Source of the DNA: Gemmatimonas phototrophica
GTDB taxonomy: Bacteria; Gemmatimonadota; Gemmatimonadetes; Gemmatimonadales; Gemmatimonadaceae
Direction: 5' to 3'
NCBI RefSeq assembly: GCF_000695095.2
Contig: NZ_CP011454.1
Coordinates: forward strand, 2,666,001-2,730,000
DNA length: 64,000 nt
Both the position numbers and the translations under genes were made by a program. Positions 1 to 64,000 of this stretch are shown here, in pieces; the stretch's first letter is position 1, and every line of letters begins with the position of its first letter. The notes beneath the pieces were generated by a model. It saw only the letters and a program-made list of their open reading frames with translations. It made no database searches and was not told the origin of the DNA.

Positions 1-966
1 GACGTAGATCTTCTTGTCGCCCTTGCCGAGTGCCGCGACCAGATCGCGCGGGGCGCTGGGGATAAGGGGCGCACTGACGGTCGGCAACAGGTAAGGCCCC
101 GGCATTCGATATGTCGCGCCGCTGTTGAGCCACCACAGATAGCCGTAGCCCGCATTGTCAGGAGTGGACGACTGCCACGACCGCGTGAACCAACTGGTGT
201 CGGTTACCACCGGGGTGCCGCTCCAGCGGCCGCGGGACATGGCCAGCAGCCCGAAGCGGGCCATATCGCGCGCCGTCGCACTGAGAATGAATCCAGGTTC
301 GCCGGTATCAAACGACAGCCGCCAGGTGCTGGTCATGCCAATGGCATTGAATAGCAGCGCCCGGGAAACAGCATTGATGTCCTGTCCAGATGCCCGCTGG
401 GCCACCTGAAACAGCTGGTAGTAGGCCGGGTTGTTGTAGTAAAAGCGAGTTCCCGGCGCCACCACCTGCTGCAGGGAATCATTGAGCCCCGACGCCATGG
501 ACAGCAGATCCCGCACCCGGATACGCGCCTCGGTGGCCGGACTGCGCGACCATCCAGCCCCGATCCACTGCGACGCCGGATCGTCGAGTGAGAGGCGCCC
601 GCTGGCGCTCAGCTGACCGATCACGGTGGACAGTACACTCTTACCGGCCGACGCAATGATGGAATCGGTGCTGATGGTCCACCCGCCCCAGTATCGCTCG
701 GCCACAATTCGGCCCCGCCACAGGATGATCACGGCGGTGCTTTTTTGCGTCCCCGCCCAGTCGAGCGCACTCCGCAAGGCGGTGGAATCCCAGCCAACGG
801 AGGCGGGGGCGATGGTTTCCCACGCGCCGGTTGCCGGCGGGTAGTGCACCGCGAGCGTGCGCGGGTCGGGGGCCTGAGACGGCGGCGTGGGCGCGGAGCC
901 CGCGTCGCCGCAGGCCACCAGGGGCAGCAGCAGGGCCATGCGCAGGAGGCGGGGGTATCCAGTCAT
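1..966 (-). CDS. serine hydrolase, beta-lactamase (class C) fold, lipoprotein; 3' end outside window
   Basis: Reading leftward from an ATG at 966, the frame stays open to the window edge, so the C-terminus is missing. The first 20 residues form a lipoprotein signal (hydrophobic ALLLPLV, lipobox LVAC with Cys19). The class C beta-lactamase/PBP-like SxxK nucleophile motif is present as SAGK (Ser106-Lys109), and a Tyr-x-Asn element lies in FYYNNPAYY near residue 175. Such proteins hydrolyse esters, amides or D-amino peptides in the periplasm; the substrate cannot be read from the sequence. It is divergent from the ROK kinase gene, with 53 bases between them. A true beta-lactamase is possible but less likely, because lipoprotein members of this family are usually esterases or peptidases. 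Confidence 0.85.
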   Translation of the reverse strand, partial: MTGYPRLLRMALLLPLVACGDAGSAPTPPSQAPDPRTLAVHYPPATGAWETIAPASVGWDSTALRSALDWAGTQKSTAVIILWRGRIVAERYWGGWTISTDSIIASAGKSVLSTVIGQLSASGRLSLDDPASQWIGAGWSRSPATEARIRVRDLLSMASGLNDSLQQVVAPGTRFYYNNPAYYQLFQVAQRASGQDINAVSRALLFNAIGMTSTWRLSFDTGEPGFILSATARDMARFGLLAMSRGRWSGTPVVTDTSWFTRSWQSSTPDNAGYGYLWWLNSGATYRMPGPYLLPTVSAPLIPSAPRDLVAALGKGDKKIYV

Positions 967-1012
967 ATCCCCATGGACGACCAAACCGGGGGTGGCGTTA
1001 GGGCGTTGCGCG

Positions 1013-1019
1013 TTATCTT
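1013..1019 (+). promoter_or_regulatory. -10-like TTATCTT box directly before the ROK kinase start
   Basis: TTATCTT ends one base before the GTG at 1020 and six bases before the ATG at 1026. If it is a -10 element, transcription would start at or next to the ATG. No good -35 is visible 16-18 bases upstream. Confidence 0.3.
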
Positions 1020-2042
1020 GTGGCCATGGCTTCCACCACGCCCTCCCCCGATTCGCAGTTCATCATTGGTGTCGACCTTGGCGGCACCAACATCGTCGTC
1101 TCCGCCATGTCGCTCGACGGCTCACGCCTGTTTGGCTCGCAGTCGGAGCCAACGCTGGCCATTGAGGGGGCCGATGCGGTGATTGCCCGCATGGCCCGCA
1201 TGGTGAACACCACGGTTGGCATCACCATGAAGGAGGCCGGCGTCCCCAAGAGCGCGTTTCTGGGCGTGGGGATTGGAGCCCCGGGCACGGTAGACCGAGA
1301 GACTGGTCGCGTGCTGGCCGCGCCCAACCTCAAGTGGTACGACTTTCCGCTGGTGGAGCGGATGGCCGAGCTGACGGGTTTGCCGGTCAAGATCGATAAC
1401 GATGCCAACTGCGCGACGTACGGCGAGTGGTGGCTGGGTGCGGCGCGGGGTGGTCGCAACGTCATTGGCGTCACGATCGGCACGGGCGTGGGTGGCGGCA
1501 TCATCATCGATCGCCAGGTCTATCATGGCTCCAGCGATGCCGCGGGTGAGATCGGGCATATCACGATTGATCTCAACGGGCGTCGCTGCGGATGTGGAAA
1601 CTATGGCTGCCTCGAGGCCTATGCTTCCGGCAGTGCCATCGCCGAGCGGGCGCGCGAAGCGCTGCTCAACGATGAGTCATCGGTGCTGCCGTCGCTGGTG
1701 AACGGCGATCACTCCAAGATCACCGCGGCCGTGGTGTACAGCGCGGCGGGTCAGGGCGATGCACTGGCCCTCGAAATCGTGCGTGAAACGGCGCGCTATC
1801 TCGGGGCGGGGCTGGCCAACCTGTTGAATGTGTTCAACCCCGACGTCGTGGTGGTTGCCGGCGGGGTGACGCAAGCCGGCGAAGCGCTCTTTGGTCCACT
1901 GCGCACCGAAGTGCGACGCCGCGCCTTCAAGAGCGTGTCGGACGCCTGCCGCATTGTGCCCGGCACGTTGCCCGGCACGGCGGGCGTGGTCGGCGCCGTG
2001 GCATCATTCATTTCACAAACCACTGGGCATCCCCCCGCGTGA
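1020..2042 (+). CDS. ROK-family sugar kinase (glucokinase-like)
   Basis: ROK kinases phosphorylate hexoses such as glucose or N-acetyl sugars with ATP in the cytoplasm. The phosphate-1 ATP motif GVDLGGTN is near residue 18. The ROK zinc signature is intact as CGCGNYGCLEA near residue 190, preceded by the GEIGH histidine ligand. The GIGAPGTVD and GTGVGGGII loops are typical of the family. The length of 340 residues is slightly above the usual 300-320. The start is either the GTG at 1020 or the ATG at 1026; the ATG gives a better N-terminus. The stop overlaps the next start (GTGA), so it heads a tightly coupled unit. The exact sugar is unknown; glucose is the default guess. Confidence 0.9.
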   Translation: MAMASTTPSPDSQFIIGVDLGGTNIVVSAMSLDGSRLFGSQSEPTLAIEGADAVIARMARMVNTTVGITMKEAGVPKSAFLGVGIGAPGTVDRETGRVLAAPNLKWYDFPLVERMAELTGLPVKIDNDANCATYGEWWLGAARGGRNVIGVTIGTGVGGGIIIDRQVYHGSSDAAGEIGHITIDLNGRRCGCGNYGCLEAYASGSAIAERAREALLNDESSVLPSLVNGDHSKITAAVVYSAAGQGDALALEIVRETARYLGAGLANLLNVFNPDVVVVAGGVTQAGEALFGPLRTEVRRRAFKSVSDACRIVPGTLPGTAGVVGAVASFISQTTGHPPA

Positions 2043-3079
2043 CCACGACGGCTTCGCACACGCCGACCACCAAACGCGTCGGCGTGATTGGCTCCTTTGT
2101 GTGGGATGTGCTGCACGGCCGTGATGGACGCAGCGTCCCGATTGAAGAGTGGGGCGGCATTACCTATTCGCTCTCGGCGCTCGATGCGGCGCTCCCCGAC
2201 GACTGGGAGATTGTACCGTTGGCCATGGTTGGTCAGGATCTTGTGGAACGTGCGCAGTGGTATTGCCGCGGACTGCGCCGCATGGCGCCGGATGCCGCAC
2301 TCATTGGCGTACCGTATCCCAACAACCGCGTGGAGCTGCGCTACCTCGATGATGAGCGACGTACCGAGCATCTCACGGGCGGTGTGCCTGCGTGGACGTG
2401 GCTGGGACTCAAGCCGGTGCTGGACGCCGCACGTCTCGACGCGCTGTACATCAACCTGCTGAGTGGGTGGGAGCTCGACCTCGAAACGGCGCAGCTCATT
2501 CGCGCCCACTTTCAGGGTCCCATTTACTGCGATCTGCATATGCTGGTCATGGCGGTCCAGGCCGACGGGCTGCGCACACCGCGGCCCCTGCCCAACGTGG
2601 CAGAGTGGTGTGCCTGCTTCGACGTCATGCAGGTGAACGAAGATGAGATGCGCCTGATGGCGCCCGACTCCATGGCGCTGGCCGCAACGGCCATGGCGGC
2701 CGGGGTGTCGGTGTTGGGCGTCACGTTGGGCAAGCGGGGCGCCGCGTACTTTGCCGCGCCCGGGATCGAATCGTTGCACGACTTGCCTCCTCGCAGAGGT
2801 CACAACGTTGCTCTATCCACATCACCTCGTGGCGGCGCCGGCGCGCTCGGTGCGCTGCGCACCGCGCTCGTTCCTGGCGTGCCGCCGCGCGTTGACGGAC
2901 CGGGAGATCCCACCGGTTGTGGCGATGTGTGGGGCGCCACCCATTTCTCCCGGCTCCTTGCTGGTGATAAGTTGACTGATGCCATCGCGGCAGCCAATCG
3001 TGCTGCATCGCGAAACGTCGAACATCGTGGGGCCGCTGGCCTCTCGAATCATCTCCGCGGAGAGCTCAGCACCACGTGA
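2039..3079 (+). CDS. PfkB-family carbohydrate kinase-like protein
   Basis: This 346-residue protein starts at a GTG overlapping the ROK kinase stop by four bases. The N-terminus VGVIGSFVWDV and the following EEWGGITYSLSALDAAL correspond to the PfkB substrate-binding start and first glycine motif. The C-terminal signature reads DPTGCGDVWGA near residue 285, where the final Asp is the catalytic base of the family and Cys replaces the more usual Ala. The family phosphorylates ribose, fructose, adenosine and similar compounds. The central region is divergent, so the substrate cannot be assigned. Its coupling to a second sugar kinase suggests joint sugar metabolism or sensing. Confidence 0.8.
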   Translation: MTTTASHTPTTKRVGVIGSFVWDVLHGRDGRSVPIEEWGGITYSLSALDAALPDDWEIVPLAMVGQDLVERAQWYCRGLRRMAPDAALIGVPYPNNRVELRYLDDERRTEHLTGGVPAWTWLGLKPVLDAARLDALYINLLSGWELDLETAQLIRAHFQGPIYCDLHMLVMAVQADGLRTPRPLPNVAEWCACFDVMQVNEDEMRLMAPDSMALAATAMAAGVSVLGVTLGKRGAAYFAAPGIESLHDLPPRRGHNVALSTSPRGGAGALGALRTALVPGVPPRVDGPGDPTGCGDVWGATHFSRLLAGDKLTDAIAAANRAASRNVEHRGAAGLSNHLRGELSTT

Positions 3080-4020
3080 CGACTGTCATCAGCGTGCCGC
3101 CATCGCTCGACGAACACACGTTCGAGCAGGTGATTGAGCAACTGGCGGCCACGCCGGAAGGATCCAAGATCCTGCTCGATGCTCGGCATGCCCGCTGGGC
3201 CTCGCCCTACGGTCTCACCGCGCTGCTCTGTGTGCCGCAGGCGCGTACGGAGCGCATTGCCTTTGCCGTGCCCGAAAATCCGGATACGGTTTCGTACTGG
3301 TCGCGCACCGGGTTCTTTCGGCATGCCGCCGACCTGTACGAACTGCACGGCGCCGTGCCGCGTGCACGTGAGGCTCACGAAAGCGACGTGCTCCTGGAAA
3401 TCACCCCCATTACCAAGAGCGATGATGTGCACGGCGTGGTGGGGCGCATTCAGCAGAAGGCCGCCGACATTCTGCACGGGCAGCTCAATCTCGACACCGC
3501 GGTGACCGGCGCGTTCGGCATGACGCTCAGCGAAGCCTGTCAGAACATCGTGGAGCACGCGGGACTTGGCGGATGGGTGGCGGTGCAGACGTACAAGTAC
3601 ACCCGGCGATTGGGCCGCCGTGTCGTGGTCATTTCGGTGTGTGACGCCGGCGTGGGCTTTCGCAAATCACTGGAAAGCTCGCCGGGACATCGGCGCAGTG
3701 ACCGCTGGGACGATGCCATGGCGCTGGAAGATGCCGTCCTGCGTGCCGCCTCGCGCTTTCGCCATGGCGATGCAGGACGCGGCCAGGGGTTGGCCGGCAT
3801 TCGTCGATTTGTGGGGCGTTGGCACGGCAAGCTCACGGTACGCAGCGGCACGGCGCGCCTTGGCATCATTCCCGAATGGGACGAGGATGTACCCATGACG
3901 GAGGGGCTCCCGTTTTTCCCCGGCGCGCAGATGCAGATCATCATCCCTGAGCGGGTCGGGGAAGCGCCCGCACGCTCGGCAGGCGGTGGGGCCGCCTCCC
4001 GGGGCCGGAGCCGCCTGTGA
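3076..4020 (+). CDS. STAS-like plus HATPase (anti-sigma-factor type) signalling protein
   Basis: The first ~100 residues resemble a STAS fold (strand-rich, LLDARHARWASPYGLTALL). Residues ~125-300 are a GHKL/HATPase_c domain. The N-box LSEACQNIVEHA is near residue 152, the G1 box DAGVG starts at Asp190, and the G2 box GRGQGLAGI is near residue 237. There is no histidine-kinase phospho-acceptor helix, so a serine-kinase/anti-sigma (SpoIIAB/RsbW-like) role is more likely than a histidine kinase. Such proteins bind or phosphorylate STAS partners. GTGA overlaps link it to genes on both sides, and the next gene also carries a STAS-like domain. The STAS assignment is weaker than the HATPase one. Confidence 0.75.
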   Translation: MTTVISVPPSLDEHTFEQVIEQLAATPEGSKILLDARHARWASPYGLTALLCVPQARTERIAFAVPENPDTVSYWSRTGFFRHAADLYELHGAVPRAREAHESDVLLEITPITKSDDVHGVVGRIQQKAADILHGQLNLDTAVTGAFGMTLSEACQNIVEHAGLGGWVAVQTYKYTRRLGRRVVVISVCDAGVGFRKSLESSPGHRRSDRWDDAMALEDAVLRAASRFRHGDAGRGQGLAGIRRFVGRWHGKLTVRSGTARLGIIPEWDEDVPMTEGLPFFPGAQMQIIIPERVGEAPARSAGGGAASRGRSRL

Positions 4021-4604
4021 TGCACATTGATGTGGGACTCGTGCTGCGCGGCACCGTGTGCGATCTGTATTCCAATCTCGTCACCCGCCCCACCGGGGCG
4101 GCGGTACGTACGGCCATCGAACAGCAGTTCGGAGAGATTGGCGCCCCGGCCGTTACCACGATCGACTTTTCGCAGGTCAACCTGCTCGATTTTTCCTGCG
4201 CCGACGAAATCGTGGCCAAACTGCTGTTGCGGTTCACCAGCGACGACGGTCCACCGGGGTTTCTCACTTTCCGGGGCATTCACGAGGGGCACATCGACCC
4301 GATCGAAACCGTCCTTGAGCGACACGCGCTGGCGCTGGTCTCCTGGCACGAAGGCGAAGCCGAGCTCTTTGGCTGCGTCGAGGACGACGAGCGTGACCAC
4401 TGGCTGGTGGTGCGTGATCGCGGACCGGTGCAGGTCGAAACGGTCGCGCGCACGCTCAACGTGACAGAGGAGTTCGCCATGGCCCAGCTTGAGCGGCTGA
4501 CCCGGCGGCGTCTGGTAATGCGCCGAGATGAGGGGTATACCGTACCGGGAGTGGTTCAGGGCGGGCCCGGATCGCTACCGACCAACGGATCGGGGGTACA
4601 GTGA
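4017..4604 (+). CDS. STAS-like domain protein with C-terminal winged helix
   Basis: A protein of about 195 residues. Residues ~5-110 contain the STAS-like pattern IDFSQVNLLDFSCADEIVAKLL, resembling the STAS-like family found next to ATP-binding anti-sigma proteins (DUF4325 type; my recognition, not a search). Residues ~115-180 look like a small winged helix (VETVARTLNVTEEFAMAQLERLTRRRLV). A STAS module joined to a DNA- or protein-binding helix is a plausible output partner for the HATPase protein encoded just upstream. The GTG at 4017 and the ATG at 4020 are adjacent start choices; both overlap the previous stop. The stop overlaps the next gene by four bases. Confidence 0.65.
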   Translation: MMHIDVGLVLRGTVCDLYSNLVTRPTGAAVRTAIEQQFGEIGAPAVTTIDFSQVNLLDFSCADEIVAKLLLRFTSDDGPPGFLTFRGIHEGHIDPIETVLERHALALVSWHEGEAELFGCVEDDERDHWLVVRDRGPVQVETVARTLNVTEEFAMAQLERLTRRRLVMRRDEGYTVPGVVQGGPGSLPTNGSGVQ

Positions 4605-4951
4605 GCAAGGACGACGACACTCTGGGAGGTCCCGCGGGCGGCACCCGCAAGCTGGGACTGTTCAGCGGCTTTGCCCCGCCCGTACAGGTGGTGGGGTTCA
4701 TCGCCACCCGGAAGGGCGACCCGGACCGGGGGCCCCTCATCCGCATGCGTCCGGACGATGCCCTGGTCCGCCTCGTGACCGCGGGCGAACTGGTGCGTGT
4801 GGTATCGGAGCGTCGCTCGGAGTTGGCCGTGCTCGAAATGGACGAATCCCTCCCACGGGGTGGCGTGGTCCTCCGTGACGTGGTCGGGGCGTCGCCCTCT
4901 GAGCTGGTGCGCGTGCTCCGGGTGGACAATATCTCGCGCCCTCGTCCCTGA
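4601..4951 (+). CDS. small hypothetical protein in the kinase-ftsEX operon
   Basis: A 116-residue protein with no family I recognise. It starts at a GTG overlapping the previous stop by four bases and is 23 bases from the next gene, so it is very probably translated. It has no signal peptide or membrane segment. The C-terminal half (LAVLEMDESLPRGGVVLRDVVG) is strand-rich and faintly resembles the small beta-barrel end of molybdopterin-dinucleotide-binding domains, but this is too weak to assign. Its place between the STAS protein and the PLP-fold protein suggests a part in the same process. Confidence 0.7.
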   Translation: MSKDDDTLGGPAGGTRKLGLFSGFAPPVQVVGFIATRKGDPDRGPLIRMRPDDALVRLVTAGELVRVVSERRSELAVLEMDESLPRGGVVLRDVVGASPSELVRVLRVDNISRPRP

Positions 4952-4974
4952 TCCCTCACCCTCACCTCTTTCGC

Positions 4975-5949
4975 GTGCCCCATCTGCTGCATCGCCGGCT
5001 GGCCGACCTTGAAGGCGCCGAGTCGGCGCTCGTTCTGGCCAGTGGTCGTGCCGCCGTCGCGTGCACGGCGCTGGCGTTGTTGCGTCCGGGGGACCACCTG
5101 CTCTCCAGCATGTGGCTGCGGCCGGAAACGCGACATTTCTTCGCGCAAGAACTGCCGGCTCTTGGTGTGGAGGTCTCCTACGTCGATCCGCGGGAAACCC
5201 GTGGCTGGCGACGGGGATTGTCGCGCACGACACGGGCTCTTTTTGTCGAATCGCCGGTGCTGGAGTCGGGACGACTGCTTGACCTGCGCCCGCCGCGTAC
5301 GCTCACCCAGGAACTGGGGCTCGCGCTCATTGTTGACGCCACCGCCGCGTCGCCTGTGAACTTCACCCCGATCGCCCATGGCGTGGACATCGTGCTGCAC
5401 GATGCCACGCTGTTCCTCGATGGACACGGGCAGGGTGAAGCCGGCGTCGTGGCCGGTACCGAGGGACTAGTGGAAGAGGTGCGCCTCAAGATGGAAACGT
5501 GGGGGGCCCTGCCCCACCCGCTGGCGCGCGTCCAGCTCGACAACGGTCTCGCCACGCTCGAAGTGCGTGTCCAGCGGCAGAACAGCACGGCGCAGCAGCT
5601 TGCCGAGTGGGCCGAGGGGTACCCCGACGTCAGCGCGGTATTGTATGCCGGTCTCGCCTCACACCCTGACCGGTCGGCGTTCGAAGAATGGTTCAAGGGC
5701 GCGGGTGCCACGGTGCATCTGCGCCTGCGCGAGCAGCTCCACGCCGACATTGCGCCGGATGTTCCTCAGATTGCCGCGCACGCCTCGGCGTTGCTCGCCG
5801 GCGCGCCCGGTGCCCGCAACGTGATCACGCACATCGCCCCGGGGGGTGACGCGGGGTGGCTCCGTGTACACGTGGGGCTCGAGTCGGTGGATACCATTAT
5901 TGCGGCCCTCGTGTCGGCGATCTCCGCGCCCTCTCCGTTCTCCAGTTAG
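4975..5949 (+). CDS. Cys/Met-metabolism PLP-fold protein lacking the Schiff-base lysine
   Basis: This 324-residue protein aligns by eye with the cystathionine gamma-synthase/O-acetylhomoserine sulfhydrylase family: LADLEGAESALVLASGRAA (cofactor phosphate loop), VDATAASP (the Asp121 that contacts the pyridine nitrogen), then HDATLFLDGHG. In active members that segment reads SATK-Y-x-GGH with the PLP-binding Lys; here the position is Leu146. The protein is also about 60 residues short at the N-terminus compared with the usual 380-400, so it lacks the arm that contributes to the neighbouring active site. It is therefore probably a non-enzymatic scaffold or sensor. The start is a GTG 23 bases after the previous gene; ftsE begins three bases after its stop. 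It is intact and not obviously decaying. Confidence 0.75.
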   Translation: MPHLLHRRLADLEGAESALVLASGRAAVACTALALLRPGDHLLSSMWLRPETRHFFAQELPALGVEVSYVDPRETRGWRRGLSRTTRALFVESPVLESGRLLDLRPPRTLTQELGLALIVDATAASPVNFTPIAHGVDIVLHDATLFLDGHGQGEAGVVAGTEGLVEEVRLKMETWGALPHPLARVQLDNGLATLEVRVQRQNSTAQQLAEWAEGYPDVSAVLYAGLASHPDRSAFEEWFKGAGATVHLRLREQLHADIAPDVPQIAAHASALLAGAPGARNVITHIAPGGDAGWLRVHVGLESVDTIIAALVSAISAPSPFSS

Positions 5950-5952
5950 CCG

Positions 5953-6666
5953 ATGTCCGGGATTCTTCGCGTAGCGAACGTGTCGAAGGAATACCCACGT
6001 TCGGGTATGGCACTGCGTGATGTGTCCTTCGAAATGCAGAAGGGCGAATTCGTCTTTTTGGTAGGACACTCCGGTGCGGGCAAGAGCACCTTGCTCAAAT
6101 TGCTCACCATGGCCGAACGCCCGACCACCGGCGAAGTACGCGTGTCCGGCTACTCGAGCTTTTCCATCAAGCCACGGGAAGTACCGCACCTTCGTCGTCG
6201 ATTGGGAATTGTCTTTCAGGACTTTCGCCTACTCCCCGATCGCACGGCCGAACAGAACGTGGCCTTTGCATTGGAAGTCACGGGCACCCCCAACGCGCAG
6301 ATCGGCCCCAAGGTGGCCCGGCTGCTGACGCAGGTGGGACTCGCCTCCCGGGCCACGGCCTATCCGCACGAACTCTCCGGTGGCGAACAGCAGCGGGTGG
6401 CCATCGCCCGCGCGCTCGCCAACGATCCGTTTCTGCTGCTCGCCGACGAACCGACGGGCAATCTGGATGATCGAGCCACGCACGCCATTTACCTGTTGCT
6501 GCGTGAGATCAACGCCCGGGGCACGTCGGTCCTCATGGCCACCCACGACGTTGCGATTTTGCAACGCGCGCAGCAGCGATGCATTGAGCTCGATCACGGA
6601 CAGCTGGTCTTTGATGGCAACGATATGACCGCGCTGGTGGCCAGCATGCGCGGGCGGCGTCCGTGA
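5953..6666 (+). CDS. ftsE: cell-division ATP-binding protein FtsE
   Basis: FtsE is the cytoplasmic ATPase of the FtsEX complex. It uses ATP to drive FtsX, which activates periplasmic murein hydrolases at the septum. Visible motifs are Walker [10 protein letters not shown] (near residue 41), the ABC signature LSGGEQQRV, Walker [13 protein letters not shown] and the switch histidine in MATHD. The length of 237 is typical (about 222-230), with a slight C-terminal extension. ftsX begins seven bases downstream and an EnvC homologue follows, which confirms FtsE over other ABC ATPases such as LolD. Confidence 0.95.
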
Positions 6667-6673
6667 GGCTCGC

Positions 6674-7531
6674 ATGAGGCTTGCTTTGCGTGAAGTGGCG
6701 CTGGCGTTTCGCCGTGCTCCGTTACTGGCCGTACTTGGTGTCGTGACGATCGGCTTTTCACTCTTTGCCTTTGGGCTGTTCGGGTTGGTGGCGCTCAACA
6801 TCCGGACGGCGTTGCGTGAGGTGGAGGATCGCGTGGAAATCCGTGCGTTTCTGGTGGAGGGGGCCAAAGATGCGCAGATCGATGAATTGATGCAGCGCAT
6901 GCAGAAGAACCCGGCAGTGGCCGAGGTGGGGTTCGTCTCACCCGATTCGGCCCTCATGCGCGCCAGGGCCGAATTGGAGGAGTTCCGCGATGTCATGGAC
7001 GGCGCGTTCCTCCCCGGGTCGGTTGAACTGCGGCTCAAGGAAGGATTGCGCGATCCAGCCACGGTGGCCGAACTATCTCGACGGCTGCAGACGTATCCGG
7101 TGGTGGAAGAAGTCCGTTATGGGCGCGAGTGGGTGGAGAAGCTGTACAAGATCAGAAACATTGCCGCGCTAGCCGGCACCGTACTGGGCGGGGTGTTTGC
7201 AATGGTCGCGGTGATCATCATCGGCAGTACCATTCGCATGGCCATTCTCGCGCGAACGCGCGAGATCGAAATCATGCGACTGGTCGGGGCCACCAACTGG
7301 TTTGTGCGTTTCCCCTATCTGCTGGACGGTCTGCTCAAAGGATTGCTCGGAGGTGTGCTGGCCGTCGCCATGTCGTGGGGCACGACCAACATTCTGGCGC
7401 GCTCGCTCATGCAAACCGAGTTCTTCAGCCAGGATCAGATTCTGCTGGGCATTCTGGCGGGTGGCCTGCTGGGCCTGCTGGGAAGCTGGTTTTCGGTGGG
7501 CCGTCATTTGCGCCAGGTCTGGCGCGACTGA
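6674..7531 (+). CDS. ftsX: cell-division permease-like protein FtsX
   Basis: A 285-residue inner-membrane partner of FtsE. A short cytoplasmic start (MRLALREVALAFRRAP) is followed by TM1 at about 18-42 and a large periplasmic domain at about 45-165 with the RVEIRAFLVEG and VVEEVRYGREWVE elements typical of FtsX. Three more TM segments follow at about 170-200, 220-245 and 255-278. The periplasmic domain binds the murein hydrolase activator, whose likely gene is 14 bases downstream. FtsX does not transport a substrate; it transmits the ATPase cycle across the membrane. Confidence 0.93.
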   Translation: MRLALREVALAFRRAPLLAVLGVVTIGFSLFAFGLFGLVALNIRTALREVEDRVEIRAFLVEGAKDAQIDELMQRMQKNPAVAEVGFVSPDSALMRARAELEEFRDVMDGAFLPGSVELRLKEGLRDPATVAELSRRLQTYPVVEEVRYGREWVEKLYKIRNIAALAGTVLGGVFAMVAVIIIGSTIRMAILARTREIEIMRLVGATNWFVRFPYLLDGLLKGLLGGVLAVAMSWGTTNILARSLMQTEFFSQDQILLGILAGGLLGLLGSWFSVGRHLRQVWRD

Positions 7532-7545
7532 CACGGGGTCTCGAC

Positions 7546-8769
7546 ATGCGAGTGTGGTTCGGTGCGGCGCGCGTGGGCGCCTGTCTGCTGGTGGGCGCGT
7601 GGACCGCAATGGTCCTCCCCACCGCCAGGCTCGCGGCGCAGCAGCCACCGCAGAGCGCCGAGCAACGGTTGCGTCAGCAGCAGGACGAACTGGACAAGTT
7701 GCGGCGCGAGCGCTCCGATCTAGAAGCGCGCATGAACGAACTCCAGCGAAGTGCGCGGTCCCTGACTGACGAAGTGAACAATCTGGAAGCGCAGCGCCTC
7801 ACCACCCGCCGGTTGGTGGTGGCGCTCGATCAGCAGCTCGAGACAATCAACGAAGAAGTCGTAAAGGCCGGGTCGGGGCTTGTGCGCGCCGAAGGGGAGT
7901 TGGTGAACAAGCGCGGGGCGCTGCAGCGCCGCATGGTGGAGATCTACAAGCGCGGCAGTCTCTACGATGTGGAAGCCATGCTGTCGGCGCAGTCGTTTGC
8001 CGGGCTGGTGGCACGCTACAAGTATCTGCACGAGCTTGCGCTCAACGATCGCAAGCTGGTGCAGCGCGTGGAAGGGTTGCGCGACCAGATCATTACGCAA
8101 CGCATGTTGCTGGTGCGGCTCCAGGATGAAGTAAGCCGGAATCGCCAGGAAAAAGACCGCGAAGCGCGCCGCCTCGCCGAACTGGAATCCCGCCGCCAGC
8201 GGAACCTCACCGCCGTACAGCTTTCGGCGCAGCGGACTCGCGAGCGCATGCAGCAACTGGCGCGAGACGAATCGCGCATCTCCAACGCCATCGCCACCTT
8301 GGAGACCGCGCGGCGACGCGCCGAACTGGCTCCCAACGCGCGACCGGCCGCAGCCTCCACCATTCGGACGTCAGATCTCGGCAAACTGGACTGGCCGGTG
8401 GACGGCGCCATTCTGTATCGGTTTGGGCGCGTGGTGAATCCCAACAACACCACCACGCGATGGAACGGCATTGGCATTGGCGCCGCGGTTGGGACGGTGG
8501 TGAAGAGCATTTCCGCCGGCGAAGTGGTCCTGGCCGACAACGTGGGCACCTATGGTCCCACCGTCATTGTGCAACACGGTGGCGGTGACTACTCCGTGTA
8601 CGGATCGCTGCAGCGCATTGATGTGCGCCGCGGGCAACAAGTGAGCAAGGCACAGGTCATTGGCACGGTGGGCGATACCGATCCGGAGTTGCCGCCCCAC
8701 CTGCACTTCGAGATCCGCCCCAAGGGAAGAGCGATTGATCCGCTGGAGTATCTGCGGGCCAAGCGCTGA
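7546..8769 (+). CDS. envC: EnvC-like murein hydrolase activator, coiled coil plus degenerate LytM
   Basis: A 407-residue periplasmic protein with a signal peptide at ~1-29 (ending near RLAAQQ), a long coiled coil at ~36-240 (many Gln, Glu, Arg and Leu heptads) and a LytM/M23 domain at ~290-405. The first zinc motif of active M23 enzymes (H-x-G-x-D) reads RWNGIGIG, the same degeneration seen in E. coli EnvC; the second motif HLHFEIR is still intact. A non-catalytic activator of amidases is therefore expected, working at the septum under FtsEX control. The ATG at 7546 is chosen because it gives the signal peptide and follows ftsX by 14 bases; the open frame itself extends upstream into ftsX. 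Confidence 0.92.
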   Translation: MRVWFGAARVGACLLVGAWTAMVLPTARLAAQQPPQSAEQRLRQQQDELDKLRRERSDLEARMNELQRSARSLTDEVNNLEAQRLTTRRLVVALDQQLETINEEVVKAGSGLVRAEGELVNKRGALQRRMVEIYKRGSLYDVEAMLSAQSFAGLVARYKYLHELALNDRKLVQRVEGLRDQIITQRMLLVRLQDEVSRNRQEKDREARRLAELESRRQRNLTAVQLSAQRTRERMQQLARDESRISNAIATLETARRRAELAPNARPAAASTIRTSDLGKLDWPVDGAILYRFGRVVNPNNTTTRWNGIGIGAAVGTVVKSISAGEVVLADNVGTYGPTVIVQHGGGDYSVYGSLQRIDVRRGQQVSKAQVIGTVGDTDPELPPHLHFEIRPKGRAIDPLEYLRAKR

Positions 8770-8852
8770 CCTGCGGACACCACGCACGGACGTTGCTGAA
8801 TTGGGCGTCCCGCGGAATCGGACGTCCCGCTGAGCGCGTGCAGGCATTAGCG

Positions 8853-8858
8853 TATACC
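8853..8858 (+). promoter_or_regulatory. -10-like TATACC box two bases before the nfo ATG
   Basis: TATACC lies at 8853-8858. A weak -35 CTGAGC (8830-8835) sits 17 bases upstream. Transcription would start within or next to the start codon, consistent with a leaderless message or with a start further downstream. Confidence 0.3.
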
Positions 8859-8860
8859 GC

Positions 8861-9835
8861 ATGCCTGCCAAGAAAACTGCCCCCGCATCAGCCGCCGCAA
8901 AGCCCAGCACCCGCAAGCCGGCGTCACCCAAAGCCCCTGCGTTGAACGCCCCCATAACCGTGGATGCGGGCGACTGGACCCGCGATGTGGCCCCGGTTGG
9001 GGCACACGTATCCATTGCCGGCGGCACGTGGGAAGCGGCCGCCCGCGCGCGGGAGATCAGTGCCACAGGCGCACAAATCTTTACCAAACAGGCGAACCGG
9101 TGGCAGGAACGAGAGGTGGATGCCGACGAGGCGGCCCGCTTCTCGGCAGCCATGGCGGAAACCACGGTGCGCTGGACGTGCGCCCACGATTCCTACCTCA
9201 TCAATCTGGCGTCCCCGGATGCGGACCTGCGGGCGCGCAGCATTGAGAGTTTTCGCGCCGAGCTGCGGCGCTGTCATGCGCTGGGACTGAATGCGTTGGT
9301 GTCGCACCCCGGCAATTTCATGGACGACCGGGCCAGTGGCATTGCCCGCAACGCCGATGGCATTGTGCAGGCCCTCGAGGCGGAGACGGGTCCCACGCGG
9401 TTGCTCATGGAGCTTACTGCAGGACAGGGCACGGTGCTGGGATCGACATTTGAGGAAATGGCCGATCTCCTGTCGCGCATACCGGCGCCGTTGCGCGCGC
9501 GGGTTGGCGTGTGCCTCGACACGGCCCACATCTGGGCGGCCGGGTACGACGTGGTGAGCGACTACGACGGCGTGTGGCAGCGCTTTGGCGATGTGTTGGG
9601 CTTTGAGACCCTCGGCTGCCTGCACCTCAATGATTCCAAGGCCAAGCTCGGCTCACATCTCGACCGCCACGAACTCATTGGCGAAGGCACCATTGGTGGC
9701 GAAGCGTTCCGTCGCATCATGACGGATGGACGACTGGCTCACGTGCCGCGCATTATTGAAACGCCAAAGGGTGATACCCCAGCGGAGGCCGATGGCCGCA
9801 TGTTGCGCACACTGCGGGAGTACGCGGCGGGCTGA
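8861..9835 (+). CDS. nfo: deoxyribonuclease IV (AP endonuclease)
   Basis: Endonuclease IV cleaves DNA 5' of abasic sites in base-excision repair, using three zinc ions in a TIM barrel. The family motifs are present: VGAHVSIAGG at about 46, VSHPGN at about 146, LLMELTAGQG, VCLDTAHIWAAGYD and HLNDSKAKLGSHLDRHELIGEGTIG with its metal ligands. The first ~40 residues are an Ala/Lys/Pro-rich extension not found in the usual ~280-residue enzyme, perhaps a flexible DNA-binding tail. It is a single gene 91 bases after envC; the 3' end runs into the palindromic region shared with the convergent receptor gene. Confidence 0.95.
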   Translation: MPAKKTAPASAAAKPSTRKPASPKAPALNAPITVDAGDWTRDVAPVGAHVSIAGGTWEAAARAREISATGAQIFTKQANRWQEREVDADEAARFSAAMAETTVRWTCAHDSYLINLASPDADLRARSIESFRAELRRCHALGLNALVSHPGNFMDDRASGIARNADGIVQALEAETGPTRLLMELTAGQGTVLGSTFEEMADLLSRIPAPLRARVGVCLDTAHIWAAGYDVVSDYDGVWQRFGDVLGFETLGCLHLNDSKAKLGSHLDRHELIGEGTIGGEAFRRIMTDGRLAHVPRIIETPKGDTPAEADGRMLRTLREYAAG

Positions 9836-10135
9836 CGTAGTGAATGGCAGCATTCTGGCGGCGTGGCACGACGACAACGGCCGGTGGGGACCACTGCCAG
9901 CTGGGGCAACTGCCGGCCGGGACAACCGCAAGCCGGGACAACCGCAAGCCGGGACAACCGCATGACCTACAGCATGACAATAGCATGACAACCGCGGAAC
10001 GGCGGGGGGGGTACGCGTAGTTGCCCGCAGTTACCCGCTCCCACGCAGGTGTCATGCAGTTGTCATGCAGGAGGTCATGCAGTTGTCATCCCCAGCTGTT
10101 GCCGTTCCCCGGCCGTTCCCCGGAAGGTCCCGCCG
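9836..10135. repeat. 300-base convergent gap filled with short repeats and inverted repeats
   Basis: This gap between the 3' ends of nfo and the TonB receptor gene has no credible gene. It contains a 16-base tandem repeat (GCCGGGACAACCGCAA, two full copies plus a partial, 9916-9962) and an 11-base tandem repeat (GCCGTTCCCCG, 10101-10122). It also contains many CATGAC/GTCATG words arranged as an imperfect giant palindrome. The GC-rich hairpins could act as a bidirectional transcription stop. Confidence 0.7.
9961..10079. repeat. 29-base inverted repeat pair (CATGACCT...GCATGAC)
   Basis: The left arm at 9961-9989 and the reverse complement of the right arm at 10051-10079 agree at 25 of 29 positions by hand alignment. 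An outer pair, CAGCTGGGG at 9899-9907 and CCCCAGCTG at 10090-10098, extends the symmetry. It lies wholly between two converging genes. Confidence 0.7.
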
Positions 10136-12433
10136 TCAGTACAACAGCTTGTAGACCAGCGACACGTTGCGCCCCGGGTTGAACGCAAAGCGTTTGATGC
10201 GACTGGTGGCTTCACGGTACTGGGCATCGGTGGCGTTATCCACCCGGAACGTGACGGAGTGCACCTGCCTGCCACGTACGGTAAACAACCACGTGGCGTT
10301 GAGGTCGAGCAATGTGTAGGAAGCGGTGGCGACATCGAGTTCGTCGCCAGTGACACGCTCCTGGGCAAAGACCCGCCGCACGTCGCCGCCACCCGAAATC
10401 CGCCCGTTGTCGTAGCGGAGCGACGCGCCCACGCGACCAGCGGGAATGAACGGGAGTACCTCGTTGGTGCCGCGCACGCCGGCCCGGACATAATCGCCCA
10501 TCAGCCCGCCTACAAATCGGTGAACGAGTTTGGTTTCCACCTGCCCTTCGACACCCGTCATGATGGCATCACGTCCCATGAAAGTGACCGTCGGTATGAA
10601 CGCTCCATCGACCAGCGTTGGAATGGCCAGTGCCTGCGGCGCGATGTAACCGTCAATCAGATTCCGGTACGCACCAAGCTGGGCGAATGTGCGCGATGTT
10701 TGTGCACGGACCCCGACTTCCATCCCGGTGCTCTTCTCCACTCCCAGCGACGGGTTGCCGATGTCGTAGGTGCCGGCGGCCGCATGAAACCCATCAGCGT
10801 ACAACTCCTCAACAGCGGGCGCGCGAAACCCTCGGGACGCGTTGGCCGTGAGCGACACCCCGTCAGCCACCGGCACACTCAACCCCAGCGATGCCGCCAT
10901 GTTGTTGAACGTGCGGTTGCGCGTTTCGCCAAACCGATCCGCCTGGTCGCCCGGCTTGGTATGAATGCTGAAGCGATCGTAGCGTGCGCCAAGTTGAACG
11001 CGAGGAGAATGCTCTTCGGTATCGCCGGGCCCCAACAGGACTTCCTGATAGGCGAATACCGCCACGTTCTCGTTGTCGGCGGCGGGAGTGAAGGCTTCCT
11101 CGCCCACAGGCGCATATTGCCGGAACAGCCCCTGCACGCCCACAGCACCAGTGGCGCGTCCCCACTGCGTGCGCGCCGTGATGTTGGTGGTTTGCGTGTT
11201 CAATCGGAACCGTGTGCCCACAGCGCCATCTTCTTCGATTTCTGAGTGGGCGTAGCGCTGCAGCGTCTGATCAATACGCACTGAGGGAACAGCAACGAGC
11301 CCCGTCGTCACCGTGGACTGCAGTGCCACCGAGCGCCGCACGCCGTCCAGGCGTACCGCTTCTTCACCCGGTGCGTGGGGCAAACCATAGGCGAAATCCA
11401 TCTGGCGATACACTACGCCCACCGAGGCACGCGGACCAACGTAACCGGTGCCCAGCACCGCCTGCTGCGTGTTGCCGCTGGTATTGGGCTGCACCGCGCC
11501 GCCGCCAACCCGCATGTTCGCAAAGTCGCGTACCCCGCCACGAGCGGTGACGGCCAGGCGCGCGGCGAGCGGAATGGTCACCCCCACATTGAGCACCCCG
11601 CCTGGCGTGACACTCTCCCCTTGTCCCATGGCGTAGCCGGTGAGGCGCGAAGGGATCGTGGTAGGGATATCCTGGGAGATGACATTCACCACGCCCCCCA
11701 AGGCGTTGTTGCCGTACAACAGGGAGGCCGGTCCTCGAATGACCTCGATGCGCTCCGCCGTGCTGGGATCGACAGCGTTCAGGTGATCGGCAGCAGACGA
11801 GGAGAGGTCACCAGCGCGATCGCCGTCCTGCAACACCAGCACGCGCTCGCCGGTGAGCCCTCGAATGACCGGTGTGGCCGCCATGGGGCCATTGAACCGC
11901 GACGACATGCCGGGCTCCCGCGAAAGCGTCTGTCCAATGCTGGTGCTCAGCGCCCGTTGCAGTTCCTTCCCCGACAGCTGGACGGTGGCTTGCGTGACAT
12001 TGAGGGGGTCGGTCCCCGTGGGCGTGGCCGTGACGTTCACGCTGGAGAGCCGCACCGTGGCTACCCGCATCACCACCGTCAGGCGCACATCAGCCCCGGT
12101 GGCGGGCACGGTCACCACCTGATGTGCGCTGGAGTGGCCGATCCGGACAAAGTCCAGGTGATAGGTGCCAGCCGGCAGTCCCACGAACTCAAAGCGTCCG
12201 CGCTCGTCGGTAAGGGCCGCGCGGTTCACCCCGCTCGCCACCACCTGCACGTTGGCTAACGGAGCACCCGTGGTATCCGTGACCACGCCTCCCACCACAA
12301 CATCAACGGCCGGGAAGAGGGCGAGCGATGGCTCCAGGGAACGATTCGCCCCCGCACGCGTGGCTGCCTCCCCAGGAGCAGATGCAGTGAGCACGGCGCC
12401 CAGCGACAGCGCCAAAGACAGTCGGAGTTTCAT
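10136..12433 (-). CDS. TonB-dependent outer-membrane receptor, ZnuD-like
   Basis: A 765-residue receptor: signal peptide at 1-24, a carboxypeptidase-regulatory-like beta domain at about 48-125 (GVVTDTTGAPLANVQVVASG), a plug at about 145-260 with VIRGLTGERVLVLQDGDRAGDLS and RIEVIRGPASLLYGNNALGG, then a beta-barrel ending in an aromatic-poor LVYKLLY terminus. The barrel segment YGLPHAPGEEAVRLDGVRRSVALQ resembles the zinc/haem receptor ZnuD group, so metal uptake is a reasonable inference but not shown. It works with TonB-ExbBD, which are not in this window. It is convergent with nfo. The upstream 130 bases are shared with a divergent lipoprotein gene. Confidence 0.9.
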   Translation of the reverse strand: MKLRLSLALSLGAVLTASAPGEAATRAGANRSLEPSLALFPAVDVVVGGVVTDTTGAPLANVQVVASGVNRAALTDERGRFEFVGLPAGTYHLDFVRIGHSSAHQVVTVPATGADVRLTVVMRVATVRLSSVNVTATPTGTDPLNVTQATVQLSGKELQRALSTSIGQTLSREPGMSSRFNGPMAATPVIRGLTGERVLVLQDGDRAGDLSSSAADHLNAVDPSTAERIEVIRGPASLLYGNNALGGVVNVISQDIPTTIPSRLTGYAMGQGESVTPGGVLNVGVTIPLAARLAVTARGGVRDFANMRVGGGAVQPNTSGNTQQAVLGTGYVGPRASVGVVYRQMDFAYGLPHAPGEEAVRLDGVRRSVALQSTVTTGLVAVPSVRIDQTLQRYAHSEIEEDGAVGTRFRLNTQTTNITARTQWGRATGAVGVQGLFRQYAPVGEEAFTPAADNENVAVFAYQEVLLGPGDTEEHSPRVQLGARYDRFSIHTKPGDQADRFGETRNRTFNNMAASLGLSVPVADGVSLTANASRGFRAPAVEELYADGFHAAAGTYDIGNPSLGVEKSTGMEVGVRAQTSRTFAQLGAYRNLIDGYIAPQALAIPTLVDGAFIPTVTFMGRDAIMTGVEGQVETKLVHRFVGGLMGDYVRAGVRGTNEVLPFIPAGRVGASLRYDNGRISGGGDVRRVFAQERVTGDELDVATASYTLLDLNATWLFTVRGRQVHSVTFRVDNATDAQYREATSRIKRFAFNPGRNVSLVYKLLY

Positions 12434-12563
12434 GGCATCGACTCATGGTGAGCAGGACGGGCGGCGCCCGTCGCGCGAGCAAAGGCAAGGACCGCATATT
12501 CCCCGGAGGTGCATCTTGTACCCCACCCGGCAACGGCCACGCCCCCTACGCTGCACTTACGCA

Positions 12564-13250
12564 ATGCAACCCGGATCCCGTTGGCTCGAGCCGCGCGCGC
12601 GTTGGTCTCTCCGAACACTACTCGTTCTTGGACTGGCGGGCGTGCTCTCGTGTGATACGCCCACAACCGCCCCGAGTACCTTTGCCTATGACCCCACGGG
12701 GCTGACGGGCGGGCAGCTGTACCGATGGGACACGGGTCGGCAGGTGAACGTCTATGTGGTGCCGGGGAGCTCCGGCTCCGCGCAGATCATCGAGGCCGTG
12801 GATGTGGCCATGCCACGATGGAACGCCGTACCGAGAGGGGAAACCGTCAGGTTGCAGCGCACCACCGTGGCAGCGCAGGCGAACGTGGTGGTGTACGACA
12901 ATACATCGCCTCTGCCGGTCGTGACCCCCGATGACTGCCCCTTCAGCACCTTCAGCGCCTTGGGGTACACCTACTTCTGCGCCCGCTCGGGCCGGGCGGT
13001 CCCCCTCCCCTTCGTTGGGGGCGGCGGTTCGGCCACGGTGGTAATCCGCCTCGACCTTTCGCGCACCACGGCCACCAGCCCGCTCAGCGCGGTGGTCATG
13101 CACGAACTCGGACACGCCATTGGCATCGGCGGCCATAGTCAAAGTGACACCGATGTGATGTTTGCGCTGCCCCGCACGTCCACAGTCAGTGGCCGGGATG
13201 CGCAGACGTTGCGCTACCTGCTCGCACAAGCCGCCAACGTGCTCCTCTGA
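12564..13250 (+). CDS. matrixin-like zinc metalloprotease, lipoprotein
   Basis: A 228-residue protein. The zinc-binding motif HELGHAIGIGGH (about residue 182) is followed by a downstream methionine (DVMF), which fits the metzincin/matrixin type. The N-terminus has an Arg-containing n-region, a hydrophobic stretch (LLVLGLAGVLS) and Cys30 as a likely lipidation site. The ATG at 12564 is chosen because it gives this signal; the frame is open further upstream but codes no sensible N-terminus there. Substrates are unknown. It is divergent from the TonB receptor gene. Confidence 0.8.
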   Translation: MQPGSRWLEPRARWSLRTLLVLGLAGVLSCDTPTTAPSTFAYDPTGLTGGQLYRWDTGRQVNVYVVPGSSGSAQIIEAVDVAMPRWNAVPRGETVRLQRTTVAAQANVVVYDNTSPLPVVTPDDCPFSTFSALGYTYFCARSGRAVPLPFVGGGGSATVVIRLDLSRTTATSPLSAVVMHELGHAIGIGGHSQSDTDVMFALPRTSTVSGRDAQTLRYLLAQAANVLL

Positions 13251-13401
13251 CGTGGTGCTTGAGCAGACGGCCTTGGCTCGCCATCTTGTTCCCTCAGCGC
13301 ATTTCCCTCTGAAAAGCGCTGTCTTCGTTTCTGAAACATATACGTGACGCCTGCGTCGCGTTTTCATTTTGTTGCCGAACGCTTACCGAGAGGGTCGCAC
13401 C

Positions 13402-15021
13402 ATGGCGACACAGGTCACCCCGTCAGCTCCCGCCCGGGAGAGTGCTGACGGTCTCGCCCCGCAGGGTATCGTGCCCAAGGGCAAGGTTCATTGGAATTAC
13501 GTCGCGCCGGAGCTGATGGAATCGGCAATCCGTCGCAACGAAGGCCGACTTGCCGATATGGGCCCGTTCGTAGCCGTCACGTCACCGCACACCGGACGTT
13601 CTCCCAACGACAAGTTCGTGGTGAAGGAGCCCGCCAGCGAAGCCGACGTGGATTGGGGCAAGGTGAACCAGCCTATTTCGGCAGAGCACTGGGCCACCCT
13701 CAAGGCCGATGTGCAGCAGTACCTCAACGGTCTCGATGAACTGTTCGTGCAGGACCTGTATTGCGGCGCCGACCCGGCGACAAGGTTGAGCGTGCGCTAC
13801 GTGCTGCCCAATGCGTGGCACGCGTCGTTTGTCCGCAACATGTTCATTCGCCCGGACATTGCCGAACTCGCCGCCTTCGCGCCCAACTTCACGGTGTATC
13901 ACGCGCCGGAAATGCAGGCCGATCCGGCACGCCACGGCACACGGACGGGCACGTTCATTGTGCTAAACCTCGAAGAACGCGCCATCCTCATTGGCGGTAC
14001 GCGCTACGCCGGTGAACTCAAGAAGGCGATGTTCACCGTCATGAACTACCTGCTTCCCAAGCAGGGTGTGCTCTCGATGCACTGCTCGGCCAACATCGGC
14101 CCTGCGGGCGATACGGCGCTGTTCTTCGGCCTCTCCGGCACCGGCAAGACCACGCTGTCCGCCGACCCCGAGCGCAATCTCATTGGCGATGATGAGCACG
14201 GCTGGTCGCCCGAAGGCACCTTCAACTTTGAGGGTGGCTGCTACGCCAAGGCGATCAATTTGTCGGCGGAAGGAGAACCCGACATCTACGCGACCACGCA
14301 GATGTTCGGCACCATCCTCGAGAACGTGGTGCTCAACGAGCCGTCGCGCACGGTGGACTTTGCCAACCAGAGCATCACCGAGAACACGCGCGCGTCGTAC
14401 CCGTTGCATTACATCAAGAACCACGTGCCGAGCGGGCGTGGTGGACACCCCAAGAATGTGGTGTTCCTGACGGCCGATGCTTTTGGTGTGTTGCCCCCCA
14501 TTGCTCGGCTCACGCCTGAGCAGGCGATGTACTATTTCCTGTCTGGCTACACGGCCAAGGTGGCCGGTACCGAACGTGGCGTAACGGAACCGCAGGCCAC
14601 CTTCTCGGCCTGTTTCGGCGCGGTGTTTCTCGTGTGGCACCCCACCAAGTACGCCGAAATGCTGGGTGAACTGCTCAAGGAACATGGGTCGCAGGTGTGG
14701 TTGGTAAACACCGGCTGGAGCGGTGGAGCGTACGGCGTGGGTCGCCGCATGAAGCTCTCGTACACGCGGGCCATGGTGCGTGCCGCGCTCGATGGCGCCC
14801 TCGAAGGCACCGAGTTCACCACCGATCCCGTGTTCGGCTTACATCTGCCCAAGTGGGTACCGGATGTTCCGGGTGAGGTACTCGACCCCCGTGGTACCTG
14901 GGCCGATGCCAGCGAATACGATGCGCAGGCGCGCAAACTGGCCGGCATGTTCCAGGAGAACATCAAGAAGTTCGGCAGTGCGGTGTCGCCCGCCATTCTT
15001 GCGGCTGGCCCGAAAGGCTGA
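13402..15021 (+). CDS. pckA: phosphoenolpyruvate carboxykinase (ATP)
   Basis: PckA converts oxaloacetate and ATP to phosphoenolpyruvate, CO2 and ADP, the first committed step of gluconeogenesis. The P-loop [14 protein letters not shown] is near residue 246, followed by the DDEHGWS metal-binding motif, and SPNDKFVV lies in the N-terminal substrate region. The length of 539 is typical (about 530-540). The ATG at 13402 is preferred because GAGAGGG lies eight bases upstream; a TTG further upstream (13369) lacks a ribosome site. A perfect 20-bp hairpin follows the stop. Confidence 0.97.
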
Positions 15022-15039
15022 TCAACCGACTGGACGACA

Positions 15040-15081
15040 AACAGAAGGGCCCCGGTGCACATGCACCGGGGCCCTTCTGTT
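15040..15081. terminator. bidirectional terminator, perfect 20-bp stem
   Basis: Two perfectly complementary 20-base arms (15040-15059 and 15062-15081) are separated by two bases. The arms end in AACAGAAG/CTTCTGTT, so both strands carry a short T-containing tail. It lies between convergent pckA and the propeller-protein gene. Confidence 0.9.
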
Positions 15082-15100
15082 ATCCACCGGAGTCGGCAGC

Positions 15101-16720
15101 TTACTTGAGCTTGACCGTCTCCAGGAACATCTGGCGCCCTTCACGAGCGGACAGGAAGATCAGCCCGTCTGGTCCAAAGCCCACCACCTGCCGGCCAGCG
15201 GGAAGCTTCACGCGCTCCAGCAACTTGCCGTCAGGCGAGATGACGTCGTACACCAGCGGCGGCTGATTGGACATCGCCGCCATCATGGCCATGGCGGCTG
15301 CCGGTGGGGCCTGACGCGTGCTATCGCGCGGCGCCCCCGGCGCGGTCCTCGGGGTTCCGCCTGGTGCACCAACGCCAGGGGGCGGCCCTCCCATGCCACC
15401 ACGACCGCCCATAAACGACTGCGCCAACTGCGCCGACAGATTGGATGTCGTGGGGACCACCCAGAGATTGCCCTTCTGATCGGCAATGCTCGAGCCCTGG
15501 CGAACCGGCGGATAATAGTCGGGCAGCTTTTCTGCGCCGATGGGCTCGAAGGACATGCGGAATCCGCCGCCACCGCCTGCGTTCTGCCCCATGCGCTCCG
15601 AGGCGATCTTGGCCATGGTCGCCAGCGAATCGACCAGCTTGGTCTTTTCTTCGTCGGAGATGCGCTTCCAGTCAAACGGCAGCTTGTCGGACGCCACGTG
15701 CGACCCATCGGGACGATAGTAGTCCACGTGATAGTCTAGGACGCGCATGATGGCGACCGTGCCATCGCTGAGCAGTGCCCAATCGTCGGCCTGCGGGAGC
15801 GGGTTGATCTTCACCGTCAGCCGCGTGGAGCCATCTTCGCCCCGCGTCATGGACGACTCGTTCTTGGGCACCTTCACAAAGGCCACGGTATCCGCCTTGC
15901 GCGTGTCGAAGTCCACCCGCACGATGGGCACGGAGTCCGGCTGGCTGGCCGGATTGAAGCCGCGGCCACCGGGGCCGCCAAACGGCTGGCCACCGGGTGC
16001 ACCAGCCGCGGCCCCCCCAACGTCACCGCCACGATTGGCCTGATTCTGTGTATTTGGCTGGCGATTGTTGTTGCCGCCCTGCCCGCCACGATCACCACGG
16101 CCGCCGCGATCGTTGCCACCACCAAACATCATGCCCATGGCACCACCGCCCCCAGGTCCACCCGCGCCCCCCCCCTGGCGATAGTAGAGCCGTCCCTTGG
16201 CGTCAAACGCGTGCGACCCGAGGTTCGCGCCGGTCAGCGTATTGATGTCGTTGGGACGTGGCGAGGCCATGACCCGCACGCTTTTTCCGTTGCGGTCAAT
16301 CACCACCAGGGACAGCGTGGACGCGTCCACCACAATCGTGGAATCGCCGATATAGGGGAGCAACCCGATCGGGCGCTGCCCATACGGCATGAGCGCTCCA
16401 GGCGCCGTGTCGGCGACCACCATCACGTTCTTGAGCGACGCGTCGAACTTGAGCAGTTGACGACGCTGCACATCGTTCACAAATACGGACCCGTCACTCA
16501 AGGTGCGGACCATGTTGGCGCTGGTGAGCGGCTGCGTTGCGCGAGCAATGACCGGCGTGACATCGCGTACTGGGACCTGCGCCGCAGACGCCACCGGCGG
16601 CGCATTCTGCGCCACCGCCGTTGCCGCCGTGAGGAAAACACCCGCCGCGCTCCAGAGCGCCGTGCGAGAAACGTTTGACATGGGAATACCCATTGAGGTG
16701 TACTTCGAAAAGATCTTCAT
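15101..16720 (-). CDS. secreted beta-propeller-like protein with Gly/Asn/Arg-rich insert
   Basis: A protein of about 539 residues with a signal peptide (hydrophobic AAGVFLTAATAVAQ). The flanking regions show NHL/six-bladed-propeller-type repeats (RTLSDGSVFVNDVQRRQLLKFD, IGDSTIVVDASTLSLVVIDRNGKSV, VYDVISPDGKLLERVKLPAGRQVVG). In the middle is a ~90-residue low-complexity stretch of GG, RGG and NNRQ words, and near the C-terminus another Gly/Pro-rich tract. The start is uncertain: a GTG at 16729 overlaps the upstream receptor stop (GTGA), the ATG at 16720 has GAGG upstream, and the ATG at 16681 gives the shortest signal peptide. Coupling to the giant receptor suggests an extracytoplasmic partner. 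The molecular function is unknown. Confidence 0.75.
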   Translation of the reverse strand: MKIFSKYTSMGIPMSNVSRTALWSAAGVFLTAATAVAQNAPPVASAAQVPVRDVTPVIARATQPLTSANMVRTLSDGSVFVNDVQRRQLLKFDASLKNVMVVADTAPGALMPYGQRPIGLLPYIGDSTIVVDASTLSLVVIDRNGKSVRVMASPRPNDINTLTGANLGSHAFDAKGRLYYRQGGGAGGPGGGGAMGMMFGGGNDRGGRGDRGGQGGNNNRQPNTQNQANRGGDVGGAAAGAPGGQPFGGPGGRGFNPASQPDSVPIVRVDFDTRKADTVAFVKVPKNESSMTRGEDGSTRLTVKINPLPQADDWALLSDGTVAIMRVLDYHVDYYRPDGSHVASDKLPFDWKRISDEEKTKLVDSLATMAKIASERMGQNAGGGGGFRMSFEPIGAEKLPDYYPPVRQGSSIADQKGNLWVVPTTSNLSAQLAQSFMGGRGGMGGPPPGVGAPGGTPRTAPGAPRDSTRQAPPAAAMAMMAAMSNQPPLVYDVISPDGKLLERVKLPAGRQVVGFGPDGLIFLSAREGRQMFLETVKLK

Positions 16721-16725
16721 GGTGT

Positions 16726-19700
16726 TCACCGGCCTCGACCACCGCCCATACCGCCACCCATGAAGCGGTTGCCACCGGCGGTACCCGAGCGGATACCCTG
16801 CAAATTGCGCTTGTCCATGAACGGCACGAGCGTCTCAGGAAGAATGCGGAACTGTTCCGGCGTGAGCAGATTCTTGATACCCGGCGCCACCTTGATCAGC
16901 ACATCCACACTGGCTTCACGCGCATTCAGATAGCGCTTGTAGGCATCGTCGTGATTGTACTTGTCGGGCAGGTCGGCCAGGAAACGCGCCACCGGCGTCC
17001 AGATGCTGTCGCTCTTGAGCACGTATAAGCGGTTGAGCGTGGCGAGGCTGTCTGCCTGCTTGCGCGTGAGCTTGAGCGTATCGGCCTGCTGCAGGATCTG
17101 CTGCATGGGGTTGATGATCCCCACATTGGCCGTCTGGCGGAGCTGCTGCAGGCTGGGCTTGTTGCCGGGGCGGCTGCGGCCACGATCGAGCTGCTGCATG
17201 AGCTGCTGCTGTTCACGCGTCGGCGACAGATCGTAGTTCATCTGCAGCGTGAACGTGACCGGCGCCGACCGCTGCGTCGTCTGGCTTGGACGCGTGCTGC
17301 CGAAGCGCTCATTCACCTCGTACTTGTAGCTGCTCGTCGTGGGGTCGAAGCCGCGCACGAACAACAGCGCGCCGTTACTCTGCGGATTCACGAACGACCC
17401 CCACCCCTTGAGCCCCGACTCCCCGTTGAGGATGCGGTCGATGCCGTTGAGTGGGTTCTGCACTTGGAACGACAGATTGACGCGCTGCGGCAATCCGAGC
17501 TTGAGCGAGTTGAACGACAGGTTCAGGTTGCCCGACATGCCCCACGGCCCCTGACAGGAATTCCGCCCGGCGAATTGCCCGAGCTGGCTGCGCAGACACG
17601 CCGTGGCTTCACGCGTACCATTGGCAAGGAAGTTTTCGAGCCCCGCCTTGAGCGCCGGATCATTGACCGAAGCGGGATTGAAGATGAATGCGCGATCGTT
17701 GCCGTAGCTGTCGCCGTTGATGTCCTGGTTGACCGTGGGCGTGTAATAGATGCCCGAGCGGAAATTGCCGAACCAGGAAATGCGCACCGCATCCCACGCA
17801 TTGTAGCTGAGCGAGTACTGAATCTGGTGGCGTGAGAAGTTTGAGCCACGCGACCACTCAATGCCGTCTGGCGAACCAACGGTGCTGTTGAAGCCGAGGA
17901 ACTGTTCGCGCACGTCCGCGAGCACGTACGAAAGACTCCAGCTCCACTTGGTGTTGAACGTGAATGGACGCAGCGACACCGTGGCCTGCTTGCTTTCCGA
18001 CTCAAGCTCCGAGGTTTGTGCGGTGACGCGGCCATACTGGGGGAACAGGCGCGCGTCGCGCCACGCCACCTGGCCGGTGGCACCCACAATTGCCGACGGT
18101 GCCACGTACACCGGACGTCCCGCTTCATTGCTCAGCGCAAAGCGCTCCACATTGGGGAAGTTGATGTCGATGCCGCCCTGCTGACGCTGATTGCGCGAGT
18201 AGGTCGCGTCCACGGAAAAGTTGAAGCGGTTCTTGAGCACCGGCCCTTGCCATCCGAGGTTACTGCGCAGCGAACGCTGCGCGTAATAGTCGGGGAGAAA
18301 GAGCGTCACGTTGGGCGAGCTGTTGGAGAACACCGAGCCCGTGGTGCCGTCAGCGCAGGTGCGCGGGATGCTGTTCAGATCGGCGGCAAACGAGGTCCAG
18401 TCCGGCACCGGCGTGGCGGAGCCGACGCAGGTGAGCTGCTGCAGCCCACTCGCCAGACCGGTGTTGTCAATGGCGTTGGAGATGAGCTGCGTGCCCGGAG
18501 TGTTCTGGAAGAGCCCAATGCCGCCGCGAATGACTGCACGCGGGGCACGCACCATGCCGGGGAGCAACGTCATCTGATCGGCCTGGCCAACCGTCCAGGA
18601 GAAGCCGAGTCGCGGACTCACGTAGATGCGGTTGGGGACCTCGGCGTTGTCATAGCCAAAGCGGGCGAGCACATCAGGATTGGTCTGCGGCCCCATGTTG
18701 AAATGGTTGCCGTCTACACGCACGCCGTATTGCACCTGCAAGTCGTTCGTGGGGCGCCACGCATCCCCCAGCGACATGGCCGCAACGTACTGACTGCCAA
18801 CACGCGTACGGGGCGACAGCAGGCGCGTGTACGAGGCCGGCCGGTTGGCTTCGAGATCTGCCAGCGTGTTGTAGCTGAACGAACCGAACTCGTTGAAGTT
18901 GAACAGCGAGCTGAATTCGTCGCGGCGCACTTCGGTGGTGAGCTTCACACGGTGGCGATTATCGGCCGAGAACCACGACATGGTGTTGTTGCCCGCCAGC
19001 GTGCTGTTCGCATTGGCGTTGTTGAGCGCCGTACTGCCACCGAACTGCAGGTTGCTCACCGAGGCCGAGCCGTCGCCGAACTGCGAGTTCACCCGCACGT
19101 TGCCCGACGGCAGGAAATAGAACGGCTCACCGTCGCTGCGGTTGGTGCTGTAGCCGACCGTAGTTTCACTGAAGATCCCCTTCCAGCCGAGCAGGCCGCT
19201 GTGACGCGCCTGCGCTGAACCGCCCCAGTTGGTGCGGGTACCGTCGCGCGAAGGAGTGATCAGACTCGTGCCACCGCCACCAAAACCGCCGAAGCCACCA
19301 AACCCACCACCGCCACCAACAGGCGACGTCTGGTTGTAATTCGCCGACAAGGTGATCGCGTACGTGCTGCCGCGCGACGAGTTCTGCGGAACCCAGTCGA
19401 AGCTGTTGAGCGTATTGAGACTCGTACGGATCCGGCGCGGGTCGTATCCGCCCACCGTAATGGGCACCTCGTCCGCTCCGAGAATGTCCAGCAGGCGCGC
19501 GACCGAATCGGGCGAGACACCGGCCGCGGCGAAGCCGTTCGGGTCGCTGCTGAGCAGCGTCTGCAGATCCTGCAAACGACGGTCGAACTGGAACGACGTG
19601 TTGTAGAACAGCTGGTCAGGCTTGATCGGGCCAGCCGCTGATCCGCCAAGGGACATGTTCGTGTACTGCTGTCCCGTCGCGGTGCCGATGCGATCAAGCC

Positions 19701-20496
19701 ACTGCAGCTGCGGTGAGACGAAGTTGCCACTGAGGCGGCGCGACACGAAGTTCGATCCCGAGCGGGTGCGTACTTGCAACTGCCCACCGGAGAAACCACC
19801 GCGCGAGACATCGTACGGCGACGTACTCAGTGACGACATCACATTGGCATCACGCGGCAACTGCGCATCACCGAAGTTGAGGCCGTTGAGCTGCGTATTG
19901 TTCTGGTCGCCACCCAAGCCGAACACCGAGAAGGCATCGGCGGCACCATCGGCGCCGAGCAGCAGCTGCACCCCGGGAATCGCCGACGCCATGGCGGCGA
20001 GGTCGCCCATCTGCTCGGCGTTGAGAAACCCCGCCGTCTCATCGTTCACGCTCTTTTCTGTGCCGCTCACATCGGAGACCGTGTCGCTTCGCGACACCGC
20101 CGCACGCTCCGTGATCTGCATGGCGTCCAGCGTGATCGTCGCCGGTGCCATCCGGGCGTCGGCAATCAGGATTTCCTGATCGGCGGTGCGCTTCACCTGA
20201 TAGCGGCGTGGCGCGAGGCCGATGCCGGAGAAGGTGACCCAGTAGTCGCCCTCGCCACCTGGAAAGGAAATGGTGTACCGGCCATTGGCCGCGGTCCGGG
20301 CGGTACGGCTCACGTTCCCGCTGAGCGTGGTAGCCGTGACCAGCACGTTTGGAATGGGTAGCGTGTCGGTGCCGAGCACACGACCGCGGATGATATCGAC
20401 TTGCTGCGCCATGGCGGACGTGGCGCTGGCTGCCAGGGCCAGGCAGAACGTCAGCGCGCACGAAAGCCGTCGGAGAATGGGCGATGTAATGGTCAC
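16726..20496 (-). CDS. giant TonB-dependent/Oar-like outer-membrane protein with C-terminal extension
   Basis: A 1256-residue protein: signal peptide to about residue 30 (SATSAMAQQ), a carboxypeptidase-regulatory domain at ~38-115, a plug-like region with GVQLLLGADGAADAFSVFG and a GGQLQVRTRSGSN element as in Oar/SusC-like proteins, then a large barrel. One barrel loop contains a Gly/Phe-rich tract near residue 400. After the barrel comes an unusual ~170-residue tail rich in Gln and Leu helices (LTRKQADSLATLNRLY, LLTPEQFRILPE) that ends in a Gly-rich GGGMGGGRGR. The tail resembles Spy/heavy-metal-sensor-type periplasmic helices, which is only an impression. The GTG start lies four bases after a -10-like box. 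The ligand is unknown; peptides or glycans are possible. Confidence 0.85.
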   Translation of the reverse strand: MTITSPILRRLSCALTFCLALAASATSAMAQQVDIIRGRVLGTDTLPIPNVLVTATTLSGNVSRTARTAANGRYTISFPGGEGDYWVTFSGIGLAPRRYQVKRTADQEILIADARMAPATITLDAMQITERAAVSRSDTVSDVSGTEKSVNDETAGFLNAEQMGDLAAMASAIPGVQLLLGADGAADAFSVFGLGGDQNNTQLNGLNFGDAQLPRDANVMSSLSTSPYDVSRGGFSGGQLQVRTRSGSNFVSRRLSGNFVSPQLQWLDRIGTATGQQYTNMSLGGSAAGPIKPDQLFYNTSFQFDRRLQDLQTLLSSDPNGFAAAGVSPDSVARLLDILGADEVPITVGGYDPRRIRTSLNTLNSFDWVPQNSSRGSTYAITLSANYNQTSPVGGGGGFGGFGGFGGGGTSLITPSRDGTRTNWGGSAQARHSGLLGWKGIFSETTVGYSTNRSDGEPFYFLPSGNVRVNSQFGDGSASVSNLQFGGSTALNNANANSTLAGNNTMSWFSADNRHRVKLTTEVRRDEFSSLFNFNEFGSFSYNTLADLEANRPASYTRLLSPRTRVGSQYVAAMSLGDAWRPTNDLQVQYGVRVDGNHFNMGPQTNPDVLARFGYDNAEVPNRIYVSPRLGFSWTVGQADQMTLLPGMVRAPRAVIRGGIGLFQNTPGTQLISNAIDNTGLASGLQQLTCVGSATPVPDWTSFAADLNSIPRTCADGTTGSVFSNSSPNVTLFLPDYYAQRSLRSNLGWQGPVLKNRFNFSVDATYSRNQRQQGGIDINFPNVERFALSNEAGRPVYVAPSAIVGATGQVAWRDARLFPQYGRVTAQTSELESESKQATVSLRPFTFNTKWSWSLSYVLADVREQFLGFNSTVGSPDGIEWSRGSNFSRHQIQYSLSYNAWDAVRISWFGNFRSGIYYTPTVNQDINGDSYGNDRAFIFNPASVNDPALKAGLENFLANGTREATACLRSQLGQFAGRNSCQGPWGMSGNLNLSFNSLKLGLPQRVNLSFQVQNPLNGIDRILNGESGLKGWGSFVNPQSNGALLFVRGFDPTTSSYKYEVNERFGSTRPSQTTQRSAPVTFTLQMNYDLSPTREQQQLMQQLDRGRSRPGNKPSLQQLRQTANVGIINPMQQILQQADTLKLTRKQADSLATLNRLYVLKSDSIWTPVARFLADLPDKYNHDDAYKRYLNAREASVDVLIKVAPGIKNLLTPEQFRILPETLVPFMDKRNLQGIRSGTAGGNRFMGGGMGGGRGR

Positions 20497-20500
20497 GACG

Positions 20501-20530
20501 ATTAGACGAGTGATTTCTGGCGTTCGTTAA
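20501..20530 (-). promoter_or_regulatory. promoter of the giant receptor gene, apparently leaderless
   Basis: On the minus strand, TTAACG (20530-20525) and TCTAAT (20506-20501) are separated by 18 bases. The box ends four bases before the GTG start at 20496, so transcription would start at or inside the start codon. Confidence 0.5.
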
Positions 20531-20578
20531 GAAACCCGCCAGGTGTGCGATTCGGACGCCCGGTACAAGGGCATCAGA

Positions 20579-20588
20579 CCACATGTGG
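20579..20588. promoter_or_regulatory. 10-bp perfect palindrome CCACATGTGG, possible operator
   Basis: A perfect palindrome in the 260-base divergent region between the receptor gene and the HD-domain gene. A regulator-binding site is possible but unsupported beyond the symmetry. Confidence 0.25.
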
Positions 20589-20592
20589 CATT

Positions 20593-20612
20593 AATGCGGC
20601 GCTCCGCATTTT
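20593..20612 (+). terminator. short hairpin AATGCGG/CCGCATT followed by TTTT
   Basis: A 7-bp stem with a CGCT loop ends in a T run, like a small intrinsic terminator. It is oddly placed between two divergent genes; it might end a short antisense or upstream transcript. Confidence 0.35.
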
Positions 20613-20743
20613 CGTTGTGTGGGCAACAATTCTCAGTTCCGACATGGGACCGAGGGCGTGTTCCCGAGGACCAAAGACCGCGCGGACAGGCCGAGCGAAA
20701 ACCGCCGGTATCCCGCTGACAACCCGCTGACACGACTTCTGCA

Positions 20744-20751
20744 TATCTTTG
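20744..20751 (+). promoter_or_regulatory. TATCTTTG box five bases before the HD-gene ATG
   Basis: Matches the TAnnTTTG -7 element known from Bacteroidetes promoters. It ends five bases before the ATG at 20757. No clear -33/-35 element is visible. Confidence 0.35.
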
Positions 20752-20756
20752 CCACC

Positions 20757-22037
20757 ATGGAAATTCTGCGCGATCCGCTCTGGAACAACATCCGCCTCGA
20801 TCCGCTGGCGCTGGCGCTGCTCGAAACCCCCGTCATGCAGCGGCTGCGCTATGTCCGCCAATTGGGGCTGGCGTTTCTGGTGTATCCTGGCGCCACCCAC
20901 TCGCGGTTCGAGCATGCGCTGGGGGCCTGGCATCTTGCCGGCATGGCGCTGCGCCTGCTCGATGAGCGGGGCGCGTTACAGGACATTCCGGTGCGCGATC
21001 AGCAGATTGTGCGCGCCGCCGCTTTGCTGCACGACGTGGGGCATTACCCCTTTTCTCATGCGCTGGAGGAGATTGGCGTCACCGACCACGAAGAGGTCGC
21101 CCGCCCCCTGATCACGGCGGGGGTCATTGGTGCCTGCCTGCGAACACACCTCGGCGAAAGCGCCCCCGAGGAGGTCTTTGCCCTCATCACCGGGCGCAGC
21201 ACCCACGCCCTGCAAGGGCTGATCTCCGGGTCCATTGATCTCGACAAGATCGAGTACCTGAAGCGCGACGCCACCATGTGTGGTGTGCCTTACGGCGAGA
21301 TCGATGTGGACCGGCTGCTCAACTCACTGGTGCTGGTCACCCTTCCTGGGGAACGACCGGCCATTGGGGTGCACGAGAAGGGGCTCTCGGCGTTGGAGTC
21401 GCTGCTCTTTGCGAAGTACCAGATGTACCGCAATGTTTACTGGCACCATGCGGTACGCAGTGCCACAGCCATGTACAAGCGACTCGTGGCCGTGGCCATT
21501 GATACGGGGGCGGTGGCAGGTGACACCGTCGCCCGCTTTACCGACGAAGGGTTGCTCGTGCATCTCGACACGCCGTCGCTGGTTCCGGAAGCCCGCACCC
21601 TGCTGGATGCCATTCGCGTGCGGCGCCTCCACAAGCGCGCCTACGAATGTCCCGCGGCGACCCTCGGCGACGACGTGGGTGAATGGATCGCCAGCGACTA
21701 CGTGCTTACGCGCCGGGTGGAAGATGCCTTCGCCAAGGAACTGGGGCTGGCGTCGGGCGCAGTGCTGCTGGACTACCCGGCCAAAACGCAGATGCTCGGG
21801 GTGGACATCGCCATGCAACGTCGTGACGGCCGGGCCGTGCATTTGACGGCCGAAGGGTGGGAGGGCGCCCTCAACCTCCCCCGCCTCAGCGACGAGCTGT
21901 ATCGCAGCGCGCGCCGGCTGCGTGTGCTTACAGCCAACCGGGCACCGGTGCCCGCCGAGCAAGTGCTCAGTGTCCTGCGTATGGAGGCCAGCGAAGTGCG
22001 GGCGCGCCTTGATCAAGGCGAGCGGCTGCTCGGCTGA
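20757..22037 (+). CDS. HD-superfamily phosphohydrolase (dNTPase/SAMHD1-like)
   Basis: A 426-residue cytoplasmic protein. Metal ligands of the HD fold are visible: the first His in ATHSRFEHALG (near residue 50), the HD pair in LLHDVGHYPFSHALE (near 90), and a distal Asp in SGSIDLDKIEYLKRD (near 163). The pattern LETPVMQRLRYVRQLG at the N-terminus is typical of the dGTPase-like YwfO/SAMHD1 group, which hydrolyses nucleoside triphosphates or related phosphates. The exact substrate is not evident. The ATG at 20757 is chosen because the family motif IRDPLWNNI-like start follows directly. It is a single gene ending at a bidirectional hairpin. Confidence 0.88.
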   Translation: MEILRDPLWNNIRLDPLALALLETPVMQRLRYVRQLGLAFLVYPGATHSRFEHALGAWHLAGMALRLLDERGALQDIPVRDQQIVRAAALLHDVGHYPFSHALEEIGVTDHEEVARPLITAGVIGACLRTHLGESAPEEVFALITGRSTHALQGLISGSIDLDKIEYLKRDATMCGVPYGEIDVDRLLNSLVLVTLPGERPAIGVHEKGLSALESLLFAKYQMYRNVYWHHAVRSATAMYKRLVAVAIDTGAVAGDTVARFTDEGLLVHLDTPSLVPEARTLLDAIRVRRLHKRAYECPAATLGDDVGEWIASDYVLTRRVEDAFAKELGLASGAVLLDYPAKTQMLGVDIAMQRRDGRAVHLTAEGWEGALNLPRLSDELYRSARRLRVLTANRAPVPAEQVLSVLRMEASEVRARLDQGERLLG

Positions 22038-22045
22038 CACCAGAA

Positions 22046-22071
22046 GCGCCGGTCCGCCATCGGGCCGGCGC
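22046..22071. terminator. 10-bp GC-rich hairpin between convergent genes
   Basis: Arms at 22046-22055 and 22062-22071 pair (one G-T) around a six-base loop. There is no T run, but the position between the convergent HD gene and the thioredoxin-like gene fits a shared stop. Confidence 0.5.
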
Positions 22072-22082
22072 CTCCACGCGTC

Positions 22083-22826
22083 TTAGCGCGCGGTGCCCCG
22101 GTCGCAGTGGGTCTTGCCGGCTTTCGCCGCTTCCAGCATCTCGACGGTCTCGAGGGCAATCGACTCGCCCTTGTCCCTGGCGTAAAACGCCCGGATTCCG
22201 GCGTGCACGGAGTCGAGCGACACCTTGCTGCGTTCCGGCGCGGCCCATTCGCGCAGTGGGCGAGGCTGCTCAACGATGCATCCCCGCTCATTCCCGGCCT
22301 CATCAAGCAGAACGAACGTGGGCGTGGCGATCCGCCCATCCAGCGACCGGTGGCTGTCCTGCACGGCGCGTCCGGCCGTTGGCAGCACAATGCGCAAATC
22401 AATACCGGCCAGCGCCGCCACCCGCGCCACATACGGCACGGTGTTCATGGAGTCGCCGCAGGCATCAATGGCCACCACGAGAATTCGCCAGGCGCCGCCT
22501 TGTACGGCGGTTTTGGCTCGGGTGACCACCGCATCGGCCACCTGTGCACTATCTGCGAGCTTCACCCACCCTTCGCGACGCGCCTTGGCGGCGGCCACAA
22601 AGTCGGGGAATCGCTGGCCACTGGCATGCAGGGCGCTCAGACCGCTGTCCGCGGCGGGCCGGCTCTTGGCGCGCCCCGCTACGGCCGCACCGATCTCGCA
22701 GGGCAGGACTGTCGTAAACCCGTACGATGACCACCCCAGAGTGCGCGGCGCGGCGTAGGCAGCCTCTGGAAGGGCGCCGAGACCCAACAATGCCAGCGTG
22801 GAGAGAACACCGAGGCGCAAGGTCAT
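22083..22826 (-). CDS. secreted thioredoxin-fold-like protein without a CxxC motif
   Basis: A 247-residue protein with a signal peptide (LSTLALLGLGALPEAAYA). The segment RILVVAIDACGDSMNTVPYVARVAALAG followed by IDLRIVLP and ATPTFVLLDEAG resembles the thioredoxin fold with a cis-proline, but the redox motif is only a single Cys in ACGDS. A redox-inactive or single-cysteine periplasmic role is therefore likely; function unknown. Its ATG overlaps the stop of the preceding 70-residue frame (ATGA), so it is translationally coupled to the PP2C gene cluster. Confidence 0.65.
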   Translation of the reverse strand: MTLRLGVLSTLALLGLGALPEAAYAAPRTLGWSSYGFTTVLPCEIGAAVAGRAKSRPAADSGLSALHASGQRFPDFVAAAKARREGWVKLADSAQVADAVVTRAKTAVQGGAWRILVVAIDACGDSMNTVPYVARVAALAGIDLRIVLPTAGRAVQDSHRSLDGRIATPTFVLLDEAGNERGCIVEQPRPLREWAAPERSKVSLDSVHAGIRAFYARDKGESIALETVEMLEAAKAGKTHCDRGTAR

Positions 22827-23035
22827 GACGGAGCTCCTGGGGGGGATGGAGTTACGCTGGCGGAAGCCGCCTGTGTCCGGCCGCGGGCATCGGCGAGTTT
22901 GCGACCGATCCCGCGGTAAAAGGCGGCGTCGAGGGGCTTGTTCTCGTCCTCGAGGGACAGCGCACAGCGCTCGAGGGCATACAGCAGGTTGCCGAGGTAC
23001 AGCTCGGCAAGCCCGCCAACCGACTCGTCAGCCAA
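22823..23035 (-). CDS. small hypothetical protein coupled to PP2C and thioredoxin-like genes
   Basis: About 70 residues if translation starts at the TTG at 23035, which overlaps the PP2C stop; a TTG at 23062 would make it 79. Its stop overlaps the next ATG by four bases. It is acidic-amphipathic in the middle (LAELYLGNLLYALERCALSLEDENKPLDAAFYRGIGRKLADA) with a Pro/Ala/Ser tail. I recognise no family. Tight overlap on both sides is the main evidence that it is real. Confidence 0.5.
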   Translation of the reverse strand: MADESVGGLAELYLGNLLYALERCALSLEDENKPLDAAFYRGIGRKLADARGRTQAASASVTPSPPGAPS

Positions 23036-23804
23036 GGACAGCCGGCATTTCGCCGGTGGCAACGCCAGTGACCTTGATGACCTGCACCACGATCGCCGTG
23101 ATGTTGTCGAGACCCCCGCGACGGTTGGCCTCTGTGATCATGGCGTCCACCATACGCCCGGGCGTCTGCTTGGACTCAAGGATCTTCTTGAGCTGAGGAT
23201 CCTCCACCATGCCCGTGAGCCCATCGGAGGCCACCAGATACAGGTCGCCAACCTGCAGCTCGCCCGTCAGCACGTCCGCTTCGACGGCCGCGTTGGCCCC
23301 GACACAGCGGGTGATGACGTTGCTGTAGGGGTGATAACGGGCCTGCTCGGGGGTCAGGAAGCCGGCGTCCACCTGCTCCTGCACATACGAGTGGTCTTTG
23401 GTGATCTGGCGAAACGCCCCATCGCGCAGCAGGTACACGCGGGAATCACCGATGTGACCGATGATGTACCGTCCCTGCCCCATCATGATGCAGGACGCCG
23501 TGGTGCCCATGCCCTGCTTATCGGCTTCCTGGATGGTGCGTTCGTAGATGGCGCGGTTCGCGGCCTTGAGAGCATCCGCCATGCGCGTGCCAGCATCACT
23601 GCCGGTGAGGTCACGCACATCGGTGAGGTCCCGGGCGACAATCTGGACCGCCATTTCACTGGCAACTTCGCCAGCGGCGTGTCCCCCCATGCCGTCGGCT
23701 ACGATAAAGAGCCCTCGCTCTTGATCGGCGTCCGCATAGAGACTGTCTTCATTGCCTGCCCGAATTCGACCGACATCGGTACCGGCGGCGACAGATAGCT
23801 GCAC
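23028..23804 (-). CDS. PP2C-type serine/threonine protein phosphatase (Stp/PrpC-like)
   Basis: A 258-residue cytoplasmic metal-dependent phosphatase that reverses Ser/Thr phosphorylation. The PP2C motifs are in order: TDVGRIRAGNEDS (residues 9-21), FIVADGMGGHAAGEVAS (near 33-49), GMGTTAS, IGHIGDSRVYLLRDG, ASDGLTGMV and GGLDNITAIVVQ. The metal-binding Asp residues are all present. The start is a GTG. No partner Ser/Thr kinase gene is in the window. Confidence 0.94.
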   Translation of the reverse strand: MQLSVAAGTDVGRIRAGNEDSLYADADQERGLFIVADGMGGHAAGEVASEMAVQIVARDLTDVRDLTGSDAGTRMADALKAANRAIYERTIQEADKQGMGTTASCIMMGQGRYIIGHIGDSRVYLLRDGAFRQITKDHSYVQEQVDAGFLTPEQARYHPYSNVITRCVGANAAVEADVLTGELQVGDLYLVASDGLTGMVEDPQLKKILESKQTPGRMVDAMITEANRRGGLDNITAIVVQVIKVTGVATGEMPAVLG

Positions 23805-23871
23805 GTGGGTGGGGTGTTCGTCCGGGGAAAACGCAGGGAACGCGGGAGTGTACTACGGAGTAGGAGCGAAG

Positions 23872-25824
23872 CTACCCGACAGCTGCATCGGTTGGCAAGC
23901 GTGTATCCACGGCTGAATGAAACTCGCGCTCGCCGTCTCCCCCCGCCTGTAACCGAAAAAGCCGTTCGTACGTGCCTCCGGCGCCCAGTAACTGCTGGTG
24001 GGTGCCCCGCTCGACGACCTCTCCGTGGTGGAGCACCAGGATTTCGTCGGCGTGCACGATGGTGCTCAGGCGGTGGGCAATGGCGATGGTCGTCCGCCCG
24101 CCCATGAGGGCCGCCACCCCCTGCTGAATCTCTGCTTCAATGTGGGAATCCACCGCACTGGTGGCCTCATCGAGAATGAGCAGCGAGGGATCAGCCGCAA
24201 TAGCACGGGCGAAAGCGAGCAATTGACGCTCCCCGACGCTTACGCCGCCGCCGCGCTCCCCGAGCTCATGATGCCAGCCGCCCGGCAAGCGATCGATCAC
24301 CCGTTCGGCGCCCACCCGTGCGGCCGCCAAACGCAACGCCTCATCGCTCAGCGTCGTGGAGAGCCGGATATTGGCCCCCACATCCCCGGCAAAGAGGAAA
24401 ATGTCCTGCTGCACATACCCCACCACCGATCGCAGCACATCGACCGGAATCGTCCGGATGTCTTCGCCATTGACCAGAATGCGCCCCCGCTGCGGCTCGT
24501 AGAAACGCAGCAGCAGGTTCACGATCGTGCTCTTCCCGGCTCCGGTATGACCCACAAGCGCCAGAAATTGCCCCGGGGACACGCTGAAGCTCACCCCCTT
24601 CAGCACCCACCGTGGCTCCGCTGGCGGATGTGGCAGCGGCTGAGCGTCGGATTGTGATGAAGATTTCACCAAAGCATCCCGACCACCGTCCTCCGTCACC
24701 CCTCCGTCAGCGCCGTAGGCAAACCAGACCGACTCAAAAGTGACCGTGACCCCGGCCCGCCGAAGCCGCTCCACCTGATGCTCCCGATCGGGGCTCGACT
24801 CAAGCCCAGGAGCTGGCGCGAGATCCAGGAGCCCAAAGATGCGTTCCGACGCGGCCATGGCCGCCTGCAGGATGTTGTACTTCTCCGACAGGTCCTGCAG
24901 GGGCTGAAAGAACCGACGGACCAGCTGCAGAAACGCCGCCACCGTCCCCACCGTGAGGGCTCCCCCGGCCACCTCATACCCGGCCGTGACCAGCAGGCTG
25001 GCCAGCGCGAGCGTGGTGAGGAATTCGATCACGGGGAAATAGAGTGCATACACCGTGATCGACTTGAGCTGCGCGTCGAGGTGCGCGGTGTTGAGTCCGC
25101 CAAAGCGACGGACTTCCGAGAGCTCCCGGCCGAATAGCTGGATGAGCCGAATGCCGGCCAGACGCTCCCCCAGATAGGCATTGAGCTGCGCCACGCGAGT
25201 CCGGATGTCACGGTACGAACTGCGCACGTACCGCTGAAAAAGCCGCGAGGCCAACAGCACGAAGGGGATGACAGCGAACGCTGCCAGTGCGAGGCGCCAA
25301 TCCACCACCAGCATGACCACCCCAATGGCCACGAGAGTGAACAGGTCACCAAGACCGGACACCACCCCAGAGGTGAAGAGCTCGTTCAGCGCCTCGACAT
25401 CGCTGGTGACGCGGGTGACCAGCCGCCCAACGGGCGTGCGATCGAAATAGGCAACGGGCAACTGCTGCAGACGCGCAAACAACTCGGCGCGCAAGTCCCG
25501 CATGACTCGCTGCCCGAGCAGCGCGGTGAGGAGCGTTTCGCCGTAGGCGGCACCGAATTGCGCCACGAGCATCCCGGCAAACGCCAGCGCCACCTGCCCC
25601 ACCAGCGCGGGGTTCCTGGCTGGCAGCGCCACGTCAATGACCCAGCGGGTAAGCAGGGGGCCGGCCAGCTGCATACCGGCGGCCAGCGCAATGCAGACGA
25701 GCGCGGCCACCACCACCCACGCATATGGACGCACGTACGACAGCAGCCGACGGACCAGTCGGGCGTCATACGCCTTGCTCAGCGCGTCGTCATCGGGAGG
25801 AGCGGAACGGACAGCAGCAGCCAT
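23872..25824 (-). CDS. ABC exporter, fused membrane and ATPase domains (MsbA/multidrug type)
   Basis: A 650-residue half-transporter. Six TM segments span residues ~30-320 (FDRTPVGRLVTRVTSDVEALNELF is the typical intracellular loop 1). The ATPase domain at ~380-625 has Walker A GHTGAGKST, a slightly atypical signature VSVGERQLLAFARA, Walker B LLILDEATSAVD and the switch His in AIAHRLST. A ~30-residue Ser/Gly/Pro-rich insert lies between the two domains. It would work as a homodimer exporting lipids, drugs or peptides; the substrate is unknown. It is divergent from uvrA. Confidence 0.9.
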   Translation of the reverse strand: MAAAVRSAPPDDDALSKAYDARLVRRLLSYVRPYAWVVVAALVCIALAAGMQLAGPLLTRWVIDVALPARNPALVGQVALAFAGMLVAQFGAAYGETLLTALLGQRVMRDLRAELFARLQQLPVAYFDRTPVGRLVTRVTSDVEALNELFTSGVVSGLGDLFTLVAIGVVMLVVDWRLALAAFAVIPFVLLASRLFQRYVRSSYRDIRTRVAQLNAYLGERLAGIRLIQLFGRELSEVRRFGGLNTAHLDAQLKSITVYALYFPVIEFLTTLALASLLVTAGYEVAGGALTVGTVAAFLQLVRRFFQPLQDLSEKYNILQAAMAASERIFGLLDLAPAPGLESSPDREHQVERLRRAGVTVTFESVWFAYGADGGVTEDGGRDALVKSSSQSDAQPLPHPPAEPRWVLKGVSFSVSPGQFLALVGHTGAGKSTIVNLLLRFYEPQRGRILVNGEDIRTIPVDVLRSVVGYVQQDIFLFAGDVGANIRLSTTLSDEALRLAAARVGAERVIDRLPGGWHHELGERGGGVSVGERQLLAFARAIAADPSLLILDEATSAVDSHIEAEIQQGVAALMGGRTTIAIAHRLSTIVHADEILVLHHGEVVERGTHQQLLGAGGTYERLFRLQAGGDGEREFHSAVDTRLPTDAAVG

Positions 25825-25871
25825 GGACTGGGCAATCTACACGCGTGCCGGAATCTGTTTGGGGCTCCCGA

Positions 25872-25879
25872 TAGTTTTC
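25872..25879 (+). promoter_or_regulatory. TAGTTTTC -10-like box five bases before the uvrA ATG
   Basis: A TAnnTTT-type box ending five bases before the start codon, with no visible -35. No LexA-type palindrome was recognised in the 60-base divergent region. Confidence 0.25.
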
Positions 25880-25884
25880 TGTGA

Positions 25885-28725
25885 ATGAAGGACACGATTC
25901 GCATCCTGGGCGCCCGCCAGCACAACCTGAAGGGCTTTGATCTCGACTTGCCTCGCCGAGCCATCACCGTCATCACGGGGGTGTCCGGCTCGGGCAAATC
26001 GTCACTGGCCTTCGATACGCTGTACGCCGAGGGACAACGGCGGTACGTGGAGTCGCTGTCGGCCTATGCCCGGCAGTTTTTGGAGCGTATGGAGAAGCCG
26101 GCCGTCGACTCCATCGAAGGGATGTCTCCGGCGGTGGCCATCGAGCAGAAGAATCCCACCCGGACCTCGCGCTCCACGGTGGGAACGGCGACGGAGATTT
26201 ATGACTATCTGCGGCTGCTCTGGGCGCGGGTCGGTCGGACGTATTGCCGGATCTGCAACCGGGAACTGCGACCGGACACCGTGCAGTCGGTCACCGATGT
26301 AGTGATGTCCCTGCCCGAGGGGACGCGGTTCATGGTGGCCTGCCCACTCATTCGGTCCAGTGCGGTGACGCACGCGGTCATCGCCGAGAATCTGCGCGCC
26401 CGGGGGTTCGTGCGCGTTGCCGTGGGGAACACGGTGTACCATCTCGATGATGTCACGGAAGACGCTCTGAATCTGTCGTCGGCCGATGCCGTGTCCGTGG
26501 TGGTGGATCGGCTGCGGGTAGACGCGGCCAGTCGCGGCCGTATTGCCGACGCCGTGCAGACGGCATTTACCGAAGGGGACGGTGATGTCACGCTGCTCTT
26601 TCCCGAACCGGTGGTGCCGCCAGCGGGACAGGGGGCAGCCGCGGAGGGTGAGGCCGTGCCGCGCCTGTCATTTACGGAACGGTTTGAATGTCCGAACGAC
26701 GGAACGCGGGCCCCGATGCCCACGCCGCAGCTGTTTTCGTTCAACAATCCCCGCGGCGCCTGCGTGACGTGCAACGGCTTTGGGGCCACGCTGGATTATG
26801 ACGAATCACTGATCGTTCCCAACCCCGACCGTTCGGTGCGGGACGGCGCGATCGATCCGTGGACGGCGCCGCGCTACGAAAAGCAGCGTCGCCTGGTGGT
26901 GGATCAGGCCCGCGCGCTGGGGGTGTCTCCCGACGTTCCGTGGAAATCGTTGCCGGCCAAGGCGCGCAAGGAATTGCTGCACGGCAAGACCCGCCAATAC
27001 ACCGGGATCTATCCGTTCCTGCAGGCCCTCGAAGAGAAGCGATACAAGCAGTACATCCGCATCTTTCTGCGCAAATATCAGAGCGCCCAGCCCTGCGCGT
27101 CCTGTGGCGGCAGCAAACTGCAGCCCGACGCCCTGCAGGTGCGCATTGTCGGGCGCACCATCGCCGAGGTGTCGCAGATGCCGGTGCGCGATCTGCGAAC
27201 GTGGCTGGACGAGTTGGCACTTGCGGGCGGCGAGGCACAGATCGCGGAGACCGTGTTGCGGGAAGCGCGGGCGCGGGTGCGCTTTCTGGCCGATGTGGGG
27301 CTCACGTACCTCACCCTCGATCGCGCCACGCGCACCCTCAGTGGCGGTGAGGCCCAGCGGATTACGCTCTCCAATGCACTGGGGGCGGCGCTGGTGGATG
27401 CCACCTACGTGTTGGACGAACCCAGCATCGGACTGCACCCACGGGACCTGGACCGGTTGCTGTCGCTGCTCACGCGCCTGCGGGACCTCGGCAATACCGT
27501 GATCATGGTGGAGCACGATCTCGAAGCCATGCGCATTGCCGACTTCATGGTGGAGATGGGGCCGGCCGCGGGCGAACAGGGGGGCCAGGTGGTCTTTGCC
27601 GGTCCTATGGCCAATGTCGCGCAGAGCCCGCTGACCGGTCAGTATCTCACCGGTGCACGGCGCATCGACGTCCCGGTCACACGGCGCACATTGGGGCCAC
27701 GCTGGCTGGAGTTGCGGGGGGCGACCGCGCACAATGTGCACAACGTGGACCTGCGCGTGCCGTTGGGCGCCATGACGGTCGTGACCGGTGTCTCCGGCTC
27801 CGGCAAGAGTACGCTGGTGCACGATGTGCTCTTTCATGCGATCGAGTCACGCCTGCACGGCGAGCACTCCGCCAAGGAACACCTCGGCGAAACCGTGGGC
27901 ACCTTTTCCACACTCAGCGGCGACGAGCACCTTGATGATGTCGTGCTGGTGGACCAGAGCCCCATTGGCAAATCCCCGCGCTCCAATCCGGTGACGTACG
28001 TGAAAGCGTACGATGAGATCCGCCGTCTGTTCAGCGAACTGCCGCTGTCTCGAACACGTGGCTATGGCCCCGGCCACTTTTCGTTCAATGTGGCGGGCGG
28101 GCGGTGCGAGCACTGCGAAGGCGCGGGCGCACTGGAGGTGGAGATGGTGTTCATGGCTGACGTCTTCGTGCCCTGCGATGCCTGCGGCGGCAAGCGGTTC
28201 AAACCCGACGTCCTCGAGGTCCGGCTGAAAGGGCGGAACATCGCCGACGTGCTGGAACTCACAGTCGATCAGGCCATCAAGTTCTTTCCGCGCGAAGACA
28301 AACTGGCGCAGGCACTATGGCACGTGCAGCAGGTGGGGTTGGGGTATCTCCGCCTGGGACAGCCGGCCACTACGCTCTCGGGCGGCGAGGCACAGCGGCT
28401 GAAGATCGCCCGCGAATTGGCCCTCACCGCCCGTGGTGGCGCCCGAAAGCTGTATGTGCTTGATGAACCCACCACCGGGCTCCACCTGGAGGACATCCGC
28501 AAGTTGGCCCAGGTGTTTGACCGGTTGCTCGACCAAGGCCACACGCTGCTGCTCATTGAGCACAACCTCGACGTGATCAAGCTGGCCGACTGGATTGTGG
28601 ACATGGGCCCGGATGGCGGCGACGGCGGCGGCACCGTGGTCGCGATGGGGCGCCCGGAAACCCTTATGGAGAACGCGGCCTCCCACACCGGGCGGTGGCT
28701 CAAGACGGTGTTACCGAACATCTAG
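25885..28725 (+). CDS. uvrA: excinuclease ABC subunit A
   Basis: UvrA recognises DNA damage in nucleotide-excision repair and loads UvrB. At 946 residues it matches the family length. Walker A motifs GVSGSGKSS (near 33) and GVSGSGKST (near 636) and two LSGGEAQR signatures with following DEP(S/T)xGLH Walker B segments show the two ABC modules. Zinc-finger cysteines are visible in CRICNRE, in the CPND...CVTC segment and in CEHCEG...CDACGG. There is no upstream partner; it is followed by tRNA-Asn. Confidence 0.98.
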   Translation: MKDTIRILGARQHNLKGFDLDLPRRAITVITGVSGSGKSSLAFDTLYAEGQRRYVESLSAYARQFLERMEKPAVDSIEGMSPAVAIEQKNPTRTSRSTVGTATEIYDYLRLLWARVGRTYCRICNRELRPDTVQSVTDVVMSLPEGTRFMVACPLIRSSAVTHAVIAENLRARGFVRVAVGNTVYHLDDVTEDALNLSSADAVSVVVDRLRVDAASRGRIADAVQTAFTEGDGDVTLLFPEPVVPPAGQGAAAEGEAVPRLSFTERFECPNDGTRAPMPTPQLFSFNNPRGACVTCNGFGATLDYDESLIVPNPDRSVRDGAIDPWTAPRYEKQRRLVVDQARALGVSPDVPWKSLPAKARKELLHGKTRQYTGIYPFLQALEEKRYKQYIRIFLRKYQSAQPCASCGGSKLQPDALQVRIVGRTIAEVSQMPVRDLRTWLDELALAGGEAQIAETVLREARARVRFLADVGLTYLTLDRATRTLSGGEAQRITLSNALGAALVDATYVLDEPSIGLHPRDLDRLLSLLTRLRDLGNTVIMVEHDLEAMRIADFMVEMGPAAGEQGGQVVFAGPMANVAQSPLTGQYLTGARRIDVPVTRRTLGPRWLELRGATAHNVHNVDLRVPLGAMTVVTGVSGSGKSTLVHDVLFHAIESRLHGEHSAKEHLGETVGTFSTLSGDEHLDDVVLVDQSPIGKSPRSNPVTYVKAYDEIRRLFSELPLSRTRGYGPGHFSFNVAGGRCEHCEGAGALEVEMVFMADVFVPCDACGGKRFKPDVLEVRLKGRNIADVLELTVDQAIKFFPREDKLAQALWHVQQVGLGYLRLGQPATTLSGGEAQRLKIARELALTARGGARKLYVLDEPTTGLHLEDIRKLAQVFDRLLDQGHTLLLIEHNLDVIKLADWIVDMGPDGGDGGGTVVAMGRPETLMENAASHTGRWLKTVLPNI

Positions 28726-28732
28726 GGCCCGC

Positions 28733-28761
28733 TTGACTCCCGCCCCCTTCCCGGTGATTAT
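28733..28761 (+). promoter_or_regulatory. promoter of tRNA-Asn
   Basis: TTGACT (28733-28738), a 17-base spacer, then GATTAT (28756-28761). This is the best sigma-70-like promoter in the window, about 50 bases before the tRNA. Confidence 0.65.
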
Positions 28762-28816
28762 ATGAGGCTCTGGCGCGGTCCAATGGGCCGTTTGCTGGAG
28801 GTTGCTGGTGTTGCAT

Positions 28817-28889
28817 TCCCGGGTAGCTCAGGTGGTAGAGCAGGTGACTGTTAATCACCCTGTCGGGGGTTCGAGTCCCTCCCCGGGAG
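28817..28889 (+). tRNA. tRNA-Asn (GTT)
   Basis: A 73-base cloverleaf. The acceptor TCCCGGG pairs with CCCGGGA, the anticodon arm GGTGA-CTGTTAA-TCACC gives anticodon GTT, and the T-arm carries the TTCGAGT loop. The discriminator is G and CCA is not encoded. Confidence 0.96.
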
Positions 28890-29216
28890 CTGGACGTTTT
28901 CGCTTCAGAACAATTGATGTTGGCGTTACGCCACGCGCCCGGACGTCACTGTCCGGGCGCGTTGTGCATGGAGACCACGAGGCGGCGGCCCCACAGCGTT
29001 ACACCCGTGGCAACATGTGCTACGAATGCCCCAAATGAAGTGAATTTCATGTTGAGTTGACGCAACACCATGCGTCGTGACAGTGGATACCAGCACCGGA
29101 CTGCCCCGTGATGGTTCTCACTCCTTTCGTGTAGTCGTGCGACTCACGCATGGAGGTCGGGAACCACCCGCTCCGCTCGGTTCGCGGCAGTTCAGCCCCC
29201 TTACTACCCCGTTGTC
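28890..29216. other. non-coding gap after tRNA-Asn
   Basis: 327 bases without a credible gene. It holds the tRNA terminator near its start and presumably the promoter of the pilin operon. A TTGACG at 29057-29062 is present but has no matching -10 at the right distance. Confidence 0.6.
28934..28961 (+). terminator. terminator after tRNA-Asn, 11-bp GC-rich stem
   Basis: CGCGCCCGGAC and GTCCGGGCGCG pair perfectly around a six-base loop, followed by TTGTG. It lies 45 bases after the tRNA. Confidence 0.75.
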
Positions 29217-29711
29217 ATGACGACCCCACTCCGGCGCCTGCGCGTTGGCTACACGATGATCGAGCTCCTGCTGGTGGTGGGGACGCTGGCCATCGTCTTC
29301 GCCCTGGCCGCGCCTCGCATGACCACCATTCGCGAAAGCTCCACGCTGCGCGCCGGTCACCAACAGCTGGCCTCGGCCTTTGCGGCCGCGCGGGCGGCGG
29401 CGCTGCAGAAGGGCAAGACCTCGACGCTCACCCTCAGTGGGAACGTGGCCACGGTGACCGTGTTGAGCGGCCTCGCCGGGACCTCGGTCACGGTGTTCGG
29501 TCCCATCCGGCTGTACCAGTCACTGGGAATCGCGCTCGAGCCGTTGGAGGATGCCCCCACCGTCGTCAATTACAACGGCCGCGGCATGATGACCAACGTG
29601 ATGGTCGAGGACGAAGAAGTATTTCGGTACCGACTGCGCTACGGCACAAAACTCGACACGCTGTGCATCAGCACGGCCGGTCTCATCCTCTCGAAAAGCT
29701 GCACCCTGTGA
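29217..29711 (+). CDS. type IV pilus/type II secretion minor pseudopilin, GspH/FimT type
   Basis: A 164-residue protein with a prepilin-peptidase signal. A short basic leader ends at Gly11, then YTMIELLLVVG with the conserved Glu at +5, followed by a hydrophobic helix. The globular part (about 40-164) has the GspH/FimT-like pattern of strands and a pair of Cys residues near the C-terminus. It is probably cleaved by PilD and inserted as part of a minor-pilin tip complex. It is the first of four consecutive pilin-type genes; the following start overlaps or nearly overlaps its stop. Confidence 0.85.
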   Translation: MTTPLRRLRVGYTMIELLLVVGTLAIVFALAAPRMTTIRESSTLRAGHQQLASAFAAARAAALQKGKTSTLTLSGNVATVTVLSGLAGTSVTVFGPIRLYQSLGIALEPLEDAPTVVNYNGRGMMTNVMVEDEEVFRYRLRYGTKLDTLCISTAGLILSKSCTL

Positions 29712-29719
29712 GGATCATT

Positions 29720-30115
29720 ATGCGGACATCTTCACGCCGTTCTCCTGCGCGACCGGCCCTGCCCCGGTCGCGTGACGGCATTACGCTCGTCGAAATTCTG
29801 TTCGCCGTCATCATGCTGGCGGTGGCGGTCGGCGGCCTCCTGGGCAGCTCCGCGTCGGTGGCTCGCCAGATGGGTGGAGGCAGCACCCAGATGGTCGCCG
29901 CCAGTCTCGCGCAGGCCCGGCTCGATAGCCTCACCAGTCTTTCCTGTGCCCAGCTGGCCGCCGGTGCGGCGTATGGGAGCACCAATCAGCGCGGCGTGCA
30001 GGAATCCTGGACCGTCACGGACGGGCGCAACATCAAAACCATTGACGTGCGGATTGCGGTGCCGCGTCGTGTCAATCAGCTCCGCTACCAGATGGTGATT
30101 CCATGCCGAGACTGA
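29720..30115 (+). CDS. minor pilin, PilV/GspI type
   Basis: About 131 residues. A basic leader ends at Gly20, followed by ITLVEILFAVIMLAVAVGGLLG with Glu at +5, the type IV prepilin signature. The remainder is short and carries Cys residues likely to form disulfides. The ATG at 29720 has GAGG seven bases upstream; a GTG at 29708 overlapping the fimT-like stop is an in-frame alternative. It overlaps the next gene by 13 bases. A PilV/GspI-like role in pilus priming is inferred from order and size. Confidence 0.8.
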   Translation: MRTSSRRSPARPALPRSRDGITLVEILFAVIMLAVAVGGLLGSSASVARQMGGGSTQMVAASLAQARLDSLTSLSCAQLAAGAAYGSTNQRGVQESWTVTDGRNIKTIDVRIAVPRRVNQLRYQMVIPCRD

Positions 30116-31017
30116 CCCGCACGCGCCGCGGCTTTTCCATCGCCGAACTGCTCATTACGCTGGGCATCCTCGGAGTGATCGGGGTCATCGTGTCCCGCCT
30201 CATGATTGGTCAGCAGCGCTTTTACCAGCGCACCAACGAGCAGATGGAAATGCGCCGGGAGCTCCGTTCCGCCATGAGCCTCATCCCCGCCGATTTGCGT
30301 TCCATTTCGTCCTCGGGCGGGGACCTCACGGACTTCGACAACAGCTCCATCCAGTTCCGGGCCGTCATTGGCGCCTCGATGATCTGCAACAAGGCGAGCA
30401 GCACGCAAATGGATATTCCGCCTATCAACATGGCGCGCAATACCCTCACCAGCTGGTACACGCAGCCGGTGGCTGGTGATACGCTGTGGGTCTTCAACGA
30501 CTCGCTGTCGCGCGGTGCCGAAGATGACGAATGGAAGGGGTTGCGCATTACGTCGGTGGCGCAGTCAACTACGCTCTGTCCGCTATCACCGTATCTCGAT
30601 GCCGCGTTGGATGCAGGCAAGCCGCGCTTCCGCATTACGGTGAACGCGTCCATGGGAGACTCGGTGAAAGCGGGATCGGCCATTCGCTTCACTCGCAGCA
30701 CACGCTATTTCCTGGATGACGAGACCAGTGGCTCGTGGTACTTGCATCGGTCGGAATATCTGGACGGCAACTGGACCGATGCGGTGGCCGTCAGCGGACC
30801 GTACGCCGCCCCGGCTGGCAGCGCCGGCGGAATGCGCTTCGCTTACTATGACAGCCTCGGGGCGGCGGTGACCTCGGTGGCCAACAGCCGTCGCGTCTCC
30901 CGCATCGACTTGTTGTTGCGTGCCAAAGGCCAGAACAGCTCCGGATCCGTTGGTGGGGCCTCCGTGCAGAATACCGACTCACTCGCCTTCCGTATCGCCT
31001 TGAGGAACCGGCAATGA
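30103..31017 (+). CDS. minor pilin, PilW/GspJ type
   Basis: A 304-residue protein with the prepilin motif RRG-FSIAELLITLGILG (cleavage after Gly10, Glu at +5) and a long helix, then a large beta-rich domain (residues ~60-300). The length and position fit PilW, which joins PilV and PilX in the minor-pilin complex that primes type IV pili. It overlaps pilV by 13 bases and the following gene by four (ATGA), giving strict translational coupling. Confidence 0.82.
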   Translation: MPRLTRTRRGFSIAELLITLGILGVIGVIVSRLMIGQQRFYQRTNEQMEMRRELRSAMSLIPADLRSISSSGGDLTDFDNSSIQFRAVIGASMICNKASSTQMDIPPINMARNTLTSWYTQPVAGDTLWVFNDSLSRGAEDDEWKGLRITSVAQSTTLCPLSPYLDAALDAGKPRFRITVNASMGDSVKAGSAIRFTRSTRYFLDDETSGSWYLHRSEYLDGNWTDAVAVSGPYAAPAGSAGGMRFAYYDSLGAAVTSVANSRRVSRIDLLLRAKGQNSSGSVGGASVQNTDSLAFRIALRNRQ

Positions 31018-32231
31018 TCATCCATCCCCAGCAAGACTCGAGCGATACCACAACGTCCGTCGCTGTCGATGACGACGCGCCACCACGTGGCCGGTTGGTT
31101 CGGGCTCGTCGCGGCGTCGCGCTCATTCTGACGCTCGTGGTAGTGGTGGTGCTCGCCATTCTCTCCACCGGCGCCGTCATCAGCTCCATGCAGGAATTCC
31201 GTGGAGGGCGCAATGCCCTGGTGGAACAGCGGGCCTTTGCGGTCGCCGAGTTTGGACTCAACTCGGAAATTTCCAACTGGGATCGTGGCCGTAATTTGCC
31301 ACCCCCGCGTGGCATGGCCATTGGCGCCATCGACTCGGCCAACGTTTTCGTCGCACAGGGCGATACGGCCAAGGTGTTCATTCAGCGGCTGACCGACAAT
31401 ACGTTCTGGGTACGGTCCGTTGGGCGCGCCAGCATTGGCAACGCCCAGCTCGAATCGCAGCGCATGACCAACATGGTGGTGCGCATCGCGTACCCGACGA
31501 TCAATCCGGGCGGTGCCATTGTGACGGCCGGCGATGTGCGCGTATCGGGAAATGCCACAGTGACCGGGACCAATACCGACCCGACAAACTGGACACAGTG
31601 CTCATCAATTGTTGGACGCGATACGTTTGCCATCACCTATGCGCCCGGCAAGACCGTACAGACCGGTGGCTCGTCGGCCATCATCGGCGGAACTCATGCT
31701 GACCCGGCGGCTGGTGATTCCAACACGTACGTCCGCTACGGCACGGAATCGTGGAATTCGCTGGTGGCCGCGGCGGATATTTCCCTGCCAGGTGGGTCGT
31801 ATGGCCCTGGACCGGTGGGAACCAGTACCACGTGCGACTTGTCGGGCACGCTCAATTGGGGAGAGCCACTCCGCGGGGGCACCGGGCACGTGAAAGGCTG
31901 CGAAGACTACTTCCCCATCATCTACTTCAGTGGCACGGCCACACTCTCCAAGGGACGGGGGCAGGGTATTCTGCTGGTCAACGGCGACATACGAACCGTG
32001 GGCAATTTCCAGTGGTACGGTCTGATTATTGCCCGCGACGATATCGTGAAGGGCGCCGGTACGTTCGACCTCTGGGGCAGCGCCATGAGCCGCAACGCAA
32101 ACGTACAAGACGACAACAGCATCGTGGGCACCTCGAAATTCCAGTGGTCCAAGTGCGCGGTGGAGTCTGCTTTGCGCGGCTCAGCCATTCTGACCCGCAC
32201 CAAGGAACGGAGCTGGGCGCAGCTGTACTGA
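31014..32231 (+). CDS. PilX-like minor pilin/assembly protein with N-terminal extension
   Basis: A 405-residue protein. After an unusual ~30-residue Asp/Thr/Gln-rich leader comes RARRGVALILTLVVVVVLAILSTGAVISS, matching the PilX N-terminal helix, which lacks Glu at +5. The remainder is long and Gly/Ser/Thr-rich with a repetitive beta-helix character (GAIVTAGDVRVSGNATVTGT, GILLVNGDIRTVGNFQWYG). PilX-type proteins are minor pilins in adhesion or assembly. The length is above the ~200 residues usual for PilX, so this is a surface-exposed variant. It is the last gene of the pilin operon. Confidence 0.75.
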   Translation: MIIHPQQDSSDTTTSVAVDDDAPPRGRLVRARRGVALILTLVVVVVLAILSTGAVISSMQEFRGGRNALVEQRAFAVAEFGLNSEISNWDRGRNLPPPRGMAIGAIDSANVFVAQGDTAKVFIQRLTDNTFWVRSVGRASIGNAQLESQRMTNMVVRIAYPTINPGGAIVTAGDVRVSGNATVTGTNTDPTNWTQCSSIVGRDTFAITYAPGKTVQTGGSSAIIGGTHADPAAGDSNTYVRYGTESWNSLVAAADISLPGGSYGPGPVGTSTTCDLSGTLNWGEPLRGGTGHVKGCEDYFPIIYFSGTATLSKGRGQGILLVNGDIRTVGNFQWYGLIIARDDIVKGAGTFDLWGSAMSRNANVQDDNSIVGTSKFQWSKCAVESALRGSAILTRTKERSWAQLY

Positions 32232-32260
32232 GTCCGCGTTCCTTACCAGCAGTGCCATAG

Positions 32261-32307
32261 CGTGGGCATGGAGGGCATACTTCGGTGTGCCAGACTCCAT
32301 GCCCACG
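32261..32307 (+). promoter_or_regulatory. 47-base hairpin enclosing the start codon of the alpha/beta hydrolase gene
   Basis: A 13-bp perfect outer stem (32261-32273 with 32295-32307), an inner 6-bp stem (32274-32279 with 32286-32291) and a C-TTCG-G tetraloop. The ATG at 32299 lies inside the 3' arm. It may be the pilin-operon terminator, a translational lock, or both. Confidence 0.7.
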
Positions 32308-33120
32308 TCGCTTCGCATCATCCAAGGGGCCAACCGTACGTTGGGCGGCATTGCCCCGCGCGTGGTTGCGCGCCTCAATCAACGCCTGTTCTCCACGCCA
32401 CGGCGTTTCGCTCCCAAAGACTGGGAACTGGATTTCGAGGCGTTGGGCACGCGCGAACGACTGCCCAACGGCGCCTCCATCCTGATGGCGGGTGCGGGGG
32501 CACGAACGGTCGCCCTCATTCACGGATGGGAGGGGCGGGCAACCCAGTTTGCGCACTTCGCACCGGCCCTGCTGAGCGCTGGATTCCGGGTCATCGGCGT
32601 GGATGGTCCCGGCCACGGTCACTCGCGTGGGTCTCAGTCCGACCCGTACCTGTTCGCCGAAACGCTGCACGAAGTCGCTGAGCGACACGGCCCGCTCTAC
32701 GGCCTCGTGGGACACTCCATGGGTGGCGGCAGTATCGGCATTGCCCTGTCGGCCGGTCTATCGACCCAGCGGGCCGTGCTGATTGCGAGCCCGGCCTCGC
32801 TGCACGACGCGCTGCATCGTTTCGCCAATGCCATGCACATGCCGGCGTCGGCCACCCACCACTTTGTCGAGACCTTGCGGTCGCAGGTCGTGCAGCGTGG
32901 GCATTCCACGGTGGATGTGTTGGAGCTCGTTGCCACTCTCCCGACACCTGCGCTCGTGATTCACGCGCGGGATGATCGTGAAGTGCCGTTTGCCGATGGT
33001 GAGCGTATCGCGCGGGCCTGGCACCAGGCCACGCTGCTGGAGGTGGAGGGTGTGGGACACCGGCGAATCATGCGATCGCCCGAGGTCATTGCCGCCACGG
33101 TGCAGTTCCTGACGAACTGA
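32299..33120 (+). CDS. alpha/beta hydrolase
   Basis: About 273 residues. The nucleophile elbow GHSMGGG is near residue 136, the acid is in HARDDREVP near 225, and the histidine is in GVGHRRIM near 256. HGWEGRATQF near 75 forms the oxyanion region. There is no signal peptide, so it is probably cytoplasmic; the substrate is unknown. The ATG at 32299 sits in a strong hairpin and lacks a ribosome site; a GTG at 32287 is an alternative. It is convergent with the MOSC gene, seven bases apart. Confidence 0.82.
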   Translation: MPTSLRIIQGANRTLGGIAPRVVARLNQRLFSTPRRFAPKDWELDFEALGTRERLPNGASILMAGAGARTVALIHGWEGRATQFAHFAPALLSAGFRVIGVDGPGHGHSRGSQSDPYLFAETLHEVAERHGPLYGLVGHSMGGGSIGIALSAGLSTQRAVLIASPASLHDALHRFANAMHMPASATHHFVETLRSQVVQRGHSTVDVLELVATLPTPALVIHARDDREVPFADGERIARAWHQATLLEVEGVGHRRIMRSPEVIAATVQFLTN

Positions 33121-33127
33121 TGTAGCG

Positions 33128-33994
33128 TCAGTCGCGAGCCGTACGCACGGTCACGGGATCGCCCACGCGCAGGATGCCGGGGTGTGCGTGTGTGGCATTC
33201 ACCCCAAACACCACGCCGTCGGCCGTACGGCGGTACTCACCGAAGGCACGCAGCGGTTGTGTCCCTCGTTCGAGCGTGTCCGGATCCACCGTCGTCAGGA
33301 CGCACCGTGTGCACAGCGATCCCATCCCCAGGATCACCTCGCCCACCTGCACCTCCCGCCACGTATCCTCAGCGTGCGCGGCGAGCCCCTGCAGCCAGAC
33401 GTTCGCGCGAAAGCGCCTGGCATCGAGCGGTGTGAGATGTCCCTGCTCCATCAGGTGCGCATTGAGTGCATCCACGCTGGGAAGCCCCAAGACCAACAGG
33501 GGGGCGCCATCGCTGAAGGCCACGCGCCGTGCTTCGTACGGAAGCGGGCCGGCAAACTTTGGCTGCAGAGGGCGTGCGGCGGCATCATCAAGGTGCACCA
33601 GGCGGCAGGACCGGCCAATGACATCACTGCACCAGTCTGCGGCATCGTCACCGGCATCGAGCGCGGTGACGGCATCGTCCCACACGTGCACCACACGGGC
33701 CAGTGCATCGGCACCAGGTACCACCGCGGTAAGGGTCGCGTGGCGCGGTGCATCCAGATGCAGGGCGCCGTCCCGGTTGGCGGTGGCGAATCGGGGGGTG
33801 ATGTGCAGCAGTGCGTGGCACTCCCGCGCGGTGATGGCGCGTCCTTCGCCATCGACCAGAAGCCAACGCCGGTCGCCAGCCGCGCCGCGATCATCCAACA
33901 GCAACTCCTGCACCGAGATGCCAGCTGCAGACTTGAGCGGATAGACCGTAAGCGCCGCCACCCGGGCGACGGCGTGCCTTCTCTCGCTGATCAT
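33128..33994 (-). CDS. MOSC-domain molybdenum-cofactor protein (mARC/YcbX-like)
   Basis: A 288-residue protein with an N-terminal MOSC beta-barrel (VAALTVYPLKSAAGISVQELLLDDRGAAGDRRWLLVD) and a C-terminal MOSC domain with CTRCVLTTVDPDT, where the second Cys is the molybdenum ligand in mARC/YcbX proteins. These enzymes reduce N-hydroxylated compounds. No ferredoxin domain is fused, so an external reductase is needed. Its start overlaps the stop of the amino-acid permease (ATGA), so the two are cotranscribed. moaC at 50179 shows that molybdenum cofactor is made. Confidence 0.87.
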   Translation of the reverse strand: MISERRHAVARVAALTVYPLKSAAGISVQELLLDDRGAAGDRRWLLVDGEGRAITARECHALLHITPRFATANRDGALHLDAPRHATLTAVVPGADALARVVHVWDDAVTALDAGDDAADWCSDVIGRSCRLVHLDDAAARPLQPKFAGPLPYEARRVAFSDGAPLLVLGLPSVDALNAHLMEQGHLTPLDARRFRANVWLQGLAAHAEDTWREVQVGEVILGMGSLCTRCVLTTVDPDTLERGTQPLRAFGEYRRTADGVVFGVNATHAHPGILRVGDPVTVRTARD

Positions 33995-35358
33995 GTGGTT
34001 CGGTCTCCTGAGCGTGAGCGCTGACGGTGCCAGTAGAGATAGACCGGGGCGCCCAACACCAGCAGCCCGGCGCCGCGGGCGGCATTGCCCGGGTTGGACT
34101 GCACCGACCCCACCAACACATACACCGCCGCGGCCATGAAGACGAGAATCCCCACCGGATGCAGGCGTGCGCGTACCGTTCCTTCACGGTCACGGGCGCG
34201 CAGAACAAATAGCGCCGCGGCGGTGGAGCCAAAGAAGATCCAGTCGGCGAACACTACGTAATCGAGCAGCTGTCCGTACGTGCCCGACAACAGGAGCAGC
34301 AGCGCCACGACTCCCTGCGCCACCAGCGCGTCCACCGGTGTTTGCCAGCGCGGATGCAGTCGCGCCATGCGCGTAAAGAACAACCCATCTGCGGCCATGG
34401 CCTGATACACGCGGGCCGACATGAGAATCACCATCCCCAGAAAGCCCACGGTGGACGTGACAATGCCCAGTGTGATGAACGTGCGCCCGGTGGCGCCGAG
34501 ATAGACAAACATGGTGTCGGCGGCGGGTGCCCGACTGGCGGCCAGCCCTTCCAGCCCCAACGCACGCAAATACGCCACGTTCACCAGCAGGTACGTGGCC
34601 GCGACTATCAGCACCCCGTAAATGAGGGCACGAGGGAGCGTGCGCTGCGGGTCCACCAGCTCCTCGGCCACCGCGTTGGTTTGCTGCCACCCGCCGAACG
34701 AAAAGAGCACGGGCACCAGGGCGCCACCCATGGCCACTACCATCTGCGTAAGCGATGACGGAGCGACCAGAGGAGAGGCCTGCTCGGCGAGGGGAACCGC
34801 ATTCCGAGGCGTGAGCGCCAGTGCCGCAAAGACCAACAAGGCAATGGCCGCCAGCTTGAGCAGCGTGAGCACATTGCCCGTGGTGGCACCAATACGCACC
34901 CCGAGAATGTTGAGCACGGTGAGCACCACAATGAAGCCAATCGCGATGGGGCGCCCCGCTGCAGGGCTCAGGTGGAGCAGCTCGGCCAGATAGTTGGCAC
35001 CGGTCATGGCAACGGCGGCCATGGCACCGGTCGCCATGATCAGGAACAGGGCCCACCCGTACAGGAACGCCGGAAAAGTCCCGAACGCATCACGCAAGTA
35101 GATGTAGGTGCCACCCGCCTTTGGCCGGCGCGCCCCCAGTTCGGCATACACAAAGCCACCCAGAATGGCCACCACCGCCCCCAGCCCCCACGCCGCTAGG
35201 GTGAGGGGGGCCGTACCCACGCGCTGAGCGACGACTGCCGGAGACAGGAAGATGCCTGATCCGATGATTCCCCCCACCACCAGCATGGTGCCGGAGAAGG
35301 TGCCAAGCCTGGCGGCGTATTTCACCTGAAGCATGGGGCCAAACTGCCCCGTATACAT
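33991..35358 (-). CDS. APC-family amino-acid permease
   Basis: About 455 residues with 12 predicted TM segments. The N-terminal GTMLVVGGIIGSGIFLSP is the APC substrate-binding motif in TM1. It is likely an amino-acid or polyamine transporter; the substrate is not evident. The ATG at 35358 is chosen because an upstream TTG (35394) would nearly touch the divergent M16 gene start; an ATG at 35334 is also possible. It is translationally coupled to the MOSC gene downstream. Confidence 0.88.
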   Translation of the reverse strand: MYTGQFGPMLQVKYAARLGTFSGTMLVVGGIIGSGIFLSPAVVAQRVGTAPLTLAAWGLGAVVAILGGFVYAELGARRPKAGGTYIYLRDAFGTFPAFLYGWALFLIMATGAMAAVAMTGANYLAELLHLSPAAGRPIAIGFIVVLTVLNILGVRIGATTGNVLTLLKLAAIALLVFAALALTPRNAVPLAEQASPLVAPSSLTQMVVAMGGALVPVLFSFGGWQQTNAVAEELVDPQRTLPRALIYGVLIVAATYLLVNVAYLRALGLEGLAASRAPAADTMFVYLGATGRTFITLGIVTSTVGFLGMVILMSARVYQAMAADGLFFTRMARLHPRWQTPVDALVAQGVVALLLLLSGTYGQLLDYVVFADWIFFGSTAAALFVLRARDREGTVRARLHPVGILVFMAAAVYVLVGSVQSNPGNAARGAGLLVLGAPVYLYWHRQRSRSGDRTT

Positions 35359-35396
35359 TTCTAGCGCTACCCGTTGATTCCCTTCATTTCGCAACC

Positions 35397-36782
35397 ATGA
35401 TCACTTCGTCCCTGCGCCGTGCATGCCTGATGGCCGCCCTGACGGGGCCTCTGGTGTCTCTCGGCGCCCAGAAAAGCCCGTCCATTCCGCATGAGAAGTA
35501 CACCCTCTCCAATGGGCTCGAAATCATTCTGCACGTGGATCGTTCGGTCCCCATTGTGGCGGTGGAAAACTTTTACAAGGTCGGCTCGGGCGACGAAAAG
35601 GTGGGGCGTACCGGTTTTGCCCATCTCTTTGAACACGTGATGTTCATGGGATCGGAGAACGTGCCGGTAGGCAAGTTCGATGAATGGCTGGAAGCAGCCG
35701 GAGCAAGCAACAACGGATCCACCAACTTCGATCGCACCAATTACTACGAGACCGGGCCCTCCAATGCCCTGCCCCTCATGCTGTGGCTTGATGCCGACCG
35801 CATGGGTTGGCTGCTCCCCACCATGGATCAGGCCAAGCTTGACCTGCAACGCGATGTCGTGAAAAACGAACGGCGTCAGGGCGTGGACAACGCCCCGTAC
35901 GGGAAAGCGGACGAAACCATTTTGCCCGTGCTCTTTCCCAAGGGGCATCCGTACTCCTGGGACGTCATCGGCTCCATGGACGACCTGAGTGCGGCGGCGG
36001 TTGACGACGTGAAGGGGTTCTTTCGGCAGTACTACGCCCCCAATAACGCCACGATCACCATAGCCGGGGACTTCAATCCCGATTCGGCCAAGGCGTGGGT
36101 GCAGAAGTATTTCGGCCACATTCCACGCAGCGCGGCTCCCATTACCCGGCCCGTGCCCCCCGCCATCACCCTGCGCAAGGACTCCGTGCTGGTGGTAGAG
36201 GACCGCGTGCAATTGCCGCGGGTGTATTACACGTGGCATGGCGTACAGTCATTCTCGCCCGATGACGCGGCCCTTGATGCACTCACGGACATCGTGGCCG
36301 GCGGCAAGAGTTCGCGCTTGTACCGTACGCTGGTCTACGAGAAGCAGCTGGCGCAGGATGTGCGCATGAACAATCAATCGCAGAAGCTCGATGGCATGAT
36401 CCAATTGGTCGTCACGGCCAAGCCCGGCGTGCTGCCCAGCGACATTGACGCCGAGATCAGTCGCACTTTGTCAGACATCATTGCGAATGGTGTTACCGAA
36501 CGTGAACTCACCCGCGTGAAGAACGGCATGCGCGCGAGTATGCTGGATGGGCTCTCGAGCGTGGCCAGCAAGGCGTTTCGCCTCAGCTACTACAACTACT
36601 TCACCGGAAAGCCCGATTATCTGGCGCAGGATCTGGCGCGGTACGAAGCACTCACGCCGGCGGCCGTGCAACGCGCGGCCCGTACGCACCTCGCGGGGAC
36701 CCCACGGGTGGTGCTCACCATCGTCCCGGAAGGCAAATCGTCGCTGGCACTCACACCATCGACTCTCGGAGGGATCAAGTAA
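35397..36782 (+). CDS. M16 zinc peptidase, catalytic member of a pair, secreted
   Basis: A 461-residue protein with a signal peptide (CLMAALTGPLVSLGAQ). The inverted zinc motif HLFEH (His76, Glu79, His80) is followed about 75 residues later by ERRQGVDNAPYG with the third ligand region. It contains two M16 domains (N- and C-terminal halves). It degrades peptides in the periplasm. The next gene encodes a paralogue lacking the motif, and the overlap is a single base (TAATG), as expected for obligate heterodimers such as mitochondrial processing peptidase. Confidence 0.93.
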   Translation: MITSSLRRACLMAALTGPLVSLGAQKSPSIPHEKYTLSNGLEIILHVDRSVPIVAVENFYKVGSGDEKVGRTGFAHLFEHVMFMGSENVPVGKFDEWLEAAGASNNGSTNFDRTNYYETGPSNALPLMLWLDADRMGWLLPTMDQAKLDLQRDVVKNERRQGVDNAPYGKADETILPVLFPKGHPYSWDVIGSMDDLSAAAVDDVKGFFRQYYAPNNATITIAGDFNPDSAKAWVQKYFGHIPRSAAPITRPVPPAITLRKDSVLVVEDRVQLPRVYYTWHGVQSFSPDDAALDALTDIVAGGKSSRLYRTLVYEKQLAQDVRMNNQSQKLDGMIQLVVTAKPGVLPSDIDAEISRTLSDIIANGVTERELTRVKNGMRASMLDGLSSVASKAFRLSYYNYFTGKPDYLAQDLARYEALTPAAVQRAARTHLAGTPRVVLTIVPEGKSSLALTPSTLGGIK

Positions 36783-38230
36783 TGCGCGTATACACTCACT
36801 CGCTGCTGGCGGCGGTGATCACCCCGGCCGTGCTTCTGGCACAACCCGCGACGCCGAAGGCCGCGAGCAGCACGCCCCCCAAACTGGTGGCGCCCACGCC
36901 GCTCAAACTCCCCACCATGGTGGAGCGGCGGCTCCCCAACGGGTTGCGTCTGGTCATTGTCGAGCAGCGTGAATTGCCGGTGGTGGATGCGCAGCTCGTA
37001 TTCAATGTCGGCAGCATTGCCGATCCGGGTGGTAAGGAAGGATTGGCGACCGCCACGATGAACATGCTCGATGAAGGCGCCGGCGATCGGGATGCGCTGG
37101 CATTGGCGGAGCAGATTGGCTTCCTGGCCATTCGCTTGAACACCGGCGCCTCGCTCGAACAGAGCTCCGTGGTGTTGCACACGACGCGCAACACACTCGA
37201 CAGCGCCTTCGCCCTGATGGCCGATGTCGTGCGGCGGCCGACCTTTCCCGAAAAGGAATTCGTACGGATTCGCAATGAACGTGTGACGGCCCTGTTGCAG
37301 GAGCAGGACCGCGGGCCGGCCATGGCCGACCGCGCCTTTGCCGCGATTCTGTATGGTGAAGCACACCCGTACGGGCGCAGCCCATCCGGTGTGCGCGAGT
37401 CAGTGGAATCCATCACGCGCGCAGATATTGAAACGTTCTGGCGCACCTGGTACCGCCCCAACAACGCCACGCTGGTGCTGGTGGGTGACCTCACCGTAGC
37501 CGAGGCCGTAACGCTGGCCACTCGCACCTTTGGATCGTGGGAACGCGCGCCGGTTCCGACAACACCATTGCTGCGTGCGATGGCCAAATCGACTACCGCG
37601 ATTCACATCATCGACAAACCCAAAGCCGCACAATCGAGCTTTCGCATTGGTGGTATTGGCGTGGCCCGCAGCAGCCCGGACTACTACGCCATCATGGTGA
37701 TGAACACGGCGCTCGGGGGGTCCTTCACTTCCCGTTTGAACAACACGCTGCGCGAAGTGAAGGGCTACACGTATGGCGCAGGGTCTGCATTTTCCATGCG
37801 GCGCGACGCCGGTCCCTTCACCGCCCGGGCCGAAGTGGTTTCTGCCAAGACCGACTCGGCGCTCATTGAGTTCATGAAGGAACTCAAGAACATTCGCCAG
37901 CCGCTGCCTGCGGCGGAGTTGGCGAAAGTGAAACGGTACCTGCAGTTGGGATACGCCGATGGGTTTGAGAGCACCGGTGATATTGCGGCGCAGATCTCCA
38001 ACCTCGTGCCGTACAATCTCCCACTCACCACGCTGGGCGCCTTCAACGCCGGAATCAGCAAGGTGACGGCCGCCGATGTGCAGCGTGTCGCAACCAGATA
38101 CGTCGATCCGGCCAAACTCACCATCGTGATTGCCGGTGACCGCTCCAGTATTGAACCGGCACTCAAGGCCACCAAGATCGCGCCCGTGGATGTCCGTGAC
38201 ATGCGCGGCCGTCCCATCATCGTTCCGTAA
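36782..38230 (+). CDS. M16 family protein lacking zinc motif, partner subunit
   Basis: A 482-residue protein with a signal peptide (THSLLAAVITPAVLLAQ). The position equivalent to the zinc motif reads GGKEGLATATMNMLDEG, with no HxxEH, so it is not catalytic by itself. In characterised pairs of this kind the inactive subunit provides substrate binding. The C-terminal half keeps the glycine-rich TYGAGSAF loop. Coupling to the preceding gene by TAATG supports equal expression. Confidence 0.9.
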   Translation: MRVYTHSLLAAVITPAVLLAQPATPKAASSTPPKLVAPTPLKLPTMVERRLPNGLRLVIVEQRELPVVDAQLVFNVGSIADPGGKEGLATATMNMLDEGAGDRDALALAEQIGFLAIRLNTGASLEQSSVVLHTTRNTLDSAFALMADVVRRPTFPEKEFVRIRNERVTALLQEQDRGPAMADRAFAAILYGEAHPYGRSPSGVRESVESITRADIETFWRTWYRPNNATLVLVGDLTVAEAVTLATRTFGSWERAPVPTTPLLRAMAKSTTAIHIIDKPKAAQSSFRIGGIGVARSSPDYYAIMVMNTALGGSFTSRLNNTLREVKGYTYGAGSAFSMRRDAGPFTARAEVVSAKTDSALIEFMKELKNIRQPLPAAELAKVKRYLQLGYADGFESTGDIAAQISNLVPYNLPLTTLGAFNAGISKVTAADVQRVATRYVDPAKLTIVIAGDRSSIEPALKATKIAPVDVRDMRGRPIIVP

Positions 38231-38235
38231 CCCCG

Positions 38236-39189
38236 ATGTCCGTTCTCATGCCATCAACTTCGCGCCGGTGGTTCGCCGTTGCACTCTCCACCGGTTTGCT
38301 GGTGAGTGCCTGTCGCACTGCCGCTGTGGCGCCGACGCCGGCGGCCACGCCCAACGCCCGCGGTGCCAACTCCGCACCCATGCTGGTCACCACGAAATGG
38401 GTGACGGAGCACGCCAGCGATCGTGATCTCGTTATCCTGCACGTGGGGACCAAGGCCCAGTACGACAGTGGCCATGTGGCCGGCAGCCGTCATGTATCGC
38501 TGGAAGACATTGCGATCCCCATGCAGCCCGGCGCCCTGTCGTTGCAGATGGCCAGCACCGAGCAACTCACCGCGTGGGCCGTGCGTAACGGCATTGGTGA
38601 TCAGACGCGCGTGATTGTGGTGCCGCACGATTTCAATCTGCAGAGCGCCACGCGGGTGTTCTTTACGTTGTCGTATCTCGGTGCCGGTGATCGCGTGTCG
38701 CTCATGGATGGGGGCTACCAGGCATGGAAGAATGAATCGCGCGCGGTAAGCACCGCCGTGCCGGCGGCTGCGGCCGCCAGCACATTTACGCCACGTGTCC
38801 GCCCGGAGCTCATTGCGCAGGTTGGTCAGGTGGAAACTGCCACGCAGGACCAATCCCGGTTCATTGTCGATGCGCGTCTGACGCGCTTCTACAACGGCGA
38901 TGGCGGTGGCTATCCGCGCCCGGGGCACATTCCCGGCGCGGTGAACATTCCGTTGTCCAACGTGAGCGTGAACGGATTCCTGCGCCCCTACACCGAGCTG
39001 GAGGCCTTGTTTGATGCCCAGCGGGTGGACAAGAGCAAGCCGGTCATCACGTACTGTCACATTGGTCAGCAGGCCACGCTGCTGTGGTTTGTGGCCACGT
39101 TGATTGGTCGCGACGCGCGCATGTACGACGGCTCGTTTCAGGAATGGAGTGGCAGTACGCGTCCCATCGTGGGACCGCCGGGCAAGTAG
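38236..39189 (+). CDS. rhodanese-like sulfurtransferase, lipoprotein
   Basis: A 317-residue protein with lipobox LVSAC (Cys26), so it is anchored to a membrane facing the periplasm. There are two rhodanese domains. The first (about 50-165) lacks the catalytic Cys (VIVVPHDFNLQ). The second (about 200-315) has the active loop YCHIGQQA with Cys274. The CxxGxxA loop is more like thiosulfate:cyanide sulfurtransferases than phosphatases. It follows the M16 pair by five bases, so it is probably cotranscribed; its link to peptide breakdown is unclear. Confidence 0.87.
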   Translation: MSVLMPSTSRRWFAVALSTGLLVSACRTAAVAPTPAATPNARGANSAPMLVTTKWVTEHASDRDLVILHVGTKAQYDSGHVAGSRHVSLEDIAIPMQPGALSLQMASTEQLTAWAVRNGIGDQTRVIVVPHDFNLQSATRVFFTLSYLGAGDRVSLMDGGYQAWKNESRAVSTAVPAAAAASTFTPRVRPELIAQVGQVETATQDQSRFIVDARLTRFYNGDGGGYPRPGHIPGAVNIPLSNVSVNGFLRPYTELEALFDAQRVDKSKPVITYCHIGQQATLLWFVATLIGRDARMYDGSFQEWSGSTRPIVGPPGK

Positions 39190-39223
39190 GACCAACGCAC
39201 GGGCCGCCGTGCGGCATTAACAG

Positions 39224-39264
39224 AGGGTCAGCCTATCGCGTCCAACGGATATGCTGACCCTTTT
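39224..39264 (+). promoter_or_regulatory. terminator-like hairpin overlapping the start codon at 39251
   Basis: AGGGTCAGC (39224-39232) pairs with GCTGACCCT (39253-39261), and the 3' arm runs into TTTT. The ATG at 39251-39253 lies at the loop/stem border. It could terminate the rhodanese transcript and also mask the start of the next gene. Confidence 0.6.
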
Positions 39265-40324
39265 GCTTTCCCTGACGCTGGTGCAGCCAAGCCAGACCGC
39301 CCTGCAACGCGCCGATGCCTATGTGGCGCAAACCGATGGTCAGGCCATGCTGGTGATGCATCAAGGCCGCGTGATTCACGAGCAGTACCGCGCGGGAGGT
39401 GGCGTGGATCGCCGTCAGATGCTGGCCAGCGGCAGCAAGAGTTTTGTGGGTGTAGCCACCATCGCAGCGGTCGAGGACGGTCTCGTCCGTCTGGACGCCC
39501 CGGTGGCGCACTACCTCCCCGCGTGGAGCAGCGATGCGCGGAAATCCCGGGTGACGGTGCGTCAGCTGCTGTCGCTGGAAAGCGGCGTGGAGACTGGCAA
39601 CCCCGGCACGGGCTGCGGGGGGCGCGGAGCCACCTGGAATGACGCCGTGAACGCCGGAACGTTTGCCGATCCAGGTACCACGTTTCGCTACGGCCCCTTC
39701 CCGTTCATTACCATGGGCGCGGTGCTGGAGCGAGTGCAAAGGAACTCCTTCGAGCAATACCTCACCCAGCGGGTGCTCGCTCCCCTTGGCGTAACGGTGC
39801 AGTGGCGCGCCAAGTGTGGCGACGGCAACCCCCAATTGGCAGGCGGTGCCGCCATGACAGCTCGCGACTGGGCCACCTTTGGGGACATGATCCGGTTGGG
39901 TGGCGTGCACAAGGGACGGCGCATTCTCCAGGAATCGCTGGTGCGGGAGCTGTTCCGTCCCTCGGGGAGCAACGCTGCGTACGGCCTGTCGTGGTGGCTG
40001 GTGGGTGCGACCCTGTTGGCCCAACCGGCCGCCGGGCTGGAAGCGGGCACCGGGGCCGGTCGTCAGCGTGGCGGTATTCTGGGCGGCCGTCGCTCCAGAG
40101 GGGGCCGGGCCCGCTCGGGCGGCCGCCCGGATGCCACCGCCCGCGGCGGGACGGCCGCTCTCCCCAGTTGGATGCCCGCCGATCTCGTGATGGCTGCCGG
40201 GGCCGGCAAGCAGCGGCTCTATGTCATCCCGTCGCTGGAATTGGTGGTGGTCCGGATGGGCCCCCTGATTGGTGGGCGCCGTTTCGAGGATGTGGCCTTT
40301 CTGCAGGCCTTGCTCGGCTCCTGA
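39251..40324 (+). CDS. serine hydrolase (beta-lactamase fold) with Gly/Arg-rich insert and altered YxN motif
   Basis: A 357-residue protein with a short hydrophobic N-terminus ([14 protein letters not shown]), probably a signal peptide without a basic n-region. SxxK is present as SGSK (Ser60, Lys63). The second motif, normally Tyr-x-Asn, is Tyr147-Gly-Pro149. Between the catalytic domain and the last strands is a ~45-residue insert rich in RGG, GGR and ARGG. It is an esterase or peptidase rather than a lactamase by inference. The start is embedded in a hairpin with no ribosome site. Confidence 0.8.
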
Positions 40325-40346
40325 CGCCGCCAGTGTAAAAGCCCTT

Positions 40347-40384
40347 CCGGGTGAGGGTACCTTTCCCGCGTCCCCTCATCCCGG
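40347..40384 (+). promoter_or_regulatory. leader hairpin touching the purE ribosome site
   Basis: CCGGGTGAGGG (40347-40357) pairs with CCCCTCATCCCGG (40372-40384) with one bulged base. The 3' arm shares bases with the GGAG ribosome site at 40383-40386, eight bases from the GTG start. Confidence 0.5.
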
Positions 40385-40391
40385 AGTCCCT

Positions 40392-40919
40392 GTGACCCCT
40401 GCTGCTCCCACGCCTTTGGTTGGCGTGGTCATGGGCAGTGCGAGCGACTTTGAGACGCTTGCACCGGCCTGCGACATTCTCGCCGAACTTGGTATTCCGT
40501 ACGAAGCGCGCGTCGTTTCCGCGCACCGTACGCCGGATTGGCTCTTTGAGTATGCCGAGCAGGCCCACCCGCGCGGACTGCGGGCCATTATCGCCGGAGC
40601 CGGAGGCGCCGCGCACTTGCCGGGCATGCTCGCCGCCAAGACCCTGGTGCCCGTGCTCGGCGTGCCCGTGGTTGCCACCCCGCTCAATGGCATGGATGCC
40701 CTGCTGAGCATTGTGCAGATGCCGGCCGGAGTGCCGGTGGCCACCTTTGCCGTGGGCAAACCCGGTGCAGCCAACGCGGCGCTGTACGCCGCCCAGTTGC
40801 TGGCGGCCCACGATCCGGCCCTCCATCAGGCACTGCTCGCCCGGCGCACGGCCAAGGCGGCAGAAGCACTGGCCAGGCCGCTCAACGCCCCCAACGCCAT
40901 TCCCCCGGTCTCGACGTGA
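40392..40919 (+). CDS. purE: 5-(carboxyamino)imidazole ribonucleotide mutase
   Basis: PurE (class I) isomerises N5-CAIR to CAIR in purine synthesis. Motifs: [11 protein letters not shown] at the start, SAHRTP with the catalytic His, [14 protein letters not shown] and [15 protein letters not shown]. The length of 175 is within the family range (about 160-175). The GTG at 40392 is chosen from the GGAG ribosome site; the frame is open upstream without family similarity. Its stop overlaps purK by four bases (GTGA). Confidence 0.96.
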
Positions 40920-42121
40920 CGACGACAACAACACCGTCGCCCATTCTTCCCGGCGCGACGATTGGATTTTTGGGAGGGGGCCAGCTGGGCCGCATGACCG
41001 CGTTCGCGGCGCGTTCCATGGGCTATGACATCCATGTGCTCGATCCCGAGGCGGCCTGCGCCACGCGCCCCATCGCCTCGCGCACCATCACGGCGCCATT
41101 CAACGATGTCAACGCGGCCATCGAACTGGCGTCACAGTGCGATGTGGTGACGCTGGAAATTGAGCAGATCCATCCGAGTGTGCTCGATGCCGTGGCGGCC
41201 CGCACCGCGCTGCGTCCGGGGCGCGATCCGGTGTACATCATCCAGGATCGCATTCGCCAGAAACAGTGGCTCAAGTCGCACGGCTTCCCCCTCGGGCGGT
41301 TTGTGGCCGCCCAGCAAGCCAGCGACATTGCCGACATGGTGCGCGAGTGTGGCGCCAGTATCGCCAAGAGCACACACGGTGGCTACGACGGGCGCGGACA
41401 GGTGCGTCTCTCCGACCCCGAGCAGGCCATGGATGCGTGGACGGCACTCGGATCGCGGGAATGTCTCGTGGAGCAGAAGGTCAGCATTCATTACGAGCTG
41501 TCCGTGCTGGTGGCCCGCTCTCCCAGCGGGGCCACGGCCGTGTATCCGCCATCGCGCAACCATCATACCAGCGGCGTGCTGACGTGGGCGGTGGTGCCGG
41601 CCGTGATCAGCGACGAGATGGCGCAGCGCGCGCAAACGCTCGCCCGTACCGTGGCGGAGCGTATTGGCATTGTGGGACTGCTGGCGGTGGAGTGTTTCGT
41701 GACCACCGATGGCGAGTTACTGGTGAACGAACTCGCGCCCCGGCCGCACAACACCTATCACCACAGTGAACGCGGAGTGGCCACGAGCCAGTTTGAACAG
41801 CTCGTGCGGGCCATCTGCGATTTGCCGTTGGGTGCCACCGACGTCTTTGCGCCGTCGGCGATCGCCAATCTGCTCGGCGACGTGTGGCTGCAGGACAGCG
41901 CGCCTGATGTCACGCACGCGCTCAACGTGACCGGCTCCCGGTTGCACTTGTACGGCAAGGCCGGCGCCCGGGCCGGTCGCAAGATGGGGCATCTCTCGGC
42001 CGTTGGCGACAGTGCCCAGGATGCCCTTGGGCGGGTGCTCGAAAGCTACCGGCGCTTATCCCCGGGAACGATCTCCAGCTTCGACGTGCACGAACCTGTG
42101 CTGGCCCACATCACCTCCTGA
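40916..42121 (+). CDS. purK: 5-(carboxyamino)imidazole ribonucleotide synthase
   Basis: PurK is the ATP-grasp enzyme that makes N5-CAIR from AIR, bicarbonate and ATP, supplying PurE. Visible motifs are [11 protein letters not shown] near residue 18, [13 protein letters not shown] (glycine-rich loop), [15 protein letters not shown], and the metal-binding [15 protein letters not shown]. The 401 residues are within the family range. It is coupled to purE by GTGA. Together they replace the class II AIR carboxylase. Confidence 0.96.
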
Positions 42122-42157
42122 CCGCCAGCGGTCTCCACTGTCCCTTACACGCTTTCC

Positions 42158-42535
42158 ATGTTTCCGCGCGACTTCTACGAAATTCTGCACATCATTGGCA
42201 TCGCGATGCTCTTCCTCGCGATTGGCGGCGTCGCCACTCATGCTGCCAACGGGGGCAACAAGGCCACGAGTCAAACCCGTGGACTGATGGGTACGGTGCA
42301 TGGCCTCGGCGCACTGCTCATTCTGGTTGGAGGTTTCGGCATGCTGGCGCGCATCGGCTTTGCGCACGGTACCAACTTCCCGGGGTGGCTGTGGGTGAAG
42401 ATTGTGGTGTGGCTGGTGTTGAGTGCCATCGTCCTGCTCCCCTACCGCAAGCCGGCGCTGGCCAAGCCATTCATCTTTCTGTTGCCACTGCTGGCCGGTG
42501 TGGCCGTGTACATGGCGCTGTACAAGCCCTTCTGA
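42158..42535 (+). CDS. small four-TM membrane protein, hypothetical
   Basis: A 125-residue integral membrane protein with four hydrophobic helices at about 8-28, 46-66, 78-98 and 102-121, joined by short loops. No motif of a known family is visible. It lies between purK and ackA (16 bases before ackA), so it may be cotranscribed with ackA. It might belong to the general SirB/DUF membrane class, but I cannot assign it. Confidence 0.75.
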   Translation: MFPRDFYEILHIIGIAMLFLAIGGVATHAANGGNKATSQTRGLMGTVHGLGALLILVGGFGMLARIGFAHGTNFPGWLWVKIVVWLVLSAIVLLPYRKPALAKPFIFLLPLLAGVAVYMALYKPF

Positions 42536-42550
42536 CCCGGTGACTCCGTC

Positions 42551-43795
42551 GTGAACGTTCTGGTGCTCAACGTCGGTTCGGCGACGCTCAAATTTCAGGT
42601 GGTGGTCACGGACAATGATCGCATCATGCACGATCAGGACGTGAAGCTGTTGCGCGGCCAGATTGAGCGCATTGGCGGCGAGTCAGTGATCACCCTGCGC
42701 GGCAACGATGGGAGCACCCGTAAGCGTACGGCGCCCCTGCGAGACATGCGCAGCGCGGTGGATTGGCTGGTGGGATACATCACCGATCCGGAGAGTGGCA
42801 CCGGCTTGACGGCCCGCGGCGACATTCACGCGGTAGGACATCGGGTGGTGCACGGCGGTGAGCAGTTTCGCGCCAGCGTGCTGGTGGACGAGTCCGTCCT
42901 GCAGGGCATTGAAGACAACGTGGAACTCGCGCCGCTGCACAACCCGCACAACTTGCGCGGCATCGAGGCCACCCGGAAAGCGTTGGGGAGTGGCGTGCCG
43001 CAGGTGGCGGTGTTCGATACGGCCTTTCACCACACGCTGCCGGAACACGCGTATCTCTACGCCATTCCGTATCCGCTGTATCGTCGCCACAAGATCCGCC
43101 GCTACGGATTTCACGGCACGTCACACCGGTCCATTGCGTACCGCTTTCGCAAGATTACCGATCGCGAGCGGAGCGACGTGCGCATTGTCACGTTGCACCT
43201 TGGCAACGGCTGCTCCGCTTGCGCCATTCGTGGCGGCGTGTCGATTGACACCAGCATGGGCTTCACGCCGCTGGAAGGGCTGGTCATGGGTACACGCTCC
43301 GGTGACATCGATGCGGCACTGCTCGACTACATCGCCGCCAAGGAAGGGCTCTCGCTCTCGCAGGTGGAGGCCATGCTCAACAGTCAGTCGGGATTGCTCG
43401 GGATCTCGGGACTGACGAACGACATGCGCGATCTGCTGGCTGAAGCGAACGAACTGCAGGATCGGCGCGCGCGGTTGGCCATTGAGATCTTCTGCTATCG
43501 GGCGCGGAAGTACGTGGGGGCATACCTCGCCGCGTTGGGAGGCGCTGATGCCGTGGTGTTTGCCGGTGGCGTGGGAGAGAACAGCGCACAGATTCGCGCC
43601 CGCATTTGCGATGGACTTGAGTGGGCCGGACTGCGCGTTGACGCGGCGGCCAACGAGTCGCTCGTTGGTGGACGTGAAGGGCGGTTCTCCGCGGAGGGCT
43701 CAAGCATGGAAGCCTGGGTCGTACCGACCGATGAGGAGCTGCTGATTGCCCGCGACACGTTTCGGGTGGTGAGCGGCGCACCGCTGCCCAGCTGA
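42551..43795 (+). CDS. ackA: acetate kinase
   Basis: AckA interconverts acetyl phosphate plus ADP and acetate plus ATP. The N-terminal motif [15 protein letters not shown] contains Ala where most members have Ser (NxGSSSxK). The FDTAFH and GFHGTSH signatures, [29 protein letters not shown] and the final [10 protein letters not shown] are intact. It is 414 residues, normal for the family (about 400). The start is a GTG. No phosphotransacetylase gene is next to it. Confidence 0.95.
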
Positions 43796-47711
<3,916 letters not shown>

Positions 47712-47722
47712 ACTACAGTGAA

Positions 47723-47856
47723 CTGCAGTAACCGCGTTATGATGACCGCGTTATGGGTTACCGGGTTATCCCGTAACCGCGGGTACCCGCAGTAACCCGC
47801 GGTTATTCGGTAACCCGGTAACTCATAACGCGGTCATCATGACGCCGTTACCGCAG
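47723..47856. repeat. 134-base imperfect palindrome (59-base arms) between convergent genes
   Basis: The left arm 47723-47781 and the reverse complement of the right arm 47798-47856 agree at about 51 of 59 positions by hand alignment, around a 16-base loop. The arms are built from repeated GTTATG, GTTACC and TAACCGCG words. The stop codon of the P1 peptidase gene lies inside the right arm. It may serve as a bidirectional terminator. Confidence 0.85.
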
Positions 47857-49020
47857 TTTCTGCGGTTGGATGCCTCTTGCTCTCAGAAACAACCGAACGG
47901 AGTCGACCGGTAACGGCTTTACGGTCGCTGTGCGGTTCGATACCGGGGTGGCCATGAGCAGGGCGTTGTACAGCGCTTCTTCGGTGGCCTCCGTGACGGC
48001 CTGAAAAAGCGCCGACATGGCCTCGTTGCCCAGTTCGTCGTTGGTGGACACGGTAGCGTCGGGATTGCGGCGCACCCGCGGGTTGGTGGAGAACGCCAGC
48101 ACGTAGTCGCCCGACCCGTTGGATGCGCTGGACCCAGTGCGCGCCAGTCCCATAATGGCGCGGGCGCCAAGGCGCTCAAGGTTGCGGGCCAGCAGCGGCG
48201 CGTCGGTAGCAATCACAATCATGCAGGAGCCGTCGCCACGTTCGGCACCGGCATCACCCGGCGCACGACGCGGGCTGGTGACCGGCGCCACGTCGCGCTG
48301 AAAGGCGTAGCGCCCCAGCAGCTGCCCGATGGGCACCCCGGCCATTTGCAGCACCCCGCCGTAATTGCCTTGCACCAGAACGCCCACGGTGTAGCCACCT
48401 AGTGACGCCGGAAGGACTCGGGACGACGTCCCCATGCCGCCCTTCCAACCAAACATGATGGTGCCGTGCCCTGCCCCCACGCTCCCTTCGGCCACGGCGC
48501 CGCTGTCCGCACGGGCGAGTGCATCCCGTACGGCGCTCCCAATTCCCACGCGCGACCGCGTGGTGTTCAGCCCTCCGTCGTTGGTTTCTCCCACGACCGG
48601 GTTGATGGAGCGCACATTGCCGTTCTCCGGCTTGGCCAGCATCCACTGCGCCAGCGCATCGCCGGCCGGCCAAATGCACAACGTGCAGGTGAGCAGAATA
48701 GGCGTTTCGAGCTCCCCCAACTCTCGCAGTTGCGTGACCCCGAGCAGTTTGCCGAAGCCGTTCCCCACGTGCAGGGCCGCGGGAACTCGATCGCGGTACA
48801 GATCCCCCCCGTGCGGCAGGATGGCGGTCACCCCGGTCCGCAGCGAATCCCCTTCGCTCACGGTCGCGTGTCCCACCCGAACACCGGCCACATCGGTAAT
48901 GGCGTTGTGCGTTCCCGGGGTAAACACCCCCGGCGCCAATCCAAGGGCCCGGGCCCGAACCTGTGCCCCCAGCAGTGAGGGCAGCATCAACGCAACCGCG
49001 AGCACGGCGGGTGTACGCAT
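47848..49020 (-). CDS. P1/DmpA-family N-terminal-nucleophile aminopeptidase, secreted
   Basis: A 390-residue protein with a signal peptide (LAVALMLPSLLGAQ). The family fold is shown by NAITDVAGVRVGHATV, NGFGKLLGVTQLRELGELETPILLT, GETNDGGLN and the autoprocessing site DGSCMIVIATDAPLL, where the Ser after Gly becomes the nucleophile after self-cleavage. Known members hydrolyse D-amino-acid amides, beta-peptides or L-aminopeptides. Its stop codon is inside the palindrome at 47723-47856. It is divergent from holB. Confidence 0.92.
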   Translation of the reverse strand: MRTPAVLAVALMLPSLLGAQVRARALGLAPGVFTPGTHNAITDVAGVRVGHATVSEGDSLRTGVTAILPHGGDLYRDRVPAALHVGNGFGKLLGVTQLRELGELETPILLTCTLCIWPAGDALAQWMLAKPENGNVRSINPVVGETNDGGLNTTRSRVGIGSAVRDALARADSGAVAEGSVGAGHGTIMFGWKGGMGTSSRVLPASLGGYTVGVLVQGNYGGVLQMAGVPIGQLLGRYAFQRDVAPVTSPRRAPGDAGAERGDGSCMIVIATDAPLLARNLERLGARAIMGLARTGSSASNGSGDYVLAFSTNPRVRRNPDATVSTNDELGNEAMSALFQAVTEATEEALYNALLMATPVSNRTATVKPLPVDSVRLFLRARGIQPQKLR

Positions 49021-49072
49021 GATTGGGCGGAGTGGTGAGGTGAACGGCAGCGAACGCGCAGACTCCTCATCT

Positions 49073-49078
49073 TATATT
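49073..49078 (+). promoter_or_regulatory. TATATT box five bases before the holB ATG
   Basis: Five bases separate TATATT from the ATG at 49084, so a sigma-70-type start would fall at the first base of the start codon. There is no ribosome site upstream and no clear -35. Confidence 0.4.
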
Positions 49079-49083
49079 ACGTC

Positions 49084-50175
49084 ATGGCTCTGCGCCCCCT
49101 CTTCGGACATCTCCCCATCCGCCAGCGACTGGCTGCGGCGGCGAGCGACGGTCGCCTGCCGGCCAGTCTCCTGCTGCAAGGACGACGCGGCGTAGGCAAG
49201 CAGCGGCTTGGCCTGTGGCTGGGGCAATATCTCATGTGCGAGCGCGCCACCCGTGACCGGTTACCGGCGCCCTGTGGAGAATGCCAGCAGTGCCGCTATG
49301 CCGAACGAGGCATGCACCCCGACCTGCATTGGTTCTTCCCGCGCCCACGCCTCAAGGACAGCGACCCATCCACCGACGACGTAAAGGCCGACCTGGGCGA
49401 AGCAATTGCCGAGCGCATGGAGGCCGAAGGTCTTTGGGGCCCGTCAGTGGGAACGGACGGTCTGTACACCAGTGTCGTGCGCGCGCTCGTGAACATGGCA
49501 GCCATTCGTCCGGCCATGGCCACGCGGGCCGTCTTTGTGGTCGGGGACGCCGAGCGCATGGTGTCGCAGGAAGGCTCGGATCAGGCCGCGAACGCCTTTC
49601 TCAAGTTGCTCGAGGAACCGCCACCGGGGACGACGCTCATTCTCACGTCCAGCGAACCCGGCGCGCTGTTGCCCACTATCAAGTCCCGGGTGGTCTCGGT
49701 TCGTGTGCCGGCGCTGACCCGGGCCGACATGGAGGCGTTTCTCGCGGATCCGGTAGTGGAGCGCAAACTTTCGCGCCTGCCGCGCGAGGAGGTGCTCGCC
49801 CGGGCCAATGGTGCCCCGGGTGATCTGTTTGCCGGCGACAGCCTGAGTGCAGCCTTCGCCAACGCACGCGTCTTGCTCGAAGCGGCACTGGCGCCTGGCA
49901 CCCCCGATGGCACCACCACGCGCGTGAAGGCGGCGGCCAAGCAAGGCGTGTCCGGTGCACGAGGCGCATTTAGTGATACGCTTGATGCGCTGACGCATCT
50001 CTTGCACGCGCGCACCGTGCAACTGGTGCAAGCCGGTCGTGAAAGCGACGCACGACGCATGGCGAGTGTGCTTCCGCAGGTTGAGGTGGCCAAAAGCAAA
50101 GCGCAGAACAATGTGAGTCCCAATCTCCTCACTGCAGCGTTGCTGCAGTCCATGCATCACACGCTGCATCCGTAA
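49084..50175 (+). CDS. holB: DNA polymerase III delta' subunit
   Basis: HolB is part of the clamp loader that opens the beta clamp at replication forks. At 363 residues it has the N-terminal LFGHLPIRQRLAAA, a P-loop-like LLQGRRGVGKQRL near residue 36, four zinc-binding Cys (one in LMCERA and three in APCGECQQC), and the AAA+ sensor segment AANAFLKLLEEPPPGTTLILTSSEPGALLPTI. The C-terminal third is alpha-helical and variable, as usual. There is no ribosome site, and the -10-like box suggests a leaderless message. moaC follows by three bases. Confidence 0.9.
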   Translation: MALRPLFGHLPIRQRLAAAASDGRLPASLLLQGRRGVGKQRLGLWLGQYLMCERATRDRLPAPCGECQQCRYAERGMHPDLHWFFPRPRLKDSDPSTDDVKADLGEAIAERMEAEGLWGPSVGTDGLYTSVVRALVNMAAIRPAMATRAVFVVGDAERMVSQEGSDQAANAFLKLLEEPPPGTTLILTSSEPGALLPTIKSRVVSVRVPALTRADMEAFLADPVVERKLSRLPREEVLARANGAPGDLFAGDSLSAAFANARVLLEAALAPGTPDGTTTRVKAAAKQGVSGARGAFSDTLDALTHLLHARTVQLVQAGRESDARRMASVLPQVEVAKSKAQNNVSPNLLTAALLQSMHHTLHP

Positions 50176-50178
50176 GCC

Positions 50179-50715
50179 ATGACCACACCTCAGTCGTCCG
50201 CATCTCCCGAGGCCGATGGAACGGTGTCCCCGGTGGGACGCGAGTTCTCGCACCTCGACCGGGCGGGGAATTTTCAGATGGTGGATGTGGGTGACAAGCC
50301 GATTTCGGTTCGAACGGCGGTTGCCTCCGGTGAGATTTCCATGCAGCTGGATACGTTTAACCTCATACGTGACAACGGTTTAAAAAAAGGCGATGTTATT
50401 CCGGTGGCACGACTGGCCGGAATTCAGGCAGCCAAGCGCACCGCTGAGCTCGTTCCGCTGTGCCACTCCCTTCAGTTGTCCGGGGTAGAAGTCCGGGTTA
50501 GCCTTGAGGAGTCCCTTCCGGGTTGCCGGGTTGAGGGATTCGTCAGGACCACTGCCCAGACTGGGGTGGAAATGGAAGCGTTGACCGCCGTGTCCGTGGC
50601 TCTGCTCACGATTTACGACATGGCCAAGGCGGTTGACCGGACCATGGTGATCTCTCAGATCGTGCTGCGCGAAAAGCGCGGCGGCACGAAAGGAGACTTC
50701 ATCAGTAGTCCGTAA
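50179..50715 (+). CDS. moaC: cyclic pyranopterin monophosphate synthase
   Basis: MoaC makes cyclic pyranopterin monophosphate from 3',8-cyclo-GTP in molybdenum-cofactor synthesis. The signatures are FSHLDRAGNFQMVDVGDKPIS-like at the start (here EFSHLDRAGN...VDVGDKPIS), PLCHSLQLSGVEV, GVEMEALTAVS and DMAKAVDRT with the catalytic Lys and Asp. It has 178 residues versus the usual ~160. It lies three bases after holB and 24 bases before the lytic transglycosylase, so it is cotranscribed with non-molybdenum genes. No other moa genes are in the window; the MOSC protein at 33128 is a cofactor user. Confidence 0.95.
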   Translation: MTTPQSSASPEADGTVSPVGREFSHLDRAGNFQMVDVGDKPISVRTAVASGEISMQLDTFNLIRDNGLKKGDVIPVARLAGIQAAKRTAELVPLCHSLQLSGVEVRVSLEESLPGCRVEGFVRTTAQTGVEMEALTAVSVALLTIYDMAKAVDRTMVISQIVLREKRGGTKGDFISSP

Positions 50716-50739
50716 GTGACCTGCTGAGCGAGAGGTGTC

Positions 50740-51552
50740 ATGCACGACTCTGTACATAGCAGTACCAGGCACGACGCAGTGGCTCGTCGCCGGCGGATGC
50801 ATCGTCGGCACACCAAGCGCCGCTTGGCAAAGGCATTCATTGTATCGCTGTCAGTGTTCCTGCTGGCCGTGCTGTTTCGCCCGGGGATCCCATCCCGCGT
50901 GACCACGCCGGTCAACAGCACGGCCGTCGGGGGCGTGTCGGCCAGCCAGTCTGCTGGCAAGTTCACGCTCAAGCAGCCCGCCGCCTTGTCGGCGCAGCCG
51001 ATATGGCGTCCTGCGGGCGAGGTGCTCAAGCGCGGCAAGACCAGTTCATCGCCCATCCTCGGGTTCTCGTCTGACACGCGCACCCAGGAGCGACACGAGT
51101 CGCTGAACCGCTGGCACCGCATCTATACATACAGCAGCAAGTACCGGATCAAACCGGAGCTGTCTCGCCGTATCTACGATGCCGCCACCGTCGCGGGGCT
51201 CGAACCGGAGCTGGCTTTCCGGTTGGTCCGCGTCGAAAGCGTCTTCGATCCACAGGCGGTCAGCCCGGTTGGCGCCCTCGGCCTCACGCAGCTCATGCTC
51301 GGCACGGCGCGCCAGTTCGAGCCCAACGTGACCCGCGAAGAGCTGCTCACGCCAGACGTGAACCTGCGCATCGGGTTCCGCTACCTGCGAGGCCTGATCC
51401 GTGAGTACAAGGGCGATCTCAAGCTCGCCCTGCTGGTCTACAACCGCGGCCCTACTGCGGTTGGCCGTGCACTGGCCATGGGACAAAGCCCGGCAAATGG
51501 CTACGAAAGCATTGTGACCAAGGGGTATCGCGGCCGAGGCACGTTGGACTAG
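50740..51552 (+). CDS. SLT-type lytic transglycosylase, membrane-anchored
   Basis: A 270-residue protein with a basic N-terminus (ARRRRMHRRHTKRRLAK) and one TM segment at 32-48. The SLT domain at ~140-265 has the catalytic Glu166 in RVESVFDP, then SPVGALGLTQLMLGTA and LLVYNRGPTAVGRAL. It cleaves murein glycan strands to 1,6-anhydro products. The domain is at the C-terminus, after a ~90-residue Ser/Ala/Pro linker. It converges with the MltD-like gene only four bases away. Confidence 0.9.
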   Translation: MHDSVHSSTRHDAVARRRRMHRRHTKRRLAKAFIVSLSVFLLAVLFRPGIPSRVTTPVNSTAVGGVSASQSAGKFTLKQPAALSAQPIWRPAGEVLKRGKTSSSPILGFSSDTRTQERHESLNRWHRIYTYSSKYRIKPELSRRIYDAATVAGLEPELAFRLVRVESVFDPQAVSPVGALGLTQLMLGTARQFEPNVTREELLTPDVNLRIGFRYLRGLIREYKGDLKLALLVYNRGPTAVGRALAMGQSPANGYESIVTKGYRGRGTLD

Positions 51553-51556
51553 GTAA

Positions 51557-53227
51557 CTATTTTCTTTGCTTTGACTTGGGAGAGGCGACCTGCTTTGATT
51601 TCGAGGTCGCCTTCTTCTTTGTCACCGGGGGCTTTTTCACAGACTTTTTCACAGAAGATTTTCGTGAGGTCGCCTTCCCCTTCGTCACGCTTTTAGGCTT
51701 TACAGACGCCGTTGTGGATTTCTTTACCTGCAGCGTTTGCCCGGCGAGGATGCGGCTGCCGCGCATGCCGTTGAGCGCCTTGAGACTCTTCTCGGTCATG
51801 CCATAGCGGCGCGCAATTCCCCCCAGCGTTTCGCCCCGTCGGACCACGTGCACGCCACGAGCACTCAGGCTGCTGCTCCCGGCGGTCCCACCAAACTTCT
51901 CCAACGACGGGTCAGGAATGTCCCGGGCGTAGGCTAGGGCCAGCTCCTGCGGGATGCGCAGTGACTGCCCCGCCACCAGTCGGCCCTTGCGCGTGGTCTT
52001 CCACGACGGGTTGAACCACCGCAGCTGCTTGAGCGACACCCCGTGCGTTTTGGCAAACGTGGTCGGGGTGACACTTTCCGACACCTTGGCCGTGCGGTAT
52101 CCCCGCACCTGCTTCGCTCCCAGGGTATCCAGTGCCGAACGGGTACGCTCGCCGCTTCCCACCGGCACGCGAACCCAGATGGACGCATCCGGCGGCGCCA
52201 TGCCCCGCAGCAGCGCAGGATTCAGGTCGCGCAGTTCCGTGCTGGTAATGCTCCCTGCCGCGGCCACGGCAAAGAGACTGGTTCCCGGTACCACCTGCAC
52301 CGAGTCATACGTGTACGCGGGCAGCGAATCGATCCGCAGTCCGTAGCGGGCCGGCATCTTGGCCACGAGCGCGGCGGCAATCAGCTGCGGCACGTAATTC
52401 TTGGTCTCTGCCCGCAGGTAGTCCTGCTCCGCGAGCGCAAAGAACCGGTCTTCGCCCTCTGCCCCCTCCAACTCGTCAGCAAACCGGGTGAGCCCTCGCG
52501 AGACCCGCCCCGGGCCGCCGTTGTACGCCGCAGCGGCCAGGTACAGCGAACCAAATTGCCGCTGCAAGAACCCCAGAAACCGGATGGCCCCATCGGTGGA
52601 GCGCGCCGGATCACGCCGCTCATCCATCCACCAGTCCACTCGCATGCCCACATCCCGGGCCGTGCTGCTCATGAACTGCCACATCCCCACGGCCGCCGCC
52701 CGTGAATAGGCGTGCGGATCATAGCCGCTTTCGATCAGGGCCAGATACGTCAGATCTTCCGGCATGCCGCTGGCCCGCAGCTTGGCGCGAATCATGGGTT
52801 CGTAGCGCGTCCCGCGGGACAACCGCGAGGCAAAGCGCTCCTTGGCCTTCGCGCTGAACAGATCGACGTAATGCTCCACCCGGTCGTGTGTTTCGTAGGC
52901 GCGCACGTCGATGTCCCACACAGGCGTCTCATTGAGCGAATCCGCGACGGCGATAGCCGTGGAGTCCCCAAAGACGGCCAGGGCGGTGCTCACCACCTCC
53001 TCGCGCGTCGCGGGGTCCGCGTCCGCGACGGGAGGAATAACCGGTGCCACCACCGGCGCGTGCACAGGCGCTGGCTGGGGCGGTGAGACTCGGGAAGGCG
53101 CGGGACGGAGGCCACGACACGCTGGCAGCAACACCAGCATTGCCAGGAGGGAACGGTGCGCCCAGCGGTGGGGACGAACCAGTCGCGGCAACGGTCCTGC
53201 GCGCAAAAAAGCGTCGGCAGGATTCAC
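51557..53227 (-). CDS. MltD-like lytic transglycosylase with two LysM domains, lipoprotein
   Basis: A 556-residue protein with lipobox LLPAC (Cys37). The SLT domain at ~140-290 has the catalytic Glu166 in LIESGYDP, AAAVGMWQFM and AAAYNGGPGRVSRGL. Two LysM peptidoglycan-binding domains follow: a weaker one at ~372-425 and a clear one (VHVVRRGETLGGIARRYG) at ~458-505. The last 45 residues are a Lys/Ser/Thr-rich tail. The start is a GTG at 53227. It cleaves peptidoglycan from the outer-membrane side and is convergent with another lytic transglycosylase. Confidence 0.93.
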   Translation of the reverse strand: MNPADAFLRAGPLPRLVRPHRWAHRSLLAMLVLLPACRGLRPAPSRVSPPQPAPVHAPVVAPVIPPVADADPATREEVVSTALAVFGDSTAIAVADSLNETPVWDIDVRAYETHDRVEHYVDLFSAKAKERFASRLSRGTRYEPMIRAKLRASGMPEDLTYLALIESGYDPHAYSRAAAVGMWQFMSSTARDVGMRVDWWMDERRDPARSTDGAIRFLGFLQRQFGSLYLAAAAYNGGPGRVSRGLTRFADELEGAEGEDRFFALAEQDYLRAETKNYVPQLIAAALVAKMPARYGLRIDSLPAYTYDSVQVVPGTSLFAVAAAGSITSTELRDLNPALLRGMAPPDASIWVRVPVGSGERTRSALDTLGAKQVRGYRTAKVSESVTPTTFAKTHGVSLKQLRWFNPSWKTTRKGRLVAGQSLRIPQELALAYARDIPDPSLEKFGGTAGSSSLSARGVHVVRRGETLGGIARRYGMTEKSLKALNGMRGSRILAGQTLQVKKSTTASVKPKSVTKGKATSRKSSVKKSVKKPPVTKKKATSKSKQVASPKSKQRK

Positions 53228-53318
53228 GCGAACAACCTATGCGGAAGGAAGTCGATGTGACACCGGGCGGCGGCTGACGTTCCCGGCCCGACCCATCACA
53301 ATTGCCGGAGATCGGCCG

Positions 53319-53795
53319 TCAGCCGGAGATCGGCAGCGGGCCAAGGATTGGCGCTACGAACCGGTTCACCGCGTGCAGGGTGGCCCGGACGGTGGCCAGG
53401 ACATCGTTTTCTTCGTCAACGGCAACCCCAAGCACCTTGGAGGACTCGTCGCCGCAGTGCACCATGACCGCCACCAGCATCACGCTGGTATCGAACGCGC
53501 GCGACGGTTTCACACCGATCAGATCAAACCGCAAGGCATCCTGTGTTGCGGTGGTCAGCGCATCCAGCGTGGCGCGAGCGGCCAACCGCAGATCCCCACC
53601 CGGGCAGGTCGTGCCCTCCTGCTCACACACCAGCGGCGTGGTAAACCACGGCCCTTCAAACTCCACGGACACACGAGAGCGCGCCGCTGACCGCCGCTCA
53701 ATCTGGCAACGCACAAGGCGCAACCGCGAGCGTTCGGCCAGAGGCTCTGGCGCGTCGTTATTGGTGGAGGAACCGGAGAAATCCGGAAGCAGCAT
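53319..53795 (-). CDS. conserved-looking hypothetical protein
   Basis: A 158-residue protein from the ATG at 53795 (a TTG at 53828 and a GTG at 53819 are alternatives; none has a good ribosome site). It shows a regular alternation of strands and helices: RLRLVRCQIER, then LRLAARATLDALTTA, then SVMLVAVMVHCG and TVRATLHAVNRFV, as in a small two-layer alpha/beta domain. I do not recognise a family. The gap to the response-regulator gene is about 105 bases. Confidence 0.6.
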   Translation of the reverse strand: MLLPDFSGSSTNNDAPEPLAERSRLRLVRCQIERRSAARSRVSVEFEGPWFTTPLVCEQEGTTCPGGDLRLAARATLDALTTATQDALRFDLIGVKPSRAFDTSVMLVAVMVHCGDESSKVLGVAVDEENDVLATVRATLHAVNRFVAPILGPLPISG

Positions 53796-53900
53796 GTGGA
53801 GGGCCGAGGTAAGTCGCACCGCGTTCAAACGAGCGACGAATTTGGGGGCATTCTGTCACCCAGGCATGTGCCCTTTGTCACACCAGTGCAACATTCGGGC

Positions 53901-54566
53901 TTAGCCCGGGGCCACTACCCCGGTTTCCAATGCAAAGCGCGTCAGCCCGGCCACCGAATGGATCTGCAGTTTGCGCATCAGGCTTTCCCGGTGCGCCTCC
54001 ACCGTGCGACGGCTGATGCCCAGTTCCGCCGCGATAGCCTTGTTCGTGAGCCCGCGCGCCACGCCGCCCAGCACATCGCGCTCACGGGGGGTGAGCTGTT
54101 CGAGTTGCGCGACCGGAGTACTCTCCCCCACCGCGTCGGCGGTGGACAGGCGACGCACCACCGCCGGGCTGAAAAACGTCCCGCCGGCGTAGACAGCGCG
54201 GATGGCTGCCCGCAGCTCTTCCCCGGCCGAGTCCTTGAGCAAATACCCGTGCGTGCCGATGCGCATTCCTTCCCGCACATACTCGCCCTGATCGTGCATG
54301 CTGAGGAGCAACACGCGGGTTGCCGGGAGCAATTCCCGCAACCGCGCCGCGGCCTTGAGCCCGGTCTCTTCGGGCATGGTGATGTCGAGCACGACAACGT
54401 CGGGGACATGCTGCAGTGCCAGCTCCACGGCAATCCGCCCGTTGGACGCTTCCGCCACCACCTCAATCAACGGGTCGGCGTCCAGCACGTAGCGCAGCCC
54501 CTCGCGCACCAAGGCGTGGTCGTCGGCAATCAGCACACGAATGCGGCTGGAATCGGGAGCGGTCAT
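53901..54566 (-). CDS. NarL/FixJ-family response regulator
   Basis: A 221-residue protein. The receiver domain (residues 1-125) has the acidic pair DD (VLIADDHALVREGL), the phospho-acceptor Asp in VVVLDITMPEETG and the Lys in LLKDSAG. The LuxR-type helix-turn-helix (about 150-215) has LTPRERDVLGGVARGLTNKAIAAELGISRRTVEAH. The ATG overlaps the histidine-kinase stop by four bases, so it is its cognate partner. The target genes are unknown. Confidence 0.95.
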   Translation of the reverse strand: MTAPDSSRIRVLIADDHALVREGLRYVLDADPLIEVVAEASNGRIAVELALQHVPDVVVLDITMPEETGLKAAARLRELLPATRVLLLSMHDQGEYVREGMRIGTHGYLLKDSAGEELRAAIRAVYAGGTFFSPAVVRRLSTADAVGESTPVAQLEQLTPRERDVLGGVARGLTNKAIAAELGISRRTVEAHRESLMRKLQIHSVAGLTRFALETGVVAPG

Positions 54567-56503
54567 GCGGTTCCTGAGGGAGTAAGGCCGGCCACCATCG
54601 GCGCGCCTTCGGAGAGCGGAACGGAAATCTGGACTTCAGCACCGGGATCGCGGTTGGCGATCTGCAATCTGCCTCCGGCCGCCAGCAACCGCTCACGCAT
54701 GCCTGTGATACCCATTCGATGATCAGTATCCTTGAGGCGCCCGCCCCGCTGGGTGGGAAAACCGCGCCCGTTGTCGGAGACGGTCAGCGTCACCTGCGAG
54801 GGGGCCACGATTACCGTGACATCCACCTGCGTGGCCGAGGAATGCCGGACCACATTGGACAGGCTTTCCTGTAATCCGCGAAAGATGGCGAGATCCGCAT
54901 CGCCCGAGAGCACGGGGAGCGAAGGCGGCGCGGTAAACGTGGCGCGCACGCCGCTGCGCTCGGTGAAATCGGTCACCAGGGAGTGCAGCGCGGGGCGAAG
55001 CCCGAGATCATCAAGCAGTGTGGGGCGCAGGTCACTGGTGACCTGCCGAATGCTGGCAATTCCGGTGTCCACCAGCCCAAGCAGGCGATCGAGTCGCGGC
55101 GCGGTCCCCTCGGCCAGCGATCCTCGCAGCGCTTCCAGCTGCATCTTGACCGCCGAGAAGACCTGGGCCGTTTCGTCATGCAACTCACGGGATAACCGTC
55201 GCCGCTCTTCCTCGTGCTGGCGCAGCATTCGGGCCGAGAGCTGTTCGAGAGCCCGCGTACGATTGGCCAGCTGCCGATCGAGCGACCACTGATCCAGCGC
55301 GGCGCCAACCTGTTGCCCGAGGGCCAGCAGAAAGTCGTCGTCCAAGGCGGTAAACGGGTTCCGGATGTCTCCCGCCATGATGAGCGCGCCCACGAGCTGG
55401 GCGCCGGCGCCCACCGGGAGTGCGGCGACAAATGGCTGCTCGCCGGAGGCGGATACGACCTGAGGACGCCGGGTCACCCGCATCCGCGTGAGCGCGTCGC
55501 GTACGGCCGGCTGCAAGGGTTCGCCGACCCATGGTTCGCACACGCCGGCGCCGCGCAGAATACGCCCGCGCAATTCCGTGGGCACAGCGCCGGCGCCGCC
55601 ACTGACGCTGTGCCGCGCCGCTTCCAGCACACGGTCCAGTGCATCCACCGGCGACTCATCGTCGGGCCACTCGTGTCCATCACGCACGGGCTCAAAGAGG
55701 TACATGGCGGTGCCGCGAACCCCGGGCAAGGCGAGGGGGCGCGAGAGGAGCACATCGAACGGCTGCGTTTCGCTGGTGCGGCGCTGCAGATCACCAGACA
55801 GCGCCGACAGCGCACGCACGCCACGCCCCAGATCGTCGAGGATGAGCAGGACCAGCCCGGCTGCCACCAGGAGCTCAAAGCAGATGTCGAGGTAGTAGCC
55901 CCACGGGTTCCAGGCGCCTTGCGCACGAAGCCACGGATAATCGAGGTGGTGCAGTCCCCAGAGCGCGAAGGAAATGGCCAGCAGGCGCGCGCCCGGCGAT
56001 CCGGTAATGCGGTGGTGTCGCCAGAACACCCAGCCGGTCCATGCCGTCGCACCACTCAGGAATAACACCGCCGGCAGTGCCGCCCACAGAAAATGGTCGA
56101 GCTGGTAGATGGCGATGTACGACCACAGCAACGGAAAAAGCGCAAGCCCGAGATAGGCCGGTCGTGCACGCGGTTGACGCAAAAAAACCAGCGCGGCCCA
56201 CAGCAGGGCGAGCGCCGTCCAGCCGGTGGTGACCTGATGCCAGTAGAGCCACACCCGCTGCCCGCTGAGCAGAAAGCTCAGGATGCACAACAGCCGCGCC
56301 ACATACACGCCCCACGCCACGGCAAACCAGCCAAACCATGGACGGCGATAGCGGGCGTACAGGTTGGCGCACAGCACGGCGACGCCGGTGGTAATGGCGC
56401 CCTGCAGCAGCGTGGCCGCGAGTTCCGTGGCCACTACGGGCGGTGCCTGTACCGGCACGTCCACCTGCAGCAGCGCCAGTAACGCCGACACGACGGAGCT
56501 CAC
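54563..56503 (-). CDS. membrane sensor histidine kinase with seven TM segments and GAF-like domain
   Basis: A 646-residue protein. About seven hydrophobic helices lie in residues 1-230. A GAF-like region at about 255-405 follows (FVAALPVGAGAQLVGALIMAGDIRNPFTALDDDFLLALGQQ). A HisKA_3 dimerisation helix carries the phospho-acceptor His in LSRELHDETAQV near residue 440, and the HATPase domain has DNGRGF and MGITGMRERL. It is NarX/DesK-type, and phosphotransfer would go to the response regulator encoded immediately downstream. The start overlaps the MscS-like stop (ATGA), so the three genes form one translational chain. Confidence 0.92.
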   Translation of the reverse strand: MSSVVSALLALLQVDVPVQAPPVVATELAATLLQGAITTGVAVLCANLYARYRRPWFGWFAVAWGVYVARLLCILSFLLSGQRVWLYWHQVTTGWTALALLWAALVFLRQPRARPAYLGLALFPLLWSYIAIYQLDHFLWAALPAVLFLSGATAWTGWVFWRHHRITGSPGARLLAISFALWGLHHLDYPWLRAQGAWNPWGYYLDICFELLVAAGLVLLILDDLGRGVRALSALSGDLQRRTSETQPFDVLLSRPLALPGVRGTAMYLFEPVRDGHEWPDDESPVDALDRVLEAARHSVSGGAGAVPTELRGRILRGAGVCEPWVGEPLQPAVRDALTRMRVTRRPQVVSASGEQPFVAALPVGAGAQLVGALIMAGDIRNPFTALDDDFLLALGQQVGAALDQWSLDRQLANRTRALEQLSARMLRQHEEERRRLSRELHDETAQVFSAVKMQLEALRGSLAEGTAPRLDRLLGLVDTGIASIRQVTSDLRPTLLDDLGLRPALHSLVTDFTERSGVRATFTAPPSLPVLSGDADLAIFRGLQESLSNVVRHSSATQVDVTVIVAPSQVTLTVSDNGRGFPTQRGGRLKDTDHRMGITGMRERLLAAGGRLQIANRDPGAEVQISVPLSEGAPMVAGLTPSGTA

Positions 56504-58116
56504 CCGTCCACCGGTGGCGCCGTCATGCCCGGCTGCGAAACGTGATAGATCGTGCGCGACGGGAAGGCGAAGCTGGAGCCCTTGTCGCGGACAATGCGGA
56601 CAAACTGCAGCAGCATCTCGTGACGGATGCGCAGGAACTCATTCCAGTCCGTTGTCTTGAACCAGCTCACCACGTTCAGGCGAATGGCCGAATCGGTAAA
56701 GGCCACGACGTGCACTCGCACGGCATCGGGCCACACCAGCGGATGCGCACGCAGCGCCGCCTCCAGGGCATCACGAATTTCTTCCAGCTGTTCAGGGGTG
56801 GTGGCGTAGGTAATGTCGATGTCGGTGCGCAGCAAAATGCGATCGCGCTCTCCAAACGTTTCGATGCGCTCGTCGGCCAGCCGGCCGTTGGGGACACGCA
56901 CCACGGTGCGATCAATGGTCCGGAAGCTCGTACTGCGCAGCCCGATGCGCTGCACCTCCCCTTCCGTGGTACCAGCGCGCACCCAGTCGCCCACCCGAAA
57001 CGCTTTGTCCGCCGCCAGACTCACGCTGCCAAAGAGATGCTCCACCGTTTTCTGCGCGGCGAGCGCCACCGCAATGCCGCCAATGCCCAGACCGGCCAGC
57101 AGAGTGCCAACGGGATAGCCGAACTGCGCGAGCGCCACCAGCATGGCAATGATGGCCAGCGTAACGCGCAGAAAGTTGCCCATGAGCGGCACCAGCGTGC
57201 GCGCCTGTGCCGCCTGCCCGGTTTCCCACGCGGCGTTCTGCAGATTCGTCTGCACAATGCGGATGATGCGCAGGATGCCCCAGAACAGCGCAATCAGCCA
57301 TAACCCGCGGGTGGCCGAACTGAGAAACCCGTCAACCCGGGGGTTGAGCTCCAGCAGCGCCAGCAACGGCGTCGCCGCCAGCGCCGCCGACCAGAGCCGG
57401 AAGGGTCCCCGCAGATTCTCCAGCAGGACGTCGTCCCATTCGTTCACGGTGCGTCGGGCGATCCGGCCCAACAGGGAGCGCAACAACGCTCCCAGCAACC
57501 ACGCGAGCAACACCAAGACCGGCACCGCAATGCCCAGTCCAATCCATTGCCACCAGTACACGTTGAAGGGCCCTTCCCGCATCAGCGTATTGGGCAGCCG
57601 TTCACGAAGCCATGGCGACCCCAACGCCTCGAACCACGCATCCACACGCCCGACCGTGGCCTGCGAAAAGACCCAGCGCACGGGCGGACCGTTCACCCGC
57701 ACCAGCCGCACCGGCTCTTCGTGGCCATCGCCACTCATGACAACGGCCATGCGATCGCCGGCGGCATCGCCATCCAGCGTATCGCCACTGGTCAGGGGGG
57801 ACAGGTCGCGCACATCGAGGGCGAGCCGCTGATCGATGACCGACTTGAGCCGACGCGCCAATACGGGCGCACGCTCCCGTTCAGCGGCGGGCACGTTGAG
57901 GTAGTCGGCGGCGCCAGCCCAATCACCGGCGTCGGCCAACTTGAGAAAGTCCTGCACGGCCGCCCGCGGCGATGCCGACGAGACCGCGGTGGGCGCGGTA
58001 TCCGGCGCCGACTTTCCGCCCAGGCCAAACTGGGCATGAACACGGGGGGCATACAGGAGGAGCACGGCCAGCGCCGCCGCCCCCTGCCTCAGGCACAAAG
58101 TACGCAGGCGAAACAT
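56500..58116 (-). CDS. MscS-family mechanosensitive channel, large type
   Basis: A 538-residue protein with a signal peptide (AAALAVLLLYAPRVHAQ), a ~140-residue periplasmic domain, then TM segments at about 190-212, 238-256, 270-288 and 315-335, and the pore helix at about 336-360 (TLLAGLGIGGIAVALAAQKT, the Gly/Ala-rich TM3 of MscS). The cytoplasmic beta and alpha/beta domains follow (residues 360-538). It releases solutes on osmotic downshock. The ATG at 58116 is chosen for the signal peptide; the frame is open much further upstream into the divergent gene. The stop overlaps the histidine kinase by four bases. Confidence 0.92.
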   Translation of the reverse strand: MFRLRTLCLRQGAAALAVLLLYAPRVHAQFGLGGKSAPDTAPTAVSSASPRAAVQDFLKLADAGDWAGAADYLNVPAAERERAPVLARRLKSVIDQRLALDVRDLSPLTSGDTLDGDAAGDRMAVVMSGDGHEEPVRLVRVNGPPVRWVFSQATVGRVDAWFEALGSPWLRERLPNTLMREGPFNVYWWQWIGLGIAVPVLVLLAWLLGALLRSLLGRIARRTVNEWDDVLLENLRGPFRLWSAALAATPLLALLELNPRVDGFLSSATRGLWLIALFWGILRIIRIVQTNLQNAAWETGQAAQARTLVPLMGNFLRVTLAIIAMLVALAQFGYPVGTLLAGLGIGGIAVALAAQKTVEHLFGSVSLAADKAFRVGDWVRAGTTEGEVQRIGLRSTSFRTIDRTVVRVPNGRLADERIETFGERDRILLRTDIDITYATTPEQLEEIRDALEAALRAHPLVWPDAVRVHVVAFTDSAIRLNVVSWFKTTDWNEFLRIRHEMLLQFVRIVRDKGSSFAFPSRTIYHVSQPGMTAPPVDG

Positions 58117-58121
58117 GTTGG

Positions 58122-58127
58122 AAGATA
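58122..58127 (-). promoter_or_regulatory. TATCTT box five bases before the MscS-like ATG
   Basis: On the minus strand TATCTT (58127-58122) ends five bases from the ATG at 58116, so transcription would begin at the start codon. No good -35 is visible. Confidence 0.35.
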
Positions 58128-58194
58128 ATCGGCAACCGGCCACGCGATGGATTCTCATGCATATTCCGGCTCTCACCCTTTCTCCCGGGCGTCC

Positions 58195-59886
58195 ATGCCT
58201 CGTTTCCGCACTGCTCTCGCCGTCCCGCTCGTGTTGTTTGCGGCGGCGTGCCAATCCGCCGACCGTACGGCAGATGGCGATACCACCGGCCTGAATACCG
58301 ACCCGGTCCCGGCCGAAGCGCTGGCGGCCATCGATACCGCCACGCTCATGCAGCACGTGCGCGTGCTGGCCGCCGACAGCCTCCTCGGACGGCAGCCTGG
58401 CACCGTGGGCGAGGAACGGACCGCGGCGTATCTCGAAGGGCAATTCAAGGCGTTGGGGCTGGCGCCGGGCAACCCCGACGGCAGCTATGTACAGAAAGTG
58501 CCGCTCGTGGGGATCACTGTGACCAACGCCCCCACACTTACCTTTGCCAAGGACGGCGTCACCCGTTCGCTCGCCTGGCGCAACGACTATGTGGCCTGGA
58601 CCAAGCATGTCGCCCCCTCCGCGTCACTGGATACATCAGAACTGGTGTTCGTGGGCTACGGCACCGAAGCGCCCGAATTCCAGTGGGATGACTTCAAAGG
58701 CATGGACCTGAGCGGCAAAACGCTGGTCATGCTGGTCAACGATCCGCCGTTGGCCGATACCTCGCGCTTCGGCGGCGCGCGCATGACCTATTATGGCCGC
58801 TGGACATACAAGTACGAACAGGGCATGAAGCACAAGGCGGCCGGTGTGCTGCTGATCCACGAGACCGGTCCGGCGGGCTATCCGTTTACTGTGGTGCAGG
58901 GCAAGACCGCGGAGCAGTTCGATCTGGTGGCACCGGACAAGAACTTGTCGCGCGCCGCCGTGGAAGGGTGGATTACCACGGAGCAGGCCAAGGCGCTGTT
59001 CACCATGGCGGGACAGAATTTCGACGCCCTCAAGGCCAAGGCCATGACGCCGGAGTTCGAACCGGTACAACTCGGTGTCACCGCCAGTGTCACCCTCAAA
59101 AACGCGTTGCGTGAAGTGGACTCGCGCAACTTGGTCGCGAAGATCGACGGGAGTGATCCCGCGCTGCGCGATGAGTACGTCGTGTACACCGCGCATTGGG
59201 ATCACTTTGGCATTGGGGAGAAGGTCAAAGGCGACTCCATCTACAACGGCGCTGCCGACAATGCCACCGGCACGGCCGGGCTGCTGACGCTGGCCAAGGC
59301 CTACATGGCCATGCCGACGCGCCCCAAACGCTCGGTGCTCTTTCTGGCCGTGACGGCCGAAGAACAGGGGCTGTTGGGCGCGGCCTACTACGCCATGGTA
59401 CCACTGTACCCACTCAAGAAGACCGTCGCGAACATCAACATGGATATGCTGAGCCTCTGGGGCCCAACGAGCGACCTCACGGTCATCGGACTCGGCAATT
59501 CTGAACTTGATGATTACGCGCAGGCGATTGCCGCGCAGCAGAAGCGCACACTGCGCCCCGATGCCGAGCCGGAAAAGGGGTTCTATTATCGGTCCGATCA
59601 TTTCAACTTCGCCAAGCAGGGAGTCCCGGCGTTCTATGCGGAACCGGGTATTGACGTGATTGGCAAACCGGCCGGCTATGGGCGCAGCAAGCGGGATGAA
59701 TACACCGCCAACGACTATCACGCCCCGCAGGATGAGATCAAGCCGGACTGGGATCTCACCGGCGCCGTGCAGGATCTGCAGCTCTTCCTGTCGTTGGGCT
59801 ATCGCGTGGGGAACGCGTCACGCTTTCCCGAGTGGCGGGTGGGGAATGAATTCCGGGCGGCGCGGGACGCCATGCTGAAGCCCTGA
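58195..59886 (+). CDS. M28-family metallopeptidase, lipoprotein
   Basis: A 563-residue protein with a lipoprotein signal (VPLVLFAAACQ, lipidated Cys18 or nearby). The M28 core is in the second half: the first zinc ligands in AHWDHFG, the bridging Asp in GAADNATGTA, catalytic Glu in TAEEQGLLG, Asp in NMDM and His in the final YHAPQDE region. A PA-like insert of ~200 residues precedes it. It is an aminopeptidase or carboxypeptidase acting outside the cytoplasm. An ATG at 58147 is in frame, but the one at 58195 gives the signal. It is followed by a strong terminator. Confidence 0.92.
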   Translation: MPRFRTALAVPLVLFAAACQSADRTADGDTTGLNTDPVPAEALAAIDTATLMQHVRVLAADSLLGRQPGTVGEERTAAYLEGQFKALGLAPGNPDGSYVQKVPLVGITVTNAPTLTFAKDGVTRSLAWRNDYVAWTKHVAPSASLDTSELVFVGYGTEAPEFQWDDFKGMDLSGKTLVMLVNDPPLADTSRFGGARMTYYGRWTYKYEQGMKHKAAGVLLIHETGPAGYPFTVVQGKTAEQFDLVAPDKNLSRAAVEGWITTEQAKALFTMAGQNFDALKAKAMTPEFEPVQLGVTASVTLKNALREVDSRNLVAKIDGSDPALRDEYVVYTAHWDHFGIGEKVKGDSIYNGAADNATGTAGLLTLAKAYMAMPTRPKRSVLFLAVTAEEQGLLGAAYYAMVPLYPLKKTVANINMDMLSLWGPTSDLTVIGLGNSELDDYAQAIAAQQKRTLRPDAEPEKGFYYRSDHFNFAKQGVPAFYAEPGIDVIGKPAGYGRSKRDEYTANDYHAPQDEIKPDWDLTGAVQDLQLFLSLGYRVGNASRFPEWRVGNEFRAARDAMLKP

Positions 59887-59923
59887 CGCGCCCCCGAGCG
59901 TGTTGGTCAGCTCGCAAGAAACA

Positions 59924-59959
59924 AACGCGGGCCTCCTCGATATTGAGGAGGCCCGCGTT
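59924..59959. terminator. bidirectional terminator, perfect 15-bp stem
   Basis: AACGCGGGCCTCCTC pairs with GAGGAGGCCCGCGTT around GATATT. It serves the M28 gene on the + strand and tRNA-Lys on the - strand, 16 bases from the tRNA 3' end. Confidence 0.88.
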
Positions 59960-59975
59960 GTGTATACCGATGCAG

Positions 59976-60048
59976 TGACCGGGGTGGGGATCGAACCCAC
60001 GACCTACGGATTAAAAGTCCGCTGCTCTACCGACTGAGCTACCCGGTC
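59976..60048 (-). tRNA. tRNA-Lys (TTT)
   Basis: A 73-base cloverleaf on the minus strand. The acceptor GACCGGG pairs with CCCGGTC, the anticodon loop CTTTTAA gives anticodon TTT, and the T-loop is TTCGATC. The discriminator is A and CCA is not encoded. Confidence 0.96.
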
Positions 60049-60081
60049 ATCCAGCGGCGGTGCCGCCAGAACAACACAGGA

Positions 60082-60110
60082 AGAATCATCGGTTTGCAGG
60101 GCACGGTCAA
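60082..60110 (-). promoter_or_regulatory. promoter of tRNA-Lys
   Basis: On the minus strand TTGACC (60110-60105), 17 bases, then GATTCT (60087-60082). It lies about 34 bases upstream of the tRNA. Confidence 0.6.
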
Positions 60111-60142
60111 CTGCAGATCGGCCATTTATTGCAGCATGTGGC

Positions 60143-60793
60143 TTAGTGGCTGGCCGTCATGGCGGCGACCGTGGCCGAACCGGCACCAGCCGGTGTTTCC
60201 ACCACGAACGTCACGCGACGATTGAGCTCTGCCCCTTCCGCGCCAGCCTGGGCGTTGGGTCGGACCAGCCGCGTCTTGCCGTAGCCCACCGTGCGCAGCT
60301 GCGCACCATCGATTCCCTTGGACACCAGATAATCCCGCACCGCATTTGCCCGTTCGCGGGACAGCCGCAGGTTGTACGCCTGGCTGCCGGCCGGGTCGGC
60401 GAAGCCTTCGATAGTGATCGTCGCGCCCTTGTAATGAGCGTTGGCCACCTGGGCAAACTTCTCGAGCGCCGCCTGATCCTGCTGACGAACAGCGGCATCA
60501 TCGAAGCCGAAATGGACCGGCATCGCGAACTTCACCTGATCTTCCATGGCCGTGATCCGGGCACCGAATTCGTTGCGGAGTGTGCCAAGGTCGTTGCGGA
60601 GCGCGTTCAAGTCGGTGCGCAGGCCATTCACGTCCGTGCGCAGCGCGGCATCGCCGCCTTCACGCGCCGTCCGCTCCGACTCGAGCGCCACCCGCTGCTC
60701 GTCCAATCCCTTCCGAACGAATCCTTTGGTGGCACACGCGCTCAGCGTGGTGGCTGTCAGCGCCGCAAGCGCGACATACTGAAACTTTCGCAT
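60143..60793 (-). CDS. OmpA-family lipoprotein with coiled coil (Pal-like)
   Basis: A 216-residue protein with lipobox LSAC (Cys20). A heptad-like region of repeated LRTDL/LRNDL words at about 50-80 predicts a trimeric or dimeric coiled coil. The OmpA/MotB domain at about 95-205 has VHFGFDDAAV, IEGFADPAGSQAYNLRLSRERANAVRDYL and NRRVTFVVE, which bind peptidoglycan. It links the outer membrane to the cell wall, although no Tol genes are nearby. The ATG at 60793 has GAGGAAG seven bases upstream; earlier in-frame starts lack it. Confidence 0.9.
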   Translation of the reverse strand: MRKFQYVALAALTATTLSACATKGFVRKGLDEQRVALESERTAREGGDAALRTDVNGLRTDLNALRNDLGTLRNEFGARITAMEDQVKFAMPVHFGFDDAAVRQQDQAALEKFAQVANAHYKGATITIEGFADPAGSQAYNLRLSRERANAVRDYLVSKGIDGAQLRTVGYGKTRLVRPNAQAGAEGAELNRRVTFVVETPAGAGSATVAAMTASH

Positions 60794-60969
60794 GGGTGTC
60801 TTCCTCACGTTCATGGTGATGTCGAAATCATCCTGTGACGGGTTCGGCACACCGAGAGGTGCGAACCACACAAGAAACATCACCAGAACCACCCCCGCCG
60901 CGCCGTGACTGATATCACGAGTGAGAATCACCTCGTGACCGGCAACACACGATCGAGGTTACCCGTTCT

Positions 60970-61821
60970 TCACGGCTGAGCCTTGGCCAGCCATTCACCG
61001 CCGTCCACCACGAAGATGCCACCGGTAATCCAGTCACCCGCCGGTGACGCGAGAAACGCCACCATGTTCGCCACATCGCGTGGCGATCCCCACCGTCCCA
61101 ACGGAATACCTTTGCGGGCGTACTCGGCCATTCTTTCTTCGGCCGCTGCAAACAGATCGGGCACACCGCTGTCTGCAGGAGGCGTGAAGGCCTTGCGCAC
61201 CCCCTCGGTAGGAATGGGGCCCGGCGCAATGGCATTCACACGAATACGCTGCGGGGCCCACTCCACGGCGAGCGTTTTGGTGAGGGCATCCACCCCCGCC
61301 TTGGCGGCGGTGGCATGCGCCATGAGTGGCCATCCGCGGTAGTGCAGCGTCATGCTCGTGCTAACGATTCGTCCACCGCCCTGTTTGGCCATGATGGGAT
61401 ACACCGCCTGCGAGCAATAGAACGTGCCGTAGAGATCGATCTCCACGACGGCCTTCCAGGCATTGGGCGAGAGCGTCGCACTCGGGGCGTAGAAGTTTCC
61501 GGCGGCGTTGTTCACCAGCAGATCAATGCGGCCGTGTGTCTCCGCGACGTCGGTGATCACCTGCTTCACCCGCTCGGGATCGCGCACATCGAGTTGCACG
61601 ACACTGGCCTTGTATCCGCGCGCCGTGATGCTCGCCAGCGCCGCCTCGAGATGCTCGGGCTTTCGACTGGCAATCACCACATGCGCGCCAAGCTCGGCCA
61701 GCAACTCCGAGATTCCAAGCCCAATGCCTGTCCCGCCACCAGTCACCAGGGCGACCTGTCCATCAAGCAACCCGGGGCGAAAGACCTGCGCGTGCGCCGG
61801 CGTGGTGGTGCTGTCAGTCAT
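60970..61821 (-). CDS. short-chain dehydrogenase, 2,4-dienoyl-CoA reductase-like
   Basis: A 283-residue protein with a Rossmann fold. TGGGTGIGLGISELL (near 27) binds NADP(H), NNAAGNF (near 105) is typical of dienoyl-/enoyl-CoA reductases, and APGPIPTEG follows the active-site helix. The usual YxxxK Tyr is absent (ATAAK); in 2,4-dienoyl-CoA reductases the functional Tyr lies about 13-15 residues before the Lys, and LHYRGWP provides such a Tyr here. It is a role in fatty-acid breakdown by inference. Its start overlaps the rnhB stop by eight bases. Confidence 0.85.
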   Translation of the reverse strand: MTDSTTTPAHAQVFRPGLLDGQVALVTGGGTGIGLGISELLAELGAHVVIASRKPEHLEAALASITARGYKASVVQLDVRDPERVKQVITDVAETHGRIDLLVNNAAGNFYAPSATLSPNAWKAVVEIDLYGTFYCSQAVYPIMAKQGGGRIVSTSMTLHYRGWPLMAHATAAKAGVDALTKTLAVEWAPQRIRVNAIAPGPIPTEGVRKAFTPPADSGVPDLFAAAEERMAEYARKGIPLGRWGSPRDVANMVAFLASPAGDWITGGIFVVDGGEWLAKAQP

Positions 61822-62473
61822 GAGAGGAGTCCGGTGAAATGGCGTCGAGTGCCAATGAAACCTGCGTATCGAGACAAAAGCTCTGACGATGATGCGGCGT
61901 GAGGCCGTATTCCGCGAGCGCCTGCCGATGAAAGGCTGTGCCGTAGCCGCTGTTCCGCTCCCACGCGAAATGCGGATAGCGCAGGGCCAGCGATGTCATC
62001 AGGCGGTCGCGCGTGACTTTGGCAATGATGCTGGCGCAGGCGATGGCGTAGCACTTGGCGTCGCCCTTCACCACGGCCGTGTGGTCCACCCCGAGGGTGC
62101 GCAACGGCTTGCCGTCCACGAGCACGTGGTCTGGTGCAGCGCCGAGGCGTGTCGGAATACGCTGCAGCGCCCGTCGCATCGCCAGCACGGTGGCGTGGTA
62201 GATGTTGATGCGATCCACCTCGCGGGCGCTGGCCGCGCCGAGGGCAATGACGAGCGCCTGTTCCCGAATGCGGGCGGCGAGCACCACGCGCGTGGCGTGG
62301 TCGAGCTGCTTGGAATCATTGACGCCGGCAATGGCCCGACGATCGTGCGGCATGATCACCGCACATGCGACAACGGGGCCCGCTAAGGGGCCCCGTCCCA
62401 CTTCATCAACACCGGCCAGCAGAGGACCATGCTGCTCTCGCAGCGTGCGCTCGATGGGGCTCCAGCGAGCCAC
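61814..62473 (-). CDS. rnhB: ribonuclease HII
   Basis: RNase HII removes ribonucleotides from DNA-RNA hybrids. The catalytic carboxylates are in GVDEVGRGPLAGPV (near residue 22), VDGK(P) near 113 and in the following SIIAKVTRD. The length of 219 is normal. The start is a GTG. The gene order rplS-rnhB is widespread, and the genes are 30 bases apart. The stop overlaps the SDR gene by eight bases. Confidence 0.95.
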   Translation of the reverse strand: MARWSPIERTLREQHGPLLAGVDEVGRGPLAGPVVACAVIMPHDRRAIAGVNDSKQLDHATRVVLAARIREQALVIALGAASAREVDRINIYHATVLAMRRALQRIPTRLGAAPDHVLVDGKPLRTLGVDHTAVVKGDAKCYAIACASIIAKVTRDRLMTSLALRYPHFAWERNSGYGTAFHRQALAEYGLTPHHRQSFCLDTQVSLALDAISPDSSHD

Positions 62474-62503
62474 AGCAGGCGACTCTGACCAGCGCGCCCG
62501 CGC

Positions 62504-62860
62504 TTACTTCGCGGGGCGGATGACCTTGCGTTCCTTGATGCGGGCGGCCTTGCCCGTCACGTTGCGCAGGTAGTACAGCTTGGCACGGCGTACCACGCCA
62601 CGACGGACCACAACGATTTCGGCCAGCATCGGGCTGTGCACCGGGAAGATGCGCTCCACACCAACGCCGTTGGAAATCTTGCGCACCGTGAACGTTTCGC
62701 TCACACCAGCGCCACGACGGGCGATGCAAATGCCTTCGAACGCCTGCACGCGCTCCTTGTCGCCTTCCTTCACGCGCACATTCACACGCACGGTGTCACC
62801 GGCGCGGAACGGAGCGACTTCCTTCATCCACTCTTTCTGGGTTTCGATAAACGGATGCAT
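62504..62860 (-). CDS. rplS: 50S ribosomal protein L19
   Basis: A 118-residue protein at the 30S-50S interface. The family motifs [26 protein letters not shown] and the basic C-terminus ([21 protein letters not shown]) are intact. The ATG at 62860 is chosen because it begins [11 protein letters not shown], with a CGGAG ribosome site nine bases upstream. The frame is open another 38 codons, giving an unlikely Arg-rich extension. trmD, rimM and rpsP, which normally precede rplS, are absent here. Confidence 0.96.
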
Positions 62861-63141
62861 CGTTCGGAACTCCGGGGCCGCAAAACTGGCCCGGTTCAAG
62901 GTGCTGCGGATCCGGCGCCCCACCGCGCCAGTACTGCGGGCGCGAACCGGGAAATTGCCGGTGCGAGAGGCCATGACGCGGACACGAAAGCGAAGTCTTT
63001 CGGCCGGAATCGACGTGGCATCGCCGCCAGACCGACGCCGCGAGACCGTTGCCGGCCCGCGCGGAGGTGCTGGGACTGTTGCTGGGTGGAACAGGGTGTA
63101 TCAGCTGTCCCCGAATCGGGGAGAGCTTTGGAACATAGCCA

Positions 63142-63170
63142 GACCGGCCCGGGGATGGTAGGGGCCGGTC
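63142..63170. promoter_or_regulatory. 9-bp hairpin GACCGGCCC/GGGCCGGTC between divergent genes
   Basis: The stem (63142-63150 with 63162-63170) has an 11-base loop and no T run. Its position 60 bases before the peptidase gene suggests an operator or transcript structure rather than an operon end. Confidence 0.3.
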
Positions 63171-63220
63171 ATGGTTCAGGAATGGCCACCGTCGCCGGTT
63201 CGCTCAGCCCATGTGCGTGA

Positions 63221-63226
63221 TAGACT
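63221..63226 (+). promoter_or_regulatory. TAGACT -10-like box six bases before the peptidase ATG
   Basis: Six bases separate TAGACT from the ATG at 63233, which would place the transcription start on the start codon. No obvious -35. Confidence 0.25.
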
Positions 63227-63232
63227 CCTGAC

Positions 63233-64000
63233 ATGAACATGCCGCAATATCCCATTTCCCGGAAAGCCCCTCAGGCCGACAGCTACCATGGGGTCACCGT
63301 CGCCGACCCCTACCGTTGGCTGGAAGACGACCGCTCCGACGAGACGGCGGCCTGGGTTGAGGCCCAGAATCGGGTCACGTTCGACTACCTGCACCAGCTC
63401 CCCTACCGGGAGGCTCTGCAGGCCCGAATGACCGCCCTCGTGAACTACCCCCGGCAATCGCCCCCCGAACAGAAGGGCCCCTGGCTGCTCTTTGCCCGTA
63501 ATGATGGGCTGCAAAACCAGGCGGTGTACTTCCTGCAGCACGGGGAACAGGGTGAGCCGGTGGTGCTCCTCGACCCCAATGCCCTGTCCGAAGACGGGAC
63601 CACCCGGGTGGCCGGGCTGACCTTCGACCGGCTGGGGCGCTACATCGCCTATATGGTGAGCCATGCGGGCTCCGATTGGCAGCAGATCCGGGTGCTGGAT
63701 CTGGCCACCCGCGAGACCCTCCCCGACGTGGTGGATTGGGTGAAGGTGTCCGCCATCGCCTGGCATGGGAACGGCTTCTACTACAGCCGCTACCCGGAGC
63801 CTGGCGCCGACGAGGGCGCCTATTCCGCCCGCAACGACGACCATCAGGTGTTTTTCCACGCCCTCGGCACGCCGCAGTCGGCAGACCGTCTGGTGTACCA
63901 CGACCCGGAGAATCTCCAGCGCTTCCACATTGTGGGCACGACGGAAGACGAGCGGTTTGCCGTGCTGTCCATCAGTGATCGTGGCAAAGGGAAGGACGGT
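63233..64000 (+). CDS. prolyl oligopeptidase (S9A), N-terminal part; continues beyond window
   Basis: The first 256 residues of a protein open to the window edge. The N-terminus ADSYHGVTVADPYRWLED and the beta-propeller repeats (DWQQIRVLDLATRETLPDVV, GFYYSRYPEPG) are characteristic of S9A prolyl oligopeptidases; the catalytic Ser-Asp-His hydrolase domain lies past the edge. It cleaves short peptides after Pro. No signal peptide is visible, so it is probably cytoplasmic. The ATG lies six bases after a -10-like box. Confidence 0.93.
   Translation, partial: MNMPQYPISRKAPQADSYHGVTVADPYRWLEDDRSDETAAWVEAQNRVTFDYLHQLPYREALQARMTALVNYPRQSPPEQKGPWLLFARNDGLQNQAVYFLQHGEQGEPVVLLDPNALSEDGTTRVAGLTFDRLGRYIAYMVSHAGSDWQQIRVLDLATRETLPDVVDWVKVSAIAWHGNGFYYSRYPEPGADEGAYSARNDDHQVFFHALGTPQSADRLVYHDPENLQRFHIVGTTEDERFAVLSISDRGKGKDG

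Follow-up and report, generated by a model that had tools for sequence, protein, structure and literature searches.

A lysine-less PLP-fold pseudoenzyme encoded directly before ftsE in Gemmatimonas

Introduction

Pseudoenzymes are usually viewed as single end states. Two described cases are closest to the gene reported here. The eudicot TSB-like pseudoenzyme is a dead PLP-enzyme paralogue that has a proven non-catalytic role (PMC12727527), and the dead paralogue of the trypanosomatid deoxyhypusine synthase is a proven allosteric activator in a heterotetramer (PMC3663545). The ftsE-linked gene of Gemmatimonas shares with TSB-like the descent from a PLP enzyme and the catalytic death; its own role is putative. 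TSB-like arose beside the living TSB by two residue changes (PMC12727527), whereas at the ftsE-linked locus the original gene itself died. The dead deoxyhypusine synthase paralogue (PMC3663545) was likewise retained in evolution, but has a different fold.

The nearest active relatives of the ftsE-linked protein are the PF01053 enzymes (cystathionine gamma-synthase, methionine gamma-lyase, O-succinylhomoserine sulfhydrylase). Homology, predicted fold and the positions of the ring aspartate and of the C-terminal Arg are alike. In contrast to these enzymes, the ftsE-linked protein is devoid of the Schiff-base lysine, the N-terminal arm and the active-site Tyr, a Ser is replaced by Asp, and the substrate loop is lost. 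In the Cys/Met family of PLP enzymes the Schiff-base lysine is indispensable for catalysis, and an N-terminal Tyr and Arg that come from the neighbouring subunit hold the PLP phosphate.

A literature search found no description of an ftsE-linked, Lys-less gene in Gemmatimonas. What sets the gene apart from the described cases is an original locus that died in place, repeatedly, within one genus, with a syntenic series that runs from Lys-bearing to deleted.

Results and discussion

The gene and its neighbourhood

The window, i.e. the whole stretch of 64,000 nucleotides that was analysed, belongs to a genome of Gemmatimonas phototrophica that consists of a single contig of 4.72 Mb and carries photosynthetic reaction-centre genes. 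The locus comprises the following genes:

3076–4020, plus strand: HATPase_c (GHKL) protein, conserved in the cluster (Pfam)
4017–4604, plus strand: putative STAS-like neighbour, conserved in the cluster (no Pfam match)
4601–4951, plus strand: 116-aa protein (P116), conserved upstream neighbour (weak Molydop_binding match, below cut-off)
4975–5949, plus strand: Lys-less, N-terminally truncated gamma-family PLP-fold pseudoenzyme, 324 aa (Pfam, alignments, AlphaFold2 model)
5953–6666, plus strand: ftsE, beginning 3 nt past the pseudoenzyme stop (TIGR02673, 280 bits)
6674–7531, plus strand: ftsX (PF18075/PF02687)

The pseudoenzyme starts with GTG at 4975. Its product matches the Pfam profile PF01053 with 195.7 bits at profile positions 56–379 of 381, so that the first ~55 positions have no counterpart; full-length relatives carry ~65 extra residues. 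As the stop of the preceding gene ends at 4951 and the GTG is the sole start codon in this frame, a longer N-terminus is impossible without overlap. The truncation stated in the first-pass annotation, which was made from the sequence of the window, is thus real. The MetY-type paralogue with Lys that it listed in the same window is also present (~44182–45552), and Lys-bearing PF01053 paralogues are found elsewhere in the genome as well.

P116 scores 22.1 bits against the molybdopterin dinucleotide-binding domain (cut-off 26.8) and is perhaps a stand-alone double-psi beta-barrel. It precedes the PLP gene throughout the family; in other families of the order, a tblastn search of the corresponding locus gave no P116 match. 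Upstream of P116, the HATPase_c gene followed by the STAS-like gene (3076–4604) recalls partner-switching regulation. This pair is kept upstream of ftsEX in the family, and the STAS-like gene is present in other families of the order too.

Catalytic and cofactor residues

The segment HDATLFLDGHG aligns to HSATKFLGGHN and HSATKYLSGHG in the solved structures of tobacco cystathionine gamma-synthase and Pseudomonas putida methionine gamma-lyase (MGL). The positions concerned are:

5116–5130, plus strand: LRPET, residues 48–52, replacing IYGGT; active-site Tyr gone (alignments)
5335–5337, plus strand: Asp121, at the position of the PLP-ring (pyridine N) aspartate, retained (alignments)
5401–5403, plus strand: Asp143, replacing the phosphate-binding Ser (S208 in MGL), which is invariant in 74/74 Lys-bearing relatives
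5410–5412, plus strand: Leu146, codon CTG, at the Schiff-base lysine position (alignments; AAG (Lys) in genome G051)

Leu146 lies opposite the Schiff-base lysine at an offset of 65 (K211 in P. putida MGL numbering); the alignment to the cystathionine gamma-synthase and methionine gamma-lyase structures therefore puts Leu, and not Lys, at the catalytic position. Asp121 lies opposite the ring-binding aspartate. On both residues the first-pass annotation was right. Its statement that the glycine-rich cofactor loop is kept holds in part, but SGM has changed to SGR, and the protein has lost several further residues for cofactor and substrate.

The window protein is thus a PF01053 member by homology and overall fold which keeps the ring-binding Asp. 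The Schiff-base lysine, the N-terminal arm with its Tyr-x-Arg motif, and the active-site Tyr and phosphate Ser (LRPET and HDATL instead of IYGGT and HSATK) are absent. As a homologue of active enzymes that has lost indispensable catalytic residues, it is a pseudoenzyme. With the Lys, the N-terminal Tyr/Arg, the active-site Tyr and the phosphate Ser all gone, we infer that it neither binds PLP covalently nor carries out PLP chemistry, and judging from these residues any binding of PLP is unlikely.

Loss of the lysine is confined to Gemmatimonas

Orthologues were sought in 179 genomes of the family, many of them MAGs, and in GTDB contigs, where a single protein query gave no match and an alignment-based query gave matches. 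The counts below are of distinct sequences, not of independent events. The orthologues sit at the same place, between P116 and ftsE. A residue other than Lys occupies the Schiff-base site in all 25 distinct Lys-less orthologues of the genus that were compared, in ten variants (V, A, T, L, M, H, E, F, R and G). The entropy of this site is 3.0 bits in the Lys-less members, the highest of the sites listed, and 0 in the Lys-bearing ones. Outside the genus, all 74 distinct ftsE-linked orthologues keep Lys, as do 50/50 paralogues compared. The only genus member with Lys is G051, whose copy is fragmentary. What the genus shares at this site is therefore the loss of Lys; the Leu, which the first-pass annotation had proposed to look for next to ftsE in related genomes, is not shared. 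With ten residues at the site, Leu as a selected replacement is ruled out.

The Lys-bearing orthologues of other Gemmatimonadales are the same gene by position and sequence (about 43–52% identity within the family). Unlike the window protein they are full length (~385–400 aa) and contain HSATKYLNGHHD and IYGGT. The 74 sequences of the other genera carry a motif of the form HS(A/T/G)TK(Y/F)LNGHHD, with IYGGT or a close variant ahead of it; the N-terminal arm is complete, and nearly all have the Y-x-RY motif. The 25 distinct Lys-less sequences, on the other hand, lack the arm or have it scrambled, read LRPET or variants of it instead of IYGGT, and have a SEPRYTSH substrate loop that is either shortened or scrambled. 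The copy in G071 (locus L040) has a longer low-complexity stretch, SSEPWSGEPSSGEP, in place of the substrate-loop region, and not a deletion.

The Lys-less reading frame is open in 26 genomes of the genus, two of them cut by contig ends. Two further families of the order likewise have the gene immediately ahead of ftsE, and every copy with a readable motif has Lys. Hence this gene neighbourhood is ancestral, and the Lys was lost within Gemmatimonas. The linkage to ftsE is at least as old as the ancestor of the order, and the gene is a lineage-specific pseudoenzyme that is retained in most Gemmatimonas species and deleted in a few. The first-pass annotation was right about the place of the gene in an ftsEX cluster, but the position is ancient and ordinary. 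As evidence for recruitment to cell division it is ruled out, because active orthologues occupy the same position across the order. Replacement of the dead gene by a new, genus-specific paralogue is likewise unsupported: MetZ-like (L003) and L001-type paralogues also occur outside the genus, where the live ftsE-linked gene is present too.

Several genera have an extra gene of ~1.1 kb between the Lys-bearing PLP gene and ftsE (L044, L045, L054, L055, L056 and other loci), and at these loci ftsE starts ~1130 nt past the PLP stop. A Gemmatimonas-type locus (L119) is found in CALQGY020000010.1, a record titled Candidatus Kuenenia stuttgartiensis, which is probably a mislabelled MAG. In G157 (genus g34, same family) the best match to a Lys-bearing orthologue reaches 2.3e-82, which is paralogue level only, and the ftsE-linked gene may be missing there too.

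Repeated loss, erosion and deletion

In the protein tree the dead sequences form one clade on longer branches, with the fragmentary Lys-bearing copy of G051 inside it (support 0.993). On trees of ftsE/ftsX and of five neighbour genes, G051 falls next to G071 (Lys to Thr) and G058 (Lys to Gly). The operon trees put the one Lys copy that survives in the midst of dead ones, so that several independent losses are implied if Lys was not regained. The best count would be four on the operon trees; the protein tree, with weak support (0.247) for the node in question, would require at least two. G051 is a MAG with an estimated contamination of 5%; its PLP copy shares a contig with ftsE, ftsX and envC.

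Some members have lost the gene itself. In G048, nested as the sister of G045, only 116 nt lie between P116 and ftsE. This scar still encodes two pieces of the gene, VYPGLATHP and GLKDASIRIGDLTQALE followed by a stop (read by eye). G052 sits on a long branch that is basal in the genus; there the distance is 69 nt and there is no PLP gene. In G054 the reading frame is kept with Leu at the lysine site and the C-terminus is heavily diverged. The region was not found in G046, a genus member of 59% completeness. The scar in G048 and the absence in G052 show that the gene is dispensable in the genus; both genomes retain ftsEX. One genus thus displays at one syntenic position a graded series from the Lys-bearing copy of G051 through dead but folded proteins and the eroded G054 to the scar in G048 and the absence in G052.

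Selection and predicted fold

Omega was estimated pairwise (NG86, a simple estimator) for close pairs within the genus; the pair G155/G156 was left out, being aberrant for all genes. The Lys-less gene has an omega of 0.06–0.27 with bootstrap upper limits that are all ≤0.41, and the differences fall mostly at third codon positions, e.g. 44/31/147 over the three positions between the window species and G061. In the same pairs ftsE has an omega of 0.01–0.08. Selection on the Lys-less gene is usually 2–7 times weaker than on ftsE, which argues against a binding role. Genus g10, by contrast, still has the intact enzyme, and there the PLP gene (0.064–0.065) and ftsE (0.058–0.072) evolve about equally slowly. 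The constraint on the Lys-less gene is thus relaxed but real.

An AlphaFold2 model of the window protein based on 45 sequences has an intact fold (pLDDT 90.8, pTM 0.89). Its top PDB matches in Foldseek are methionine gamma-lyases (TM 0.86, normalised to the query). Apart from the deleted copies, the gene thus encodes a predicted folded protein under purifying selection, as is expected of a pseudoenzyme.

Retained residues and a putative binding role

Positions were taken as retained when conserved in at least 88% of both the dead and the live ftsE-linked proteins while their residue occurs in less than 30% of 50 paralogues. Nineteen positions are of this kind. Apart from small hydrophobic exchanges, the set contains P72, R76, W78, R79, E168, K172, W176 and D232, eight charged, aromatic or proline residues common to dead and live members and not to the active paralogues. 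Most of them lie in two segments:

5188–5211, plus strand: P72..R76-x-W78-R79, in dead and active ftsE-linked members, not in paralogues (conservation comparison)
5476–5502, plus strand: E168, K172 and W176 on the predicted helix 163–176, in dead and active members, not in paralogues (conservation and AlphaFold2 model)

The three residues on the helix are spaced i, i+4, i+8. The retained residues are candidates for a non-catalytic binding surface that would be older than the catalytic loss, but they could equally stabilise the fold.

The first-pass annotation had proposed that the fold was recruited for binding or scaffolding. This proposal is weakened by the fact that G048 and G052 have lost the gene altogether, and kept alive by the family-specific set of retained residues; recruitment for binding is a possible, predicted role. 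On balance we favour a protein that folds, is dispensable and no longer catalytic, and keeps a residual role in binding, which is probably the correct description. The ancestor would have been a full-length gamma-family PLP enzyme (cystathionine gamma-synthase, methionine gamma-lyase or sulfhydrylase type) encoded directly before ftsE. Its reaction would have been covered by Lys-bearing paralogues, which are still present in these Gemmatimonas genomes, or have become unneeded. The protein would then have persisted as a folded, non-essential one by virtue of a non-catalytic role, most likely the binding of a protein or ligand. The surface for this, with P72/R76/W78/R79, E168/K172/W176 and D232 as candidates, would already have existed in the live ancestor. 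Where the role lapses, the gene would be deleted and ftsE left undisturbed. By gene order the protein is possibly a component of the FtsEX system; the gene is absent from G048 and G052, where ftsEX remain.

A serious but less favoured possibility is that the gene is a dying, functionless relic which erodes and is kept open mainly by coupling of ribosomes to the ftsE start or by the cost of a misfolded product. Stepwise erosion, the ten residues at the lysine site and the longer branches fit this, as do the scar, the absence and the diverged C-terminus in G048, G052 and G054 and the fact that the gene adjoins or overlaps ftsE. However, a mere coupling frame needs to stay open and does not need a conserved protein, which is at odds with the low omega and the excess of third-position changes. 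The confidently predicted fold and the number of genomes with an open frame also speak against a relic.

More speculatively, the active ancestor may have been bifunctional, with a second, non-catalytic binding through R76/W78/R79 and E168/K172/W176 that alone was kept after repeated independent catalytic losses. We regard this as rather doubtful. Such a function was perhaps tied to the envelope/division cluster.

The dead protein might instead be a regulatory subunit that assembles with an active paralogue encoded in the same genome, which we consider unlikely. The Cys/Met PLP fold family is oligomeric and active paralogues coexist, both of which would suit such an assembly. The dead paralogues of deoxyhypusine synthase (PMC3663545) and of tryptophan synthase beta (PMC12727527) are precedents. 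Nevertheless, the paralogues are only about 27–32% identical and are unlinked to the ftsE locus. A heteromer is a special case of the binding role, and it has less support because the N-terminal arm needed to complete the active site of the partner is missing.

It is very improbable that the protein is still a PLP-binding enzyme of altered chemistry, like the PLP-fold sugar dehydratases with His for Lys. The Asp121 and Arg297 positions are retained across the dead sequences, and Thr145 in the window protein. No fixed residue has replaced Lys, however, and the phosphate Ser has become Asp, with the N-terminal Tyr/Arg, the Tyr114 equivalent and the substrate loop lost.

A sequencing or assembly error at the lysine codon can be dismissed; nothing in its favour was found. 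Independent assemblies including the single-contig G000, G043 and G044 are non-Lys, the codons (CTG, TTT, GCG) are each more than one base away from a Lys codon, the loss is accompanied by correlated losses and it recurs in all 25 distinct Lys-less orthologues of the genus.

The graded series, with the several losses that it implies, makes the genus a natural experiment on what selection preserves in an enzyme after catalysis has been dropped, and it names residues for probing a non-catalytic role. Annotation pipelines may label these genes as cystathionine or methionine enzymes, which would be wrong for Gemmatimonas.
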